From Opitutia bacterium (lineage in GTDB: Bacteria > Verrucomicrobiota > Verrucomicrobiia > Opitutales > Opitutaceae), in the NCBI GenBank assembly GCA_016190985.1, contig JACPPI010000024.1:1-64000 (forward strand): DNA of 64,000 bases, given 5' to 3'. This document shows, piece after piece, positions 1-64,000 of this stretch. The position numbers and the translations under genes are program-made. Positions within the stretch are counted from its first letter, which is position 1; each line of letters opens with the position of its first letter. The notes below the pieces were generated by a model. The model made no database searches and had not been told where the DNA came from. It was given only the letters and a program-made list of their open reading frames with translations.

Positions 1-97
1 GGCGGGCCACCTCGCTGGGCCCCTTGCCCTGCTCGAACAGTCGGCCGGCTTTCAACCGGCGCTTTTCCATCGCGGCATGATCTCGTTGTTTGGCCAT
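1..97 (-). CDS. IS630-family transposase, N-terminal fragment at window edge
   Basis: Minus-strand translation from the ATG at 97 gives 32 residues beginning MAKQRDHAAMEKRRLKAG and ending near GPSEVAR before the window stops. This is the N-terminal helix-turn-helix region of an IS630-type transposase. It aligns with the start of the transposase at 58246 (both share the KRRL, RL(F/L) and (S/A)EVAR positions). The catalytic DDE domain lies outside. The start sits about 41 bases inside the terminal repeat, comparable with the 54 bases in the complete copy. Confidence 0.75.
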   Translation of the reverse strand, partial: MAKQRDHAAMEKRRLKAGRLFEQGKGPSEVAR

Positions 98-138
98 GCC
101 CGACCCAAACACCTGTCAGTCTATTAGGCGAGTCTTAA
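1..138 (-). mobile_element. IS630-family insertion sequence, right part only
   Basis: The element enters from beyond the left edge and ends at about 138, followed by TA at 139-140, the dinucleotide IS630-family elements target and duplicate. Read on the minus strand, its terminal 25 bases (138 down to 114) match the terminal repeat of the complete element at 58192-59283 in 18 of 25 positions, both starting TTRAG and ending TGACA. A transposase start lies just inside. The two copies are clearly related but not the same IS. The other end is outside the window. Confidence 0.8.
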
Positions 139-808
139 TAAGAGGATTCTTGGCCTCTGCGCCCTCGCGTTGGCGGGCCTGGGCCTCTGGTTTTTCCTCG
201 TTTTTGTGCCGAGCCAACGAATGTTGAGCCAGGATATGTCGGTGGGTTCCTATCAGGTGAGTGCCTGTGCCGAGCAATTCTTTCTGGAAAATGACACCAT
301 GATATTTGCACGGTATGAAGACTTGATCGGCCCGAAGGGGCTACTCAAATCGGTCACTTCCGTGGCCGGGGAAGATTACCACGAATTGTTCCCTTTCCGG
401 CGCGACAGCGAATCGCTCACGGTGACGATGGGAGATGGTCACAGGGTGATTGTTTTCATCCCCCCGGAGCGCACGCTCAACAGCAACTCGCTTCGATTCC
501 GTCAAACGCCGGATGGCCGGATTATCGAAACAGACAGTCGCTATCACGGGGCCGCACTGGAGATTTACCAGCGCTGGCTGACGGCGGAGCAAAAGCCCAA
601 TGGGGTGATCGTGAAGAAATTACCAGATGGACGCCGCTTCGAGATCACCTATCACGGCGGCATGCCGGACGGGCCATTCCGTGCTTACCATCAAAATGGC
701 AATCTGTGGGGAGAGGCCACCTATGTCAAAGGCCGCCCGGTCGGGCCACACCGACTCTACGATCTCCAGGGCAAACTCATCTGGCAGACAACATTCCCCG
801 GGAACTGA
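139..808 (+). pseudogene. MORN-repeat exported protein, 5' end cut off by the IS
   Basis: The frame is open from 128 to 808 with no ATG, GTG or TTG before the TTG at 170. The residues encoded just after the IS boundary (N-K-R-I-L-G-L-C-A-L-A) form the positively charged start and hydrophobic core of a signal peptide or membrane anchor, so the real start has been displaced and probably lies at the far side of the IS; the TA target would fall in codon 2 or 3. The body (about 200 residues) has no recognised enzymatic domain. Its last 60 residues carry two MORN-variant units (GMPDGPFRAYHQNGNLWGEA and GRPVGPHRLYDLQGKLIWQT). Function unknown; expression from the TTG would lose the charged N-terminus. 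Confidence 0.65.
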
Positions 809-873
809 TTCAAGGCAGATTTAGCCGGGACCATAGCAGTAGGCAGGTAATAGGACTTTCAGTGGGAAAGCAA

Positions 874-902
874 AAGAGCCCGCAGTCAAACTGCAGGCTC
901 TT
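874..902 (-). terminator. Intrinsic terminator of the clpC operon
   Basis: A 12-bp stem with one mismatch (874-886 with 890-902) and a three-base loop sits 24 bases after the clpC stop. On the minus strand it is followed by a T-rich run (complement of the A-rich 868-875), the usual layout of a rho-independent terminator. It could also serve the MORN gene from the other side. Confidence 0.75.
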
Positions 903-925
903 GAAATAAGACATTAGCGCAAAGC

Positions 926-3454
<2,529 letters not shown>

Positions 3455-3473
3455 GTGGTGGTGGGTAGATCGG

Positions 3474-4556
3474 CTACTTGGGGGCGGGAGTGAAGTCAGG
3501 AGCGGCCAGTTTGGCAAATTCCGCGCGCAGGCGCCCGGCGCGGAGGACATCGCGCTGGGCGGGCTCGAAGGCGCCCTGGGCGGCGTGCTGGATGTGGCCC
3601 GGCTGGCACTCAATAAAAAGCCGGTCCACCACGGCGCGCTGGGTGTCGGCGAAGATGCCGAGGTCGACGCCGAGCCGGATGAGCGAGAGGAGGTTCATGG
3701 CCTCGCCGGAGTTGAGCAGCCAGCCGTTCTGGAGGATGCCGAAGGCGCGGCCGATCTTGTCGAACAGCTTGTTCGGGTCGGTCTCGAGGAGTTTTTCGCG
3801 GGCGTTCAGCTCCTGGTCGACGATGGTGCTGAGGACGCCGTGCAGGTGCCTGATGATGCCCTCCTCGCTCTCGCCGAGCGTGGTCTGGTTGGAGATCTGG
3901 AAGATGCTGCCGCTGGCGTCGGAGCCCTCGCCGAAGAGGCCGCGCACGGCCATGCCGAGCTGGTTGACCGCGCGCACGACCTTGTCCATCTGGCTGGAGA
4001 TGACGAGGGCGGGCAGGTGCATCATGGCCGAGGCGCGGATGCCGGTGCCGAGGTTGGTCGGGCAGGCGGAGAGATAGCCGAGCTTGGGGGAGAAGGCGTA
4101 GTCGATGTGTTCCTCGAGGTCGGTGTCGAGCTGGTTGATCGTCGCCCAGACCTTCTTGAACTGGAAGCCGGCGCGCAGGACCTGGATGCGGAGGTGATCC
4201 TCCTCGTTCACCATGACGACGCAGGTCTGGTCCTTGCTGATGACGACGCCGGAGCCGGACTTGGCGTGACACAGCTCGCGGCTGATGAGGTGGCGCTCGA
4301 CCAGGATCTGCTTCTGCAGTTCGTCGAGATTCTCGACCGGGAGGGCGAGGCCGCGTTTCATCTGGGGCAGCGCGGCGACGGCCTGCATGCAGCGATCGCG
4401 GATCTCGCGCTTGCGCGCATCCTTGGCCCAGCCGGGAAAGGGCTCGGCGGCGAGGTTGCGGGCGAGGCGGATGCGCGTCATGAGCACGACGGCGCCCTTG
4501 CTGGCGGCGGCGTCGGTCAGCTCGGAGGGCGAGGCGATGAGCTCGTTAATTTTCAT
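3474..4556 (-). CDS. mcsB: Protein arginine kinase McsB
   Basis: Phosphagen-kinase-fold enzyme of about 360 residues that, in Bacillus, phosphorylates arginine side chains to mark proteins for ClpC-ClpP. Seen: RIRLARN near residues 28-34, the active-site CPTNLGTG with Cys at about 165, and a C-terminal arginine/acid-rich region expected for the phosphoarginine-binding pocket. The ATG at 4556 is chosen because it begins the conserved domain and overlaps the end of mcsA by 11 bases, typical of translational coupling. Gene order mcsA-mcsB-clpC matches Firmicutes except that no ctsR repressor precedes it. Confidence 0.92.
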   Translation of the reverse strand: MKINELIASPSELTDAAASKGAVVLMTRIRLARNLAAEPFPGWAKDARKREIRDRCMQAVAALPQMKRGLALPVENLDELQKQILVERHLISRELCHAKSGSGVVISKDQTCVVMVNEEDHLRIQVLRAGFQFKKVWATINQLDTDLEEHIDYAFSPKLGYLSACPTNLGTGIRASAMMHLPALVISSQMDKVVRAVNQLGMAVRGLFGEGSDASGSIFQISNQTTLGESEEGIIRHLHGVLSTIVDQELNAREKLLETDPNKLFDKIGRAFGILQNGWLLNSGEAMNLLSLIRLGVDLGIFADTQRAVVDRLFIECQPGHIQHAAQGAFEPAQRDVLRAGRLRAEFAKLAAPDFTPAPK

Positions 4557-5061
4557 GGCTCGCGCCGGACTTGGGCCCGGCAGAGGACTTGACCTGGTTG
4601 ATCTCGTCGCGAAAACGCGCGGCATCCTCGAAGCGCTCGGCCTTGATGGCCTGGTTGAGGTCGGTCTCGAGGCGGTTCAGGCGCTCGCAAAGGGTTTTGC
4701 GGGCCAGGGCGCGCAGGGGAATCTTGCCGGTGTGCTCGCTGCCCTTGTGCATGGTGTCGAGCAGGGGATCGAGCAGGCCGTGGAAATGCTGGTAGCAGGC
4801 CGGGCAGCCGAAGCGGCCGGTCTTCTTGAAATCCTGCGCCGTGAAACCGCAGGATTCGCAGCGGACATCGCCCGCGGGCTCGGGGTTGAGGGAGGCCTTG
4901 AGGAGCAGGTCGGCGAGGGAAAAGCCGCTGGGATCAGTCACGCCCTTGGCCTGCGCACAGGCCTCGCACAGATCGATCTTGTGAATCTTGCTGTTGACGA
5001 TCTGGGTGAGGTGGACGGTGGCGGGCTTCGCACAGAGGTCGCACTTGAGTGGGTTGGCCAT
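4546..5061 (-). CDS. mcsA: McsA-like zinc-binding activator (UVR domain)
   Basis: About 171 residues. Two pairs of CxxC motifs in the N-terminal half (CDLC, CEAC, CESC, CPAC) indicate two zinc sites, and a UVR motif (AIKAERFEDAARFRDEI) ends the protein, the same layout as McsA, which activates the McsB kinase. The ATG at 5061 starts directly before the first CxxC; the long upstream extension has no family character. First gene of the mcsA-mcsB-clpC operon. An UvrB/UvrC-motif protein of unknown partner is the only alternative, and the neighbour mcsB argues against it. Confidence 0.88.
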   Translation of the reverse strand: MANPLKCDLCAKPATVHLTQIVNSKIHKIDLCEACAQAKGVTDPSGFSLADLLLKASLNPEPAGDVRCESCGFTAQDFKKTGRFGCPACYQHFHGLLDPLLDTMHKGSEHTGKIPLRALARKTLCERLNRLETDLNQAIKAERFEDAARFRDEINQVKSSAGPKSGASHEN

Positions 5062-5187
5062 GAAGGTGATAAGGCGGGAGGATAACGCCCCGCCCCGGAA
5101 ACGCAAATGCGCGGGGCGCCGGCCCTTCCACCCTGCAAACCATGTGCCAAGGTCGGGCCCCCGAAGCAAGCGCGGAGGCGAAAAGGT

Positions 5188-5262
5188 GGAGGCGGGGCCA
5201 TCAGCCCCGCGAGACATGAGCCTCGATGCAGACAGCGCGCGGGGCTGATGGCCCCCGCCTCC
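5188..5262. repeat. Inverted repeat between ilvE and mcsA
   Basis: Two arms of 24-27 bases (5188-5211 and 5237-5262) are complementary apart from one extra G and frame a 25-base spacer. Each arm also contains GGGGC...GCCCC and can fold on itself. It lies 14 bases past the ilvE stop on the minus strand and so may end ilvE transcription, though there is no T-run on that strand. Confidence 0.7.
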
Positions 5263-5276
5263 AAAAATATGCGGCC

Positions 5277-6143
5277 TCAGATCCGCGTGCCCTCGACCAG
5301 CACCCGCTTGCGGAAGCTGGTGAGCACGCGGCCGGTGATCGGGCCGGGCTTGCCGGTGCCGATGACGCGGCCGTCGAGTTTCACCACGGGGATGACCTCG
5401 GCGCCGGTGCCGGTGAGGAAACATTCGTCGGCGCACCACACGTCATAGCGCGTCAGGTCGGCCTCCTTCATCGGAATGGCGAGCTCCTTGGCGATGTCGA
5501 AGATGGTGGCGCGGGTGATGCCCTTGAGCGCGCCGGCGGAGGCGGCCGGGGTGATGATCTCGCCCTTGTGGACCACGAAGATGTTGTCGGCGGTGCACTC
5601 GGCGACATAGCCCTGCTGGTTGAGCATGATGGCCTCGAGCGCGCCGGCCTGGCGGGCCTCCATCTTGGCCAGGATGTTGTTCAGGTAATTGAGCGACTTG
5701 ACGGTCGGCGGCAGCGCGTCGGGCGCGATGCGGCGCGTGGGCACGGTGACGATGCTCAGGCCGTTGTCGTAATGCTCCTGCGGGTAGAGGGAGATCTTGC
5801 TAGCGATGATGAAGAGCGAGGACTTCTCGCACAGCCACGGCGCCAGACCGAGGTCGCCCACGCCGCGGGTGATGACGAGCCGGATGTAGCCGTCGGTCAG
5901 CTTGTTCCGGCGGCAAGTTTCGCAGACCGCCGCGGCCATCGCGGCGCGGTCGAGCGGCACGCCCAGCATGATGGCCTTGGCCGACATCTCCAGGCGCTCC
6001 AGGTGGTCGTCGAGCCGGTAGACATTGCCGCCGTAAATGCGGATGCCCTCGAACACGCCGTCGCCGTAAAGCAGGCCGTGATCAAAGACCGACACCTTCG
6101 CATCGGCGGAATCGACATACTTGCCATCGAGATAAATGACCAT
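5277..6143 (-). CDS. ilvE: Branched-chain amino acid aminotransferase (class IV)
   Basis: PLP enzyme of the IlvE/DAAT class IV fold, 288 residues, cytoplasmic; transfers the amino group between glutamate and branched-chain 2-oxoacids. Seen: [20 protein letters not shown] near 18-37, the PLP lysine in [12 protein letters not shown] (about K149), and the phosphate-binding GTGAEVIPV close to the C-terminus. The ATG at 6143 gives the canonical [10 protein letters not shown] start; the longer reading is antisense to the divergent pseudopilin gene. D-amino-acid transaminase is the close alternative in this fold family. Confidence 0.85.
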
Positions 6144-6245
6144 GATGGCGCATTCCAGCAAAGCCGCCGCGCTTGTCCAGCCCCGTCGCGAGAATGGTCT
6201 TGTGTTCGTTCCTTCGGGGTATGCACTGTGCCGGTGAAGGTTTTT

Positions 6246-6995
6246 ATGGGAAAGGCCCACCGCTCTCCGCACCGCGACGGCTTCACGCTCATCGAGCTGC
6301 TCACGGTCATCGCCATCATCGGCATCCTTGCCGCGCTGATTTTCCCCACCGTCGGCAAGGTCCGCGAGACCGCCCAGCGCACGGTCGACGCCAACAACCT
6401 CCGCGAGATCGTCAAGGCCGCCACGATCTACGCCGCCGACAACAACGACCGCCTCCCCGACCCCGCCGCCATCCTCGCGCAGAACCCGGCGCCCGTCACC
6501 GGCGGCCAGGGCGCGTTCCTCTGGGCCGGCATCCTCGCCCAGCGCGGCATCCTCACCGACCCCACGTTCTATTTCGCGAAAAACGACCCCGCCTTCAACG
6601 GCGTCTATCCCGCCGCCATCGTCAGCCCGACCAACCGCGCCGTGCTTGACCCGAGTTTCGTCGCGAAGACGGACCTGAGCTTCGAGTTCGTCGGCGGCCT
6701 GCGCATGAGCGACCCCGCGACCACGCCGGTCGCCTTCACCCGCGGCCTGCTCGCCACCGGCACCTGGGACGCCACCAACGCGGTCTACAAGGACACCGGC
6801 GGGCACATCGCCTTTCTCGGCGGCAACATTCAGTTCTACCCCAACCTCACCGAGGCGGCGACCCAACTCACCCTCAACAACGGCAAAAAGGGCAGCTCTC
6901 TGCTCCAAGCCCTGCCCCTCACCGCCAAGGTCTACGGCACCGGTGCGGCCAAGATCGGCACCGTCGGCGGCACCCCGGCCCAGAACGCGCCGTAG
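6246..6995 (+). CDS. Type II secretion/pilin-like prepilin protein
   Basis: 249 residues with a prepilin peptidase site DG|FTLIE at residues 11-17 followed by a classic hydrophobic N-terminal helix ([20 protein letters not shown]). The remainder is a globular domain with no further recognised motif. GAAGG-like SD (6236-6240) five bases before the ATG decides the start. It is a stand-alone gene, divergent from ilvE, and is followed by a strong terminator. Proteins of this type are very numerous in Verrucomicrobiota and Planctomycetota, and many have no known secretion partner; none is encoded nearby. Confidence 0.82.
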
Positions 6996-7017
6996 TGCCC
7001 AGCTTGCCGCCGCTCCC

Positions 7018-7043
7018 GCCCGCCCGATGCGGCGGGCTTTTTT
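7018..7043 (+). terminator. Rho-independent terminator after the pseudopilin gene
   Basis: Perfect 7-bp GC stem (GCCCGCC at 7018-7024 with GGCGGGC at 7031-7037), six-base loop and a run of six T (7038-7043), 22 bases beyond the stop codon. Confidence 0.9.
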
Positions 7044-7093
7044 ATCTTCTTCACCTCGGTGTCCGCCGCCCCGTAGGCTGCGCCGTCCAAAAC

Positions 7094-8782
7094 ATGGCCC
7101 ACTCTCCCACCTACGTCATCGGCCACAAGAATCCCGACGCCGACTCGATCTGCTCGGCCATCGCCTACGCCGCCTTCAAGGAGGCGCGCGGCGAGACCGG
7201 CTACGTCGCCGCGCGCTGCGGCAACTCCAACGCCCGCATCGACGCCATCCTCGCGCGCTTCCACACCCCGCTGCCGCACTACCTGAGCGACGTCTCGCCG
7301 CGCGTGCGCGACATGATGGCGGCGGCGCCGCACGCCGTGACCGAGGACGCCACCTGCGCCGAGGCCCTCAAGCTGCTCGACCGGCACGCCATCTCCTTTC
7401 TCCCCGTGGTCTCCGCCCGCAGGCGCGCCCTCGGCTCCGTGTCCCTCGCCTCGCTCGGCCATTTTTTCATCCCCCGCCTCGACGAGCCGCGCGCCATGCG
7501 CCAGGTCCGCACCAGCCTCGCCCGCATCGTCGCCACGCTCCAGGGCTCGGTGTTGCACGCGGTCGACGAGCACCGCCTCGAGGATCTCTTTGTCCGCATC
7601 GGGGCCATGGACATCGGCACGTTCTGGAAGATCTCCGAGAAGGACAACATTCCCGCCGGCCAGTCGCTGATCATCGTCGGCGACCGCCGCGATGTCCAGC
7701 AGCGCGCCATCGAGCTAGGCATCCGCGCCCTCATCATCAGCGGCAATCTCCCGGTCGAGCCCGCCATCCTGGCCCTCGCGAAGACGAAAGGCGTCAGCAT
7801 CTTCCTCAGCCCGCACGACACGGCCACCACCGCCTGGTTCGTCCGCACCGCCGCCACGATCGAGGGCCTGATCGAGCGGAAGTTCACCGCGCTGAACACC
7901 GACACGCGCATCGCCGAGGTCCGCAAGAAATTTGCCCAGGGCGGCCCGCACGCCATGATGGTCACGGGCGATGACGGCACCCTGCACGGCGTCCTCACCA
8001 AGACCGACCTCCTCAAGACTGTGCCCACCCGCCTCGTGCTCGTGGACCACAACGAGCTGACGCAGGCCGTGCCCGGCGCGGACGAGGTCACGATCACCGA
8101 GATCATCGACCACCACCGGCTCGGCCCCATGGCCACGCCGCAGCCGATCCTGTTCCTCAACGAGCCGGTCGGCTCCACCTGCACCATCGTCGCCGACCTG
8201 TTCCGCCGCCAGGGCCTCAAGCCCGGCGCCAATCTCGCCGGCCTCATGCTGTCCGGCCTCATCTCCGACACGCTCCTGCTCCAGAGCCCCACTTCCACCC
8301 CGAAGGACGCGGAGGTGCTCGCCTGGTTGGAGACCCACGCCGACATCAAGGCCCGGGCGCTGGCCAAGCTCATCTTCAGCTCCGGCTCGGTCATCCTCGC
8401 CAACCCGGCGGACCAGGTGGTCCGCTCCGATTTCAAGATCTACGAGGAGGAGGAGGTGCGCTTCGCGGTCTCGCAGGTGGAGGAGCTGGGCTTCGACAAC
8501 TTCTGGCAGCACGCCAAGGCCCTGACCAAGGCCCTCGGCGAGCTCCGCGCCGACGAGAAGCTGACCTTCGCCGTGCTGCTCGTCACCGACATCAACACCC
8601 AGAATTCGCTCATGCTCGTGAAAGCCGACGCCGACCTCATCCGCCGCATCTCCTACGCCCACGTGGAAAAGGACGAGATCTTCGACCTGCCCGGCGTCGT
8701 CAGCCGCAAGAAGCAGCTCGTGCCCTACCTCACCAGCCTCCTCAGGGAAATGCACGCCGACTCGCCCCGCCGCAGCTCCTGA
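7094..8782 (+). CDS. Manganese-dependent inorganic pyrophosphatase with CBS/DRTGG insert
   Basis: 562 residues. The DHH/DHHA2 family II pyrophosphatase fold is shown by GHKNPDADS at 10-18 (metal-binding His and Asp), VDHNE and EIIDHHRLG further on, and the C-terminal DHHA2 region. Between the first two motifs sits a large regulatory insert with CBS-like segments (DLFVRIGAMDIG, TDTRIAEVRKKF, GVLTKTDLL) and a DRTGG-type region. In this family CBS domains bind adenine nucleotides and inhibit or activate hydrolysis of PPi. The ATG at 7094 starts right before the DHH motif. Single gene with its own upstream terminator. Confidence 0.88.
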   Translation: MAHSPTYVIGHKNPDADSICSAIAYAAFKEARGETGYVAARCGNSNARIDAILARFHTPLPHYLSDVSPRVRDMMAAAPHAVTEDATCAEALKLLDRHAISFLPVVSARRRALGSVSLASLGHFFIPRLDEPRAMRQVRTSLARIVATLQGSVLHAVDEHRLEDLFVRIGAMDIGTFWKISEKDNIPAGQSLIIVGDRRDVQQRAIELGIRALIISGNLPVEPAILALAKTKGVSIFLSPHDTATTAWFVRTAATIEGLIERKFTALNTDTRIAEVRKKFAQGGPHAMMVTGDDGTLHGVLTKTDLLKTVPTRLVLVDHNELTQAVPGADEVTITEIIDHHRLGPMATPQPILFLNEPVGSTCTIVADLFRRQGLKPGANLAGLMLSGLISDTLLLQSPTSTPKDAEVLAWLETHADIKARALAKLIFSSGSVILANPADQVVRSDFKIYEEEEVRFAVSQVEELGFDNFWQHAKALTKALGELRADEKLTFAVLLVTDINTQNSLMLVKADADLIRRISYAHVEKDEIFDLPGVVSRKKQLVPYLTSLLREMHADSPRRSS

Positions 8783-8850
8783 GCGAAGGCGGACGGTGTT
8801 CCACCCCGGGTCAGACGATTGCGGCGTCGCATGCCCGCGCCGTTTGTCCG

Positions 8851-9195
8851 CTAAACTTGCAAGCCCAGCCACCGGGACACGGCGGACTCGACCCGCGCCA
8901 TCTCGTCAGGTTCGAGGCGGCCAATGATCGCTCCGATGCGCCCACGGCGCAATGTGGTGATCTTGTCCGCCATGGCTTGCGACTCGGTTTTCAGTCCGTT
9001 GGCCGGTGACGGCCTCAATGTGATCCGGAAAAGCGCCGCTTCGATCACATGGCTGGTCGCAGGGCATAAGCTGACACTGGCGTGGGTGGCATTGAACAAA
9101 TCCGATTGCAGCACAACCGCCGGACGCGGCTTGCCATAATCGCCTGGTGGCGCGCACGTCACCACATCGCCCCGCCGGTAGTTCAGGCTTTCCAT
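8851..9195 (-). CDS. MazF/PemK-type mRNA interferase toxin
   Basis: 114 residues with the PemK/MazF fold signature: N-terminal RRGDVVTCAPPGDYGKPRPA (the Gly-Asp-Val and Lys-Pro-Arg-Pro elements), AVVLQSDLFN, and the C-terminal TLRRGRIGAIIGRLEPDEM. Such enzymes cut single-stranded mRNA. It overlaps the upstream antitoxin gene by 13 bases, the normal order antitoxin then toxin, and would be co-transcribed with it. Alone between ppa and glnS. Confidence 0.85.
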   Translation of the reverse strand: MESLNYRRGDVVTCAPPGDYGKPRPAVVLQSDLFNATHASVSLCPATSHVIEAALFRITLRPSPANGLKTESQAMADKITTLRRGRIGAIIGRLEPDEMARVESAVSRWLGLQV

Positions 9196-9434
9196 CCGTC
9201 CAGGTCCCCGCCTTGTTCGCCCCAGGCCGCGTCGGCCGGAACATGCTTGCCGGCGGCGACAGACTGCTTTCGCGCCTCCTGCCGCAAGGCATCATGCGAA
9301 CTGCCCAGCAGATAGAGCTCCAGCGCCTCCTTGATGACCCAGCTCTTGCCGCGCCTCGTGGCCCGCGCCTTGCGGGCCAGCTCGCGGCTCAGCTCCTTGG
9401 GCAGGCGGATGCTGGTGGTGGATGTGACGGGCAT
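9183..9434 (-). CDS. Ribbon-helix-helix antitoxin of the MazF pair
   Basis: 83 residues. The N-terminal half (TSIRLPKELSRELARKA, then SWVIKEALELYL) is a ribbon-helix-helix/CopG DNA-binding domain; the C-terminal half is polar, as in toxin-neutralising tails. It ends inside the toxin start. Likely represses its own promoter, but no operator was recognised. Confidence 0.8.
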   Translation of the reverse strand: MPVTSTTSIRLPKELSRELARKARATRRGKSWVIKEALELYLLGSSHDALRQEARKQSVAAGKHVPADAAWGEQGGDLDGWKA

Positions 9435-9544
9435 GGCGGCACGTTTGCCTGTAGCACAGTGTGATGCAAGGGATTTCCACCCGCCGCTGCCGACTGCAAC
9501 TGCATCATTGCCTTGCGCAAGCCGATTCCCCTTCTTGGGACGGA

Positions 9545-11344
<1,800 letters not shown>

Positions 11345-11388
11345 GACAGCCTTGCGGTCAGCACTCCTTCCGGGTCTAGTGGGCGCCC

Positions 11389-12156
11389 ATGGGAAGGCAT
11401 CTGCGCTTTATTCTGATGTTGTTGGGTTTCAGTTTTGTCGGAACGACCTGGGTTTTTTGGGCCTCTGAACACGGGATCAACCCGCGCATCAAGGGACTCG
11501 ATGATGTGGCCTGGTGGTGGTTCGTCAGCTCCACCACCGTCGGTTATGGCGATATCGCGCCCATCACCGGCATGGGCCGCGCCGCGGGGGTCGTGGTGAT
11601 CATCATCGGCATCTATTGCTACACCAATTTCATCGCCTTGACGGCCGACTCCCTGCACGGCCTGACCAACCAACGCCGCCTTGGCACCGCCCAGATCAGG
11701 GCGCAGGGGCATGTCGTCATTTGCGAATACACGGCCTTCGCCGACGAGCTGGTCCAGGCCCTGCCCCGCTATCCGGAACTGGCGCGGCGGGAAGTGGTGA
11801 TCGTCTCGGACCTCGTCAAGGTCCAGCCCTACCCCCGGCATCATTTTGTCCGCGGCGTGCCCATCAGCCCCTCCGCCCTGAAGCAGGCGGCGGTCCAACA
11901 GGCGGACATCGTGTTTGTCTTCGCCAACGCCCGCTTTGCCGACCCCGACCTGAAGACCCTGCACACGGTCTCGCGCATCCGCCAGCTGGCGCCGCAGGCC
12001 CGGATCTTGGTCGAGCTCAACAACCCGCAGCACGAACTCGCCAGCCATCTCGGGGACAGGACTTTCATCCTCGCCAGCAAGGAACTGCTCGCCTCGGTCC
12101 TCCGCGACGGCTCGATCGACCTGTCGGCGCACTTCTCCACAGCAGTTACCGGCTGA
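11389..12156 (+). CDS. Two-TM potassium channel with RCK domain
   Basis: 255 residues. TM1 at about 7-24, pore loop with the K+ selectivity filter TVGYGD at 50-55, TM2 at about 62-82, then a cytoplasmic RCK/TrkA-N-like domain (HVVICEYTAFADEL, the beta-strand and dinucleotide/ligand-binding region; REVVIVSDLV; ADIVFVFANARF). This is the MthK/Kch-like minimal channel layout. The RCK glycine-rich loop is degenerate (CEYTAF rather than GxGxxG), so nucleotide binding is doubtful. Follows glnS by 44 bases. Confidence 0.87.
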   Translation: MGRHLRFILMLLGFSFVGTTWVFWASEHGINPRIKGLDDVAWWWFVSSTTVGYGDIAPITGMGRAAGVVVIIIGIYCYTNFIALTADSLHGLTNQRRLGTAQIRAQGHVVICEYTAFADELVQALPRYPELARREVVIVSDLVKVQPYPRHHFVRGVPISPSALKQAAVQQADIVFVFANARFADPDLKTLHTVSRIRQLAPQARILVELNNPQHELASHLGDRTFILASKELLASVLRDGSIDLSAHFSTAVTG

Positions 12157-12169
12157 GACCACCGACCCT

Positions 12170-12970
12170 GTGCGTCCAACCAAGGCCCCGCATCTTCGCT
12201 CACGCCCAGCATCATGGAGATGGCCGGGCGTTGTTCTTCTTGTCTGCTTTGGGACCTGGGTCGCCGTGGCCGCGCCGGACGGTGACGAGCTTCTCCGTGA
12301 CTTGGACAAGACGCTCAATCCCTCCGTGATCCTAAGCCTGGATTACGTCATAGTGACGCAAGCGAAGGACGAAGTGCCTTGGAAGAGCGACAGCGCTGAG
12401 TGCATGCGTGTCCTGGTTCAAGGGGACAAGCGCCTCTACGAGTATGTCGCGCCCAGTGGCATGAGCGGCACCAAACTGCTTATCTTGGCACCGGAAAAGG
12501 CCTACGTGTATCTGCCGGATTTTGGGAAAGTGCGCACCGTAATACTCAAGTCCGAGCCCGCGGGATTCGTCGGCATGTTCGCCGTGCAGGATCTGGGCGG
12601 CGCCAATTACTCCACCTTGTATTCCGCTCAGGTCACCCAAGACGACGAAGCCACTTGCATCCTGAAACTGACGCCGAAACCGGACAAAAAAACACCCTAC
12701 CCGTGCATTGAGTTGACAATCGACAAATCCGTCATGTTACCCGCCAAAATCGAGTATTTCGACACCCAAGGCACGAAGATTAAAACTGAGACCCGCAGGC
12801 GCTACGACACCAAGGACGGCGTCTCAACGCCCCGTCAGATCCGGATGACCGACTATCGGGCTGAAGGTGATACCACTACATACTATCTGCTCGACTGGGA
12901 AATCCTGGCCGAACTGCCGCCCGAAACCTTCACTACGAAAGGACTGATACCGGTTCCGGTAAACGACTAG
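12170..12970 (+). CDS. Exported LolA-like outer-membrane lipoprotein-sorting protein
   Basis: 266 residues from the GTG at 12170 (no in-frame ATG before the domain). N-terminal signal peptide (WPGVVLLVCFGTWVAVAA) then a soluble domain with the LolA/LppX half-barrel pattern (VLVQGDKRLYEYVAPSGMSG, LLILAPEKAYVYLPDFGKV, GGANYSTLYSAQV, MLPAKIEYFDTQG). Members are periplasmic carriers of lipids or lipoproteins; several sit next to RND exporters, but none is seen here. Codon use is a little less GC-biased than neighbouring genes. Terminates 15 bases from the convergent gltX. Confidence 0.75.
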   Translation: MRPTKAPHLRSRPASWRWPGVVLLVCFGTWVAVAAPDGDELLRDLDKTLNPSVILSLDYVIVTQAKDEVPWKSDSAECMRVLVQGDKRLYEYVAPSGMSGTKLLILAPEKAYVYLPDFGKVRTVILKSEPAGFVGMFAVQDLGGANYSTLYSAQVTQDDEATCILKLTPKPDKKTPYPCIELTIDKSVMLPAKIEYFDTQGTKIKTETRRRYDTKDGVSTPRQIRMTDYRAEGDTTTYYLLDWEILAELPPETFTTKGLIPVPVND

Positions 12971-12985
12971 ATCGCAGTTCCGCCT

Positions 12986-14374
12986 TCACCCGGCGAGCCT
13001 TCGCAATCGCGCCAGGACCTTGTCCTTCCCCAACACGCGGAAGATGCTCGTGATACTCGGGCCGGTGTTGGTGCCGGTGACAGCGAGCCGGGCGACGGCC
13101 TGGTAGTCGCCGAAGCCGAGGCCCTTGGTTTCGGCGAGCGACTTGATACCTGCCTCGACCGTCGCGTCAGTGGAGAAACCCATCGCCGGCACGGCGGCGA
13201 TCAGCTCGGCGAGACGCGCCTTCGGGTCGCCTTTGGCCATGACCTTGGCCTTCGCCGTAGCGTCGGTCGGAAAATCCTCCGTGAAGAAATAGCCGGTGTA
13301 GGCGCCGAGTTCATCCACCGATTTTATCTTCGGCTGGGCCAGCAGCATGATCTCGCGGAAATAGGCGGCATTGGCCATGACCGCCGGCCCGTTGGGCTGT
13401 CCGGCATAATATGCCCTGGCCAAGGCGAGAAAACGGTCGGCCGGCTGCTCCAGCAGATAGGTCATGTTCATGTTCGCCAGTTTCCTGCCGTCGAACTTCG
13501 CGTTGGACTGGTTGACCGCCGGCAGGTCGAAGAGCCTCACGATGTCGGCGAGAGGCATCTTCTCGCGGTCATCGCCGGGATTCCAGCCGAGCAGGGCGAG
13601 GTAGTTGACCAGCGCCTCGGGCAGGAAATGCCGCTGCTGGTATTCCTCGATGAGGGCGCCCTTGTCGCGCTTGCTCATCTTGCCCTGCCCCATCTCCGGC
13701 GATTTCAGGATGAGCGGGATGTGCGCGAACACCGGCGGCGTCATGCCGAAACCCTCGTAGAGCCGCACGTGTTTGCTCGTGTTGGAGAGGTGATCCTCGC
13801 CGCGGATGATGTGCGAGACCTTCATCTCGATGTCGTCCACCACGTTCACGAAATGGAACACCGGGTTCCCGTCGGAGCGGAAAATGACGAAATCTTCGTC
13901 CTCCTGCCGTTCGACCCGGCCGCGGATCCGGTCGTCGATGACGACCGGCGCCGTCCTGACCTTCTCGACCTCCTTCTTCCGATGGTCGTCGAACACCTTG
14001 TATCGCTCGCCGGGCAGCTTGAACCACACGGCGCCGTCCTTCTCGTAGGCCCGGCCGGAGTCGAGGAGTTGCTGTTTGTATTTTATATAAATCGCCGCGC
14101 GCTGGCTCTGCCGGTAGGGGCCGAAGTCGCCGCGCTCGCCGACGCCGTCCGGATTCGGGCCCTCGTTCCAGTCGAGGCCGAGCCAGGTCAGGCTGTCGTA
14201 GATGAGCTTGAGGTAGGCCTCGCTGTTGCGTGCCTGGTCGGTGTCCTCGATGCGCAGGATGAACGTGCCCCCGGTGTGGCGGGCGTAGAGCCAGTTGAAC
14301 AGCGCCGTGCGGGCGCTGCCGATGTGGAAAAACCCCGTGGGACTGGGGGCGAAACGGACGCGAACAGAAGACAT
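12986..14374 (-). CDS. gltX: Glutamate--tRNA ligase
   Basis: Class I synthetase of 462 residues. Seen: [20 protein letters not shown] with HIGH-like HIGS at 17-20, [20 protein letters not shown] (KMSKS motif, about 240), and the C-terminal helical anticodon-binding domain. The zinc-binding Cys cluster of some GluRS proteins is absent. The ATG at 14374 begins the conserved N-terminus. Together with glnS 1.6 kb away this suggests direct glutaminylation; whether this GluRS discriminates tRNA-Gln cannot be seen. Confidence 0.93.
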
Positions 14375-14392
14375 GGTAGATCCAGGAATGAG

Positions 14393-14479
14393 GTAACCAC
14401 TAATGGACACTAATAAACACTAATCAAGGTCGGGGCTTTTGCTGAATTTTTAGTGCGCCTTCGTGTCCATTCGCGGTTC
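14393..14479. repeat. CACTAAT-type inverted low-complexity repeat
   Basis: Left arm 14393-14424 (units of CACTAAT spaced by 11 bases) and right arm 14449-14479 are complementary in roughly 22 of 32 positions. It lies between rluA and gltX; the right arm encodes the last residues of the RluA protein (RMDTKAH) and its stop. Confidence 0.7.
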
Positions 14480-15376
14480 TTCTGGTTGGGGGGATTGCCC
14501 GGGCAACTTCTCGGCCACGAACCCGTCGATCAACCGCTGGGCCTCGGCGGCGGGCAGCTGCATCCGCCGCGCGGCGAAGCGCGCCAGATCCTGCGGCCAC
14601 GGTGCGCGCAGCAGATGATCCAGGCCCGCCGGCCGCAGGTCGATGGCGGCGCAGTGCAGCGCCTGCCGGCTGAGCGGCAGCAACGCCGCGTGCCGCTCCG
14701 TCCAGCCCTGGGTGGCGAATTCGAGGTAAAGCCCCGGGTCCGGCCCGTAGAGCTTGTCGCCCACCACACGGTGCCCGAGCCATTCCGCGTGCGCCCGGAT
14801 CTGGTGCTTGCGGCCCGTGAGCAACTCCACCCCCGCAAGCGTGAATCCGCCCCGCACCGCCAGCGGATGGAATATCGTCTCGGCCAGCTGCGCCCCCGCG
14901 CTGTCGGCGGGCACCACGCGGGATTTCACCGTGACATTGGCCGTCGGGTCGGGCCCGAGCGGCCGGTTGACGGTCACCGAGCCCGGGAGCTCGCCTTCCA
15001 GCAGGGCCACGTAGAGTTTTCCGATTTTCTTTTGCAAGACGGCCTTGCCCAGGCGGCCGCCGACGGCCTCGGTCTTCGCCAGCACGATCACGCCGCTGGT
15101 CTCCCGGTCCAGCCGGAAGACGAACCGGATGGCGTCGGGCTTGAATTCCTCCCGCACGGCCCCGGCCAGGCTCGACCAAGGGCCGTTTTTCGAGGGGTGC
15201 GCCACCAGCCAGCCCGGTTTGTCGATCACCAGCAGCCGCTCATCCTCCAGCAGCACCCACCGGCGCAGCTCCACTGGATCGACCAGCGGGGGCGCAGCCG
15301 GGGGCGGCGCGTCGGCGGCAGGGGACGTTTCGGTTTCGTTCAAATCTTTATTCCACGTTTTTGCGCCGAGAAGCAT
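14450..15376 (-). CDS. RluA-family pseudouridine synthase
   Basis: 308 residues. After a Pro/Ala-rich N-terminal tail lies the RluA catalytic domain: LLVIDKPGWLVAHPS, the catalytic Asp in FRLDRETSGVIVLAK (about D90), GRKHQIRAHAEWLGH, and LYGPDPGLYLEF. Isomerises uridines in rRNA or tRNA; the target is not predictable. No S4 domain, so it resembles RluA/TruC rather than RluC/D. The C-terminal seven residues come from a dispersed repeat arm (14449-14479), so the native C-terminus has been altered. Confidence 0.85.
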   Translation of the reverse strand: MLLGAKTWNKDLNETETSPAADAPPPAAPPLVDPVELRRWVLLEDERLLVIDKPGWLVAHPSKNGPWSSLAGAVREEFKPDAIRFVFRLDRETSGVIVLAKTEAVGGRLGKAVLQKKIGKLYVALLEGELPGSVTVNRPLGPDPTANVTVKSRVVPADSAGAQLAETIFHPLAVRGGFTLAGVELLTGRKHQIRAHAEWLGHRVVGDKLYGPDPGLYLEFATQGWTERHAALLPLSRQALHCAAIDLRPAGLDHLLRAPWPQDLARFAARRMQLPAAEAQRLIDGFVAEKLPGQSPQPEEPRMDTKAH

Positions 15377-15538
15377 TGCAAAACCCGCCGGCCGGCCTAC
15401 TGATTCGGGCTGTCGAATGAAGCGGTTTGCTCCCAGTCAGTCCGACCCCGGTCCCTCGGACGGCGGCTGCGGCAAAAGGAAATTCAAGAAGGCGGGTCAT
15501 TCGCGGAGCATTTGTGTCGTTAACCCATAAGGAAAACC

Positions 15539-15916
15539 ATGAACAAAGCCAACAATCCTCACGATGTCATCGTTTCGGGCATCCATCTTGAACTCACCGC
15601 GGGCCTCAAGGCCCACGTCCGCGAGAAGATGCAGCGACTGTTCCGGCACGAGGCCCAGATCGTGAGACTCAAGGTCGAACTCGAGTGCGACCGCAAGCAC
15701 GACCACGAACACAAGTTCATCGCCAAGGGGCACATCATCATCCACGGCCCCGACATCAACGCCACAGTGGAGGCCGACGAGTGTTACAAGGCCATCGACC
15801 TGCTCGTGGACAAGCTCGACCACGGCCTGCGCAAGCGCCACGGCCTGCACAAGGACAAGCGCAACCACCCGCGTCCCATCGAATTTGAGGGCGTCGCCCT
15901 GCCCAAGGCCGTCTGA
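15539..15916 (+). CDS. hpf: Ribosome hibernation promoting factor HPF/RaiA
   Basis: 125 residues, the short HPF form: VIVSGIHLELTAGLKAHVRE at the start, LKVELECDRKHDHEHKFIAK, then DINATVEADECYKAIDLLVD, and a basic helix KLDHGLRKRHGLHKDKR. It binds the 30S A/P sites in resting cells. SD AAGGAAAA precedes the ATG at 15539. Monocistronic; a hairpin follows at 15938-15957. Confidence 0.9.
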   Translation: MNKANNPHDVIVSGIHLELTAGLKAHVREKMQRLFRHEAQIVRLKVELECDRKHDHEHKFIAKGHIIIHGPDINATVEADECYKAIDLLVDKLDHGLRKRHGLHKDKRNHPRPIEFEGVALPKAV

Positions 15917-15937
15917 GCGGCCCGGCCTCGTGAATAT

Positions 15938-15957
15938 CCTCGGGGCCAGCCCCGAGG
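15938..15957 (+). terminator. Hairpin after hpf, possible terminator
   Basis: Perfect 8-bp stem CCTCGGGG/CCCCGAGG with a four-base loop, 22 bases past the hpf stop. No T-run, so termination is uncertain. Confidence 0.45.
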
Positions 15958-15989
15958 CATTTGATCAAGACAGCTCTGGTCCCGCTTTT

Positions 15990-16036
15990 GTGGGAGCGAC
16001 CTTGGTCGCGACAGTCGCGTGCAAGCACGCTCCCAC
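15990..16036. repeat. GTGGGAGCG two-hairpin palindrome
   Basis: 47 bases closed by GTGGGAGCG/CGCTCCCAC and enclosing two small hairpins (GCGACC-TT-GGTCGC and GCGTGC-AA-GCACGC). The copy at 54783-54829 (opposite orientation) is about 41 of 47 identical, including compensating changes. Confidence 0.8.
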
Positions 16037-16162
16037 AACCAGACCAAGCCGGGGCAAACTCCGGGGCATTGGACCCCGAGGGAGTAAATTTTCAGCCCGT
16101 CACGCCCGGCAGGCTTTTTTATGCCCATGTTTCGTTTGCCCGGCGATCCGGCCTGGACAAAT

Positions 16163-16420
16163 CCCGGGTGCCCAGCAGGGCACAACGGGACCGCGAGAAC
16201 TTGGGACATCCGCCCCGACGCAGCTCGGAGGACGGACCTTGAGCCGCTAGCAAGCGGCAACAGGGCACACCGGGCACCCAGCCAAGCCGTTGAATCCGGC
16301 GGAAGCACGGAGTTCATCGGACTTGTCCTGGCCGGCCAGCAGGCTGGAACAGGAAGCGCACAACGGGGTTGCGCCCGATCCCACCGGCCTAACCGGCCGG
16401 AATTCAGTTTTCAAATCCGC
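16163..16420. other. Structured non-coding stretch upstream of hutH, possible ncRNA or leader
   Basis: The 535 bases from hpf to hutH hold no convincing gene. GGGTGCCC at 16166-16173 is complementary to GGGCACCC at 16272-16279, closing a region with hairpins sharing an AGCA loop: GTGCCC-AGCA-GGGCAC (16169-16184, mutually exclusive with the long stem) and GCCGCT-AGCA-AGCGGC (16243-16258). More hairpin-forming GGCC-rich sequence follows to 16420, and hutH starts at 16452. The overlap of two alternative stems is the kind of design seen in regulatory leaders, but no known riboswitch, tmRNA, SRP or RNase P consensus was recognised. Confidence 0.35.
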
Positions 16421-16451
16421 GCCGGCTGCTTTGCTGGACGGACCACCTCCC

Positions 16452-17990
16452 ATGCCCGGCACCCTTCCCCTCTCCGGCCGCAACCTCACCCTGGCCCGCC
16501 TCCGCGCCGCCTTGTCGGCCGACCAGCGCATCACGCTGACCGCCGACGCCCGCGCCCGCATTCGCGCCTCCCGGAAACTCGTCGACCAGCTCCGCCACGA
16601 CCCGACGCCGCACTACGGCATCAACACCGGCTTCGGCATCCTCGCCCACCAACGCGTCCCGCCGGCCGACATCGAGAAGCTCCAGGAAAACCTCATCCTC
16701 AGCCACGCCGTCGGCGTGGGCGCCGAAGTGCCCGCCGAGATCGTGCGCCTCATGCTGCTCCTCAAGGTCAACGGCCTCGCCGTCGGCCTCTCGGGCGTGA
16801 CGCCGCGCGTCGTCGACCACCTCCTCCGTTTCTACAACGCGGACGCCCTGCCCATCGTCTACACCAAGGGCTCGCTCGGCGCCTCGGGCGACCTCGCCCC
16901 GCTCGCGCACATGGTCCTCCCGCTGCTCGGCCTCGGCGACATGCACTTTAAAGGCCACCGCCGCAAAGCCACCGCCGTGCTCCGGAAACTCGGCCTCAAG
17001 CCGCTCCGGCTCCAGTCCAAGGAGGGCCTCGGCCTGATCAACGGCACGCAGTTCATGTCGGCCTACGCCGTCCACTGCCTGCTCCGCATTGAAAACCTCG
17101 CCAAGACCGCCGACATCGCCGCCGCCATGACCCTGGAGGCCGCCCGCGGCAGCGCCGCGCCCTACGATGCCCGCATCCACGCCGCCCGGCCGCACCAGGG
17201 CCAGATCGACGTCGCCAAAAATCTCCGCCAGTTGCTCCGGGGCTCCAAGATCCTGCCCTCCCACGCCGATTGCGCCAAGGTGCAGGACCCCTACTCGCTC
17301 CGCTGTGTGCCGCAGGTCCACGGCGCCGTGCGCCTGGCCATCGCGCACGCCCGCGCCGTCGTCGCGACCGAGATCAACTCCGCCACCGACAATCCGCTCG
17401 TCTTCCCCGACGGCGACATCGTCAGCGGCGGCAATTTCCACGGCGAGCCGCTGGCGTTCATCCTTGACTACCTCGCCATCGCCACCGCCGAGCTTGCGTC
17501 CATCGCCGAGCGCCGCATCTACATGCTCCTGCACGGCGACACCATCGGCGACCTGAAGGTTCCGCGCCTGCTCATGAAGGACACCGGCCTCAACTCCGGC
17601 TTCATGATCCCGCAATACACCGCCGCCGCGCTCGTCTCCGAGAACAAGATCTTCGCCCACCCCGCCTCGGTCGACTCGATCCCATCCTCGCTCGGCCAGG
17701 AGGACCATGTCTCGATGGGCTCGATCAGCGCCACCAAGCTGCTCGAGGTCGTCCAGAACACCGAGACCGTGCTCGCCATCGAGTTCATGTGCTCGGCCCA
17801 GGCCCTTGAGTTTCTTCGCCCGCTCAAGTCCGGCCGCGGGGTCGAGGCCGCGTTTGAAGAGGTGCGCCGCTGCATCCCCTTCGCCCAGGCCGACCGGCTG
17901 TTTCACCATGACGTGCAGACCGCCCTCGCCCTCGTGCGCAGCGAGCAGCTCGCGACCGCGGCCGAGCGCGCCGCCGGCCAACTGCTGTAA
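16452..17990 (+). CDS. hutH: Histidine ammonia-lyase
   Basis: 512 residues. Removes ammonia from L-histidine to give trans-urocanate, the first step of histidine use. The MIO cofactor triad Ala-Ser-Gly is at about 144-146 in YTKGSLGASGDLAPLAHM; HYGINTGFG (Tyr-53-like), and SATDNPLVF plus GNFHGEPLA, QEDHVSMG are the further active-site segments. Length matches the family. The ATG at 16452 has no clear SD. First gene of hutH-hutU-hutG-hutI. A tyrosine/phenylalanine ammonia-lyase is excluded mainly by context and by the His-type loop after HYGINTG. Confidence 0.94.
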   Translation: MPGTLPLSGRNLTLARLRAALSADQRITLTADARARIRASRKLVDQLRHDPTPHYGINTGFGILAHQRVPPADIEKLQENLILSHAVGVGAEVPAEIVRLMLLLKVNGLAVGLSGVTPRVVDHLLRFYNADALPIVYTKGSLGASGDLAPLAHMVLPLLGLGDMHFKGHRRKATAVLRKLGLKPLRLQSKEGLGLINGTQFMSAYAVHCLLRIENLAKTADIAAAMTLEAARGSAAPYDARIHAARPHQGQIDVAKNLRQLLRGSKILPSHADCAKVQDPYSLRCVPQVHGAVRLAIAHARAVVATEINSATDNPLVFPDGDIVSGGNFHGEPLAFILDYLAIATAELASIAERRIYMLLHGDTIGDLKVPRLLMKDTGLNSGFMIPQYTAAALVSENKIFAHPASVDSIPSSLGQEDHVSMGSISATKLLEVVQNTETVLAIEFMCSAQALEFLRPLKSGRGVEAAFEEVRRCIPFAQADRLFHHDVQTALALVRSEQLATAAERAAGQLL

Positions 17991-18000
17991 TTTCCGTAAC

Positions 18001-18104
18001 TGTCATTCTGAGCGAAGCGAAGTTCCGAACGAAGTGACATCCTCATCCCGCAACCTGATCGCCCCGCACAGCACCTTGGACCTTTCCCTCTGCTCAGGAT
18101 GACA
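18001..18104. repeat. TGTCATTCTGAGC...GCTCAGGATGACA inverted repeat
   Basis: Arms of 13 bases (18001-18013 and 18092-18104) match in 12 of 13 and frame 78 bases between hutH and hutU. The same 13-base arm occurs at the 3' end of clpC (about 917-930), where it supplies the stop codon. Confidence 0.75.
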
Positions 18105-18130
18105 CACATCGAGCAATTGTCTCGCCCGCC

Positions 18131-19866
<1,736 letters not shown>

Positions 19867-19870
<4 letters not shown>

Positions 19871-20751
19871 GTCAGCTCACCCCCAACACCTCCGCTCCGC
19901 CCTGGCCCGGCGATGTCGCGCCCGGACGCTTTGCCTCGACCATCCGCACCGACTCGCCCGAGGGCTGCGCCATCGCCCTGCTCGGCCTGCCCGACGACAC
20001 GGGCGTGCGGCTGAACAATGGACGGACGGGCGCGGCCGGCGGCCCCAAGGCCTTCCGCGCCGCCCTGGCGAACTTCGGCGCCGCCGACTCCGCCGCCGGA
20101 CCGTTGCCGCGCGTGTTCGATGCCGGCGATGTCATGCCGACCGGCTCGCTGGAGAAGACCCACGAGCGCGTCTCCACGGTGACCGCCGCCCTGCTCGAGC
20201 GCGGACTGTTCCCCATCGCCATCGGCGGCGGGCACGACCTGACCTTCCCGTTTGTCCGCGCCGTGGCGGCCCGATTCCCGAAACTCGCCGGCATCTATTT
20301 CGACGCCCACCTCGATGTCCATGAGACCGCCGGCTCGGGCATGCCCTTCCGCAGGCTGGTCGAGGACTGTGGCGTGAAGGCGCTGCACCTCCACGGCTTC
20401 CGGCCGCTGGTGAACTCGCGCGAGCGCCTCGACTGGTTCCGCGCCCACGGCGGACGGACCCCTGCCGACGGTTCGCCAGTCCGCCTGCCAGGGGGAGCGA
20501 CCGATGCTTTCTTCGCGAGCTTCGACCTCGATGTGCTTGATGCCGCCCACGCTCCGGGCGTGAGCGCCATGAATCCGTCCGGCTGGTCGGTCCGCGAAGC
20601 CGAGGCCTGGGTGCGCGCCTGTGGCGCCGCCCCGCGCGTGCGCTGCTTTGACCTGATGGAACTCAACCCCGCCCACGACCCCGATGGCCGCACCGGCCGG
20701 GTGGCCGCGCATCTTTTCCTGACCTTCCTGCAAGGTTTCGCCCGACGATGA
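19867..20751 (+). CDS. hutG: Formimidoylglutamase (ureohydrolase family)
   Basis: 294 residues of the arginase/agmatinase fold. Mn-binding motifs: GGGHD (His about 123), DAHLDVHE (about 146-152) and SFDLDVLD (about 217-224). In a hut operon this is the enzyme that hydrolyses N-formimino-L-glutamate to glutamate and formamide. Start codon overlaps the hutU stop (ATGA at 19867-19870) and its end overlaps hutI the same way, so the three are translationally coupled. Agmatinase is the family alternative. Confidence 0.88.
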
Positions 20752-21950
20752 GCCTCCTGATCCGCAACGCCCGCATCCTGACGCTCGCGACCGGTTCGCG
20801 CCCGCGCCGCGGCAAGGAACTGGCCGATCTTGGCGTCATTCCCGCCGGGGAAGTGCTCATCGCCGACGGCAAGATTGCCGCCGTCGGGCCCAGAGTGGCG
20901 GCGGCTGACGCCGAGGTCATCGAGGCCCAGGGGCGCGTGCTGCTGCCGGGCTTTGTGGACTGCCACACCCACGCCTGCTGGGCCGGCGACCGGCTCGGCG
21001 AGTGGGAGCAGCGGCTGCGCGGCGTGCCTTACCTCGAGATCCTCAAGGCCGGCGGCGGCATCCACGCCACCGTCCGCGCCGTGCGGGCGGCGACCAAGAA
21101 GCAGCTCGCCGCCCATCTCAAGGAGCGACTCGCCGCCCTGCTGCGCGAGGGCACCACGACGGTGGAGATCAAGAGCGGCTACGGGCTGCAGACCGAGGAG
21201 GAGCTGAAAATGCTCCGGGCGATCGTCCGCGCGGGCAACGAGTGGCCCGGCACCATCGTGCCCACGGCGCTGCTCGGCCACGCCTTCGAGGGCAGCCTCG
21301 ACGACTACGCCCGCATGGTCGTGAAGGAAATGCTCCCCGCCGTCGCCAAGGAATTCCCCGGCATCACGGTGGACGCCTATTGCGAGGACGGCGCGTGGAG
21401 CGTGGAGGCCTGCGTGAAGTTCTTCGAGAAGGCGGCCAAGCACCATCCGCTCCGCATCCACACCGACCAGTTCACCTCGCTCGGCATGATCCCCGAGGCC
21501 ATCCGGCTCGGCGCGCGCAGCGTGGATCACCTCGAGGCCGCGACCAAGGCCGACCTCGCCGCGCTCGCCAAGTCGCGCACGATGGGCGTCATCCTGCCCT
21601 GCACCGGGTTTCACGTCGACGGCCGCTATGCCCGCGCCGGCAGCCTGGTCGGCCCGGGCGGCGCCGTGGCGCTCGCGACCAACTGCAACCCCGGTTCGTC
21701 GCCGTCGCACTCCATGCCCCTGGCCATCGCGCTGGCGGTGCGCTTTTGCGGGCTCACCCCGGCCGAGGCCATCGCCGCCGCGACAGTCAACGCCGCGGCC
21801 GTCCTCGGGTTGTCCGACCGCGGCGCCATCGCGCCCGGCCAGCGCGCCGACCTGCTGCTGCTCCACCACAAGGACGAGCGCGCCCTCGCCTACGAGCTGG
21901 GCGGCAACCCGGTCGAGGCCGTCATCTGCGGCGGCCAACGAGTTTCGTGA
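20748..21950 (+). CDS. hutI: Imidazolonepropionase
   Basis: 400 residues, amidohydrolase fold. Opens the imidazolone ring to N-formimino-L-glutamate. Metal-binding HxH in GFVDCHTHACW (His 73 and 75), ERLAALLREGTTTVEIKSGYG, the metal His of RIHTDQFTS, and NPGSSPSHSMPL near the C-terminus are family hallmarks. Follows hutG with an ATGA overlap and ends the operon; ftcD is convergent. Confidence 0.93.
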   Translation: MSLLIRNARILTLATGSRPRRGKELADLGVIPAGEVLIADGKIAAVGPRVAAADAEVIEAQGRVLLPGFVDCHTHACWAGDRLGEWEQRLRGVPYLEILKAGGGIHATVRAVRAATKKQLAAHLKERLAALLREGTTTVEIKSGYGLQTEEELKMLRAIVRAGNEWPGTIVPTALLGHAFEGSLDDYARMVVKEMLPAVAKEFPGITVDAYCEDGAWSVEACVKFFEKAAKHHPLRIHTDQFTSLGMIPEAIRLGARSVDHLEAATKADLAALAKSRTMGVILPCTGFHVDGRYARAGSLVGPGGAVALATNCNPGSSPSHSMPLAIALAVRFCGLTPAEAIAAATVNAAAVLGLSDRGAIAPGQRADLLLLHHKDERALAYELGGNPVEAVICGGQRVS

Positions 21951-22023
21951 GCCAATCTCTTGCCTGGTGTCTTTGTGGGAGGGGCTTTGCGCCCCGATTC
22001 GCCTCCTGCTTCATCTCTCGCTC

Positions 22024-23697
22024 TCACATCGCCGCGTTGACCGCGGCGAGCGTCTGGGCTTCGAGGGCGAGGGCGCGTTTTTCAATCCCGGCGCCGTCGC
22101 TGACGATCTGCGCGGCGAAGGCCTGGTCGGCCAGGCCCTTGGCGTTGATGCGGACGTTGAGATACGCGCCTTGCACGCCGGCGCGGGCGCAGAGCGCGCC
22201 GACCCCGGCGTCGGACACGGAGTTGGGATTGCCTTTCTCCGCCATCGCGAGGCAGAGCGGCAGCGCGTCGGCGCAGAGCCGCATGACGCGGAAGGGCACC
22301 TCGGTGGCCTTCTTCGTCGCGGCCTGGATGGCGGCGGTGCGCGCGGCCTTCTCGGCGTCGCTGCCCTTGGGCAGGCCGAGCGCGGCCATGATTTCGTTGA
22401 AGGCCGCGGTGTCGGCGTCCACGAGCGCGAGGAGCTCGTCCTTGATCTTCTGGCCTTGCCCGGCCCAGTCGGAGAATTCCTCCCAGCGCGCGTCCCAGCC
22501 GGCCTTGTGCGCGGAAAGGTTGGCGACCATCGTGCCGAGCGCGGCGCCGAGCGCGCCGGCGTAGGCGGCGATCGAGCCGCCGCCGGGCGCGGGGCTCTCG
22601 CTGGCGGTCTCGTCGGCGAAAGAGCGCAGGTCCAGGCGCACGAGTTTGCCCTGCGCGTTGTCGCGGAGCAGGCATTCGATCACGCGCTCCTCCGGCTTGA
22701 ACGGCGCGAGGTCGTTGAGGCCGAGCGAGCGGACGGCGATCTTGATGAGTTCCTTCTCGGAGACGCCGACGGAGCGCTGCTGCTTGCGCAGGAAATGGCG
22801 GCCGGCGTCGAGCAGCGACTGCAACGGCACGAGGCCGACCAGCTCGGAGCCCGTCACGCGGAGCCCGCGCGCCTGCGCGGCGCGGCACACCTCGTCGAAC
22901 GCCACATGCACCGGCGTCACGGCGAGGTTGGTGAGGTTGATGGAGACCTGGGCGACGCCGTATTCCTCGATGAACCAGCCGATGGCCTTCACGGCCTTCA
23001 GCGTGCCGGGGATGCTGACCGGATTGCCGTTGGCGTCCTTCACCGGTTTGCCCGCGGCGTCCTTCCTTGGGCGGCCGGCCTCGCGGATGTCGAACGCCAC
23101 GGCGTTGGCGCGGCGGGTGGAGGTCGTGTTGAGGTTGACGTTGTAGGCGACGAGAAAATCGCGCGCGCCGATGACCGTGGCGCCCCGCTTGGCGTCGAAC
23201 GCGGCGGGGCCGAAGTCGGGTTTCCACTCGGGTTGCGTGATCTTCTTGGCGAAGCCCTCGTATTCCCCGGCGCGGATGACAGAGAGATTCTTGCGCGCCG
23301 GGTCGGGCTGCGCCGCCTCGTAGAGATAGACCGGCAGGTGCAACTCGCGGCCGACGCGCTCCGCCAGCCGCCGCGCGTGCCCGGCGGCCTCCTCCATCGT
23401 CAGGCCGGAAATCGGAATCAGGGGGCAGACGTCGGTCGCGCCCATGCGCGGGTGCGCACCCTGGTGCCGCGACATGTCGATGACCTCGCCGGCCTTTTTG
23501 ATCGCGCGAAACGCCGCCTCGCAGACGGCCGCCGGTTCACCGACCAAGGTGACGACGGTGCGATTGGTGGCCTTGCCCGGGTCGACGTTGAGCAGCTTCA
23601 CGCCCTCGACCGACTGGATCTCGTCGGTGATCTGGCGGATGATCGCGGGATCACGGCCTTCGCTGAAATTCGGGACGCATTCGAGCAGTTGCCTCAT
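22024..23697 (-). CDS. ftcD: Bifunctional glutamate formimidoyltransferase/formimidoyl-THF cyclodeaminase
   Basis: 557 residues with both halves: formiminotransferase (residues about 1-330: LLECVPNFSEGRD, SRHQGAHPRMGATDVCPLIP, NVNLNTTS) and cyclodeaminase (about 360-557: ASESPAPGGGSIAAYAGALG, then the helical bundle). It passes the formimino group of formiminoglutamate to tetrahydrofolate and makes 5,10-methenyl-THF with release of ammonia. The ATG at 23697 begins the conserved domain. Convergent with hutI, not in the operon. This gives the cell a second fate for the product of HutI beside HutG. Confidence 0.9.
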   Translation of the reverse strand: MRQLLECVPNFSEGRDPAIIRQITDEIQSVEGVKLLNVDPGKATNRTVVTLVGEPAAVCEAAFRAIKKAGEVIDMSRHQGAHPRMGATDVCPLIPISGLTMEEAAGHARRLAERVGRELHLPVYLYEAAQPDPARKNLSVIRAGEYEGFAKKITQPEWKPDFGPAAFDAKRGATVIGARDFLVAYNVNLNTTSTRRANAVAFDIREAGRPRKDAAGKPVKDANGNPVSIPGTLKAVKAIGWFIEEYGVAQVSINLTNLAVTPVHVAFDEVCRAAQARGLRVTGSELVGLVPLQSLLDAGRHFLRKQQRSVGVSEKELIKIAVRSLGLNDLAPFKPEERVIECLLRDNAQGKLVRLDLRSFADETASESPAPGGGSIAAYAGALGAALGTMVANLSAHKAGWDARWEEFSDWAGQGQKIKDELLALVDADTAAFNEIMAALGLPKGSDAEKAARTAAIQAATKKATEVPFRVMRLCADALPLCLAMAEKGNPNSVSDAGVGALCARAGVQGAYLNVRINAKGLADQAFAAQIVSDGAGIEKRALALEAQTLAAVNAAM

Positions 23698-23780
23698 GGG
23701 AAAAGGGAGGGGTTGGTTTCCGGCCAGCAAACAAGAATTCCCTGCGTTGCAAAACCAATTCGCCACGCGCCGGCAGGCCG

Positions 23781-23816
23781 AAAAAAACCGCCGAAACCAT
23801 TTGGGACTCGGCGGTT
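23781..23816 (-). terminator. Intrinsic terminator of the tRNA-Arg gene
   Basis: Nine-bp stem AACCGCCGA/TCGGCGGTT (23786-23794 with 23808-23816), 13-base loop; on the minus strand it runs straight into a stretch of seven T (complement of 23781-23787). It lies five bases past the tRNA 3' end. Confidence 0.85.
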
Positions 23817-23820
23817 AAAG

Positions 23821-23897
23821 TGGCGCAGCTGTAGGGAGTCGAACCCCAAACCTTCTGATCCGTAGTCAGATGCTCTATCCAATTGAGCTACAGCTGC
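23821..23897 (-). tRNA. tRNA-Arg (anticodon ACG)
   Basis: A 77-base cloverleaf with CCA encoded in the genome (23823-23821 on the minus strand). Acceptor stem GCAGCTG pairs fully with CAGCTGC; D arm contains AATTGGATA; anticodon loop CTACGGA between TCTGA and TCAGA gives ACG (read as ICG after deamination by TadA); T arm TGGGG-TTCGACT-CCCTA includes one G-T pair. The intrinsic terminator follows. No integrase or att-like duplication of the 3' half is seen next to it. Confidence 0.96.
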
Positions 23898-23948
23898 GTG
23901 AAGGAGGGCTGAATAAGTGTGGTTCCGGGAGCGACTTCAAGCAGAATA

Positions 23949-25667
23949 TTATCCGGCCGCCAGCCGCCAATCCAGCAGCTCCATCTGCAGGGTTTTCCGG
24001 CCGTTGTAGTGGTTCCAGTTCAACTGCACCGCCATCTCCAGCGGCGCGCCCACCGGGGGCAGCCGGTCGGCCATCTTCCAGGCCACGCCGCTGATGCGGC
24101 GGCCGGCCGCGTCCTCGCCGGCGAAGCGGAAATGCTGCTCCTTGAACACATCGGGACGGTTGCGCAGGCGCACTCCGCGCACACCGAAGACCGGCTCGGG
24201 ATTGCCCATGCCGAAGGGCTGCATCTGCTCCAACTCGCCCATCAGTTGCTCGTTCAGCTGCGTGGCCTCAATCCAGCCGGAAAGATCGAGGCCGGGCTCA
24301 GTGGCGGCGCCGTCGCGGCCGCGACGGATGACCTCGTCGAACATCGCGCGGAACGCTTCGAGCCGGGGCTTCCTCAGGGTGATGCCGACCGCCATCGGGT
24401 GCCCGCCCCAGTTGTCCAGGCACGCCGCGCAGGCGCCGAGGATCTCCACCAGGTTGAAACCGTTGATGCCGCGCCCGGACCCCTTGGCCAGCTCGCCCTC
24501 GTTGCCGAGCACGATGGTCGGCCGGTTGTATTTGCGCGAGATGCGGCCGGCCACGATGCCGACCACGCCCGGGTGCCAGGCCTCGTCGAACAGCACGAGC
24601 CCGCTGGCTGCGATGAAGTTCTCCTCCACGTAGCGCTCGGCCCGCTCGGTGATCTCGCGCTCGATGTCCTGCCGCTCGCGGTTGAGCTCATCCAGCTGGC
24701 GGGCGGTGTTCTCGGCAAAAATCCGGTCCTCGCTGAGAAGCAGGTCGACGGACAGCGCCGCGTCGGCGAGGCGCCCGCTGGCGTTGATGCGCGGCCCGAG
24801 CCGGTAGGAGATGTCGCTCGGCACCAGCCCCTGGTCGCGCTTGAGGCCGGACACCTGCATGAGGGCCTGCAGGCCGGGGCGGCGGGTCTCGGCCAGCACG
24901 CGCAGGCCGTGGCGGGCGAAGACACGGTTTTCGCCCTGCAACGGCACCAGGTCGGCAATCGTGCCCATGGCCACAAGGTCGAGATAGTCCTTCAACACGA
25001 TGGTCAGCGCCACGGGATCGTTTTCGGCGCGGAGTTTTTTCAGCAGCCCGTGGGCCAGCTTGAACACGAGGCCGACGGTGCAGAGGTAGCGCCAGGCTTC
25101 GTCCCCGGCCGCTGGGTGGACATGCGGGTTGATCAGCACCGCACCGGTGGCGGCGGGCTCGGTCGAGCGGTGGTGGTCGACGATGATGACGTCCACGCCG
25201 AGCGAGCGCAGGTAGGCGATCTCCGCGTGCGAATTGGTGCCGCAATCGAGCGCGATGAACAGGTCCGGCTTCCCCGGCTCCAGCGCGCGGTCGATCGATA
25301 TCCGGGTGAGCCCGTAGCCTTCCTCCAGCCGCCGCGGCACCACGTAGGCGGGATTGAGGCCGAGGCGGCGCAACAGGCTGACCAGGATCGTGGTGCTGCT
25401 CACGCCGTCCACGTCGTAGTCGCCGAGCACGACCACGCGCTCCCGGCCGCGCACGGCGCGGAGCAGGCGGTCGACGGCCGTCTCAAGGTTTACCAGCAGG
25501 AATGGATCGCCGAGGGTGGCGAGCGTCGGCTGCAGAAACCGCGTTGCGGCGGCGGACTCGGCCAGGGTGTTGCGCAGCAGCAGCTCGGCCACGACGGGCG
25601 TCGTGCCTGCGGCGCGCGCGAGGGCAGCCACGCTCCCGGCGTCGACCGGCGTGTAGTTCCAGCGCAT
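23949..25667 (-). CDS. recJ: Single-stranded-DNA-specific exonuclease RecJ
   Basis: 572 residues, DHH family 5'-3' ssDNA exonuclease of recombination and mismatch repair. Seen: VVVLGDYDVDGVSST (DxD at about 83-87), DVIIVDHHRS (DHH), the DHHA1 motif SGRGINGFNLVEIL with GGHPMAVGIT, and a C-terminal OB-like region ending WNHYNGRKTLQMELLDW. Length is at the usual RecJ size. It begins 22 bases after secDF on the same strand and ends before the tRNA. Confidence 0.92.
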   Translation of the reverse strand: MRWNYTPVDAGSVAALARAAGTTPVVAELLLRNTLAESAAATRFLQPTLATLGDPFLLVNLETAVDRLLRAVRGRERVVVLGDYDVDGVSSTTILVSLLRRLGLNPAYVVPRRLEEGYGLTRISIDRALEPGKPDLFIALDCGTNSHAEIAYLRSLGVDVIIVDHHRSTEPAATGAVLINPHVHPAAGDEAWRYLCTVGLVFKLAHGLLKKLRAENDPVALTIVLKDYLDLVAMGTIADLVPLQGENRVFARHGLRVLAETRRPGLQALMQVSGLKRDQGLVPSDISYRLGPRINASGRLADAALSVDLLLSEDRIFAENTARQLDELNRERQDIEREITERAERYVEENFIAASGLVLFDEAWHPGVVGIVAGRISRKYNRPTIVLGNEGELAKGSGRGINGFNLVEILGACAACLDNWGGHPMAVGITLRKPRLEAFRAMFDEVIRRGRDGAATEPGLDLSGWIEATQLNEQLMGELEQMQPFGMGNPEPVFGVRGVRLRNRPDVFKEQHFRFAGEDAAGRRISGVAWKMADRLPPVGAPLEMAVQLNWNHYNGRKTLQMELLDWRLAAG

Positions 25668-25688
25668 CGGAGGCGGCGGGCCGTCCGT

Positions 25689-28235
25689 TTATTCCGAGGC
25701 GCGGGAGGAGCCGGCCCACTCGTATTTGGGCGCGATGTCCTGGTGGGCCTCGACGTGCTTCCGGTCGCCCTTGTGCCAGAGGTAGAAGATCTGGGCGGCG
25801 ATGAAGATGGCCGAGAAGGTCGAGGTGACGATGCCGACGAGGAAGGTGAAGGCGATGTCGTGCAGCTGGCCGCCGCCAAACACCCACAGCGCCAGCGCCG
25901 CCAGGAACGTGGTCGTCGCCGTCATGATCGTGCGGGCGAAAACCTTGCGGATGGCGTTGTTGATCACGTCGCGCAGCTTGCCGCCCGGGTCGAGTTTCAG
26001 CTCCTCCCGGATGCGGTCGAAGACGACGACGGTCTCGTTGATGGAGTAGCCGGCGACGCAGAGGATGGCCGCGACCATGGGCGCGGAGAACTGGTGGCCG
26101 AAGAGCACGAAGATGCCGATGTTCATCAGGATGTCGTGCAGCGTGGCCGCCATGGCGCCGACGCCGAAGCCGAACTCGAAGCGGAAGGCGATGTAGACGA
26201 GGATGACGAGCATCGAGACGCCGATGGCCTTGACGGCGTTCCACTTGATCTCCTTGCCGATGGTGGCGCCGATCTGGCTGGTTCCAACCTTGGTCAGGCC
26301 CGCGTTCGGGTAGGCCTTTTGCAACGCGGCGAAGAGCGCCTCGGACTTGCCGTAGGCGGTCTCGAGCTTGAGCTGCTCCTTGCCGGTGCCGAGGTCGCTG
26401 ACAAAAGTGGGGCTGACCTCGCCGACACCGGCGTCGTGGGCCACCTGCCGGATCTTCGCGCCATCGATCTTGGTGGTGAAGGTGGCGGTGACCTGGTCGC
26501 CGCCCGCGAAGTCGATGCCGTAGATCTTGTCGCCCTGGTAGAGGACGTAGCCAAAGCTGATGATGACGAGCGCGACCGAGCCGATGGCGGCGGGCTTGCC
26601 CCATTTCACGAAGTCCACGTTGAGGTCGCCGAGCATGCGGCGCATGGTCATCTTCTGGAGCATGCCGGACTCGACCAGCATCTCCATGAACATGTGGCCG
26701 GTGATCAGCACCGAGAAAAGGGTCGAGATGACGCCGATCAGCAGGGTGAAGCCGAAGCCCTTGATGGGGCCGGTGCCGAGCCAGATCATGATGCCGCAGA
26801 TGAGCAGCTGCACGAGGTGGGCGTCCATGATCGTCGTGAGGGCCTTGGTGAAGCCGCCCTGGTTGGCGCTGACGAGGTTTTTCCCGAGGGCGATCTCCTC
26901 GCGCATGCGCTCGAAGATGAGGATGTTCGCGTCGACCGCCATGCCGATGGTGAGCACGATGCCGGCGAGGCCGGGCAGCGTCATGGTGGCGCCGATGCTG
27001 GCCATGACGCCGAGGATGATGAGGATGTTGACCGCCAGCGAGGCCACGGCGACGAAGCCGCCGGTGGCGTAGAAGGTGATCATGAACGCGGCCACGGCGG
27101 CCGTGCCGATGACGGTGGCGCGCACGCCGCTGTCGATGGCATCCTGGGCGAGCGAGGGCCCGACCTCATACTTTTCCTTGATGAGGAGCGGCAGATCGAG
27201 CGGGTTGTTCAGCACGTTGGAGAGGTCGACCGCCTCGCGCTGGGTGAAGGAGCCGGAGATCTCGGCGCTGCCGCCGCTGATCTGCTCCCGCACAGTCGGA
27301 GCCGAATAGAGCTTGCCGTCGAGCACGATGGCGAGGCGGCCCAGCCGGCCGGTGCTGCGGCCCTCGTCGGCGATGGCCTTGGTGACGTCGGCGAACTGCC
27401 TGCTGCCCTTTTCGGTAAACTTGAGGATGATGCGGAAGCGGCCGAATTCATCCATCGTCGGGAAGGAGTTGGCCACGCCCTCGCCCGTCATTTCGGGCCG
27501 GACCTTGACGTAGAGATCCTCGGTGTAGCTCTGACCGCCGGCGCGGCCTTCCTGGTCGAGCGTCAGGCGCTCGTAACCCGGGGGCGCCTCCTGCGGCGGG
27601 GCGATGGTGGGATGCACCATCTTAAAATCGAGCCGGGCGGGTTTGACCATGCTGGCGGCGATCTCGGGGTTGTCCTTGGTCGACACGCCGGGCAGCTGGA
27701 CCTCGATGCGGTTCTCGCCCAGCGGGCGGATCAGGGGCTCGGTCACGCCGAGGCCGTTGATGCGGTTGCCGATGATCTCGACGGCCTTGGTGAGCTTCTG
27801 CTCGCGGACCTGCTGATTGTCGGCGCTGGCGACGTTGGGGTTGACCTCCAGGGTGAACGCGACGCCGCCCTTCAGGTCGAGGCCGAGCTGCAGCTTGCCC
27901 TTGGAGCGGCGGAGCAGCTCGTCGAGCAGGATGTTGTTGCGCTTCTCGACGTTCTTGAGCGTGGACTCGAGCCGGATCTCGGGGAAGAACTGCGACAGGT
28001 CGAGGTTCTGCTCGCGGCCGACCTGCTTGAGGGCGACGTAGGCGCTGGGGGCGCGGCCGGCCTGGACGCGCGTGGCGACCTCGCCCATCAGCTTGGTGAA
28101 CTCGGCGGGCTTGGCGGTGGCTTCCTTTTTGACATAATCGCCGAAGGACTGGTCCTTCAGCGGCATGAGGGTGAACACGGCCCACAGCACGAGGGCGGCG
28201 GACAAGGTCAGTTTCCAAAGGTGACGACGGAGCAT
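25689..28235 (-). CDS. secDF: Fused protein translocase subunit SecDF
   Basis: 848 residues joining SecD (about 1-480) and SecF (about 500-848) of the proton-driven Sec accessory complex in the cytoplasmic membrane. SecD part: one N-terminal TM (LTLSAALVLWAVFTLMPL), the periplasmic P1 domain with LQLGLDLKGGVAFTLEVNP, and five TMs. SecF part starts at DLNVDFVKWGKPAAIG with its own TM and the conserved region GYSINETVVVFDRIREEL. Start chosen at the ATG (28235) before LRRHLWKL. Followed upstream by yajC, as in most bacteria; here yajC is separated by 65 bases. Confidence 0.93.
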   Translation of the reverse strand: MLRRHLWKLTLSAALVLWAVFTLMPLKDQSFGDYVKKEATAKPAEFTKLMGEVATRVQAGRAPSAYVALKQVGREQNLDLSQFFPEIRLESTLKNVEKRNNILLDELLRRSKGKLQLGLDLKGGVAFTLEVNPNVASADNQQVREQKLTKAVEIIGNRINGLGVTEPLIRPLGENRIEVQLPGVSTKDNPEIAASMVKPARLDFKMVHPTIAPPQEAPPGYERLTLDQEGRAGGQSYTEDLYVKVRPEMTGEGVANSFPTMDEFGRFRIILKFTEKGSRQFADVTKAIADEGRSTGRLGRLAIVLDGKLYSAPTVREQISGGSAEISGSFTQREAVDLSNVLNNPLDLPLLIKEKYEVGPSLAQDAIDSGVRATVIGTAAVAAFMITFYATGGFVAVASLAVNILIILGVMASIGATMTLPGLAGIVLTIGMAVDANILIFERMREEIALGKNLVSANQGGFTKALTTIMDAHLVQLLICGIMIWLGTGPIKGFGFTLLIGVISTLFSVLITGHMFMEMLVESGMLQKMTMRRMLGDLNVDFVKWGKPAAIGSVALVIISFGYVLYQGDKIYGIDFAGGDQVTATFTTKIDGAKIRQVAHDAGVGEVSPTFVSDLGTGKEQLKLETAYGKSEALFAALQKAYPNAGLTKVGTSQIGATIGKEIKWNAVKAIGVSMLVILVYIAFRFEFGFGVGAMAATLHDILMNIGIFVLFGHQFSAPMVAAILCVAGYSINETVVVFDRIREELKLDPGGKLRDVINNAIRKVFARTIMTATTTFLAALALWVFGGGQLHDIAFTFLVGIVTSTFSAIFIAAQIFYLWHKGDRKHVEAHQDIAPKYEWAGSSRASE

Positions 28236-28300
28236 GGATGTTTGGTTGTTAAAGGGTGCGGGCGGCAAGGCGGACCGCCGCGGAACGGAACCGGCGGCGC

Positions 28301-28639
28301 TCAGGTGGCGTCGGCTTTCTTCAGGACGGTCGTGATGAAGCTCTTGCCGACCTCGACCTTGGCGTTGTTCTCGCCGATGCGGACGACGAAGCGGTCGTCC
28401 TTCACGCTGGTGATGGTGCCGTAGATGCCGCCGGCGGTCACGACCTCGTCGCCGGGCTTCAGCTGGGTGAGCATCTTCTCGTGTTCCTTCTGTTTCTTGC
28501 GCTGCGGGGCGATGAGCAGGAAATACATCGCCGCAAACATGAGCACCAGCGGCAGAAACTGCATCAGGGCGGCGACCCCGGACGGGGCGGCGGGCGTGCC
28601 GGGAGCGGCTTGGGCGAGGAGAAAATGTAACTTAGTCAT
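28301..28639 (-). CDS. yajC: Preprotein translocase subunit YajC
   Basis: 112 residues from the ATG at 28639 (the longer reading adds residues without YajC similarity). One TM (MQFLPLVLMFAAMYFLLIAP), then PQRKKQKEHEKMLTQLKPGDEVVTAGGIYG and GTITSVKDDRFVVRI, the YajC signature. Small accessory membrane protein of SecDF, encoded just upstream of it. No good SD was seen before the chosen ATG. Confidence 0.9.
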   Translation of the reverse strand: MTKLHFLLAQAAPGTPAAPSGVAALMQFLPLVLMFAAMYFLLIAPQRKKQKEHEKMLTQLKPGDEVVTAGGIYGTITSVKDDRFVVRIGENNAKVEVGKSFITTVLKKADAT

Positions 28640-28734
28640 TGCGTCTGCGGGTGTTTTGAAAAATTTGAAAAGGGCGAATAAGCCCAGCCGCATTCCAAAA
28701 AGCAAGCCTAACCCCCGCTCATTTCACTCCCGCA

Positions 28735-30672
28735 TTGAAGACCAAATCCGCAACCAACTGGTCGGCCGCCCAGTCCGAAGACCATTACGGTTTTAAGCGC
28801 TGGGGCGCCAATCACTTCTCGGTGGATTCCGGCGGCTTCGTGCAGGTGCAGCCGCTCGCCGACGGGCGCACCATCCGCCTGATGGACGTGGTGGACGAGG
28901 CCAAGAGCATGGGCCTCAAGGCCCCGCTGGTCATCCGCCTCCAGGACACGCTCCGCCACCGGGTCACGCAGTTGAACCAAGTCTTCCAGAAGGCCATCAA
29001 GGAGGAGGGCTACAAGGGCGAATACCGCGGCGTCTTCCCCATCAAGGTCAACCAGCTGCGCGAGGTCGTCGACGAGGTCGTGTCGGCCGGCAAGGACTTC
29101 AACTTTGGCCTCGAGGCCGGCTCCAAGCCCGAGCTGATGATCGCCCTGGCCATGCACGAGGGCGCCCAGCGCCTCATCATCTGCAACGGCTACAAGGACC
29201 ACGACTACATGCGGCTCGCCCTCCTCGGCCGCAAGCTGGGCAAGCGGATCATCATCGTCATCGAGCAGCTCTCCGAGGTCGACAGCATCATCGAGATCTC
29301 CAAGGAGACCGGCGTGAAGCCCCTGATCGGCTTCCGCGTGAAACTCCAGACCCGCGGCGAGGGCAAGTGGGCCATGTCCACCGGCGACAACGCCAAGTTC
29401 GGCCTCAACACCGCCGAGATCCTCTTCGCCGTCGAGAAGCTCAAGGCCGCCAAGATGAGGGCCTGCCTCAGGCTCGTGCATTTCCACATCGGCTCGCAGG
29501 TGCCCAACATCATCACGATCAAGGCGGCCGTCACGGAGGCCGCGCGCTTCTACTGCCAGCTCGCGAAGATGGGTTTCCCCATGGGCTACCTCGATGTCGG
29601 CGGCGGCCTCGGCGTCGACTACGACGGCTCGCGCACCAACTTCGAGTCGTCGATGAACTACACCCTCGGAGAATACGCCCGCGACGTCGTCTTCAACATC
29701 CGCGAGATCTGCGAGGCCTCCGGCGTCAAGGCGCCCGACATCGTGACCGAGTCCGGCCGGGCCGTCGCCGCCCCCCACTCCATGCTGGTCGTCGAGGTCT
29801 TCGAGCGCATCAACAAGCACGAGTCCCTCGGCAAGCAGCACCAGCCCAAGGCGCGCCACAAGATCGTCGACGACCTCGCCGTGCTCCTCAAGAACAAGGC
29901 CAAGCTCGGCCGCCTTGAGCGCTTCCACGACGCGCTCCAGAAGAAGGAGGAGGCCTTCTCGCTCTTCAACCTCGGCTACCTCGACCTTGAGAACCGCGCC
30001 GCCGCCGAGCAGATCTTCTGGCAGATCTGCGAGAAGATCGACCTCGAGGGCACCAAGTCCGGCTACCAGCCCGAGGAGCTGCACGACCTGAAAAAACTCC
30101 TCGCCGACCAATACGTCTGCAACTTCTCCGTCTTCCAGTCGCTCCTCGACAGCTGGGCGCTCAAGCAGCTCTTCCCCATCACCCCGCTGCACCGCCTCAA
30201 GGAAAAGCCCACCGTCAACGCCGTGCTCGTCGACATCACCTGCGACTCCGACGGCAAGGTGGACCGCTTCATCGACCTCCAGGACGTGAAGGACTACCTC
30301 ACGCTCCACCCGCTCAACCCCGGCGAGCCCTACTACCTCGGCATCTACCTCACCGGCGCCTACCAGGACATCATGGGCGACCTGCACAACCTCTTCGGCC
30401 GCGTCAACGAGGTCCACGTCTTCCTCGAGGACGACGAGCCCAACGGCTTCTACATCGAGGAGGCGCTCGCCGGCTCCCGCATCGCCGACGTCATCGAGGG
30501 CGTGCAATACCAGTGGGAGGAGCTGTGCCGCCGCATCAAGCAGCAGATCGACCACGCCACCAAGAAGGACCTCATCAAGCCCCGCGAAGGCGTGCGGCTC
30601 GTCGAGTTCTACGAATCGCAGATGCTCGCCAAGACCTACCTCAACATCGAGCAGAACGGCGGCAAGCCGTAG
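28735..30672 (+). CDS. speA: Biosynthetic arginine decarboxylase
   Basis: 645 residues, PLP-dependent fold III decarboxylase making agmatine for polyamines. Seen: GVFPIKVNQ with the PLP lysine at about 104, FGLEAGSKPELM, HFHIGSQ, LDVGGGLGVDYDGS and the C-terminal SDGKVDRFID followed by a barrel. Starts at the TTG at 28735; no ATG or GTG is available in frame before the conserved region, and the TTG is preceded by TCACTCCCGCA without an SD. Divergent from yajC. The product is long for the family (about 630-660). Confidence 0.92.
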   Translation: MKTKSATNWSAAQSEDHYGFKRWGANHFSVDSGGFVQVQPLADGRTIRLMDVVDEAKSMGLKAPLVIRLQDTLRHRVTQLNQVFQKAIKEEGYKGEYRGVFPIKVNQLREVVDEVVSAGKDFNFGLEAGSKPELMIALAMHEGAQRLIICNGYKDHDYMRLALLGRKLGKRIIIVIEQLSEVDSIIEISKETGVKPLIGFRVKLQTRGEGKWAMSTGDNAKFGLNTAEILFAVEKLKAAKMRACLRLVHFHIGSQVPNIITIKAAVTEAARFYCQLAKMGFPMGYLDVGGGLGVDYDGSRTNFESSMNYTLGEYARDVVFNIREICEASGVKAPDIVTESGRAVAAPHSMLVVEVFERINKHESLGKQHQPKARHKIVDDLAVLLKNKAKLGRLERFHDALQKKEEAFSLFNLGYLDLENRAAAEQIFWQICEKIDLEGTKSGYQPEELHDLKKLLADQYVCNFSVFQSLLDSWALKQLFPITPLHRLKEKPTVNAVLVDITCDSDGKVDRFIDLQDVKDYLTLHPLNPGEPYYLGIYLTGAYQDIMGDLHNLFGRVNEVHVFLEDDEPNGFYIEEALAGSRIADVIEGVQYQWEELCRRIKQQIDHATKKDLIKPREGVRLVEFYESQMLAKTYLNIEQNGGKP

Positions 30673-30716
30673 CGACACCAATTGACAACCGGCACTCGCG
30701 GAAGCCTCTTCGGAAC

Positions 30717-30963
30717 ATGAAATCGCTCCGGGAGATCGAGGAAGCCATCGCCAAGCTGCCAAAGGAGTCGCAGCAAAAGCCGCTCCATGACATGCCGGCT
30801 CTTTGCCCCGCCGTTTTTCCGGCCGACGGCTGGGACGCCATCCTCGCCGATGCCCCGCCCCGCCTCCCTTCACGACCAGTGGCCTGGCGAGTATCGTCAG
30901 CAGCCCGAAAAATTTCTCGCCGTCAGCGAAGACACGCTGAACAAGCCACAAGGCGATGCCTAA
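30717..30963 (+). pseudogene. Decayed small antitoxin-like gene
   Basis: An ATG at 30717 with GGA upstream opens MKSLREIEEAIAKLPKESQQ, the start seen in many short antitoxin-type proteins. The frame then drifts (HDMPALCPAVFPADGWDAIL) and the likely tail (MPRPASLHDQWPGEYRQQP and on to a stop at 30963) lies in another frame, so at least one indel separates the two parts. No toxin partner is adjacent. The 270 bases after it, to 31233, show no gene or repeat. Confidence 0.35.
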
Positions 30964-31233
30964 CGGTGGCTGGTATGCCCCGGCGGAAGCGAAACTGTTC
31001 CGCCCGCGCTGTCATGCCCCGGCAGGTTATTTGGCTTGCCCCTGCGGAAGGCCGGAGCACCCTTTCCCTCGATGAATCGGGGCGAATCGATGGACAGCCT
31101 GATTGTCCTCCCACCCGTGAAACCGAGCGTCATAGGGTTGGCAACCAGCGGCCCATTCCAGCCTTTAATGGGCGGTGACTTGGGACTGACAGGCGGCCAA
31201 GTCCAGCGGGACCGGATCAGCACTCGCCCTTTT

Positions 31234-32805
31234 TTGTTACGGGCAAAATTGCTACTCGCCCTGTTTTGCCTTGGAACCGCCGCCAGTCCGGCGTGGGCAC
31301 TCTTCTCGGTGTGCCCCAAGTGCAATTGGAGGGGAGATGCCCCGCAAGGGGCGGCTTGCCCCAATTGTGGATACGGAGGGAACTCCTCCAACTCAGGCGG
31401 TTCCACCCCCTACAACGGGCCGAACCTCTGGGACGCTCTTCGCCAGCGCAAGGAGCGGAAGGAGCAGAGGCGCCAGCAAGAAGCGTGGAGTGCAAACCAG
31501 CAGGGAGTCGAATATGCCGCCAAACAGGATTGGGCCAGTGCGATCAAGAGTTACCAACTCTCGCTGGAGAAGGATCCGGGTGACCCGATTGTGCTGAAAA
31601 ACCTGGCCTCTGCGCAAGCCCGCCTCGCTAACGACCGGGGGCTGGCGGCCTATAACAGGGGCGACTGGGCCGGCGCCGTCGCGTTTTTCCAGGAGGCCCT
31701 GAACCGGAACCCCTACCCAAAAAACAACAGCATATTGCAGGACAGCCTTGCGAATGCCCAGGAGAAGGCGCGGGCCGACCAATTCAGCAAACAGGACAAA
31801 GCGGCCGCCGTCCAGATGCAGCAGTCCATCCAGAACTTTGCGCAGAGCCTGAATGCGCCACGGGCCGCTTCGGGCAAACAGGCTTCCGGTGGCGGCGGAT
31901 TGGATTTCATCTCAGCTGCTCCCACCCCCAGTGCCGCCAGTCCCGCGGCCACTTTGGAATTCGGCGACCCCATGGTGGTGGATGCCCGCCACGCGACCCC
32001 GGATTTGCCTAAGGACCTGAAGGACGCCGTGGCCGACACACCGAAGGACAAGGCGACGGGCGCACCGATGAGCGCGGATGCGCTCGGCAAACTCGAGGGG
32101 GATTTGCGAAAGCGACTGGCTGAAGCAGCCGACCCGCAGACGCAGGCCTGGCTGGAGGCCCAGCTGGCTTGGACCCTCCAGCAGAAGGGGGACTCCAAGG
32201 GCGCGGTCGAGGCCATCGAGAAGGCGAGCGCGCTCGACCCCGACTCCCCGATGCTCACGCTACTCCGCACCTCGGCCTTCGCCGAGACCAAGGAGCAGTT
32301 CGCCGACGCGGTGTGGGCCGCGCAGGAATATCTCAAAAGCCATCCGGGCAACCGGGTCGCCGCCAGCATTCTGGCGGAGGCGAACGAAAAGTTGCGGCAG
32401 GCGATGGACGCCGCCGCGCCGTCGGCCTCGCCTGCGACGGCCAACCGGCTTCCGCTGGTCCCGTTTGCCCAACAAGGCAAGATGTCGTCGGGAGTCTTGG
32501 CCGGAACACCCGAGACAGACAAAGCCCGGGCGGAAAAGGAATTTGGGTTTCAGGATTTCGGGAAGCAAAGCTTCACCCCGCACTGGCAGGAGCCCCCCGC
32601 CTTGGACAAGCGAATCAACCTGGAGAAGTATCCCGAGTTGAAACAAAGCCAGACGAAAAGAGCGGAGCTGGTCGCCCAATTTAAAGGAGCGGATCCTATC
32701 AAAGCCGAGGAAATCAAGAAGCAGGTGGCCAGCATGGACAAGGAGACCGAGAAAAAGGCCGAGGAAATCATCAAGAAGGATTTCCCCACTGCACCGGGAC
32801 TTTAG
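31234..32805 (+). CDS. Exported zinc-ribbon and TPR protein
   Basis: 523 residues from the TTG at 31234, chosen because it starts a signal peptide (RAKLLLALFCLGTAASPAWA) cleaved before LFSV; a longer reading from 31036 has no recognisable features before it. Directly after the cleavage site is a zinc ribbon, CPKC at 27-30 and CPNC at 42-45. The middle (about 80-160) has two TPR-like helical pairs (GVEYAAKQDWASAIKSYQLS, GLAAYNRGDWAGAVAFFQEA). Then a Pro/Ala-rich linker, more TPR-like helices (about 270-350), and a lysine/glutamate-rich helical C-terminus. A zinc ribbon on an exported protein is unusual. It is the first of four adjacent + strand genes with signal peptides. Confidence 0.6.
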   Translation: MLRAKLLLALFCLGTAASPAWALFSVCPKCNWRGDAPQGAACPNCGYGGNSSNSGGSTPYNGPNLWDALRQRKERKEQRRQQEAWSANQQGVEYAAKQDWASAIKSYQLSLEKDPGDPIVLKNLASAQARLANDRGLAAYNRGDWAGAVAFFQEALNRNPYPKNNSILQDSLANAQEKARADQFSKQDKAAAVQMQQSIQNFAQSLNAPRAASGKQASGGGGLDFISAAPTPSAASPAATLEFGDPMVVDARHATPDLPKDLKDAVADTPKDKATGAPMSADALGKLEGDLRKRLAEAADPQTQAWLEAQLAWTLQQKGDSKGAVEAIEKASALDPDSPMLTLLRTSAFAETKEQFADAVWAAQEYLKSHPGNRVAASILAEANEKLRQAMDAAAPSASPATANRLPLVPFAQQGKMSSGVLAGTPETDKARAEKEFGFQDFGKQSFTPHWQEPPALDKRINLEKYPELKQSQTKRAELVAQFKGADPIKAEEIKKQVASMDKETEKKAEEIIKKDFPTAPGL

Positions 32806-32847
32806 GCCAAACCCCGGCGACTGCTATCTTCCAACTGCCCCACTAGC

Positions 32848-33930
32848 ATGAGTATTTCCCTGCCCCGCGTTTTCTCTTCCCTTCTGGTTTGTTTTTCCCT
32901 TCTGCTCGTTCCCGCGCGAGCGGAAGCTCTTTCGACGGACAAAGCGCCGGACATCGCGGCAATTCCCACCGGCCTGCCGGCAGATCAGACCAACGCCCTG
33001 CTGAAACAATTGGCCGATCTTGCAGCACTGCGCAGCGCGTTCGGCGGCGCCCAGGCAAACTACAACAGCACCCCGCGAACCGGCATTGTGGTTGGCAGCG
33101 CCCAGGAAGCGAATCTCAATAGCAAGATCGCTGCGGTGAATCAGGCCCGGGCAGCCTATATCTCGGCCGTAAGGAAATTTAACCGCGATGTGGCGAAGGC
33201 CGTGGCTGCGGAAAGACGCCGCTATATCAGGATGATGAGCGACTACACCCATCGTCTGGATTGGGGCAAAGAAAAGAAAGATCGCGTGGATGTCGCTTTG
33301 AACAAACTTGCGCCCGAGGGTGATGAAAATGCCACGCCCACCATGGTTCGGGATGTATGGACCCGTATGTTTGCCCGCGAATCAGACAAGGATTTGGCCG
33401 CCGCGGCCGCGGCCGGCGATGGTCCGGGGTTCCCGGGCATGGGCACGCAAAGCCGCCAGGATTGTGCCGTGTTCGCCCTGGCGAATGCCTCCGGCGTGCC
33501 TTACGGGCTGGTCGCCGCGAGCGCGACGGACTTGATCAAACATGCGGAATGGCGGCCGGCCGCCGATCAGGCCGCACCCGAGCAGTCATTTTCCCGCAGG
33601 GGTCTTAACGGTGGCGAGGTCATCATCATGGCTGAGACCCTTGGCCAGGCCACCGTCGTCCCCAGCACCGATTTCCCGAAAACCCTCCAGGCCGGGCACC
33701 GCATTCTCATCAGTGTGGTTCCTTCTGATGGTGACATGGACAGCGCCCATGAAGTTGTCCTCGCCAAGACCTTCAAGCATGGCGGGGAAACGTGGTTTGC
33801 CGTCATGGATTCCAACCAAGCCCCCGATCAACGGCTCTACCTGAATGCCAGGGAGCTCAACACGATCCTCTGGGAAAATGGGGTCGTGTTTCAACCCGAG
33901 CCGAACCGGACCGCACCCCTGCTCCGCTAA
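32848..33930 (+). CDS. Secreted C39/papain-like cysteine peptidase
   Basis: 360 residues with a signal peptide (to about residue 25, ARA|EALS). Residues 85-180 form a lysine/arginine-rich helical region. The C-terminal 160 residues have the papain-fold catalytic pattern: oxyanion Gln and nucleophile Cys in TQSRQDCAVFALANA (Q204, C206), then His in SAHEVVLAKT (H301) and Asp/Asn in WFAVMDSNQ (D321). Its size and motif order fit peptidase C39-like domains, but the family cannot be named from sequence alone. Six bases from the next gene, so co-transcribed with the TPR proteins. Catalysis is inferred, not shown. Confidence 0.6.
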   Translation: MSISLPRVFSSLLVCFSLLLVPARAEALSTDKAPDIAAIPTGLPADQTNALLKQLADLAALRSAFGGAQANYNSTPRTGIVVGSAQEANLNSKIAAVNQARAAYISAVRKFNRDVAKAVAAERRRYIRMMSDYTHRLDWGKEKKDRVDVALNKLAPEGDENATPTMVRDVWTRMFARESDKDLAAAAAAGDGPGFPGMGTQSRQDCAVFALANASGVPYGLVAASATDLIKHAEWRPAADQAAPEQSFSRRGLNGGEVIIMAETLGQATVVPSTDFPKTLQAGHRILISVVPSDGDMDSAHEVVLAKTFKHGGETWFAVMDSNQAPDQRLYLNARELNTILWENGVVFQPEPNRTAPLLR

Positions 33931-33936
33931 TCAATT

Positions 33937-35466
33937 ATGCCCACCTATCCCATCAGACTTATCGCAGTCGTAGTGTTGCTGGTTGCCGGTGCCCTCCGCG
34001 CCGAATTGCCGCCCGACGCACAATCGGCTATGGAGAAAGGCGTCCAGGCTGCGCAACAGCAGGACTTCCCGCTGGCCGCCAAGTTCTTCGCGGAAGCGCG
34101 CGAGTTCGCTCCGGAAGCTCCGGAGTTGCTCTACAACCTCGGCCTCGCCGAATCGAAGATCCCCGGCCGGGAACTGCGCGCCATCGCCTGGTTCGGCGCC
34201 TATCTCGCCGCCAATCCTCGCGCACCCAACCTCGCCGCAGTGAAGAAACAAATGAACGCGCTTGATGTGACCAACCAGGTCAACGTTGCCCGACTGCTTA
34301 AAGCCGTCGCGGAAGCTGCCAATCTCGTGCCGGAGCCCGATCGAAGCATACCGTCCGGGCTGATCGGGAGTTATACCCAAGGCAGCACTTTGCAGCAAGC
34401 TGCGGTATTGCTGGCGCGAACCGGGAATGCCACGGACGCCCTTCGCCTCGCCGCGGGCATCAAGGACAGTTACTGGCGGAGCCGGGTGCAGGGTAACATC
34501 GGTCTCGCCCTTAGCAAAGCCGGAGACACCCGCGGAGCAGGCAAATGCTACAGCCTTGCGATGAAAACCGACTCTGGGCCGTCCTATGATCTGGCTCAGG
34601 CCCAAGCGCGGGCCGGTGAGATTGCCGCTGCCCTCAAGACCGCAGATACCCTGCCTTGGGGTTGGAAGTCCAACTACACCAACTGTGCGATCGCCAAGGC
34701 CATGATCACGCAAGGTGATCTCCCGGCAGCCAGAAAGCTGCTCGCCCGGGTGGAACGGGAGTTGCCGGCAATGGCCGACGACAAAGGCGAGGATACCTAC
34801 AAAAGTGACAATTACCGGGATTTGGGCGTCGCCCTGGCCCAAGCCGGAGAAATCGCTCGGGCCCGCCAGGCCTCCGACCATGTCAAAGTCGACTCTTGGA
34901 AAGAGGACATTCTGGCGGCCATCGCAAGCACACAGGTGGATGGTGGTGATATTGCCACGGCGCAAAAAACCGTCGAACAGCTCACCGGCTACCACAAGGA
35001 GAATGCCCAGAGCTACGTTGTGGTCGCTCAATTGCGGTTACGGGCTAAGTCTGGCGACCTTGCCGGAGCGGTGCAGGCCGCAGGACAGCTGGCGAAAGGC
35101 AAGGAAGACGCGCTCATCGCGCTCGCAAAATTTCTGGCCAGCTCCGGTGATTTTGCGGGTGCCCTGAAGATCGTCGCACTGCTGGATGAACGTTACCACT
35201 ATCGGCGTTGGGCCAGGGCGGGCATCTTCACCGCGCAGAACCAAAGGCAATCGGCCAGCTCCACCCAGGATTGGATCGCGCTGAACTCCGATTTGTTGGA
35301 CGACCCGAAATACTCCGACTTCCCCGCCGCGCTGGCCAACCTGCCGAAAAACAGCGCCAAGGAGACATTTGCTGCCATGCATGACTTCGCGGAATCCGTG
35401 CTCGATCTTCGCGAACTCCTCACGCGGATGATGAAGCTGCAGTCCCAGTCGCAGTCGAAACCATAG
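33937..35466 (+). CDS. Exported TPR-repeat protein
   Basis: 509 residues, signal peptide (MPTYPIRLIAVVVLLVAGALRA|ELPP) and helical repeats throughout (e.g. AQQQDFPLAAKFFAEARE, ALRLAAGIKDSYWRSRVQGN, GDIATAQKTVEQLTGYH), each about 34 residues with TPR spacing. Likely a periplasmic protein-protein scaffold. The next gene repeats its first 120 residues (MEKGVQAAQQQDFPLA against VKKGLIAANQQDFPLA), a tandem duplication. Starts six bases after the C39-like peptidase. Confidence 0.7.
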   Translation: MPTYPIRLIAVVVLLVAGALRAELPPDAQSAMEKGVQAAQQQDFPLAAKFFAEAREFAPEAPELLYNLGLAESKIPGRELRAIAWFGAYLAANPRAPNLAAVKKQMNALDVTNQVNVARLLKAVAEAANLVPEPDRSIPSGLIGSYTQGSTLQQAAVLLARTGNATDALRLAAGIKDSYWRSRVQGNIGLALSKAGDTRGAGKCYSLAMKTDSGPSYDLAQAQARAGEIAAALKTADTLPWGWKSNYTNCAIAKAMITQGDLPAARKLLARVERELPAMADDKGEDTYKSDNYRDLGVALAQAGEIARARQASDHVKVDSWKEDILAAIASTQVDGGDIATAQKTVEQLTGYHKENAQSYVVVAQLRLRAKSGDLAGAVQAAGQLAKGKEDALIALAKFLASSGDFAGALKIVALLDERYHYRRWARAGIFTAQNQRQSASSTQDWIALNSDLLDDPKYSDFPAALANLPKNSAKETFAAMHDFAESVLDLRELLTRMMKLQSQSQSKP

Positions 35467-35475
35467 AGGCTCCCC

Positions 35476-35994
35476 ATGTCCATCGCTCGTATCCGCCTGT
35501 TTGCGATCTTCCTGATCCTGGCTGCGAGCGCCCTGCAAGCCGAACTGCCCCCGGATGCCCAGTCTGCCGTCAAGAAGGGCCTCATCGCCGCCAACCAGCA
35601 GGACTTTCCCCTCGCGCTGCGCTATTTCGAGGAAGCCCACCGGCTCGCACCCGAAGTCCCGGAAATCTATTTCAATCTCGGCCTGGCTGAGTCGAAGATC
35701 CCGGGTCGGGAGTTGCGGGCGATTGCCTGGTTCGGCGCCTATCTCGCCGCCAACCCCAACGCGCCCAATGCCACCGCGATCCGGGACCAGCTCGACGAAC
35801 TGGAGGTCAAGAGTCGGAGCGCGACGGCCCGTTTGCTCCGGTTGCGCCAGAGTGTTTCCAAGCCCAGGAGGGATTCGTCGCCGGTGCGGCTCCAGAACTG
35901 GCCCGGGCGTTTGAAGCGACATGGGTATTGCCGGCAGGTGGCCTCGATTGCGCCGCTGCCCAAGGGTTCGCCGCGGCGCGCGGCCGCGCGGTAG
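35476..35994 (+). pseudogene. Second exported TPR protein, truncated by an ISKra4-family element
   Basis: A paralogue of the preceding gene: signal peptide then ELPPDAQSAVKKGLIAANQQ and NLGLAESKIPGRELRAIAWF, identical or near identical over about 115 residues. Similarity stops at TARLLRLRQ (about 35838). From there to 35994 the frame merely reads the antisense of the transposase and ends in RRAAAR. The missing 380 residues of the paralogue are gone, and a terminator of the + strand sits at 37243, past the IS. Confidence 0.75.
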
Positions 35995-37193
35995 TCCAGG
36001 CGGGCGTGATGTTCGTGGAAGTGGTTCCCCTCGGTCCGCACCGCGGCGGCGGCGGGCCCGGCGGGCAGCGTCGCGAGCACTTCCTCCAGGTGGCGGATCA
36101 CTTTCACCGCCGACTCGTTTTTCAACTGCCGGACCAGGGGCTTGAGCCACGCATTCAGCTTGGCCTGGTCGTCGCCGCAGAGCGCGCGGCCGACGGCCGC
36201 GAGGTGTTGCACGGCGTGATAGAAGTCGAGCCGCTGGTGCGCGCCGGGGAAACGGTCGTCGGCCCGCCGCCAGGTCCACACCGCCCCATCGGCGATCACC
36301 AGGACGCCGGCCGCCTGGCCGAGACCGCGCCCCCGCGCCTCGGCGTGGAGTTGCTCGCGCAGGGCGTCGATCCCTTCCCGCGTGGCGGCGAAGCCGCGTT
36401 CGACGATGACCGGCCGCCCGCCCGCGGTCTGCGCGCGGTGGTCAAGCCGGAAACAGGTGCCGGTGTAGACCCAGTGCCAGCGTTCGGGCTCCTCGCCTTT
36501 TTGGCGGCGGGCCGCGCTCTGGCCCCAGGGGTCGCGTTCGCGGATGTTCCAGGCGTCGATTTGCAGGATCAGCTGGCAGGGCTCCAGCGGCAGCTCGAGC
36601 TGCGGCGGGGCGACGGGCCGGGCGTCGAGGGTGCGGCGCAGTTCCAGAGCGCGCTCGCCCTGGCGGCGCGCTTCGCGGTCGAGCGTGGCCCGCGGCAGCT
36701 TCACCCCGGTGAGCCGCTCCAGCACCAGGCTGGCTTCACTCACCGGCATCTTGCTCGCCAGCAACGCCGTCATCTCCTGCACGGCGGGCGAGTAGCCGGC
36801 GGTGTCGGCCAGGCCAAGCGCGGCGTCGGCCGGCGTGCGCCACTTGTGGCAGCGAGGACAGTAACCGCGGGTGCGCCGCACGGTGACCTCGCCGAAACGG
36901 GTGGGGAAGCTCCGCGGCTGCCCGGGTTTCAGCCTGGTGAGCATCCGCTGACAATGCGGGCAGCGCGGCGGGGTGGCGTCGGCTTTCTTTTGCGCACCGG
37001 CCTCGCTCGCCTGCCGCAACAGCTCCCGGCTCTCCTCGGCGAGCCGGGTCTCCAGATGCCCGAGATTCTCCGGCTCGGCGCACGCAAACGCTTCGATCTG
37101 ATCCTCCCTCCGCGCGGCCAGACAGGCCGCGGTCACACCCCACCGCGGCACCGCGGTGGGGGCCGGCTTCACCGCCGGACCGGTCAGCTCCAA
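35739..37193 (-). pseudogene. ISKra4-family transposase, C-terminus lost
   Basis: 484 codons. ISKra4-like features: CxxC pair (CPHC and CPRCHKWR) in the N-terminal zinc domain, and in the catalytic core QIDAWNIRE, VIADGAVWTWR, RLDFYHAVQHL and SGAIEATCRQYPCRFKRPGQ. Normal family members end in LETFWRN.RWH-type sequence; here the homologous stretch GLETLWRNR stops and runs on as SKRAVALRLL, which is antisense to the TPR gene. The first ~450 residues are intact and might be expressed, but a transposase without its end and an element without one terminus are not expected to move. Confidence 0.75.
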
Positions 37194-37240
37194 ACTCGGG
37201 GTTTTCGTCCCCTCATTCTATCATCCCCGACAAAACTGAG
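35838..37240 (-). mobile_element. Truncated ISKra4-family insertion sequence
   Basis: Holds a transposase of ISKra4 type reading leftward. Its 5' end lies in 37194-37240; its 3' end, near 35838, falls inside the last codons of the transposase, and no sequence like the right end is seen there. The element has thus lost its 3' terminus, most simply in the same deletion that removed the rest of the TPR gene. Confidence 0.65.
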
Positions 37241-37242
37241 AT

Positions 37243-37273
37243 GCGCCCCCGGGTTCCCCGGGGCGCTGTTTTG
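37243..37273 (+). terminator. Terminator past the truncated TPR gene
   Basis: GCGCCCC (37243-37249) pairs with GGGGCGC (37260-37266) and is followed by TGTTTTGCTTT on the + strand. As no + strand gene ends just upstream, it probably belonged to the TPR operon before the IS-linked deletion. Confidence 0.6.
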
Positions 37274-37309
37274 CTTTGTCAGCCGGGCGCACAACGTCAG
37301 AGTCCCGGG

Positions 37310-38664
37310 ATGCGACTCCCCCTCCTCCCCGCCCTCTTCCTCGCCGGCGTGACAGCAACTGTGTTCGCGGCGCCCCAGCCCGATGCGGTTGAAACCAAGG
37401 TTCTGCCGCTCGTCGTCGTCAAAGCCGCGCACCTCGTCGACCCGGTGAGCGGCCAGGTCCTGTCCAACCAGGCCGTCGTCATCGAGGGCGACCACGTCAA
37501 GGCCGTCGTGGCTGCGGCCGACCTCGCCAAGGTGGTGCGTCCTGGCGCCAGCGCGCGCGTCATCGACCTCGGCGCCGCCACCCTGCTGCCCGGCCTCATC
37601 GACTGCCACACGCACGTCACCAGCCAGCCGGAGAACTTCTACGAGGATATTTTCCGCAAGTCCCCCATCGACGAGGCGACCACCTCGCACATCTACGCGA
37701 AGCGCACCTTGGAGGCCGGTTTCACCACCATCCGCAACGTCGGCGCCGGCAACTATGTCGACTTCGCCCTGAAGCGCGCGATCGAGGCCGGCAAGATCCC
37801 CGGCCCGCGCATCCTGGCCAGCGGCCCGGCGCTCGGCTCCACCGGCGGCCACAGCGACCTCAACGGCATGTCGCCCTACGTCCGGTTCGAGGGAGAGATC
37901 GGGGGCGTGGCCGACGGCGTGGACGCGATCCGCAAGAAGGTCCGCGAAAACGTCAAGTATGGGGCCGACGTGATCAAGTTTTGCGCCACCGCCGGCGTGT
38001 TGTCAGAGGAGGAATCCGTCGGCGCCCCGCAATACACGCTGGAGGAGATGAAGGCGCTGGTGGAGGAGGCCGCCATGTGGGGCCGCCGGGTCGCGGCCCA
38101 TGCCCACGGCGCCGAGGGCATCAAGCGCGCCATCCGCGCCGGCGTCACCTCGGTCGAGCACGCCAGCTTCATCGACGACGAGGGCATCGCCCTCGCCAAG
38201 GAGCACGGCACCTGGCTCGTCATGGACATCTACAACGACGACTACATCCTGGCCGAATATTCCAAGATGGGCTACCCGGACAAGATCATCGCCAAGGAAA
38301 AGCTCGTCGGCCGCACCCAGCGGGAGAATTTCACCAAGGCGCTGAAAGCCGGCTGCAAGATGGCCTATGGCACCGACTCCGGCGTCTATCCCCACGGCTG
38401 GAACGGCAGGCAGTTCTTCCACCTGTCAAATGGGGCATGACCCCGATGCAGGCCATCCAGTCCGCCACCGTCAGCGCCGCCGAACTGCTGGGCCTGCCGG
38501 ACAAGATCGGCCGGCTCGCGCCGGGTTGCTACGCCGACCTCATCGCCGTGCGCGGCGACCCGCTGGCCGATGTCACCGTGCTGGAGCAGGTGGACTTTGT
38601 CATGAAAGGCGGCCGCGTGACGAAGAATAATCTGACCACCGAGGCCCCGGAGCGGATCGATTGA
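37310..38664 (+). pseudogene. Exported amidohydrolase with a one-base deletion
   Basis: Frame 1 (ATG 37310 to stop 38440) codes a signal peptide (MRLPLLPALFLAGVTATVFA) and an imidazolonepropionase-like amidohydrolase: GLIDCHTHV metal motif, a metal Lys in IKFCATAG, HAHGAEGI, and the metal-binding D of AYGTDSGVYPHGWN. Near 38420-38425 (CACCTGTC) one base is missing: the following codons GTC-AAA-TGG-GGC-ATG-ACC-CCG (frame of 38425) give VKWGMTPMQAIQSATVSAAE, the usual C-terminal third, ending at 38664. A restored reading would be about 450 residues. It may be a real pseudogene or a sequencing error. Confidence 0.8.
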
Positions 38665-38675
38665 AGGTCAGATTC

Positions 38676-38739
38676 GTGGGGCCGCGAGCTTGCTCGCGCT
38701 CCAAGGTCAAGCGTGGCGCGAGCCAGCTCGCCGCCCCAC
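38676..38739. repeat. GTGGGGC two-hairpin palindrome
   Basis: Closed by GTGGGGC/GCCCCAC with inner hairpins CGCGAGC-TT-GCTCGCG and GAGC-CA-GCTC, in the convergent gap between the amidohydrolase and the transporter gene. Confidence 0.6.
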
Positions 38740-38747
38740 CCCCGCTG

Positions 38748-39464
38748 TCAGTGCCCGAGCACGATCAGCAGGCCGCCGAGCAGCGTGAACAGCGCGCCGA
38801 GCAGGCCGGCCTCGTAACGCTCAAAGCTCTTCACCTCGAATTTCTCCAAGCCGACCAGCGTCAGCCAGGTGAAGAGCATCATTCCGGCCAGCGTCGCCAC
38901 CGCGAGGATCAGGCTGAGCACCACAAAGCCCCGCCAGCCGAATTGCACGCCGGACAGATAGACCGGCAGGAAGCCTTCGCAGGGTGACAGCGTGAGCATC
39001 ACAAAGAGCCCGCTGACCGCCGCCCAGTCCCCCGCCTTGGCCTCCACCAGCCGGCTGTCCTTCAATTCCTCGTCCCAGTGGCTGTGACCGGCCTCGTGTC
39101 CGCAGTGTTCGCTGGGGTGATGGTGCGCGCCGAGCACGTGGTGGTGCACGACCCCGCCGCGCAGTTGCCGCCAGAAATAATAGAGTCCGATCACGAGCAG
39201 GACGCCGCCCGCGATCCACGGAAACAGCCGCCCCAGGCGTTCATCGAGCTGGAAGCCGAACCACGCGATGCCGAGGCCGAGCAGGCCGGTCAGCGCCACG
39301 TGCCCCAGCCCGGCCAGCGCCGAGACCGCCAGGGTCTTGGCCCGGCTCCAGCCGCGCGCCCGCGACACCAGCACGAACGGCAGCCAGTGCGTCGGGATCG
39401 CCGCATGGAAGAACGCCACCGTGAAGCCGGTGGCGGCGATGGTCGTGAGGACGGCGGTGTTCAT
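38748..39464 (-). CDS. Membrane protein, nickel/cobalt-type transporter-like, with His-rich loop
   Basis: 238 residues with about six TM segments. The signature HAAIPTHWLPFVLVSRARGW sits near residues 20-39. A cytoplasmic or periplasmic loop of about 25 residues after TM3 is packed with His (HHHVLGAHHHPSEHCGHEAG), as in metal-handling proteins. The C-terminal half contains LTLSPCEGFLPVYL, like the paired Cys-Pro segments of the LysE/DsbD-like transporter fold. Substrate unknown; nickel, cobalt or zinc efflux is the most natural guess. Alone on its strand, convergent with the amidohydrolase. Confidence 0.6.
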   Translation of the reverse strand: MNTAVLTTIAATGFTVAFFHAAIPTHWLPFVLVSRARGWSRAKTLAVSALAGLGHVALTGLLGLGIAWFGFQLDERLGRLFPWIAGGVLLVIGLYYFWRQLRGGVVHHHVLGAHHHPSEHCGHEAGHSHWDEELKDSRLVEAKAGDWAAVSGLFVMLTLSPCEGFLPVYLSGVQFGWRGFVVLSLILAVATLAGMMLFTWLTLVGLEKFEVKSFERYEAGLLGALFTLLGGLLIVLGH

Positions 39465-39537
39465 CGGCGGGGTGGCGAGAAAAGGCGGCGGTGCCCGCCC
39501 TGTCGACCCCGAACCATAGCAAAGCCGTCAAGGGGTC

Positions 39538-39636
39538 CTAATAATCTTTCGCGTTCTCTTAATCTTTTTCGTTCTCTCTAGCCTGTCCTCGACTCACGAT
39601 GACGAGAACGATAAAGGGATTGAGAACGAATTGAAC
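39538..39636. repeat. TTTCGTTCTC-type inverted low-complexity repeat
   Basis: Left arm 39538-39579 (AATCTTTTTCGTTCTC units) and right arm 39596-39636 (GAGAACGA units) face each other between the transporter and hemF; the right arm carries the hemF ribosome-binding region and touches its start. Confidence 0.6.
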
Positions 39637-40539
39637 ATGCCACCCGACCTCAACGCCGTCCGCGCCTACCTCCTCGCCCTGCAGGACTCCGTCTGCGCGG
39701 CGCTCGAGCGCGAGGACGGGGGCAAATTTCAGGAGGATGCCTGGGCGCGCGCCGAGGGCGGCGGCGGCCGCTCCCGCGTGCTGGGCGACGGCACCGTGTT
39801 CGAGAAGGCCGGCGTGGGGTTCTCCCATGTCACGGGCGCGGCCCTGCCCGCCTCGGCCACGGCCGCGCGGCCCGAGCTGGCCGGCAAGGCCTTCCAGGCG
39901 ATGGGCGTGTCGCTGGTGATCCACCCGCGCAATCCCTACGTGCCGACCACGCACGCCAACGTGCGCTTCCTCCAGGCCGGCGAAGGCGGCGCGGCCGTCT
40001 GGTGGTTCGGCGGCGGCTTCGACCTGACGCCCTGCTACGGTTTCGAGGAGGACGCCGTGCACTGGCACCGCACCGCGCGCGGCGCCTGCGGCCCGGAGCT
40101 TTATCCGAAATTCAAGCAGTGGTGCGACGACTACTTTTTCCTGAGGCATCGCGGCGAGCCGCGCGGCATCGGCGGCATCTTCTTCGACGACTTCAACGCC
40201 CCCGGCTTCGACCGGAGCTTCGCCCTCATGCGCCACGTCGGCGACGCCTTCCTCCCCGCCTACCTGCCCATCGTGCAACGGCGCAAGCGCCACGCCCACG
40301 GCCAGCGCGAGCGCGATTTCCAGCTCCACCGGCGCGGCCGCTACGTGGAGTTCAACCTCGTCTACGACCGGGGCACCCTCTTTGGCCTGCAAAGCGGCGG
40401 CCGCACGGAGTCCATCCTCATGTCGCTCCCGCCGCTCGTGGCCTGGCGCTACGACTGGAAACCCGCCCCCGGCACGCCCGAGGCCCGGCTCCACGACTTT
40501 TTCCTCCAACCCCGTGACTGGGCCGATTATTCAACATGA
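39637..40539 (+). CDS. hemF: Oxygen-dependent coproporphyrinogen III oxidase
   Basis: 300 residues. Oxidative decarboxylation of coproporphyrinogen III in aerobic heme synthesis. Seen: the family stretches [30 protein letters not shown] and [19 protein letters not shown]. Start placed at the ATG (39637); a TTG two codons earlier is possible. Overlaps hemE by ATGA. The upstream region is an inverted repeat. Confidence 0.93.
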
Positions 40540-41564
40540 CTTCCCGCGAACGATTCCTGAAAGCCTGCGCCTGCGAGCCGCTCGACCGGCCGCCGGTGTG
40601 GATCATGCGCCAGGCCGGCCGCTATCTGCCTGAATACCGGGCGTTGAAGGCGAAGTCGTCTTTCCTTGAGATGGTGAAGACACCCGAGCTGGCCGCCGAG
40701 GCCACGCTGCAGCCGCTGCGCCGCTTCGCGCTCGATGCCGCCATCATCTTCTCCGACATCCTCGTCATCCCGGAGGCCATGGGCCAGGGCTACAAGTTCC
40801 GCGACGAGGGCGGCATCGCGATGGATTTCCGCCTGGAGAACATGGCGCAGCTCGACCGCCTCGATGCCACCGGCGTGGCGGCGCGCCTCGATTACGTCGG
40901 CCAGGCCCTGGCCCGGGTGAAGGCCGAGCTGAAAGGCGAGAAGGCTTTGCTCGGCTTCGGCGGTTCGCCGTGGACGCTCGCCACCTACATGCTCGAAGGC
41001 GGCAGCGCCGAGGACTTTGAGCGCAGCAAGTCCGTGTTCTACTCCGACCGCGCCTTCTTCAACGCGCTCATGGCCAAGCTCACCGCCGCGCTCAGCGGGT
41101 ATTTCCAGATGCAGATCCGCGCGGGGGCCGACGCCATCCAGATCTTCGACTCCTGGGGCGGCATCCTGGCCGGCCCGGACTACGAGGCCGCCTCGCTCCG
41201 CTGGATCCGCGACATCATCGCCGCCCTGCCGAAGGATTTTCCCATCATTCTCTACGCCAAAGGCACCTCGTCCCAGCTTACCGACCAGGCCTTCAGCGGC
41301 GCGAGCGCGCTGGCCGTGGACTGGACGGTCGACCTGGCGGTCATCCGCAAGCTCGTCCCCGGCAACATCGCGGTGCAAGGCAACCTCGACCCCGTGCTCA
41401 TGAACACGACGCCGGACATCGTCCGCCGCGAGACCACCAAGCTGCTGGAGTCGATGCGCGGCGCGCGCGGCCACATCTTCAACCTCGGCCATGGCATCAT
41501 GCCACAGGCGAAGATCGAGTGCGTGGAATCCCTCGTGGCCACCGTCGCCAACTGGAAATCCTGA
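40536..41564 (+). CDS. hemE: Uroporphyrinogen decarboxylase
   Basis: 342 residues, cytoplasmic; removes four acetate carboxyls of uroporphyrinogen [20 protein letters not shown] near the N-terminus, the active-site Asp in [28 protein letters not shown] and [10 protein letters not shown] are diagnostic. Coupled to hemF (4-base overlap) and two bases before hemY. Confidence 0.95.
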
Positions 41565-41566
41565 GC

Positions 41567-42946
41567 ATGACCGCCCAGCGCATCGCGATCGTCGGCGCCG
41601 GTCTGACCGGCCTGACCGCTGCATTTCGCCTCCACCAAGCCGGACATCAGGCGACGGTGTTTGAGCAGGGCCCCCAGCCGGGCGGCTCGGTGCGCACCAT
41701 CCGCGAGAACGGCTACCTCGTCGAGGCGGGGCCCAACTCGCTCCAATACGGCGCGCCGGAGCTGAAGACGCTGGTCCGGGATCTTGCACTGGAAACCGCG
41801 CTGCTCAGCGCCAATCCGGCGGCGAAGAAACGCTTCATCGTCCGTGGCGGCAGGTTTGTGCCCGTGCCGGCCGGCCCCGGCGCATTCTTTGGCACGGGCC
41901 TGTTCTCCTTCGGCACCAAGGCCGCGATCTTCGCCGAGCTGCTGAAGCGCCCGCGGCATCGCACCACCGACATCAGCCTCGCGGAGCTGGTGCGCTCCCA
42001 CTTCAACCAGGAGCTGGTGGACTACGCCGTGAACCCGCTCATCGCCGGCATCTACGCCGGCGATCCCGAAAAGCTCTCGGCCAGGCACGCCTTCCCGCAA
42101 CTGTGGCAGGCCGAGCGCTCGCACGGCTCCCTGTTGCGCGGCATGATCGCGCTCGCCAAGGAAAAGAAAGCCCGCGGCGAAACCGGAGGCAGCCCGATCG
42201 TGTCCTTCCGCGACGGTCTCCAGACCCTCACCGACACCCTGGCGGCCCGCTTGCCCTCCGGCGCAGTGCAGCTCAACACCACCGTCGAAACCATAATTCC
42301 CGGCCGCCCCCACCGGCTGGTCTGGAAGCAGGACGGGCGGTCCGCCAGCGGGGAGTTTGACGCCGTGATCCTCGCGGTGCCCGCCGGCGGGCTGGCGCAA
42401 CTCACCTTTGGCGCGCTCGGCGAGCGGCCCTTCGCGCTGCTGGACTCTTTGCCCCAGCCGCCGGTCAGTTCGCTCTTCCTCGGCTACAAGCGCGGGCAGG
42501 TGGCGCACCCGCTCGATGGATTTGGCGGGCTCGTGCCGGCGGTGGAGAACCGGCAGGCGCTGGGCATCCTCTTCTCGTCCTCCCTCTTTCCCGGCCGCGC
42601 GCCGGACGGGCATGTCGGCCTCACGGTGTTTGTGGGCGGCATGCGGCAGCCGGAGAGCGCCCGCCTCGCCACGCCCGCGCTGTTGCAGCGCATCGCGCCG
42701 GATCTGACGGGGCTGCTCGGCGTCACCGGCGAGCCGGCCTACGTCCGCCACAGCTTCTGGCCCAAGGCCATCCCCCAATACAACCTGGGCCATGAACGGT
42801 TCCTCGAGCCCATGGCGCGGCTGGAGCAGCAGCACGCCGGGTTGTTCGTCGGCGGCAATGCCCGGGGCGGAATTTCCCTCCCGGACTGCGTGAAATCCGG
42901 CGCGGAGCTGGCGCGGAAGACGGGCGAGTTCGCCGCGAAACTGTAG
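41567..42946 (+). CDS. hemY: Protoporphyrinogen oxidase HemY-type
   Basis: 459 residues of the FAD/NAD(P)-binding amine-oxidase fold: IAIVGAGLTGLTAAFRL (dinucleotide-binding GxGxxG), GGSVRTIRENGYLVEAGPNS, and NPLIAGIYAGDPEKLSAR. The end has GGNARGGISLPDCVKSG, the usual FAD-binding tail. Either protoporphyrinogen IX or, in the CPD route, coproporphyrinogen III is the substrate; hemF and hemE in the same run support the protoporphyrin route. The ATG at 41567 begins the FAD motif. Confidence 0.9.
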   Translation: MTAQRIAIVGAGLTGLTAAFRLHQAGHQATVFEQGPQPGGSVRTIRENGYLVEAGPNSLQYGAPELKTLVRDLALETALLSANPAAKKRFIVRGGRFVPVPAGPGAFFGTGLFSFGTKAAIFAELLKRPRHRTTDISLAELVRSHFNQELVDYAVNPLIAGIYAGDPEKLSARHAFPQLWQAERSHGSLLRGMIALAKEKKARGETGGSPIVSFRDGLQTLTDTLAARLPSGAVQLNTTVETIIPGRPHRLVWKQDGRSASGEFDAVILAVPAGGLAQLTFGALGERPFALLDSLPQPPVSSLFLGYKRGQVAHPLDGFGGLVPAVENRQALGILFSSSLFPGRAPDGHVGLTVFVGGMRQPESARLATPALLQRIAPDLTGLLGVTGEPAYVRHSFWPKAIPQYNLGHERFLEPMARLEQQHAGLFVGGNARGGISLPDCVKSGAELARKTGEFAAKL

Positions 42947-42987
42947 GTGGCGAGCTTGCGCGCAACGTGGCGCGCGAGCGCGCCACC
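42947..42987. repeat. GGTGGCG palindrome after hemY
   Basis: GGTGGCG/CGCCACC closes an inner stem TTGCGCGC...GCGCGCGA; begins at the last base of the hemY stop codon. Related in layout to the other GTGG palindromes. Confidence 0.6.
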
Positions 42988-43060
42988 TGCAGATAAGCGA
43001 AGCGCGTCTCACCACTTGACTAGCCCCCCTCGATGGGTAGCCTCCCGCCCCTTATTCCCG

Positions 43061-45907
43061 ATGGCGCAAGACCTGAAAGACACCCTGCTGCTGCCCAAGA
43101 CCGATTTCCCCATGCGGGCCGATCTGGTCAGGCGCGAGCCCGGCCGGGTGGCGCACTGGGCGAAGCTCGACCTCTACAACAAGATCCAGGCCAGGCGCGC
43201 CGGCCGCCCCGCCTTCGTGCTGCATGACGGCCCGCCTTTCACCAACGGCGACGTCCACATCGGCACCGCGCTGAACAAGACGCTCAAGGACATCGTCAAC
43301 CGCTACAAGTCCCTGCAGGGCTTCCGCACGCCCTACGTGCCGGGCTGGGACTGCCACGGCCTGCCCATCGAGCAGAAGGTCTCGCGCGAGATCAAGGACC
43401 AGAACCTCACCCTCACCACGGCGGAGATGCGCGCCAAGTGCGACGAGTTCTCCGAGAGCTGGATCGCGAAGCAGACCGCGCAGTTCAAGCGCGTCGGCGT
43501 CCTCGCCGACTGGAAGAACGAATACAAGACCAAGGCGCCGGCCTTTGAGGCCGATGTTCTCCGCACCTTCGCCGCGTTCGTCGAGCAGGGCCTGGTCTAC
43601 CGCAGCAAGAAACCGGTTTACTGGTCCATCCCCTTCGAGACCGCGCTGGCCGAGGCGGAGATTGAATACAAGGACCACACCTCGATCGCCGTCTGGGTGA
43701 AGTTCCTCGTGCCGGTTGAAGAAGCGAAGAAGTTCGGTCTGCCCACCGACAAGCCGCTCTTCATCGTCATCTGGACGACCACGCCGTGGACGATCCCGGC
43801 CAATCTCGCGGTCGCGCTGCATCCGGAGGAGACCTACGTCGCAAGCGACATCGGCCCAGAACGTATTCTCGTCGCGCTGAAACGTCTCCCTGAAGTTGAA
43901 AAGGCTATCAACAAATACAATGAGCCTGGCCTCGGAATTCACTGGGGAGATAAGGGTGCCAAGCTCGAGGGGCTGCAGGCCCGCCATCCTTTCATTGACC
44001 GCGCCTCGCCTGTCGTGCTCGCCGACTACGTCACCACCGACAGCGGCACCGGCGCCGTGCACACCGCCCCCGGCCACGGCGCGGAGGATTACCAGACCGG
44101 CCTCAAATACGGCCTCGAGATCTACTGTCCCGTCGGCGATGACGGCAAATACCTCAACGATGGCCGCGTCCCCGCCGACCTCGTCGGCCTGACCACGCTC
44201 GAGACCGTCGAGGACCTCGCCGCCAAGAAGCCCGCGCCGGCCAACCTCGGCGTGCTCAAGCTGCTCGCGGCTTCCGGCGCCTTGCTGGCCAAGGCCAAGT
44301 ATCCGCACAGTTACCCGCATTGCTGGCGCTCCAAGACCCCGATCATCTTCCGCGCCGTCGACCAGTGGTTCGTCTCGCTCGATCCCGCGGGCGCGGGACC
44401 GGCCAGCCCAAGAAAAGTCGCCCTCAAGGAAATCACCAAGATCGCCGGGGCGCAGGGCTGGATCCCCGCCTGGGGCGAGGCCCGCATCCGCAGCGCCGTC
44501 GAGTCGCGCCCCGACTGGTGCATCAGCCGCCAGCGTTCCTGGGGCGTGCCGATCATCGCCTTCTACGGCCCCGACAAGAAGGCCTGGCTCGACGCCGGCG
44601 TCGTGCGCGCCGTGGCCGACAAGGTCGCGACCAAGGGCAGCAATTTCTGGTATGACGCCGAGCCCGCCGAGATCCTCGCCGGCGTGAAGCTCCCCGCCGG
44701 CTGGCCGGCGGCCGACACGCTCACCTGCGGCCGCGACACCCTCGACGTGTGGATCGACTCCGGCTCCACCCAGGCCGCCGTGCTCAAGCGCGGCCAGGGC
44801 GGCACGCACTGGCCGGCCGACCTCTATCTCGAGGGCAGCGACCAGCACCGCGGCTGGTTCCAGTCCTCGCTGTGGTGCAGCGTCATCGCGCACGGCGCCG
44901 CGCCCTACAAGGCCGTCCTCACCCACGGCTTCATCGTCGACAAGAACCGCCAGAAGATCTCGAAAAGCTCGACTTACCAGAAGCCGCAGACCGCCGACGC
45001 CTACATCGCGCAGCACGGCGCCGACGTCATCCGCCTCTGGATCGCCTCGCAGGATTTCCGGGACGACATCCCGGTGGACGACGAGATCCTCAAAAACGTG
45101 GGCGAGGCCTACCGGCTTTTCCGCAACACGTTTCGCTTCCAGCTCTCCAACCTGTCCGACTTCGACGCCGCCCAGCACGCCGTGCCGGTCGAGAAGATGG
45201 ACGTGCTCGACCGCTGGGCTTTGCACCAGACCGCCGTCCTGGTCGAGGAATGCACCAAAGCCTACGACGCCTACGAGTTCCACCGCGTCTACCAGCTCTG
45301 CAACCAGTTCTGCTCGGTCACGCTCTCGGCCACCTACCACGACATCCTGAAGGACCGGCTCTACACCCTTGCCGCCGCCCACCCGCTCCGCCGTTCCTCG
45401 CAGACGGCCCTCCACCACATATTCGGCGCGCTGGCGCGGGTGCTGTCGCCCGTCATCACCTTCACCACCGACGAAGCCTGGAGCTACGCGTCGACCGGCA
45501 AGGAATACGGCGAGGGTTCCATCCATCTGCTGGACTGGCCCGTCGTGCCCGCGGCCTGGCGCAATGCCGAAGTCGAGGCCGACCTGGCCGCCCTGCTGCA
45601 ATATCGCGCGAAAGTGAACGAGGCCCTCGAACCGCTCCGCCAGGCCGGCACCATCGGAAAGTCGCTGGATGCGGCTCTCACGCTGAACGATCCATCACCC
45701 GTGCTGGCCAAGCACCGGGATTTCCTCCCGGAACTGTTCATCGTCTCGCAAGTCGCCCTGGAAAGCCGGTCCGCCGGCATCTCCGCCCGCCATGCCAGGG
45801 AAGGCGGCGCCGCCCGCTGCCCGCGCTGCTGGCGCTGGGTGCCAAAACTTGCTCACAACCCGCACGGAGAAGTTTGCCCTCGGTGCGAAGAAGCCCTTAA
45901 CTCCTAA
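43061..45907 (+). CDS. ileS: Isoleucine--tRNA ligase
   Basis: 948 residues, class I synthetase. HIGH motif as HIGT (66-69) in GPPFTNGDVHIGTALNK, editing domain with TTTPWTIPANLAVALHP, KMSKS-type motif as KISKS in KNRQKISKSSTY (about 630), and a C-terminal zinc finger CPRCWRW...CPRCEEAL. The ATG at 43061 follows the repeat after hemY. The dksA-like gene begins 11 bases on. Confidence 0.95.
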   Translation: MAQDLKDTLLLPKTDFPMRADLVRREPGRVAHWAKLDLYNKIQARRAGRPAFVLHDGPPFTNGDVHIGTALNKTLKDIVNRYKSLQGFRTPYVPGWDCHGLPIEQKVSREIKDQNLTLTTAEMRAKCDEFSESWIAKQTAQFKRVGVLADWKNEYKTKAPAFEADVLRTFAAFVEQGLVYRSKKPVYWSIPFETALAEAEIEYKDHTSIAVWVKFLVPVEEAKKFGLPTDKPLFIVIWTTTPWTIPANLAVALHPEETYVASDIGPERILVALKRLPEVEKAINKYNEPGLGIHWGDKGAKLEGLQARHPFIDRASPVVLADYVTTDSGTGAVHTAPGHGAEDYQTGLKYGLEIYCPVGDDGKYLNDGRVPADLVGLTTLETVEDLAAKKPAPANLGVLKLLAASGALLAKAKYPHSYPHCWRSKTPIIFRAVDQWFVSLDPAGAGPASPRKVALKEITKIAGAQGWIPAWGEARIRSAVESRPDWCISRQRSWGVPIIAFYGPDKKAWLDAGVVRAVADKVATKGSNFWYDAEPAEILAGVKLPAGWPAADTLTCGRDTLDVWIDSGSTQAAVLKRGQGGTHWPADLYLEGSDQHRGWFQSSLWCSVIAHGAAPYKAVLTHGFIVDKNRQKISKSSTYQKPQTADAYIAQHGADVIRLWIASQDFRDDIPVDDEILKNVGEAYRLFRNTFRFQLSNLSDFDAAQHAVPVEKMDVLDRWALHQTAVLVEECTKAYDAYEFHRVYQLCNQFCSVTLSATYHDILKDRLYTLAAAHPLRRSSQTALHHIFGALARVLSPVITFTTDEAWSYASTGKEYGEGSIHLLDWPVVPAAWRNAEVEADLAALLQYRAKVNEALEPLRQAGTIGKSLDAALTLNDPSPVLAKHRDFLPELFIVSQVALESRSAGISARHAREGGAARCPRCWRWVPKLAHNPHGEVCPRCEEALNS

Positions 45908-45918
45908 TCCGATCCCTT

Positions 45919-46839
45919 ATGGCCACGAAGAAAAAATCCCACGCGAAGAAGCCCGCCGCCCCGAAAGCCCCGGCCCGCAAGCCGGCGAAGGCTCCGGCCA
46001 AGAAACCCGCGGCCGCCAAGCCCGCCCCCAAGGCCCCCGCTTCCGCCGCGAAGCCCGCGCCGGCCGCCAAGGGCAAGGCCGGGTCCGCCGCCGACCTGAA
46101 GCGCCTGCTGCTCGAGCGCAAGTCGGCCCCCAAGGCCGCCATCGCCTTCAGCCTCGATGAGGTCCGCGAGATCGCAAAGAAGCATGAAAAGCAGGTGGAG
46201 AGCGCCGCCAAGTCCGGCAAGAACGGCAAGACCGGCGCCGGCGCCAAGCACGCCCAAGTGGCGGCCGACCTCGCCAGGCCGCACAAGCCGCACCATGTGA
46301 AGACCGCCTCGCTGGCCGACATCCTGGGTTTCAACCCCGCCAAGGGCAAAAAGGCGCGCGCCGCCATGATCGACGAATCCGAGGTGCCCGACAAATACCG
46401 CCGCTACTACCGCCTGCTGCTGGAGCTGCGCAACCACGTGCTGACCCAGCTCGGCGAGCACACCGAGGAGACGCTGCTCAAATCCGCCAAGGACGATTCG
46501 GGCGACCTCTCCGGCTACGGCCAGCACATGGCCGACGCCGGCACCGACACCTTTGACCGCGATTTCGCCCTCAGCCTCGTCTCGAACGAGCAGGAGGCCC
46601 TCGCCGAGATCGAGGCCGCCATCAAGCGCGTCCACGCCGGCACCTACGGCATCTGCGAGACCACGCAGAAACCCATCGCCAAGGAGCGCCTGCTGGCCGT
46701 GCCCTTCACCCGCTACTCGACCGAGGCCAAGAAGGAGGTCGAGCGCCACTCCCACCGCTCCATCGAGCGCGGCGGCCTCTTCGGCGACGGCACCGAGGAG
46801 GAAGGCGGCAAGATCGCGGACGGCGGCGACGACGAGTGA
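45919..46839 (+). CDS. DksA/TraR-like protein with a histone H1-like N-terminal tail
   Basis: 306 residues. The first 70 are Lys/Ala/Pro repeats (KKPAAPKAPARKPAKAPAKK) like eukaryotic H1 or bacterial Hc1 tails. The C-terminal 110 residues have the DksA coiled coil and zinc-finger frame (NEQEALAEIEAAIKRVHAGT, YGICETTQKPIAKERLLAVP, FTRYSTEAKK), but of the four zinc cysteines only one remains. A DksA-type regulator of RNA polymerase is likely; a zinc-independent fold is implied. It lies between ileS and lspA, a place where dksA-like genes also sit in other Verrucomicrobiota. Confidence 0.75.
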   Translation: MATKKKSHAKKPAAPKAPARKPAKAPAKKPAAAKPAPKAPASAAKPAPAAKGKAGSAADLKRLLLERKSAPKAAIAFSLDEVREIAKKHEKQVESAAKSGKNGKTGAGAKHAQVAADLARPHKPHHVKTASLADILGFNPAKGKKARAAMIDESEVPDKYRRYYRLLLELRNHVLTQLGEHTEETLLKSAKDDSGDLSGYGQHMADAGTDTFDRDFALSLVSNEQEALAEIEAAIKRVHAGTYGICETTQKPIAKERLLAVPFTRYSTEAKKEVERHSHRSIERGGLFGDGTEEEGGKIADGGDDE

Positions 46840-46849
46840 CGCCATTTCT

Positions 46850-46978
46850 GATTTTGGCTTTTAGATCTCCGCTTTGATGCCCGAACAGCCGACACCGGCC
46901 GCCAACGGCCCCAGGCAGTCGCCCGCGCCGGGCGGATCTGCGCAATCCAAAATCGAGAATCCCAAATCGAAAATCCAG
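46850..46978. repeat. AAAATC-type inverted repeat around the lspA start
   Basis: Left arm 46850-46866 (TTTCTGATTTTGGCTTTTAG) faces the right arm 46945-46978; the right arm is in the lspA reading frame and codes [13 protein letters not shown]. Compare 9934-9963 and 18131-18172. Confidence 0.6.
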
Positions 46979-47473
46979 CGCCTGTTCGCCTACCGCAGGC
47001 TTTGGATGCTGGGCGTGGCGGTCTGCGCGCTGGACCAGCTGACCAAATACTGGATCAACGCCCGGCTGCCTTTCGGCAGCTACGGCCCGGGCGCCGGCAT
47101 CGAGATTTTCCCCGGCTTCCTCCACCTGGTGCATGTCGGCAACACCGGCGCCGCCTGGAGCATGTTCGCCGGCGCGAGCCTGTGGCTCGGCCTGCTGGCG
47201 CTCGGCACCCTGGCCGCGATCTTTTTCTGGCGGCGCCAGCTCGGCCTGCGCTCCCCCACCGCCCAGGCCGCCTTCGGGCTGCTCTGCGGCGGCATCGTCG
47301 GCAACCTGATCGACCGGCTCGCGCACGGCCACGTGATCGATTTCCTGGACTTTCATTTCGGCAATTACACCTACCCGACGTTCAACGTCGCCGACTCCGG
47401 CATCTGCGTCGGCGTCTTCTGGTATGTGCTGTGGTCGCTGAAGCAGCCGCCGACGGCTGCAAGTGAGAAGTGA
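46877..47473 (+). CDS. lspA: Lipoprotein signal peptidase
   Basis: 198 residues from the ATG at 46877 (a TTG precedes it by one codon). Aspartic peptidase of the inner membrane that cleaves the signal peptide of diacylglyceryl prolipoproteins. Four TMs; catalytic regions VVN-like GNTGAAWSMFAG, GGIVGNLIDRLAHGHVIDFLDFH (first Asp) and FNVADSGICVG (second Asp). The first 35 residues (PEQPTPAANG...[10 protein letters not shown]) lie ahead of the first TM and are partly repeat-derived; most homologues lack them. Downstream of the dksA-like gene by 37 bases. Confidence 0.9.
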   Translation: MPEQPTPAANGPRQSPAPGGSAQSKIENPKSKIQRLFAYRRLWMLGVAVCALDQLTKYWINARLPFGSYGPGAGIEIFPGFLHLVHVGNTGAAWSMFAGASLWLGLLALGTLAAIFFWRRQLGLRSPTAQAAFGLLCGGIVGNLIDRLAHGHVIDFLDFHFGNYTYPTFNVADSGICVGVFWYVLWSLKQPPTAASEK

Positions 47474-47538
47474 CCAGCATCAAGTAACAGGGCCGCACTC
47501 TGCTCCCTGTCACTTGGAACTTGGCCCTCGTTACTTGT
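47461..47538. repeat. AAGTGAC-type inverted low-complexity repeat
   Basis: Left arm 47461-47492 (starts in the last lspA codons) and right arm 47505-47538 share CAAGTRACAGGG in inverted orientation. Sits between the convergent lspA and yicC genes and may act as a bidirectional terminator. Confidence 0.65.
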
Positions 47539-47552
47539 CGAGCGAGCGCAGC

Positions 47553-48422
47553 TCACTCGACATTCGCGATCTGCTCGCGGATGCGCTCCAGCTCGTTCTT
47601 GAACTCAATCACCCGCTGCGCGATGGCCAGGTCGTTGGCCTTGCTGCCGATGGTGTGGATCTCCCGGCCGATCTCCTGCAGGATGAACTCGGCCTTGCGG
47701 CCCGTCTCCCCGTCCGCGCCCAGCAGGGTTTGCAACTGGGACAGATGGCTGCGCAGGCGGGTGATCTCCTCCGTCACATCACAGCGGTCGGCGAACAGCG
47801 CGACCTCCTTCAGCACGCGCTCGTCGCGCACATCCAGCTCCAGGCCGGCGGCGCGGAGCCGTTGCAGCAGCTGCTCCTTGTAGACGCCGCTGATCTGCGG
47901 CGCGCGGTGCGTGATCGCCTCGACGGCGGCGTGCAGTTTCTCCAGGCGGCCCAGGAAATCTATCAGGAGCGCCTCGCCTTCCTTGGCGCGCATGGCGGCC
48001 AGTCCGCGCAGAGCCTGGCCGAGGGTGCTCAGCAGGACGGCCGCCGCCGTTTCATCGGCGGGCAGTTTGGTGCCGGTGCGTTGGGCGCTGGCGATCGACC
48101 AGAGCAGCTCGCCCGTCACCTCGAACTTGATGCCCTTGGCGCGCGCAAAGTCCGCGAGCTGCCCGATCGTCGCCGCCAGGGCGGTGTGATCCCAGCCGGT
48201 CGCAGCCGGACCCGCGCCCGCCACGTCGGCGGCCACATGCACTTTGCCGCGCCGGACCACCTTGCGCACGGCGTCGCCCACGGCGGACTCGAATTCCTGC
48301 CATTCATTGGGCAGCGAAATCGACAGGTCGAGCCCGCGCCGGTTCACCGAGTTGACCTGCACAGTCAACGTCTGGGCGCCGAGGTGGGCCGAGGCACGGC
48401 CATAGCCGGTCATGCTGTTCAT
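47553..48422 (-). CDS. yicC: YicC/YloC-family endoribonuclease
   Basis: 289 residues from the ATG at 48422. MNSMTGYGRA at the N-terminus, the VNRRGLDLSISLP strand and the C-terminal AEFILQEIGREIHTIGSKAN and AQRVIEFKNELERIREQIANV are the family hallmarks. YicC proteins are endoribonucleases; E. coli YicC acts on the sRNA RyhB. The 5' flank is the inner end of an inverted-repeat cassette (next entry), starting six bases from the ATG. Confidence 0.85.
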   Translation of the reverse strand: MNSMTGYGRASAHLGAQTLTVQVNSVNRRGLDLSISLPNEWQEFESAVGDAVRKVVRRGKVHVAADVAGAGPAATGWDHTALAATIGQLADFARAKGIKFEVTGELLWSIASAQRTGTKLPADETAAAVLLSTLGQALRGLAAMRAKEGEALLIDFLGRLEKLHAAVEAITHRAPQISGVYKEQLLQRLRAAGLELDVRDERVLKEVALFADRCDVTEEITRLRSHLSQLQTLLGADGETGRKAEFILQEIGREIHTIGSKANDLAIAQRVIEFKNELERIREQIANVE

Positions 48423-48427
48423 GGAAC

Positions 48428-48869
48428 AAAGTCCAAACGCCAAAGCGCCAAAGGCCAAACAAATCCGCGCAAACTCATCTTCATTCCAGTTTCTTGATGA
48501 TGCTGGTAGAAATCAGTTTCAGCTCGTGGCCTCCTGGCGGAGACGCTTCCTTTCAGTGTCGATATCCGGATTTTCTCCCGCATTGACCGGACGAAGCCAA
48601 AGCTGACATTCCTTCGCTTCCTGGCGGCTGATACGGAATCGCATGACCCGGTCTTTGTTGCCCAAGGCTTCATTGGCCTCGATGCAGTTTGCGGGCACCG
48701 AACCGGAAGCGCGCACCAACTGTTTGACGTCCTCAATGTTGGCGACCGTGCGTGGCAACCGTTGCACGAAGCGCCTCACCGCTTCGGCAAACTCCGCAGT
48801 GCGCTCCTCCAAGTCTTTTGGTTTTTCAGCCATATTATTTGGCCTTTGGAGCTTTGGCTTTTTGGACTT

Positions 48870-48870
<1 letters not shown>
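48428..48870. mobile_element. Inverted-repeat cassette carrying a four-helix-bundle gene
   Basis: Arms 48428-48463 and 48870-48836 (reverse complement) both read AAAGTCCAAA..GCCAAAGC.CCAAAGGCCAAA: about 31 of 36 positions agree with one indel. The right arm begins at the trpB stop and the left arm ends six bases from the yicC start, so the cassette lies exactly between trpB and yicC. Inside is one small gene. The arms are made of CCAAA(N)GC units of 8-9 bases. No transposase, so mobility is inferred from layout. Confidence 0.6.
48481..48833 (-). pseudogene. Four-helix-bundle protein (S23/IVS-like), one-base deletion near the end
   Basis: ATG at 48833. AEKPKDLEERTAEFAEAVRR, LPRTVANIEDVKQLVRASGS, VPANCIEANEALGNKDRVM and EAKECQLWLRPVNA are the typical helices of four-helix-bundle (23S rRNA intervening-sequence protein) genes. 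The frame stops after EATS (48519), but shifting by one base at about 48522 (ACGAGC read as ACGGAGC) restores ELKLISTSIIKKLE and a stop at 48481, the expected tail. The 104-residue product may still fold. No 23S rRNA gene is near. The family resembles the Avd accessory protein of diversity-generating retroelements; no reverse transcriptase is present. Confidence 0.7.
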
Positions 48871-50093
<1,223 letters not shown>

Positions 50094-50143
50094 GGGCGGA
50101 CATGACAGGCTGCCGGCCCGGCAAACGCAAACGCCTTTTGCCT

Positions 50144-51673
50144 TTAGGGCTTGATCGCGCCGGGCAGAGTGGGCGGCGGCGGCGCGGGCGCCACGCGCCA
50201 GAGCAAAGCCAATATCACTTCCCGGGGCAGGCTCAGCACGTTCACCAAGTGGCCGACCGAGTCTGTCGCCTGAATGTCGCGGCTCGAAAAATCCAATTTC
50301 CCAAGAGCCGGATAGCCGACGCCGGCGGCCTGGCGACCGTGCGTCTTCCAATAGTCGGCCTCCGTCTGGGCCGCGCAGACAATTCCCGTGATCCACATCG
50401 TCGCGCCGTCCGCAATGGCCTCGAAGCGCGGATCGCCCAGCAGCCGCGCGTGCAATTCCCGGTAGAGGCAGGCGTCGGGGTGGGCAATCAGGAGCGTGGC
50501 CAACCGTTCCAACCGCTGCCGGTTGAGAGGCAGACGGAGCAGTTTCCGGAAAGCTGCGTGCGCCTCGGTGAGGTCCCCCGCCAAGGTGGAAAGCGCGGTC
50601 TGGTTCAAAAGATGGTCGAAGTCCCCCAACAGCGGCCCCATCTGGTCCAGCAGGAGCTGGGCATCCGCCGCCGCGCCCAGGCCGGCCAGGCGTTCGATCT
50701 GATATTGCGTATAGTAGGGATTCACCGGTCCGGAAAACGGTTTGTGCAGCGCCGCGAGCGCCTTGATCTCCTCGCCGGCCTGCAGGGCGAATTCGGCCCC
50801 GAGCAGCTGTTGCGCATGAGGCGCCAGGGCCCGGATCGCGGCCGCTTCCTTGGTGGCAAATTGGGCCGCGTCCGCGGCCGGCATCGAGCGCGCCGCCAGC
50901 AAGGCCGACCGGATCCAGACCGACGCGTGCGCGCGATCGGCCGCCGCCATCACGACGCTGAATTCGGCCAATTTGCCCATCCGGTCCAGGGCCAGCAGCG
51001 TGTCATGGTAAACGACTGACGTGCGCCCGCGATTGGCCGGATGATCCCGCCAGAGCAGCATGAACTGCCCGTCCGCGAACGCATAGCTGCGCTGGAACAT
51101 CGAGATCTGGGAGAGCATCAAGGCCACATCGTAGTTGGCGGGATCGAGCTGCCAGGCGGTGGCCAGCGCCAGGCGCGCCTCGGCGAGCCGGCCGCGGCCG
51201 AACGAATCGATCGCCTGCCGGAACAACTGCTTGGACTGCAGGCGCGGGATCTCCTCCCATTGGCGCGGCCAGGCCACCTGCGTCCAGCTGACCGGCGCAT
51301 GGCCGACCAGACGCAGGCCCAGAAACGCCAGCGTGACGGCCCCGAGGTAAAGCAACAGCAGCAGGAGGGCGGCATGCCCGGCCACTCTGCCCCAGAACGG
51401 GCGCACCCGCCCGGCCGGCACCGCACAGCGCCAGCCCTCCGGCGTCTCGACCAGCAGCGGGCAGATCTTTCGAAACCGCGCCGGATTGTGCCAGTGGAGG
51501 ATGGCCTCGCACCGCACGCGGCCCGGCACGTTGTCATCGCTTGGATTCTGGCAGGGGCACGGCCCCCGGCGGCCGCGCCACGCATAGAGCGACTTGCGGA
51601 TGTTCCAGTAGAACATGCCGGCGGGAAACCGCCCCGTATCCGCCAGCCAGTTGAGCAGTCGCGTCAATCGCAC
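50144..51673 (-). CDS. Membrane-anchored TPR-like protein, function unknown
   Basis: About 509 residues from the GTG at 51673 ([13 protein letters not shown]); an ATG 19 codons later (51616) is an alternative. N-terminal soluble stretch with a possible metal site ([26 protein letters not shown]), one TM ([22 protein letters not shown]) at about 100-120, then helical repeats ([20 protein letters not shown]). No family name could be assigned. It follows the PEP-CTERM gene by 31 bases on the same strand and may be co-transcribed. Confidence 0.5.
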
Positions 51674-51704
51674 GCCAGCAATCAACCGGGCGCCCCTGCC
51701 GCCG

Positions 51705-52640
51705 TCAACTGCGACCGGCCGTGGCCGGCTTCCTCTGCCGATATGCGACCACGCCGGCGGCCAACAACAGCAGGCCCACTTGTGCGCAGGTGGCGGGTTC
51801 CGGCACACTGCCGTAAGCGTTGATGGGCGCGGTCAAGGCGCCGAGCGCCGCGAAAGTGGTGGCCGAGGTCGTGCCGCCGACCCCCGCGCCATACAAATCC
51901 TGGTTGAGCGCATTGGTCTGCTGGCTGGTGAATCCGATAAAGGAAATCAGGCTGCTGTAGGTGACCGTGTAGGTGGAAAAGCCCGTGGCGTAAGTGCGGA
52001 TCGCGTTCTGCAGGTCGGCAAAAGTCAGGGCGAAGGTGAGCCAGGCATCCTGGGTCCCGTTGAATCCCGCGAAATCCGTGGCGGCCACGTAATCATAGGT
52101 CGTGTTGACGGCCAGGTTGATCGCCGTTTGCGTCGGAAAGGTCCACGTGGTGGTGCTGGGACTGTTGTTGGCCCCCGCGCCGGGCTGGCCGAAGGTGATC
52201 GTGCGGGAGCGCCCGGCCACGGCGCCCGAACCTTCCGAATACATCGTGATGAGGTCGATGGCTCCGTCTCCATTCAGATCCATGCCGATGCCAAAGTTGC
52301 CGCCATTGCCCCACTTGTCCGCCGCGGTAAACGTATCGAAGCGGGCCCGGAACAAAATGGAGTCCGTCCCGCTGACCGTGCCGGCCTTCTGTTGGAAGCC
52401 CGCGTAGGTGGCGTCGCCGACAAAATCGTCCGTGGTCTGGCCCGTCTGCTGGTCCGCCTGCAAGTCCTGGATCACCGAGCCTGTGGCCGCCGACACCCAG
52501 GCATTCCACCCGGTTGTATCGGTTACGCTGACGGCCGTCTGCGCCCGACCCGGGTTTGCCACAGCGAGAACGGCACATGCCAGCGCCCGTCTTATCACAG
52601 GCGATGGGCTGAAAAGAATCTTCCGGCCGCAGGCACTCAC
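51705..52640 (-). CDS. PEP-CTERM sorting-signal protein
   Basis: 311 residues from the GTG at 52640. N-terminal signal sequence, a beta-rich extracellular-type domain rich in Thr/Ser/Gly (GNFGIGMDLNGDGAIDLITM and around), and a C-terminal PEP-CTERM tail: SVPEPATCAQ, hydrophobic LLLLAAGVVAY and RQRKP. Such tails are processed by an exosortase (EpsH type) and send the protein to the cell surface; no exosortase is in the window. The passenger domain has no assigned enzyme activity. Confidence 0.8.
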   Translation of the reverse strand: MSACGRKILFSPSPVIRRALACAVLAVANPGRAQTAVSVTDTTGWNAWVSAATGSVIQDLQADQQTGQTTDDFVGDATYAGFQQKAGTVSGTDSILFRARFDTFTAADKWGNGGNFGIGMDLNGDGAIDLITMYSEGSGAVAGRSRTITFGQPGAGANNSPSTTTWTFPTQTAINLAVNTTYDYVAATDFAGFNGTQDAWLTFALTFADLQNAIRTYATGFSTYTVTYSSLISFIGFTSQQTNALNQDLYGAGVGGTTSATTFAALGALTAPINAYGSVPEPATCAQVGLLLLAAGVVAYRQRKPATAGRS

Positions 52641-52724
52641 AGGTGCATAGCAATGGGTATATCACCCAAAGAGAACTGCGCAGAGGACCATAGCCTTTTG
52701 CCCACGCGCTAGAGCCATTGCGCT

Positions 52725-54167
52725 CTACCCGGCTCTCTTCACCGTCAGTAGCGTGTAGTCGTCCCGCAGTCCGGTCGCCCCCGCAAAGCGATCCACCGCG
52801 GCCAGAATCGCATTGTTGATCTCACGGGCGCAACCCGCGTGCCCATCGCGCAGGGCGTCAGCCAGACGGGCGCCGCCAAACTCCTTGTCCTCCGCGTTGG
52901 GCGCCTCCGTCAGGCCGTCGGTGTAGAGCACAAGGGTCGACCCGGACGCGAACGCCAGTGTCCGGTCCTCGATGGCCGACTCAAAAAGCTCCGCCTCGGC
53001 GAGGCCGACCGGCATGCCTTCGGAACCGATGTATTCGCTGACATATGCACCGGTCCGGGCGTCGCGCCGGGACAACAACGGCAGTTCGTGGCCGGCCCTG
53101 GCGACGGTCACCTGATTGCGGCCCGCATCCACGATGGCATAGATCATCGTGATATACATGCCCTCGCTCATGTCGCCGGCGAGCGAGCGGTTCAGCTCGG
53201 CCAGCACCCGCGCCGGCGAGGTATGCAGCGGCGCGATCTGGCGCAGCGTGGTCCGGCAGATGGCCATGAGCAGCGAAGCGGAAATTCCCTTGCCCGACAC
53301 ATCGGCCACCGCCACGCCCACCCGGTCAAAGCCGAGCTTGAAGACATCGTAGAGATCGCCGCTGACCTTTTGTGCCGCGAGGTAGCGGGCGTCGATGTCG
53401 AGGCCGGGCACTGACGGCATCGACCGGGGCAGCAGCATCTGCTGGACATCACTGGCCAGGGTCAGGTCGAGATCGAGCCGTTGCTTGTCCACTTGCAGCG
53501 CGAGAAAGTCGGCGTTGTGCACCGCCAGACCGGCCTGCTCGGCCAGAACTTCGACGAGCGAGTAGTCCGTCTCCGAAAAAGGCAGGCCGTCGGAGGCGTT
53601 GCACACGCAGAGCACCCCGATGAGGTGCCGGCGCACCATGATGGGCGCGGCGATGACCGAGCGCACCATCAGCGCGGTGTCCTCGTGCTTCACGATCCGG
53701 GGATCGGCCGCCGCGTCGGTGATCAGCTCGCCCCGGCCCGTCGCCGCCACCCGGCCGACCACCCCCTCGCCCACCGGGAAGGACTCCGACTTGAGGACCT
53801 CCTCGATGAAGCGGGCGCGCGAGCCGAGCTTGGCCCGCAACGCCTCGGGGATGGGCCGGTGCGGCGGAAACAGGCCCTCGACCGCCACGCCGCGCATCAT
53901 GTCGTCCGCGCCCTTTTCGAAGATGCACGCGCTGAGCGCTCCGGTGCTGAGGATGGCGGCGTGCACGATCCGCTGAAACAGCTCCTCGCGGGGCAGCCGT
54001 TCGCCGACGGCGTCCACCATCGTGTGCATGTAGTCCAGCACGATCTGCCGCTCTTCCATCAGGGCCTGCTTCTCCTCCTCGAGGCGCGTCGCGTCGCGCT
54101 GCGCCCGCCAGTAGAGCGCGTAGACAAGCATCGCGCCGAGGAATCCGCCGAGGACGAAGAGCATCAT
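52725..54167 (-). CDS. Membrane-anchored GAF/SpoIIE-type PP2C phosphatase
   Basis: 480 residues. One TM at the start (FVLGGFLGAMLVYALYW), a coiled coil, a GAF domain (about 60-240: GVVGRVAATGRGELITDA and ALMVRSVIAAPIMVRRHLIG), and a C-terminal PP2C/SpoIIE phosphatase domain (about 265-480: VSGDLYDVFKLGFDRVGVAV, ADVSGKGISASLLMAI, VLYTDGLTEAPN, LRDDYTLLTVKRA) with the metal Asp residues. Removes phosphate from the Ser of a STAS partner. The adjacent STAS gene lies upstream on the same strand, separated by 94 bases with an inverted repeat. Start at 54167 (MMLF). Confidence 0.85.
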   Translation of the reverse strand: MMLFVLGGFLGAMLVYALYWRAQRDATRLEEEKQALMEERQIVLDYMHTMVDAVGERLPREELFQRIVHAAILSTGALSACIFEKGADDMMRGVAVEGLFPPHRPIPEALRAKLGSRARFIEEVLKSESFPVGEGVVGRVAATGRGELITDAAADPRIVKHEDTALMVRSVIAAPIMVRRHLIGVLCVCNASDGLPFSETDYSLVEVLAEQAGLAVHNADFLALQVDKQRLDLDLTLASDVQQMLLPRSMPSVPGLDIDARYLAAQKVSGDLYDVFKLGFDRVGVAVADVSGKGISASLLMAICRTTLRQIAPLHTSPARVLAELNRSLAGDMSEGMYITMIYAIVDAGRNQVTVARAGHELPLLSRRDARTGAYVSEYIGSEGMPVGLAEAELFESAIEDRTLAFASGSTLVLYTDGLTEAPNAEDKEFGGARLADALRDGHAGCAREINNAILAAVDRFAGATGLRDDYTLLTVKRAG

Positions 54168-54190
54168 GCGGAAAACTTGAAGGACCAAGC

Positions 54191-54258
54191 AGCAGGTAAC
54201 AAGTGGCAAGATGACCGCCTCTTTTTCGTCATCTGATCCTTGGCGCTTGTTGCCTGCC
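54191..54258. repeat. CAAGTGGC-type inverted repeat between STAS and PP2C genes
   Basis: Arms 54191-54214 and 54234-54258 are complementary at about 21 of 25 positions (AGCAGGTAACAAGTGGCAAG). Could end STAS-gene transcription or attenuate the downstream phosphatase gene. Confidence 0.65.
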
Positions 54259-54261
54259 CCA

Positions 54262-54771
54262 TCAGCGGCTCTCCACCCGGTTGCGCAGGAAGGCCAGCAC
54301 ATCCTGAAACTTGGCGGCGTTGGCCGGGTCCGCGCTCACCAGGTTCTCGTGCGCCTCCAGCACCAGCCGGGCGCTCTCGATCTCGCCCTGGGCCCGGGTG
54401 CCCAGACCGGTGGCCCCGCCGTGGAAACTCATCTTAAACTCGCCCGCGTCCACCGTGGCCAGGCGGTGCAGGCCGAGATTGCGGATCAGCTCCAGGTTGC
54501 GCGCCGCCACGCGCACCAGGGTCAGCGTGCCCGGCGGCTGCTGCCGCCGCAGTTCCAGCGCCGCCCCGGCCAGCACCCCGAGAAAGGTGCTGTCCATGCT
54601 CGCGCAGTTCAGAAAATCGACGACGAAGCTCCTGCGCCCGTGCTTGAACATCTCGGCGAAGAAATCCCTCAGCCCGCCGCTGTTGGCGAACGACGCCCGG
54701 CCCTCGATCCGGATCATCACCGGGGTGGCGTAGGCATCGACGAGGAAGACAGGCTTGGTGGGATCAGGCAT
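54262..54771 (-). CDS. STAS-domain anti-sigma factor antagonist
   Basis: 169 residues. The STAS core ends with FLNCASMDSTFLGVLAGAAL, where Ser-61 is the conserved phosphorylatable residue (D-S). The C-terminal 60 residues (VDAGEFKMSFHG and helices) are extra. Partner-switching modules use a STAS protein, a serine kinase and a SpoIIE phosphatase; the phosphatase is adjacent (52725) but no kinase or sigma factor is in view. Start at the ATG 54771 with the core near residue 10. Confidence 0.82.
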   Translation of the reverse strand: MPDPTKPVFLVDAYATPVMIRIEGRASFANSGGLRDFFAEMFKHGRRSFVVDFLNCASMDSTFLGVLAGAALELRRQQPPGTLTLVRVAARNLELIRNLGLHRLATVDAGEFKMSFHGGATGLGTRAQGEIESARLVLEAHENLVSADPANAAKFQDVLAFLRNRVESR

Positions 54772-54782
54772 GGGTGGAATTT

Positions 54783-54829
54783 GCGGGAGCGTGCCCGCAC
54801 GCGCCGGGCGCGACCAAGGTCGCTCCCAC
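54783..54829. repeat. GTGGGAGCG two-hairpin palindrome (second copy)
   Basis: Reverse complement of 15990-16036 with about six changes, mostly compensating. Lies between the acnA stop and the STAS gene start (54771) on the minus strand. Confidence 0.8.
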
Positions 54830-54838
54830 AGTCCTCCA

Positions 54839-57514
54839 TCAGCTCTTCGCCACAATCTGGCGGAGGACGTAGGGCAAAATCCCGCCGTGCTGGTAATAAT
54901 CGATCTCGATGGGCGTATCGATGCGGCAGCGCACCGGCACGTTTTCGACCGTCCCGCCCTTGCGCGTGATCCTGAGCGCCAGGTCCTGCTGCGGCTTGAT
55001 CGCGGCGGTGAGGCCGACGACATCGTAGGTCTCGGCGCCGTCGAGCTTGAGCGTCTGCGCCGTCGTGCCCTCCTGGAACTGGAGGGGCAGCACGCCCATG
55101 CCGACGAGGTTGGACCGGTGGATGCGCTCGAAGCTTTGCGCCACGACGACCTTCACGCCGAGCAGGTTGGTGCCCTTGGCGGCCCAGTCGCGCGACGAGC
55201 CCGTGCCATACTCCTGGCCCGCGAGGACGATCAGCGGCACGCCGGCCTTCTGATACGCCATGGCGGCGGCGTAGATCGAGGTCTCGGCCCCATCGGGCCC
55301 GAGGGTGTTGCCGCCCTCCTTGCCGCCGAGCATCAGGTTCTTGATGCGGACGTTGGCGAAGGTGCCGCGGGTCATCACGCGGTCGTTGCCGCGGCGGGAG
55401 CCGTAGGAGTTGAAGTCCTCGAAGGCCACGCCGTTGTCGAGCAGGTATTGCCCGGCGGGCGAGGTCTTCTTGATGGCGCCGGCCGGCGAGATGTGGTCGG
55501 TGGTGACCGAGTCGCCGAAGATGCCGAGCGCGCGCGCGCCGTTGATCGGCCGGATGCTGCCGGGCGTGAGCGCGAAGTTCGTGAAGAACGGCGGCTCCTG
55601 GATGTAGGTCGACTGGGCGTCGAAGGCGTAGACGTTGCCCGCGGTCGAGGGGATCTCGTTCCACTTCGGGTTCTGCGCGGCGAAGTCGGTGTAGAGCCGG
55701 CGGAACACCTCGGGCTTGAGCGCAGCGGCCATCTGGTCGCGGACCTCCTTCAGCGTGGGCCAGATGTCCTTCAGGAAGACTTTCCTGCCGTCGCTGCCGG
55801 TGCCGATCGGGTCAGTCGCCATGTCGATGTCCACCCGGCCCGCGAGCGCGAAGGCGACGACCAGCGGGGGCGACATCAGGAAGTTCGACTTGATGTTCTG
55901 GTGCACGCGGGCCTCGAAGTTGCGGTTGCCCGAGAGCACGGAGGCGGCGACGAGGTCGTTTTTCACCACGGCCTCCTCGATCGGGGCCGCGAGCGGCCCG
56001 GAGTTGCCGATGCAGGTCGTGCACCCGTAGCCGACGGTCTGGAACCCGAGCCGGTCGAGGTAGGCCGAGAGGCCGGTCCGGTCGAGGTAGTCGGTGACGA
56101 CGCGCGAGCCGGGGGCCAGCGAGGACTTCACCACCGGGTTCACCGTGAGGCCTCTCTCCACGGCCTTTTTGGCGAGCAGGCCGGCCGCGAGCATGACGCT
56201 CGGGTTGGAGGTGTTGGTGCAGCTCGTGATGGCGGCGATCAACACGGAGCCGTGGCCGACCCTGGTGCCGTTGACCTGCGCGCTGACGGTCGAGAACTCC
56301 GCTGCGTTCTTGCCAAAACCATTTTCGGCGACCGGCTTGGAGAATGCGCCGACAAAGGTCTCCTTCATCTTCGGCAGCTCGATGCGGTCCTGCGGGCGCT
56401 TCGGGCCGGCCACGCTCGGGACCACGGTCGCGAGATCGAGGTCCACGACCTGCGAGTAGTCGATCGCGCCCTTCTGCGGGATGCCCCACAGGCCCTGCGC
56501 CTTGTAGTAGGCCTCGTAGGTGGCGATGTGCTTCTCCTCGCGCCCCGTGGCGCGGAGGTAGGCCGAACACTCGGCGTCGATCGGGAAGAAGCCCATCGTC
56601 GCGCCGTATTCGGGCGCCATGTTGGCGATGGTCGCGCGGTCCACGACCGGCAGCGCGGCGGCCCCGGGGCCGAAGAACTCGACGAATTTGCCGACGACCT
56701 TCGCCTTGCGCATGAGCTGCGTGACGGTCAGCGCCAGATCGGTCGCGGTCACACCCTCGCGCAGCGCGCCGGCCAGATGCACGCCGACGACGTCGGGCGT
56801 GAGGAAGTAGACGGGCTGGCCGAGCATGCCGGCCTCGGCCTCGATGCCGCCGACACCCCAGCCCACGATGCCGAGGCCGTTGATCATCGTCGTGTGCGAA
56901 TCGGTGCCGACGAGGGTGTCGGGATAATGGACGCCGTCCTGACTGAGCACGCCCTTGGCGAGGTATTCGAGGTTCACCTGGTGGACGATGCCGATGCCCG
57001 GCGGGACAACCTTGAAGGTGTCGAACGCCTGCATGCCCCATTTCAGGAACTGGTAACGCTCGCGGTTGCGCTTGAACTCGAGGTCGAGATTTTTGGCCAG
57101 CGCCTCGGCGTTGCCGGAGAAATCCACCTGCACGGAGTGGTCGACGACGAGGTCGACGGGCACGAGCGGCTCGATGATCTTGGGGTTTTTGCCGAGCTTG
57201 GCCGCGGCCGAGCGCATGGCGGCGAGGTCGACCAGCAGCGGCACCCCGGTGAAATCCTGCAGCACGATGCGCGCGACCACGAACGGGATCTCCGCCGTGC
57301 GCGCCTCGGCCGGCTTCCAGCCGGCCAGCTCCCGGATGTTGGACTCCATGACCCGCTTGCCGTCGCAGTTGCGCAGCACGGCCTCCAGCACGAGGCGGAT
57401 GCTCACCGGCAGCCGAGCCACCGCCGGGAACTGCTTGGCCAGCTCGGGCAGCGAGTAGTATTTCTTGCCACCGTCGAACGTCTGCAGGGTGTTGAAGGGA
57501 TTCGGGAGGGACAT
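54839..57514 (-). CDS. acnA: Aconitate hydratase A
   Basis: 891 residues, TCA-cycle 4Fe-4S enzyme, citrate to isocitrate. AcnA/IRP-type length. Fe-S cysteines in [12 protein letters not shown] and [52 protein letters not shown] and [16 protein letters not shown] are active-site segments. The ATG at 57514 is inside a repeat region (57513-57556), but the conserved start ([15 protein letters not shown]) follows immediately. Gap of 63 bases to prx. Confidence 0.95.
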
Positions 57515-57556
57515 GGAATTTTGGATTTCAGATTGGGAATTTTCGATTTCGAAAAC
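57513..57556 (-). repeat. AAAATC-type repeat upstream of acnA
   Basis: Run of TTTTGGATTTCAGATTGGGA followed by TTTTCGATTTCGAAAA. Fills the 5' flank of acnA on the minus strand and is of the same family as 9934-9963. Confidence 0.65.
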
Positions 57557-57577
57557 CCGGCGCGGCACGCCCGGCGG

Positions 57578-58051
57578 TTACTTGGCCAGGGCGGCCTTCA
57601 CCTTTTCGAAGTTCGGCAGATCCTTCGGGGTCGGGGTCTGCTCGGCGTATTTGATCACGCCGTCCTTGCCGATGACGAAGGCCGCCCGCGCCGCCGTGTC
57701 GCCGACCCCGGCCAGCATCGGGAAGACCACGTCGTAGGCCTTGATGACGGTCTTGTTGAGGTCGGAAAGCAGCGGGATCGTGATCTTATTCGCCTTGGCC
57801 CAGGCCTCGTGGGTGAACGGGCTGTCCACGCTGATGCCGTAAACCTCGGCGCCGAGACCGGCATAGGCACTGAGGCCGTTGGAGATGTCGCACATTTCCT
57901 GCGTGCACACGCCGGTGTAGGCCAGGGGGAAGAACAGCAGCACCGTCTGCTTCTTGCCAAAATTGTCACTCAGCTTGATGTCCTTGAGGCCGTCGGCGGC
58001 CTTGGTCTTGAGGGTGAAATCAGGGGCTTTGGAACCGATGGCTAGAGGCAT
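57578..58051 (-). CDS. Peroxiredoxin (AhpC/TSA, BCP-like)
   Basis: 157 residues. Peroxidatic Cys in FPLAYTGVCTQEMCDI (C49, with C54 a possible partner); KAPDFTLKTKAADG and KANKITIPLLSDLNK are the family blocks. Reduces hydrogen and alkyl peroxides. The ATG at 58051 (MPLAIGSKAPDF) is chosen; the longer reading adds a low-similarity tail. Confidence 0.87.
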   Translation of the reverse strand: MPLAIGSKAPDFTLKTKAADGLKDIKLSDNFGKKQTVLLFFPLAYTGVCTQEMCDISNGLSAYAGLGAEVYGISVDSPFTHEAWAKANKITIPLLSDLNKTVIKAYDVVFPMLAGVGDTAARAAFVIGKDGVIKYAEQTPTPKDLPNFEKVKAALAK

Positions 58052-58191
58052 GGCGTGGGAGGAGTTGGAGGTGGATTGAGCGGACGGTGAACCGCCGCTG
58101 GAAGCCACTAACTAGAACCTCCCGCATTCGCGCGGCAACCCATTTCAGCCGGGTATGACCTCTCTTACTAATTTCAGTGCGCTCCCCATTA

Positions 58192-59283
58192 TTGAGGATT
58201 ACTTAAAGAAGTGACAAAGGCCGATCCTGCGGTCTCACTTCCGGCATGGGCCTGCCAAAAGGACAGAAGATGGATGTGGAGGCGTTGAAGCGGCGGCGGC
58301 TGGAAGCTCGTCGGCTTCTGGACGAAGGGGTGGCGCAGGCGGAAGTCGCGCGCCGCTTGCAGACCTCGCGCCAATCGGTGAGCCGCTGGGCGCGGCTGCG
58401 CCCGCCGGAGCTGGCGCAGGTGCGCCGCCAGGGCCGCAAGCCGGGACTGACCGAGCCGGCGCGGGCCAAACTGCGGACCGCGTTGCTGGCCGGGCCGAAG
58501 GCGGCGGGTTTCGCGACCGAACTGTGGACCGTGCCGCGCGTGCGCCAGCTCATCGTGCAGCGCTGTCGCCGGCAATACAGCTCGGTCCACGTCTGGCGCC
58601 TCTTGCACCAGCTGGGGTTCAGTCCCCAGCGCACCGTAGGGCGAGCCCGCGAACGCGACGAGGCGAGGATCGCCGACTGGAAGGCCCGGGATTGGCCGCG
58701 CCTTAAAAAAAAGCCCGCCGGGAGCGCCGCACTCTCGTCTTCCTCGACGAAAGCGGATTGAGCCAAAGGCCCCATCGGGCCCGCACGTGGGCGCCGCGTG
58801 GTCAAACCCCGGTGCTCACGTTCAACTTCAACTGGAAAAGCGTTTCGGCGATCGCCGGGCTGACGCGGCGCAACTTCTACTTCCAATTGCATGCCGGCGC
58901 GATCAAGAGCGCCCAGGTCATCGGCTTCCTGCGGGCGTTGCACCGTCAGGTGCCCGGCAAAATCCTGCTCCTGTGGGACGGCGCGCCGATCCATCGCAGC
59001 CGCCTCGTCACCGCTTTTGTCCAAGAACAGCACGCCTGGCTGCACGTCGAGCGCCTGCCCGCCTATGCCCCCGAAATCAATCCGGTCGAGTATCTCTGGG
59101 CTTACTGGAAAAAGAACGAACTCGCCAACTTCTGCCCCAAGGATGTCTGGCAGCTCAGCCACGCCGCGAGTCAGGCACTCAAGCGGATCCGTCGGCGCCG
59201 GCATCGCCCTCAGCTCATCGCCGCCTTCTTTCACCAAGCAGAATTGTTTTGATCTAAATGTCACTTCTTTAGGTAAGTCTCAA
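58192..59283 (+). mobile_element. Complete IS630-family insertion sequence
   Basis: 1092 bases with 25-bp terminal inverted repeats (58192-58216 and 59259-59283, 22 of 25 identical, TTGAG at each end), flanked by TA at 58190-58191 and 59284-59285. Carries one transposase in two frames. It lies between prx and a GTGG palindrome, with no gene interrupted. A relative forms the left edge of the window. Confidence 0.9.
58246..59252 (+). CDS. IS630-family transposase, joined by -1 frameshift
   Basis: Frame A (58246-58761) codes the N-terminal HTH (RRRLEARRLLDEGVAQAEVA) to RLKKKPAGS and stops. Frame B (open to 59252) codes the DDE catalytic domain: from KARRERRTLVFLDESGLSQR, LLLWDGAPIHRSRLV (second Asp) and PEINPVEYLWAYWKKNEL (Glu). 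An A8 run at 58705-58712, CTT-AAA-AAA-AAG, allows a -1 slip that joins K-K to A-R-R-E and gives about 335 residues. Such slips are used by several IS630 members. Both parts look intact, so the element may be active. Confidence 0.85.
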
Positions 59284-59293
59284 TAGCTCTGCT

Positions 59294-59349
59294 GGTGGAG
59301 TGCGTTGCCCTCAACGCGCTCAAGCGGCTTGGGGGCAAGCCGCTCCACC
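59294..59349. repeat. GGTGGAG two-hairpin palindrome (second copy)
   Basis: 56 bases, same as 19804-19858 apart from about five changes; sits nine bases past the IS630 TA and 71 bases before tyrS. Confidence 0.85.
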
Positions 59350-59370
59350 TTTCAAATCCCTGCCCGCCCT

Positions 59371-59400
59371 GCCACTTGTCACTTGTCACTTGTTCACCTG
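59371..59400 (+). repeat. CACTTGT tandem run upstream of tyrS
   Basis: GCCACTTGTCACTTGTCACT and more, unit length 8. Same family as the arms at 47461-47538. Confidence 0.7.
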
Positions 59401-59420
59401 CCGCCGATAACGGCAGTCAC

Positions 59421-60701
59421 ATGTCCGACATCCTCGCAGAACTCGAATGGCGCGGGCTTTACGCCGACTGCACCGACCGCGACGCCCTGGCCCGGCGCCT
59501 CACCGAGGGTCCGCTCACGCTCTATTGCGGCTTCGATCCCACCGCCGACTCGCTCCATGTGGGCAATCTGGTGCCGCTGTTCGCGCTCCGCCGCTTCCAG
59601 CAGCACGGCCACTCCCCCATCGCGCTTGCCGGCGGCGCCACCGGCATGGTCGGCGACCCTTCCGGCAAGTCCGACGAGCGCAACCTCCTCACGCCCGACC
59701 AGCTCCAGCACAACCTCGACTGCATCAAGCCCCAGCTCTCGCGCTTTCTCGATTTCGACGGCGTGAAAAATCCCGCGCGCCTCGTCAACAACTACGACTG
59801 GACCGACGCCCTCACCTTCCTCGAGTTCCTCCGCGACACCGGCAAGCACATCACCGTCAACTCCATGGTCGCGAAGGATTCGGTGAAGTCGCGCATGAAC
59901 GAGCGCGGCGGCGGCATCAGCTTCACCGAGTTCACCTACATGCTGCTTCAGGGATACGATTTCTGCCACCTGAAGAAGACCTTCAACTGCGAGCTGCAGG
60001 TCGGCGCCACCGACCAGTGGGGCAACATCACCGTCGGCACCGAGCTCACCCGCAAGAAACTCGGCGCGACGGTCTGGGGCCTTGTCTTCCCGCTCCTCAC
60101 CAAGTCCGACGGCGCGAAATACGGCAAGACGGCCGACGGCACCGTCTGGCTCGATCCGAAGAAGACCAGTCCCTACCGTTTCTATCAGTTTTTCGTGAAC
60201 ACCGACGACGCCGACGTCATCATGCTGCTCAAGACCCTCACCTTCCTCTCCCGCGATGAGATCGCCGCGTTGGAAAAGGAAATGAAGGCCAACCCCGGCG
60301 CCCGCGCCGCGCAGAAATCCCTCGCCCAGGAGATGACCGTGCTCGTCCACGGACAGGAAGCGCTCGACGCCGCGCTCAAGGCCAGCGAGATCCTCTTCGG
60401 CGGCTCGCTCGACGGCATCAGTGAGGCGATCTTCAACGACGTGGTCGGCGAAGTCCCGACCAAAGACCTGGAGAAAGCGAAACTAGGGGGGGCCGGCGCC
60501 CCGATCATCGACCTCGTCGTCCACTCCGGCCTCGCCTCATCGAAGGGCGCCGCCCGCAAGGACCTCGAGGCCGGCGGCATCTATCTCAACAACACCCGCG
60601 CCAGCCTCAAACACCGCGTCACGGCCAGCGACCTTTTATTCGGGAAATACCTGCTTCTGAGGAAGGGGAAAAAATCTTACGCGATTCTCACCGCTCGTTG
60701 A
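59421..60701 (+). CDS. tyrS: Tyrosine--tRNA ligase
   Basis: 426 residues, class I. HIGH-like HVGN at 46-49 in GFDPTADSLHVGNLVPL, TDQWGNITVGTEL tyrosine/ATP-binding loop, KMSKS-like KYGKT in SDGAKYGKTADG, and a C-terminal S4 domain ending GKYLLLRKGKKSYAILTAR. The ATG at 59421 starts MSDILAELEWRG; the longer reading crosses a repeat. Monocistronic; a divergent copy of its last 20 codons follows. Confidence 0.94.
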   Translation: MSDILAELEWRGLYADCTDRDALARRLTEGPLTLYCGFDPTADSLHVGNLVPLFALRRFQQHGHSPIALAGGATGMVGDPSGKSDERNLLTPDQLQHNLDCIKPQLSRFLDFDGVKNPARLVNNYDWTDALTFLEFLRDTGKHITVNSMVAKDSVKSRMNERGGGISFTEFTYMLLQGYDFCHLKKTFNCELQVGATDQWGNITVGTELTRKKLGATVWGLVFPLLTKSDGAKYGKTADGTVWLDPKKTSPYRFYQFFVNTDDADVIMLLKTLTFLSRDEIAALEKEMKANPGARAAQKSLAQEMTVLVHGQEALDAALKASEILFGGSLDGISEAIFNDVVGEVPTKDLEKAKLGGAGAPIIDLVVHSGLASSKGAARKDLEAGGIYLNNTRASLKHRVTASDLLFGKYLLLRKGKKSYAILTAR

Positions 60702-60741
60702 CGACCTGCTTCTTGTCTCGCCGTAGCCATGGCGAAGACGG

Positions 60742-60804
60742 ATCGGGAAATATCTCCTGCTTCGCAAAGGCAACACGAGCTACGCGGTGCTGACGGCGAA
60801 GTAG
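60742..60804 (+). pseudogene. Remnant of a second tyrS 3' end
   Basis: Codes IGKYLLLRKGNTSYAVLTAK then TAG, matching the tyrS C-terminus (GKYLLLRKGKKSYAILTAR) at 15 of 19 residues, but with different codons and only 41 bases after the tyrS stop. No start or upstream part remains, apart from a few bases. Likely the tail of an older tyrS left behind by replacement or duplication. Confidence 0.7.
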
Positions 60805-60905
60805 AGATTGCTGGTAAGACGGCAGGCAATCGGAAGATCACATACAAGGAACACCTCCTTCTCTGTGAATTTACCGCGTATGCAAATCCGGCGGCGAGCG
60901 CCGGA

Positions 60906-61181
60906 TCAGAATGGCACTTCGTCGTCTAGCGGATCAGCAATCCCATGCTCTTTTTGGTGACATTTGATGCACAAGCACCGAACCTCACTAGGATCATAAT
61001 CCCAAGGTTCGACTCCCATTCGATAGAGCGGATGATGCACTTGCAAAGTAACTTCGCTTTCATACCGCCTGCACCGCGCACATTGGTAGCCCCAATACTC
61101 TAATACCTCGGAACGAAACCTCTCCCACTTCGGATCCTCCAACTTCCTTTGATAGTCTGTTGGCTCATCGTCCAACGTCAA
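60906..61181 (-). CDS. HNH endonuclease-like protein
   Basis: 91 residues. Zinc and HNH pattern: W..FRSEVLEYWGYQCARCRR (first CxxC), LQVHHPLYRMGVEPWDY (HH of HNH), and RCLCIKCHQKEH (second CxxC with H...H). Complete but small. Sits downstream of the HicA-like gene by 16 bases on the same strand. No methylase or restriction partner is seen; such lone HNH genes occur as defence or mobile-element parts. Confidence 0.75.
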   Translation of the reverse strand: MTLDDEPTDYQRKLEDPKWERFRSEVLEYWGYQCARCRRYESEVTLQVHHPLYRMGVEPWDYDPSEVRCLCIKCHQKEHGIADPLDDEVPF

Positions 61182-61197
61182 AACTCCACGCAGTCGC

Positions 61198-61437
61198 TCA
61201 AATTGACCGCAACACGTCTTCCCGCCTCACACCCTTTGCCGTCGCGACCGCACGCAGGATCGCGTTCAACGTCCCAATCTTCACCGGCGAATGATCGGGG
61301 ATCGAAATCCGGTGCGACTGCGGCGTGTCCGTTTGGAGGATGATGTGGCTGCCGACCTGATGCACCTGCCGGTAGCCCCAGTCGCGGGAGAGCGCCTTGA
61401 CCAGGTCCCGACCAGAGACATCCCGCGGCAGTTTCAC
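61198..61437 (-). CDS. HicA-type mRNA interferase toxin
   Basis: 79 residues. HicA/YcfA fold: LVKALSRDWGYRQVHQVGSH with the catalytic His in GSHIIL (H31), then RISIPDHSPVKIGTLNAILR. Toxins of this type degrade mRNA; the His is essential. Overlaps the upstream antitoxin gene by four bases (ATGA). Confidence 0.85.
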   Translation of the reverse strand: MKLPRDVSGRDLVKALSRDWGYRQVHQVGSHIILQTDTPQSHRISIPDHSPVKIGTLNAILRAVATAKGVRREDVLRSI

Positions 61438-61637
61438 ACCAGCACTTCGTCGCGAACCAGATGCAACCGGATGCTGCGAGGAGCTGGTTGGTCAAAATAG
61501 AACGCCTGCACCGCCTCACGCACATTGGCCCGGAGCTTCTCCCAAGTGTCGGCTTCGGTAATGATGCTCTCACCCAGCGCCTCGGCCACGTAGCCGCCGT
61601 CCGCTTCCTGGGTTACGTCAAAGACGAGTTCTTTCAT
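61434..61637 (-). CDS. HicB-like antitoxin
   Basis: 67 residues. MKELVFDVTQEADGGYVAEALG and WEKLRANVREAVQAFYFD are the partial RNase H-like fold of HicB-type antitoxins; no HTH follows. Ends inside the toxin start. Normal order for this short HicB kind, which precedes HicA. Confidence 0.75.
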   Translation of the reverse strand: MKELVFDVTQEADGGYVAEALGESIITEADTWEKLRANVREAVQAFYFDQPAPRSIRLHLVRDEVLV

Positions 61638-61649
61638 GGTGCTTTGTGG

Positions 61650-61832
61650 TTAAACTGCCTCCGCCAAAATCCTCTCCAGTGTGCCTTCCTCCTGTGCGGT
61701 CTTGAGGGAAAGATCCACCGCCGCTCGCGCCTTGGCCGGTGTCGCCCCGCTGCTCGCCACATCCAGCGGCATGGCGTGGGCAACGTGTTTTTCACCCTCC
61801 CGCCAAAGCTGCCCTGTGTAGCCGAGTTTCAT
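61650..61832 (-). CDS. Second HicB-like antitoxin, without toxin
   Basis: 60 residues from the ATG at 61832 (an ATG nine codons earlier, 61859, is possible). LGYTGQLWREGEKHVAHAMPLDVASSG and LSLKTAQEEGTLERILAEA show the HicB-like fold (type II). Ends 13 bases before the next HicB-like start; with two antitoxins for one toxin, it is either an orphan or an additional member of the same operon. Confidence 0.6.
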   Translation of the reverse strand: MKLGYTGQLWREGEKHVAHAMPLDVASSGATPAKARAAVDLSLKTAQEEGTLERILAEAV

Positions 61833-61870
61833 GGGAACGAGTGAAGCCGCTTTGGGCATTCAGTCAATCC

Positions 61871-62269
61871 TCACAATCTCTTCGGCGGCTGCCAGAGTTC
61901 GATCCGGCTGCCTTCGCCGTCCTTGATCCAGGCGAACTGCCCGAACTCGGACTTCTCGATACCCTTCGGGTCGATCCACACGCGCTCCTTCTTCAGCAAA
62001 GCCAGCACCTTCTTCAGGTTCGCCACGCGGTAGTTGACCATGTGCCCCTGCTTGCCGGGGCCGAAATATTTCGTGTCCGCCGGGAACGGGCTCCACACGG
62101 TCGAGCCTTTCTGCTTCGGCTTCTTCGCGTCGCGCCACTCAAAGGAGCAGCCGCCCCACTCCTGCACGGGCAGGCCGAGATGCTTCTGATACCAGGCGCC
62201 GAGCTTGGCGCTGTTCCTGGCCTTGAAGAAAATGCCTCCGAGGCCGGTCACGCGCTGTTTGGTCTTCAT
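61871..62269 (-). CDS. VOC-family protein (glyoxalase/bleomycin resistance fold)
   Basis: 132 residues. GLGGIFFKARNSAKLGAWYQ (first VOC strand-helix) and NYRVANLKKVLALLKKERVW...GKQGHMV, ending WIKDGEGSRIELWQPPK (metal-binding Glu). Typical of small VOC proteins whose substrate is unknown. The ATG at 62269 starts MKTKQRVTGLGG. Unlike neighbours it is flanked by a CACGGATT repeat. Confidence 0.8.
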   Translation of the reverse strand: MKTKQRVTGLGGIFFKARNSAKLGAWYQKHLGLPVQEWGGCSFEWRDAKKPKQKGSTVWSPFPADTKYFGPGKQGHMVNYRVANLKKVLALLKKERVWIDPKGIEKSEFGQFAWIKDGEGSRIELWQPPKRL

Positions 62270-62281
62270 CGGAGTTTTTTG

Positions 62282-62351
62282 CCACGGATTGCACGGATTG
62301 GCACGGATAAATTTCTCGCTGCCTATCCGCGCTAGTCTGCGCAATCCGCGG
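62282..62351. repeat. CACGGATT-type inverted low-complexity repeat
   Basis: Left arm 62282-62310 (CCACGGATTGCACGGATTGG and on) and right arm 62323-62351 are complementary at about 22 of 29 positions. Between the VOC and DUF6265-like genes. Confidence 0.7.
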
Positions 62352-62358
62352 GGGTTCC

Positions 62359-62841
62359 TCACTGGACTCTCTTGTAGGGATACTCGATGCGCTTCGTTTG
62401 CCCGTCTTTGCCCGGGCCCTCGATGGCCGCCAGCAGCGAGCCGTCGGGCTGCCGCGCATAGCTGATCTTCTGCGGGAAATCATGCTCCTTGTTCTCGAAC
62501 ACCGCCTCCGTGGACGAGAGCGAGACAAGCTGGAACGCCGCCTCCTTCTGGCCCGACGGCAGGGCGATATGATACAGCGCTCCGCCCGGACCCTTGCGGA
62601 TCTGGATGAACTCGTGTTCGACCACCTTGCCGCGCGCGATCGTCCGCGCCATGCCGAGCATCACGCCCGCCGCCGGCGCCATCCACTGCTCGTCCACCAC
62701 GCGGCCGCCCTTTTCCATCCGCCAGTGGCCGGCAAGCCAGGCCTGTTGGCTGAGGGCGGCTGCCGCCGAAACTGCCTTGCCCGGCGGCGGCGCGTCGGCC
62801 GCCGCCAAAATGACCGGCAGGAGCAAAAGCCCGAATCGCAT
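62359..62841 (-). CDS. Exported DUF6265-like protein
   Basis: 160 residues with a signal peptide (MRFGLLLLPVILAAADA). WLAGHWRMEKGGRVVDEQWM, APAAGVMLGMARTIARGKVV and the EHEFIQIRKGPGGALYHI motif match DUF6265, a lipocalin-like domain of unknown function. Ends seven bases from the inverted repeat. Confidence 0.65.
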   Translation of the reverse strand: MRFGLLLLPVILAAADAPPPGKAVSAAAALSQQAWLAGHWRMEKGGRVVDEQWMAPAAGVMLGMARTIARGKVVEHEFIQIRKGPGGALYHIALPSGQKEAAFQLVSLSSTEAVFENKEHDFPQKISYARQPDGSLLAAIEGPGKDGQTKRIEYPYKRVQ

Positions 62842-63062
62842 TCGTTTCCTACCCTCACTTTACAGCTCATGCCGCCGCAGGCACGGTCAATCTGCCCGCC
62901 CGCCTGCCTACTCCGATCGGAGCAAATGCCCCTCTGGCTCAACATCCGCGCAGTCTCCGCCAAGGCATGCGCAGTCCTCCGCCGCACCCGCCGGTATCTT
63001 CGGCCAAAAGCCCCGCGTGCGTCCGCCGGTCACGTCGGTCCGGCGCACCCCGCCTCCCACGC

Positions 63063-64000
63063 ATGATCACCACTGTCCGCCCCAAGCCCTTCCTCCAGCC
63101 GGAGTATTGCAAAGGCTGCCTGCGCTGCATCGACGCCTGCCCGAAGGACTGCATCACGCCCGGCACGGCGATCAACCCGGCGACCGGCCTGGTGCCGGTC
63201 GAGCTTCACCTCGACGCCTGCAACGGCTGCGCGCTGTGCATGCAGGCCTGCCCGGAGCCCTACGGCCTCCGCCCCGAAACCGAGCCTGCCACCGGCCCGT
63301 TTGATTTCGAGCTGGAGGATCCCGCGCAACTTTTCGGCCGGCGCGAAACGCCCGACACCTCCCAGGGCGGCCGGCCCGACGAAGACGTGCCGTTGCCCGC
63401 CTGCGAGCCGATGGTGCTCAAGGGCGCCTACGCCTCCGCCGTCGGCGCGTTGCTGGCCGGCTGCCGGCATGTCTTCGGCTACCCCATCACCCCGAGCACG
63501 GAAGGCTCGGAGCTGATGGCCAAGATCCTGCCCAAGGTCGGCGGGCATTTCGTGCAGGCGGCCAGCGAGACCGCCGCCGTGAACATGATGTATGGCGCGG
63601 GCGGCGCCGGCGTGCCCTGCATGACCTTCACCAGCGGCCCGGGCTTCAGCCTGATGCTCGAGGGCATCAGCTACATGATCGGCGCCGAGGTGCCGGGGGT
63701 GTTCGTCAACATCATGCGCGGCGGCCCGGGCCTGGGCAACCTCGGCCCGGAGCAGGCCGACATCAAGCTCGCCTGCCGCGGCCTCGGCCATGGCAACACC
63801 CATGCCATCGTCCTCGCCCCCGGCACCCCCGAGGAAATGCTCCACCTCACGATGTTGGCCTTCGAGCTGAGCTTCCGCTACCGCAACCCGGTGGTCATCC
63901 TCGGCGACGGCTACCTCGGCCAGATGACCGGGGTCGTGCGCCTGCCCGCCACGCTGACGAAACCCGGCCGGCCGGCCTGGGCCGTCTGCGGCGACCGGGA
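63063..64000 (+). CDS. Ferredoxin fused to 2-oxoacid:ferredoxin oxidoreductase subunit (edge, partial)
   Basis: Reads to the right edge (312 residues seen). N-terminal 70 residues: two 4Fe-4S clusters, CKGCLRCIDACPKDC (C16, 19, 22, 26) and CNGCALCMQACPEP (C53, 56, 59, 63). Then the pyruvate-flavodoxin/VorB-type alpha domain: GAYASAVGALLAGCRHVFGY, PITPSTEGSELMAKILPKV, ASETAAVNMMYGAGGAG, TSGPGFSLMLEGISYM. Such enzymes oxidise branched-chain or other 2-oxoacids to acyl-CoA with reduced ferredoxin. The fusion of the ferredoxin (delta) and alpha parts is notable; separate subunits are usual. Partner beta and gamma genes are probably just outside. Confidence 0.85.
   Translation, partial: MITTVRPKPFLQPEYCKGCLRCIDACPKDCITPGTAINPATGLVPVELHLDACNGCALCMQACPEPYGLRPETEPATGPFDFELEDPAQLFGRRETPDTSQGGRPDEDVPLPACEPMVLKGAYASAVGALLAGCRHVFGYPITPSTEGSELMAKILPKVGGHFVQAASETAAVNMMYGAGGAGVPCMTFTSGPGFSLMLEGISYMIGAEVPGVFVNIMRGGPGLGNLGPEQADIKLACRGLGHGNTHAIVLAPGTPEEMLHLTMLAFELSFRYRNPVVILGDGYLGQMTGVVRLPATLTKPGRPAWAVCGDR

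Follow-up and report, generated by a model that had tools for sequence, protein, structure and literature searches.

A candidate two-gene envelope module with an exchangeable C-terminal head in Verrucomicrobiota

Four adjacent genes on the + strand of an Opitutia bacterium contig (JACPPI010000024.1, positions 1 to 64,000; this whole stretch of 64,000 nucleotides is referred to as the window) raise the question of what, if anything, they do together. An earlier note on this DNA had taken them for an extracytoplasmic complex built around a protease. That observation proved largely right, and the emphasis is shifted here: in place of a protease complex of four genes, a module of two genes whose head can be exchanged is put forward. 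In the genomes searched, the row is not conserved as a set of four genes: the unit that recurs, as judged by sequence comparison, is the pair formed by gene 1 (A) and gene 2 (B).

The ORF coordinates in Table 1 bear out both the four + strand genes and the tight spacing that had been described. The intergenic gaps are 42 bases between genes 1 and 2, 6 between genes 2 and 3, and 9 between genes 3 and 4. Gene A has additional in-frame starts further upstream, at 31036, 31090 and 31168. Signal peptides had been ascribed to all four genes, and the N termini are signal-peptide-like when judged by eye. Pfam matches were obtained for the TPRs of genes 1, 3 and 4, those of gene 4 lying near its start, and gene 1, in which a zinc ribbon had been reported, has a zinc-ribbon-like CPKC...CPNC stretch. 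The N-module of gene B gave no significant Pfam match, and the whole gene had neither a significant Pfam match nor an NCBIfam match. Searches of plasmids, viral contigs, phages and Rfam yielded no match, and a promoter and terminator scan gave numbers near those of shuffled sequences.

Table 1. Coordinates of features in and next to the four-gene row (window positions)
Feature	Position	Strand	Basis and remarks
Gene A (gene 1)	31234..32805	+	ORF, TPR models; start resembling a signal peptide, CxxC pair as in zinc ribbons, TPRs in two regions
CPKC...CPNC stretch of A	31312..31368	+	Zinc-ribbon-like
C-terminal region of A common to nzgw607	31966..32802	+	Sequence comparison
LVPF of the L[TV]PF motif in A	32455..32466	+	Motif in 5 of 7 A-type proteins examined
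Gene B (gene 2)	32848..33930	+	ORF; start resembling a signal peptide, then N-module and exchangeable C-part
Constant helical N-module of B, residues 25-125	32920..33222 (limits approximate)	+	Identity to nzgw607, profile comparison
Exchangeable C-part of B	33376..33927	+	Papain/C39-like by motif only; 51% identity to G108
Q201 of B	33448..33450	+	Possible oxyanion-hole residue; kept in G108
C206 of B	33463..33465	+	Kept in G108; the one Cys of B that is not in the signal peptide
H301 of B	33748..33750	+	Kept in G108
D321 of B	33808..33810	+	Asn in G108
Gene 3, predicted exported TPR protein, separate family	33937..35466	+	Pfam TPR_19, E 1e-9
Gene 4, stub of a gene 3 paralogue	35476..35844 (ORF to 35994)	+	Residues 5-123 are 64% identical to gene 3; no similarity beyond them
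ISKra4-family transposase gene	35739..37193	-	NF033572, residues 36-451; ends the row

Genes 3 and 4 had been regarded as two TPR paralogues sharing a duplicated N-terminal half. Gene 4 does resemble gene 3, but as a truncated remnant in which the likeness is confined to the N-terminal residues given in Table 1. Past position ~35,844 its ORF runs antisense through the transposase gene. The transposase scored 211.5 bits against the NCBIfam equivalog NF033572 (cut-off 205), which places it in the ISKra4 family; the family match reaches ~35841, and the transposase ORF then reads into gene 4. Gene 4 is truncated, broken by the transposase gene, and is taken to be dead. No second copy of the element was found in the genome among 40 scored of 225 candidates, and no convincing inverted repeats were seen at its ends. 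Of the 150 genomes searched from this taxonomic family, 8 have a match to gene 3, the window's own genome among them, and the gene 3 family occurs without B and in other contexts.

Relatives of B were sought in several samples of genomes, and the window's own genome is counted within those of 150, 387 (both searches) and 241. Among the 150 genomes of the same family, B of the window matched itself and G108 (45% over residues 131-359), with a short match in G071 and a weak one in G026 (E 0.003). Profile searches for B gave matches in 2 of 387 genomes of the phylum and in 4 of 241 relatives, and a profile of the N-module in 5 of the 387 and in 3 of 114 genomes from the family of G240. Three N-module matches were rejected on reading the ORFs: G294, which has a phage-like context, and G592 and G579, two of the three in the family of G240. 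All three are weak profile matches to plain coiled coils. In a further sample 12 of 288 genomes were matched with E values from 6e-4 to 0.01, and the ten beyond the window's genome and G240 were taken as TPR background. A search of a genome collection with the N-module gave one record, JAHFSX010000022.1, from a Verrucomicrobia MAG (nzgw607); its B protein has the same sequence as that of G240. With B of the window as the query no record was returned. The set of B proteins kept numbered seven (the window, G240/nzgw607, G071, G108, G116, G125 and G210), and the mosaic and the pairing described below rest on these seven.

The N-module and the C-part of these proteins were aligned globally and separately, with 100 shuffles each, to give a Z-score for each part. 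B of the window and that of G240/nzgw607 are 60% identical in the N-module (Z 29.6), and their C-parts gave Z -1.1. The opposite was found for the window and G108, with Z 2.1 for the N-module and Z 41.2 for the C-part, which is 51% identical. N-module and C-part scores were 15.2 and 1.4 for G108 and G116, 11.9 and 2.8 for G108 and G125, 12.4 and 2.3 for G116 and G125, 9.2 and 0.6 for the window and G071, 8.0 and -0.7 for G071 and G210, and 3.0 and -0.3 for G240 and G108. In profile comparisons of the N-modules, the window and G240 scored 46.4 against G071 and G210 (shuffle maximum 19.9), and the group of G108, G116 and G125 scored 31.4 against the same two (shuffle maximum 15.5). Between the window and G240 on one side and G108, G116 and G125 on the other, the score of 19.0 is at the limit (shuffle maximum 17.3). 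The N-module stands behind the signal peptide in six of the seven proteins; in G210 a long repeat region comes first. Given these separate histories of the two parts, the simplest reading is that the C-terminal domain would have been replaced behind a kept N-module.

In all six loci in which the upstream side is present, B has an A-type gene immediately upstream; B of G210 lies at a contig end and is outside this count. With ORF starts chosen mechanically, A and B overlap by 4 bases in nzgw607, G071, G108 and G116, and are separated by 4 bases in G125 and by 42 in the window. The genes behind B differ: gene 3 follows it in the window, a TPR lipoprotein-like gene does so in nzgw607, and the four further loci have genes of other kinds there. 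There is no constant third gene across the six, and the TPR genes found in two of them have no BLAST similarity to each other. The recurrence expected for the neighbourhood is found in part. Genes 1 and 2 occur together again in nzgw607, with a TPR gene behind them, but the full set of four was seen in no other genome of those searched, which were samples of the phylum.

The term A-type spans three groups of proteins, with homology established within the window and nzgw607 and within G108, G116 and G125, not between groups. The A proteins of the window and nzgw607 are homologous over residues 245-523 (E 1.9e-24), and nzgw607 has a CxxH...CxxC stretch near its start, at the same place as the CPKC...CPNC of the window. 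Those of G108, G116 and G125 are mutually homologous with E values of 9.6e-39 to 3.2e-61. The A protein of G071 showed TPR similarity (E 0.004) and a short match around PLTPF (profile score 22.2, shuffle maximum 18.9). The L[TV]PF motif, chosen after it had been seen in the sequences, is missing in G108 and G087, and shuffled sequences carry it in 0.3 to 1.8% per protein. In G116 a DUF805-Sel1 gene overlaps A on the upstream side of A, and in G108 a DUF805-like ORF was seen upstream by eye.

The window head was examined as a possible peptidase. Q204, C206, H301 and D321 of gene 2 do stand at the positions that the earlier note had assigned to them. Conservation of the Cys/His/Asp set was found in part, and in G108 only, the one protein homologous over the whole domain: it retains Cys and His and has Asn in place of Asp, and the glutamine that is kept is Q201, not Q204. 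In G108, too, the corresponding cysteine (C205) is the sole one outside the signal peptide. The order of Cys, His and Asp or Asn, with Gln before Cys, is kept between two sequences that are 51% identical, among which retention of a residue is not rare. With one cysteine outside the signal peptide, C and H kept and a third residue that is D or N, the head shared by the window and G108 is plausibly a papain-like cysteine hydrolase.

The more specific designation C39-like found no statistical support. At E values up to 10 the C-part matched nothing in Pfam or NCBIfam; there was no match in PHROGs and nothing significant among PDB sequences; PF13529 (C39_2) had no match in the window's genome. C39_2 was represented in hhalign by 11 sequences from 24 match rows, fragments excluded, with two more used as single members. 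The window/G108 C-part, a two-sequence query of low power, scored 15.8 and 11.6 against C39_2, where the shuffle maxima were 17.4 and 21.6; the best single member scored 16.5, and the global mode fell below the controls. The two subsets of C39_2 recovered each other with a probability of 78. On the combined outcome of these searches membership of C39 was dropped as unsupported; since the hhalign query consisted of two sequences, a distant kinship may have been missed. Structure prediction of the protease, which had been suggested earlier, gave a single-sequence model that was poor (pLDDT 44.6), as was a second (43.4), and a fold search returned nothing at E 0.001 or below; neither model was counted as evidence.

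The heads of the relatives are of other kinds. The head of G071 is a FecR domain (PF04773, E 2e-10). The head of nzgw607 was compared with Peptidase_C92 members (six of eight sequences, two incomplete ones having been left out) and gave an hhalign probability of 43, E 2.5e-4 and a score of 32.2, the maximum in 59 shuffles being 18.9. Its PGD, SH histidine and CSE cysteine are in register with that family, with His before Cys. PF05708 had no match in G240 at E 0.01, and a Tyr at the YiiX spacing, as given in a passage of PMC3142127, was not found by eye. The heads of G116, G125 and G210 gave no significant Pfam match. Across the set, one kind of C-part is protease-like, one resembles the permuted NlpC/YiiX domain, one is FecR, and three have no family match.

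These findings are best explained by a two-gene envelope module with an exchangeable head; we hold this explanation, including the export, docking and extracytoplasmic action set out next, to be about evenly balanced between right and wrong. We infer the export of A and B, the docking, the catalysis and the substrate as follows. Both proteins would leave the cytoplasm, and the constant helical N-module of B would dock on its partner A, a TPR or coiled-coil protein, by analogy with MafA/MafB. The C-terminal head would then work outside the cytoplasm on an exported or envelope substrate. In the window it would be a papain-like cysteine hydrolase that uses C206, H301 and D321 to cut. In relatives its place is taken by FecR, by a permuted NlpC/YiiX-like domain or by a region without a family match. 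Gene 3, which belongs to a family of its own, would supply an exported TPR protein in an accessory role. The data agree with the earlier idea of an assembly outside the cytoplasm that includes a protease-like protein, but the conserved core is the A-B pair and not the protease, since the gene 3 family is found in other contexts, gene 4 is truncated and, within gene 2, it is the protease-like domain that is exchanged.

The composition and position of the row bear on whether the genes share a function at all. GC3 is 0.69-0.80 in the four window genes versus 0.89-0.96 in five flanking genes, 0.57-0.65 versus 0.81-0.96 in nzgw607, and 0.77-0.78 versus 0.95-0.96 in G071. Among the 135 genomes that have speA, 40 stretches behind this gene in relatives, seven of them under 3 kb, were searched by tblastn with A, B and gene 3, and all 40 were empty. 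Together with the transposase gene adjoining the row, these results would fit local, recently acquired secreted genes without shared function, A, B and gene 3 having become adjacent by chance insertion. Against this, an A-type gene precedes B in 6/6 loci and the GC3 contrast is missing in G108, G116 and G125, which also means that the contrast is not a mark of the module; chance adjacency retains a small but real likelihood. From the varied genes behind B, the gene 3 family elsewhere, the GC3 contrast and the empty speA stretches, it appears that the window row is a local and probably acquired combination around a recurring pair.

G087 had seemed to share the position of the row behind speA, and its TPR gene there matches gene 4 (40% over 90 residues). 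The gene before it had no BLAST match to A and the 40 speA stretches were empty, and conserved synteny with G087 was dropped.

The two-gene arrangement could also have another role. The C-parts might be antagonistic effectors at or released from the surface, making B a polymorphic toxin of the MafB type, with a neighbour such as gene 3 conferring immunity. Passages of PMC3482391 on MafA/MafB of Neisseria propose docking of MafB on surface-anchored MafA and list papain-like C39 and NlpC/P60 domains among toxin domains; B likewise has a constant N-terminal domain behind a signal peptide, a replaced C-part and a predicted exported partner upstream. The sporadic distribution of the relatives of B would agree with such a role. 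However, G071 carries FecR, which to our knowledge is not known as a toxin domain, no gene behind B is constant (TPR genes in two of six loci, mutually dissimilar, and unrelated genes elsewhere), and PADLOC gave no match for the window proteins. With a FecR head among the C-parts, and with no constant neighbour that might serve as an immunity gene, the case for a toxin role is weakened, and we consider it unlikely.

The four-protein complex, in which the TPR proteins would bring substrates to the protease or anchor it in the envelope, draws on the tight gene spacing and on the TPR gene that also follows B in nzgw607. It is improbable in view of the broken gene 4, the full set found in no other searched genome, the presence of the gene 3 family without B, and the dissimilarity by BLAST of the third genes of the window and nzgw607.

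That the N-module is a mere common helical hairpin or coiled-coil linker, its similarity without functional meaning, is very improbable: weak profile matches to plain coiled coils do arise (the rejected G294, G592 and G579) and B of G108 had weak coiled-coil-type PADLOC matches (E 0.002 and 0.006), but seven pairs, either within a group or linking groups, gave Z of 8 to 30 when compared with shuffles of matched composition, the N-module profile scores lie above all shuffles, and the place of the module behind the signal peptide is fixed in 6/7.

Extending the two-gene module with its exchangeable head beyond this locus, we tentatively suggest, with rather more doubt than confidence, an undescribed display system of Verrucomicrobiota, in which a conserved exported hairpin module would join a partner translated along with it to enzymatic or sensory heads that can replace one another; recombination behind the module would carry the heads from lineage to lineage. 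If true, this would be the principle of MafA/MafB with heads that are not necessarily toxins, and would extend that layout beyond Neisseria. Through such a constant exported module with swappable heads, many secreted proteins of Verrucomicrobiota that lack annotation would become accessible. A direct prediction is that the N-module alone should bind A.

By titles among the matches listed, a literature search gave no description of the A-B pair, and comparison with known systems was made part by part. The window head is like C39_2 (PF13529) by eye, with Q before C, then H, then D/N, collinear with members in relatives, which is a lead only; it differs from C39 and C39_2 in having no family match or profile signal above shuffles. 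The nzgw607 head, with its GD motif, His before Cys and CSE motif, resembles Peptidase_C92 (the YaeF/YiiX-like permuted NlpC/P60 domain, PF05708) as described in passages of PMC3142127; this is not the window's domain. FecR domain proteins (PF04773) are matched by the head of G071 B, which however is joined to an N-module behind an A-type gene, and again this is not the domain of the window. The closest layout is that of MafA/MafB in the passages of PMC3482391 consulted, with an exported partner upstream and, downstream, a signal peptide, a constant domain and a replaced C-terminal domain. Unlike MafA/MafB, the present pairs have FecR among their heads, no recognised immunity gene and an A protein without a demonstrated lipid anchor, and belong to a different phylum; MafB-N/DUF1020 was not found, B and its N-module being without a significant Pfam match. 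The MafA-like trait, a predicted exported partner upstream, is present in 6/6 loci, with export judged by eye and the three A groups not linked by homology. The MafB-like trait is found in B itself, where the Z-scores point to a constant N-terminal domain with a replaced C-terminal domain.

The stub of the gene 3 paralogue, gene 4, is entered by the ORF of an ISKra4-family transposase, running past the transposase gene's own end. Terminal repeats were looked for at the ends of this element and none was clear, and no second copy was found among the 40 of 225 candidates scored in the genome that carries the window. In the relative G001, a relative of gene 3 (which encodes a probably exported TPR protein) is split over two ORFs, with a transposase-like gene shortly before them. 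The gene 3 TPR family is therefore broken near mobile DNA there too.

Coordinates of features in the window and in stretches from relatives
Feature	Position	Strand	Remarks
ISKra4-family transposase gene	35739-37193	-	window
Amidohydrolase	37241-38440	+	window; matches NCBIfam Xaa-Pro dipeptidase NF051886
Split gene 3 relative	L019:7848-10369		G001
Stretch behind speA	L021:1-5127		G087
B	L026:98-1240		G210
DUF805 membrane protein with Sel1 repeats	L151:3591-5612		G116, upstream of A
DUF805-like ORF	L016:14675-15319		G108, upstream of A; by eye

The amidohydrolase next to the transposase gene scored 455 bits with the NF051886 model, under that model's cut-off of 500; as its match spans profile positions 1-330 of 398, the protein may end early.

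Behind speA, G087 encodes a 93-aa membrane-like protein, a relative of which lies behind speA in G061, and two TPR proteins, the second of which matches gene 4. In the G210 B protein, a lengthy stretch of short repeats of the PTPIT/QTPN type precedes the constant N-module, and a Cys-rich region follows it. The DUF805 gene of G116 and the DUF805-like ORF of G108, each upstream of gene A, may be part of that version of the module.
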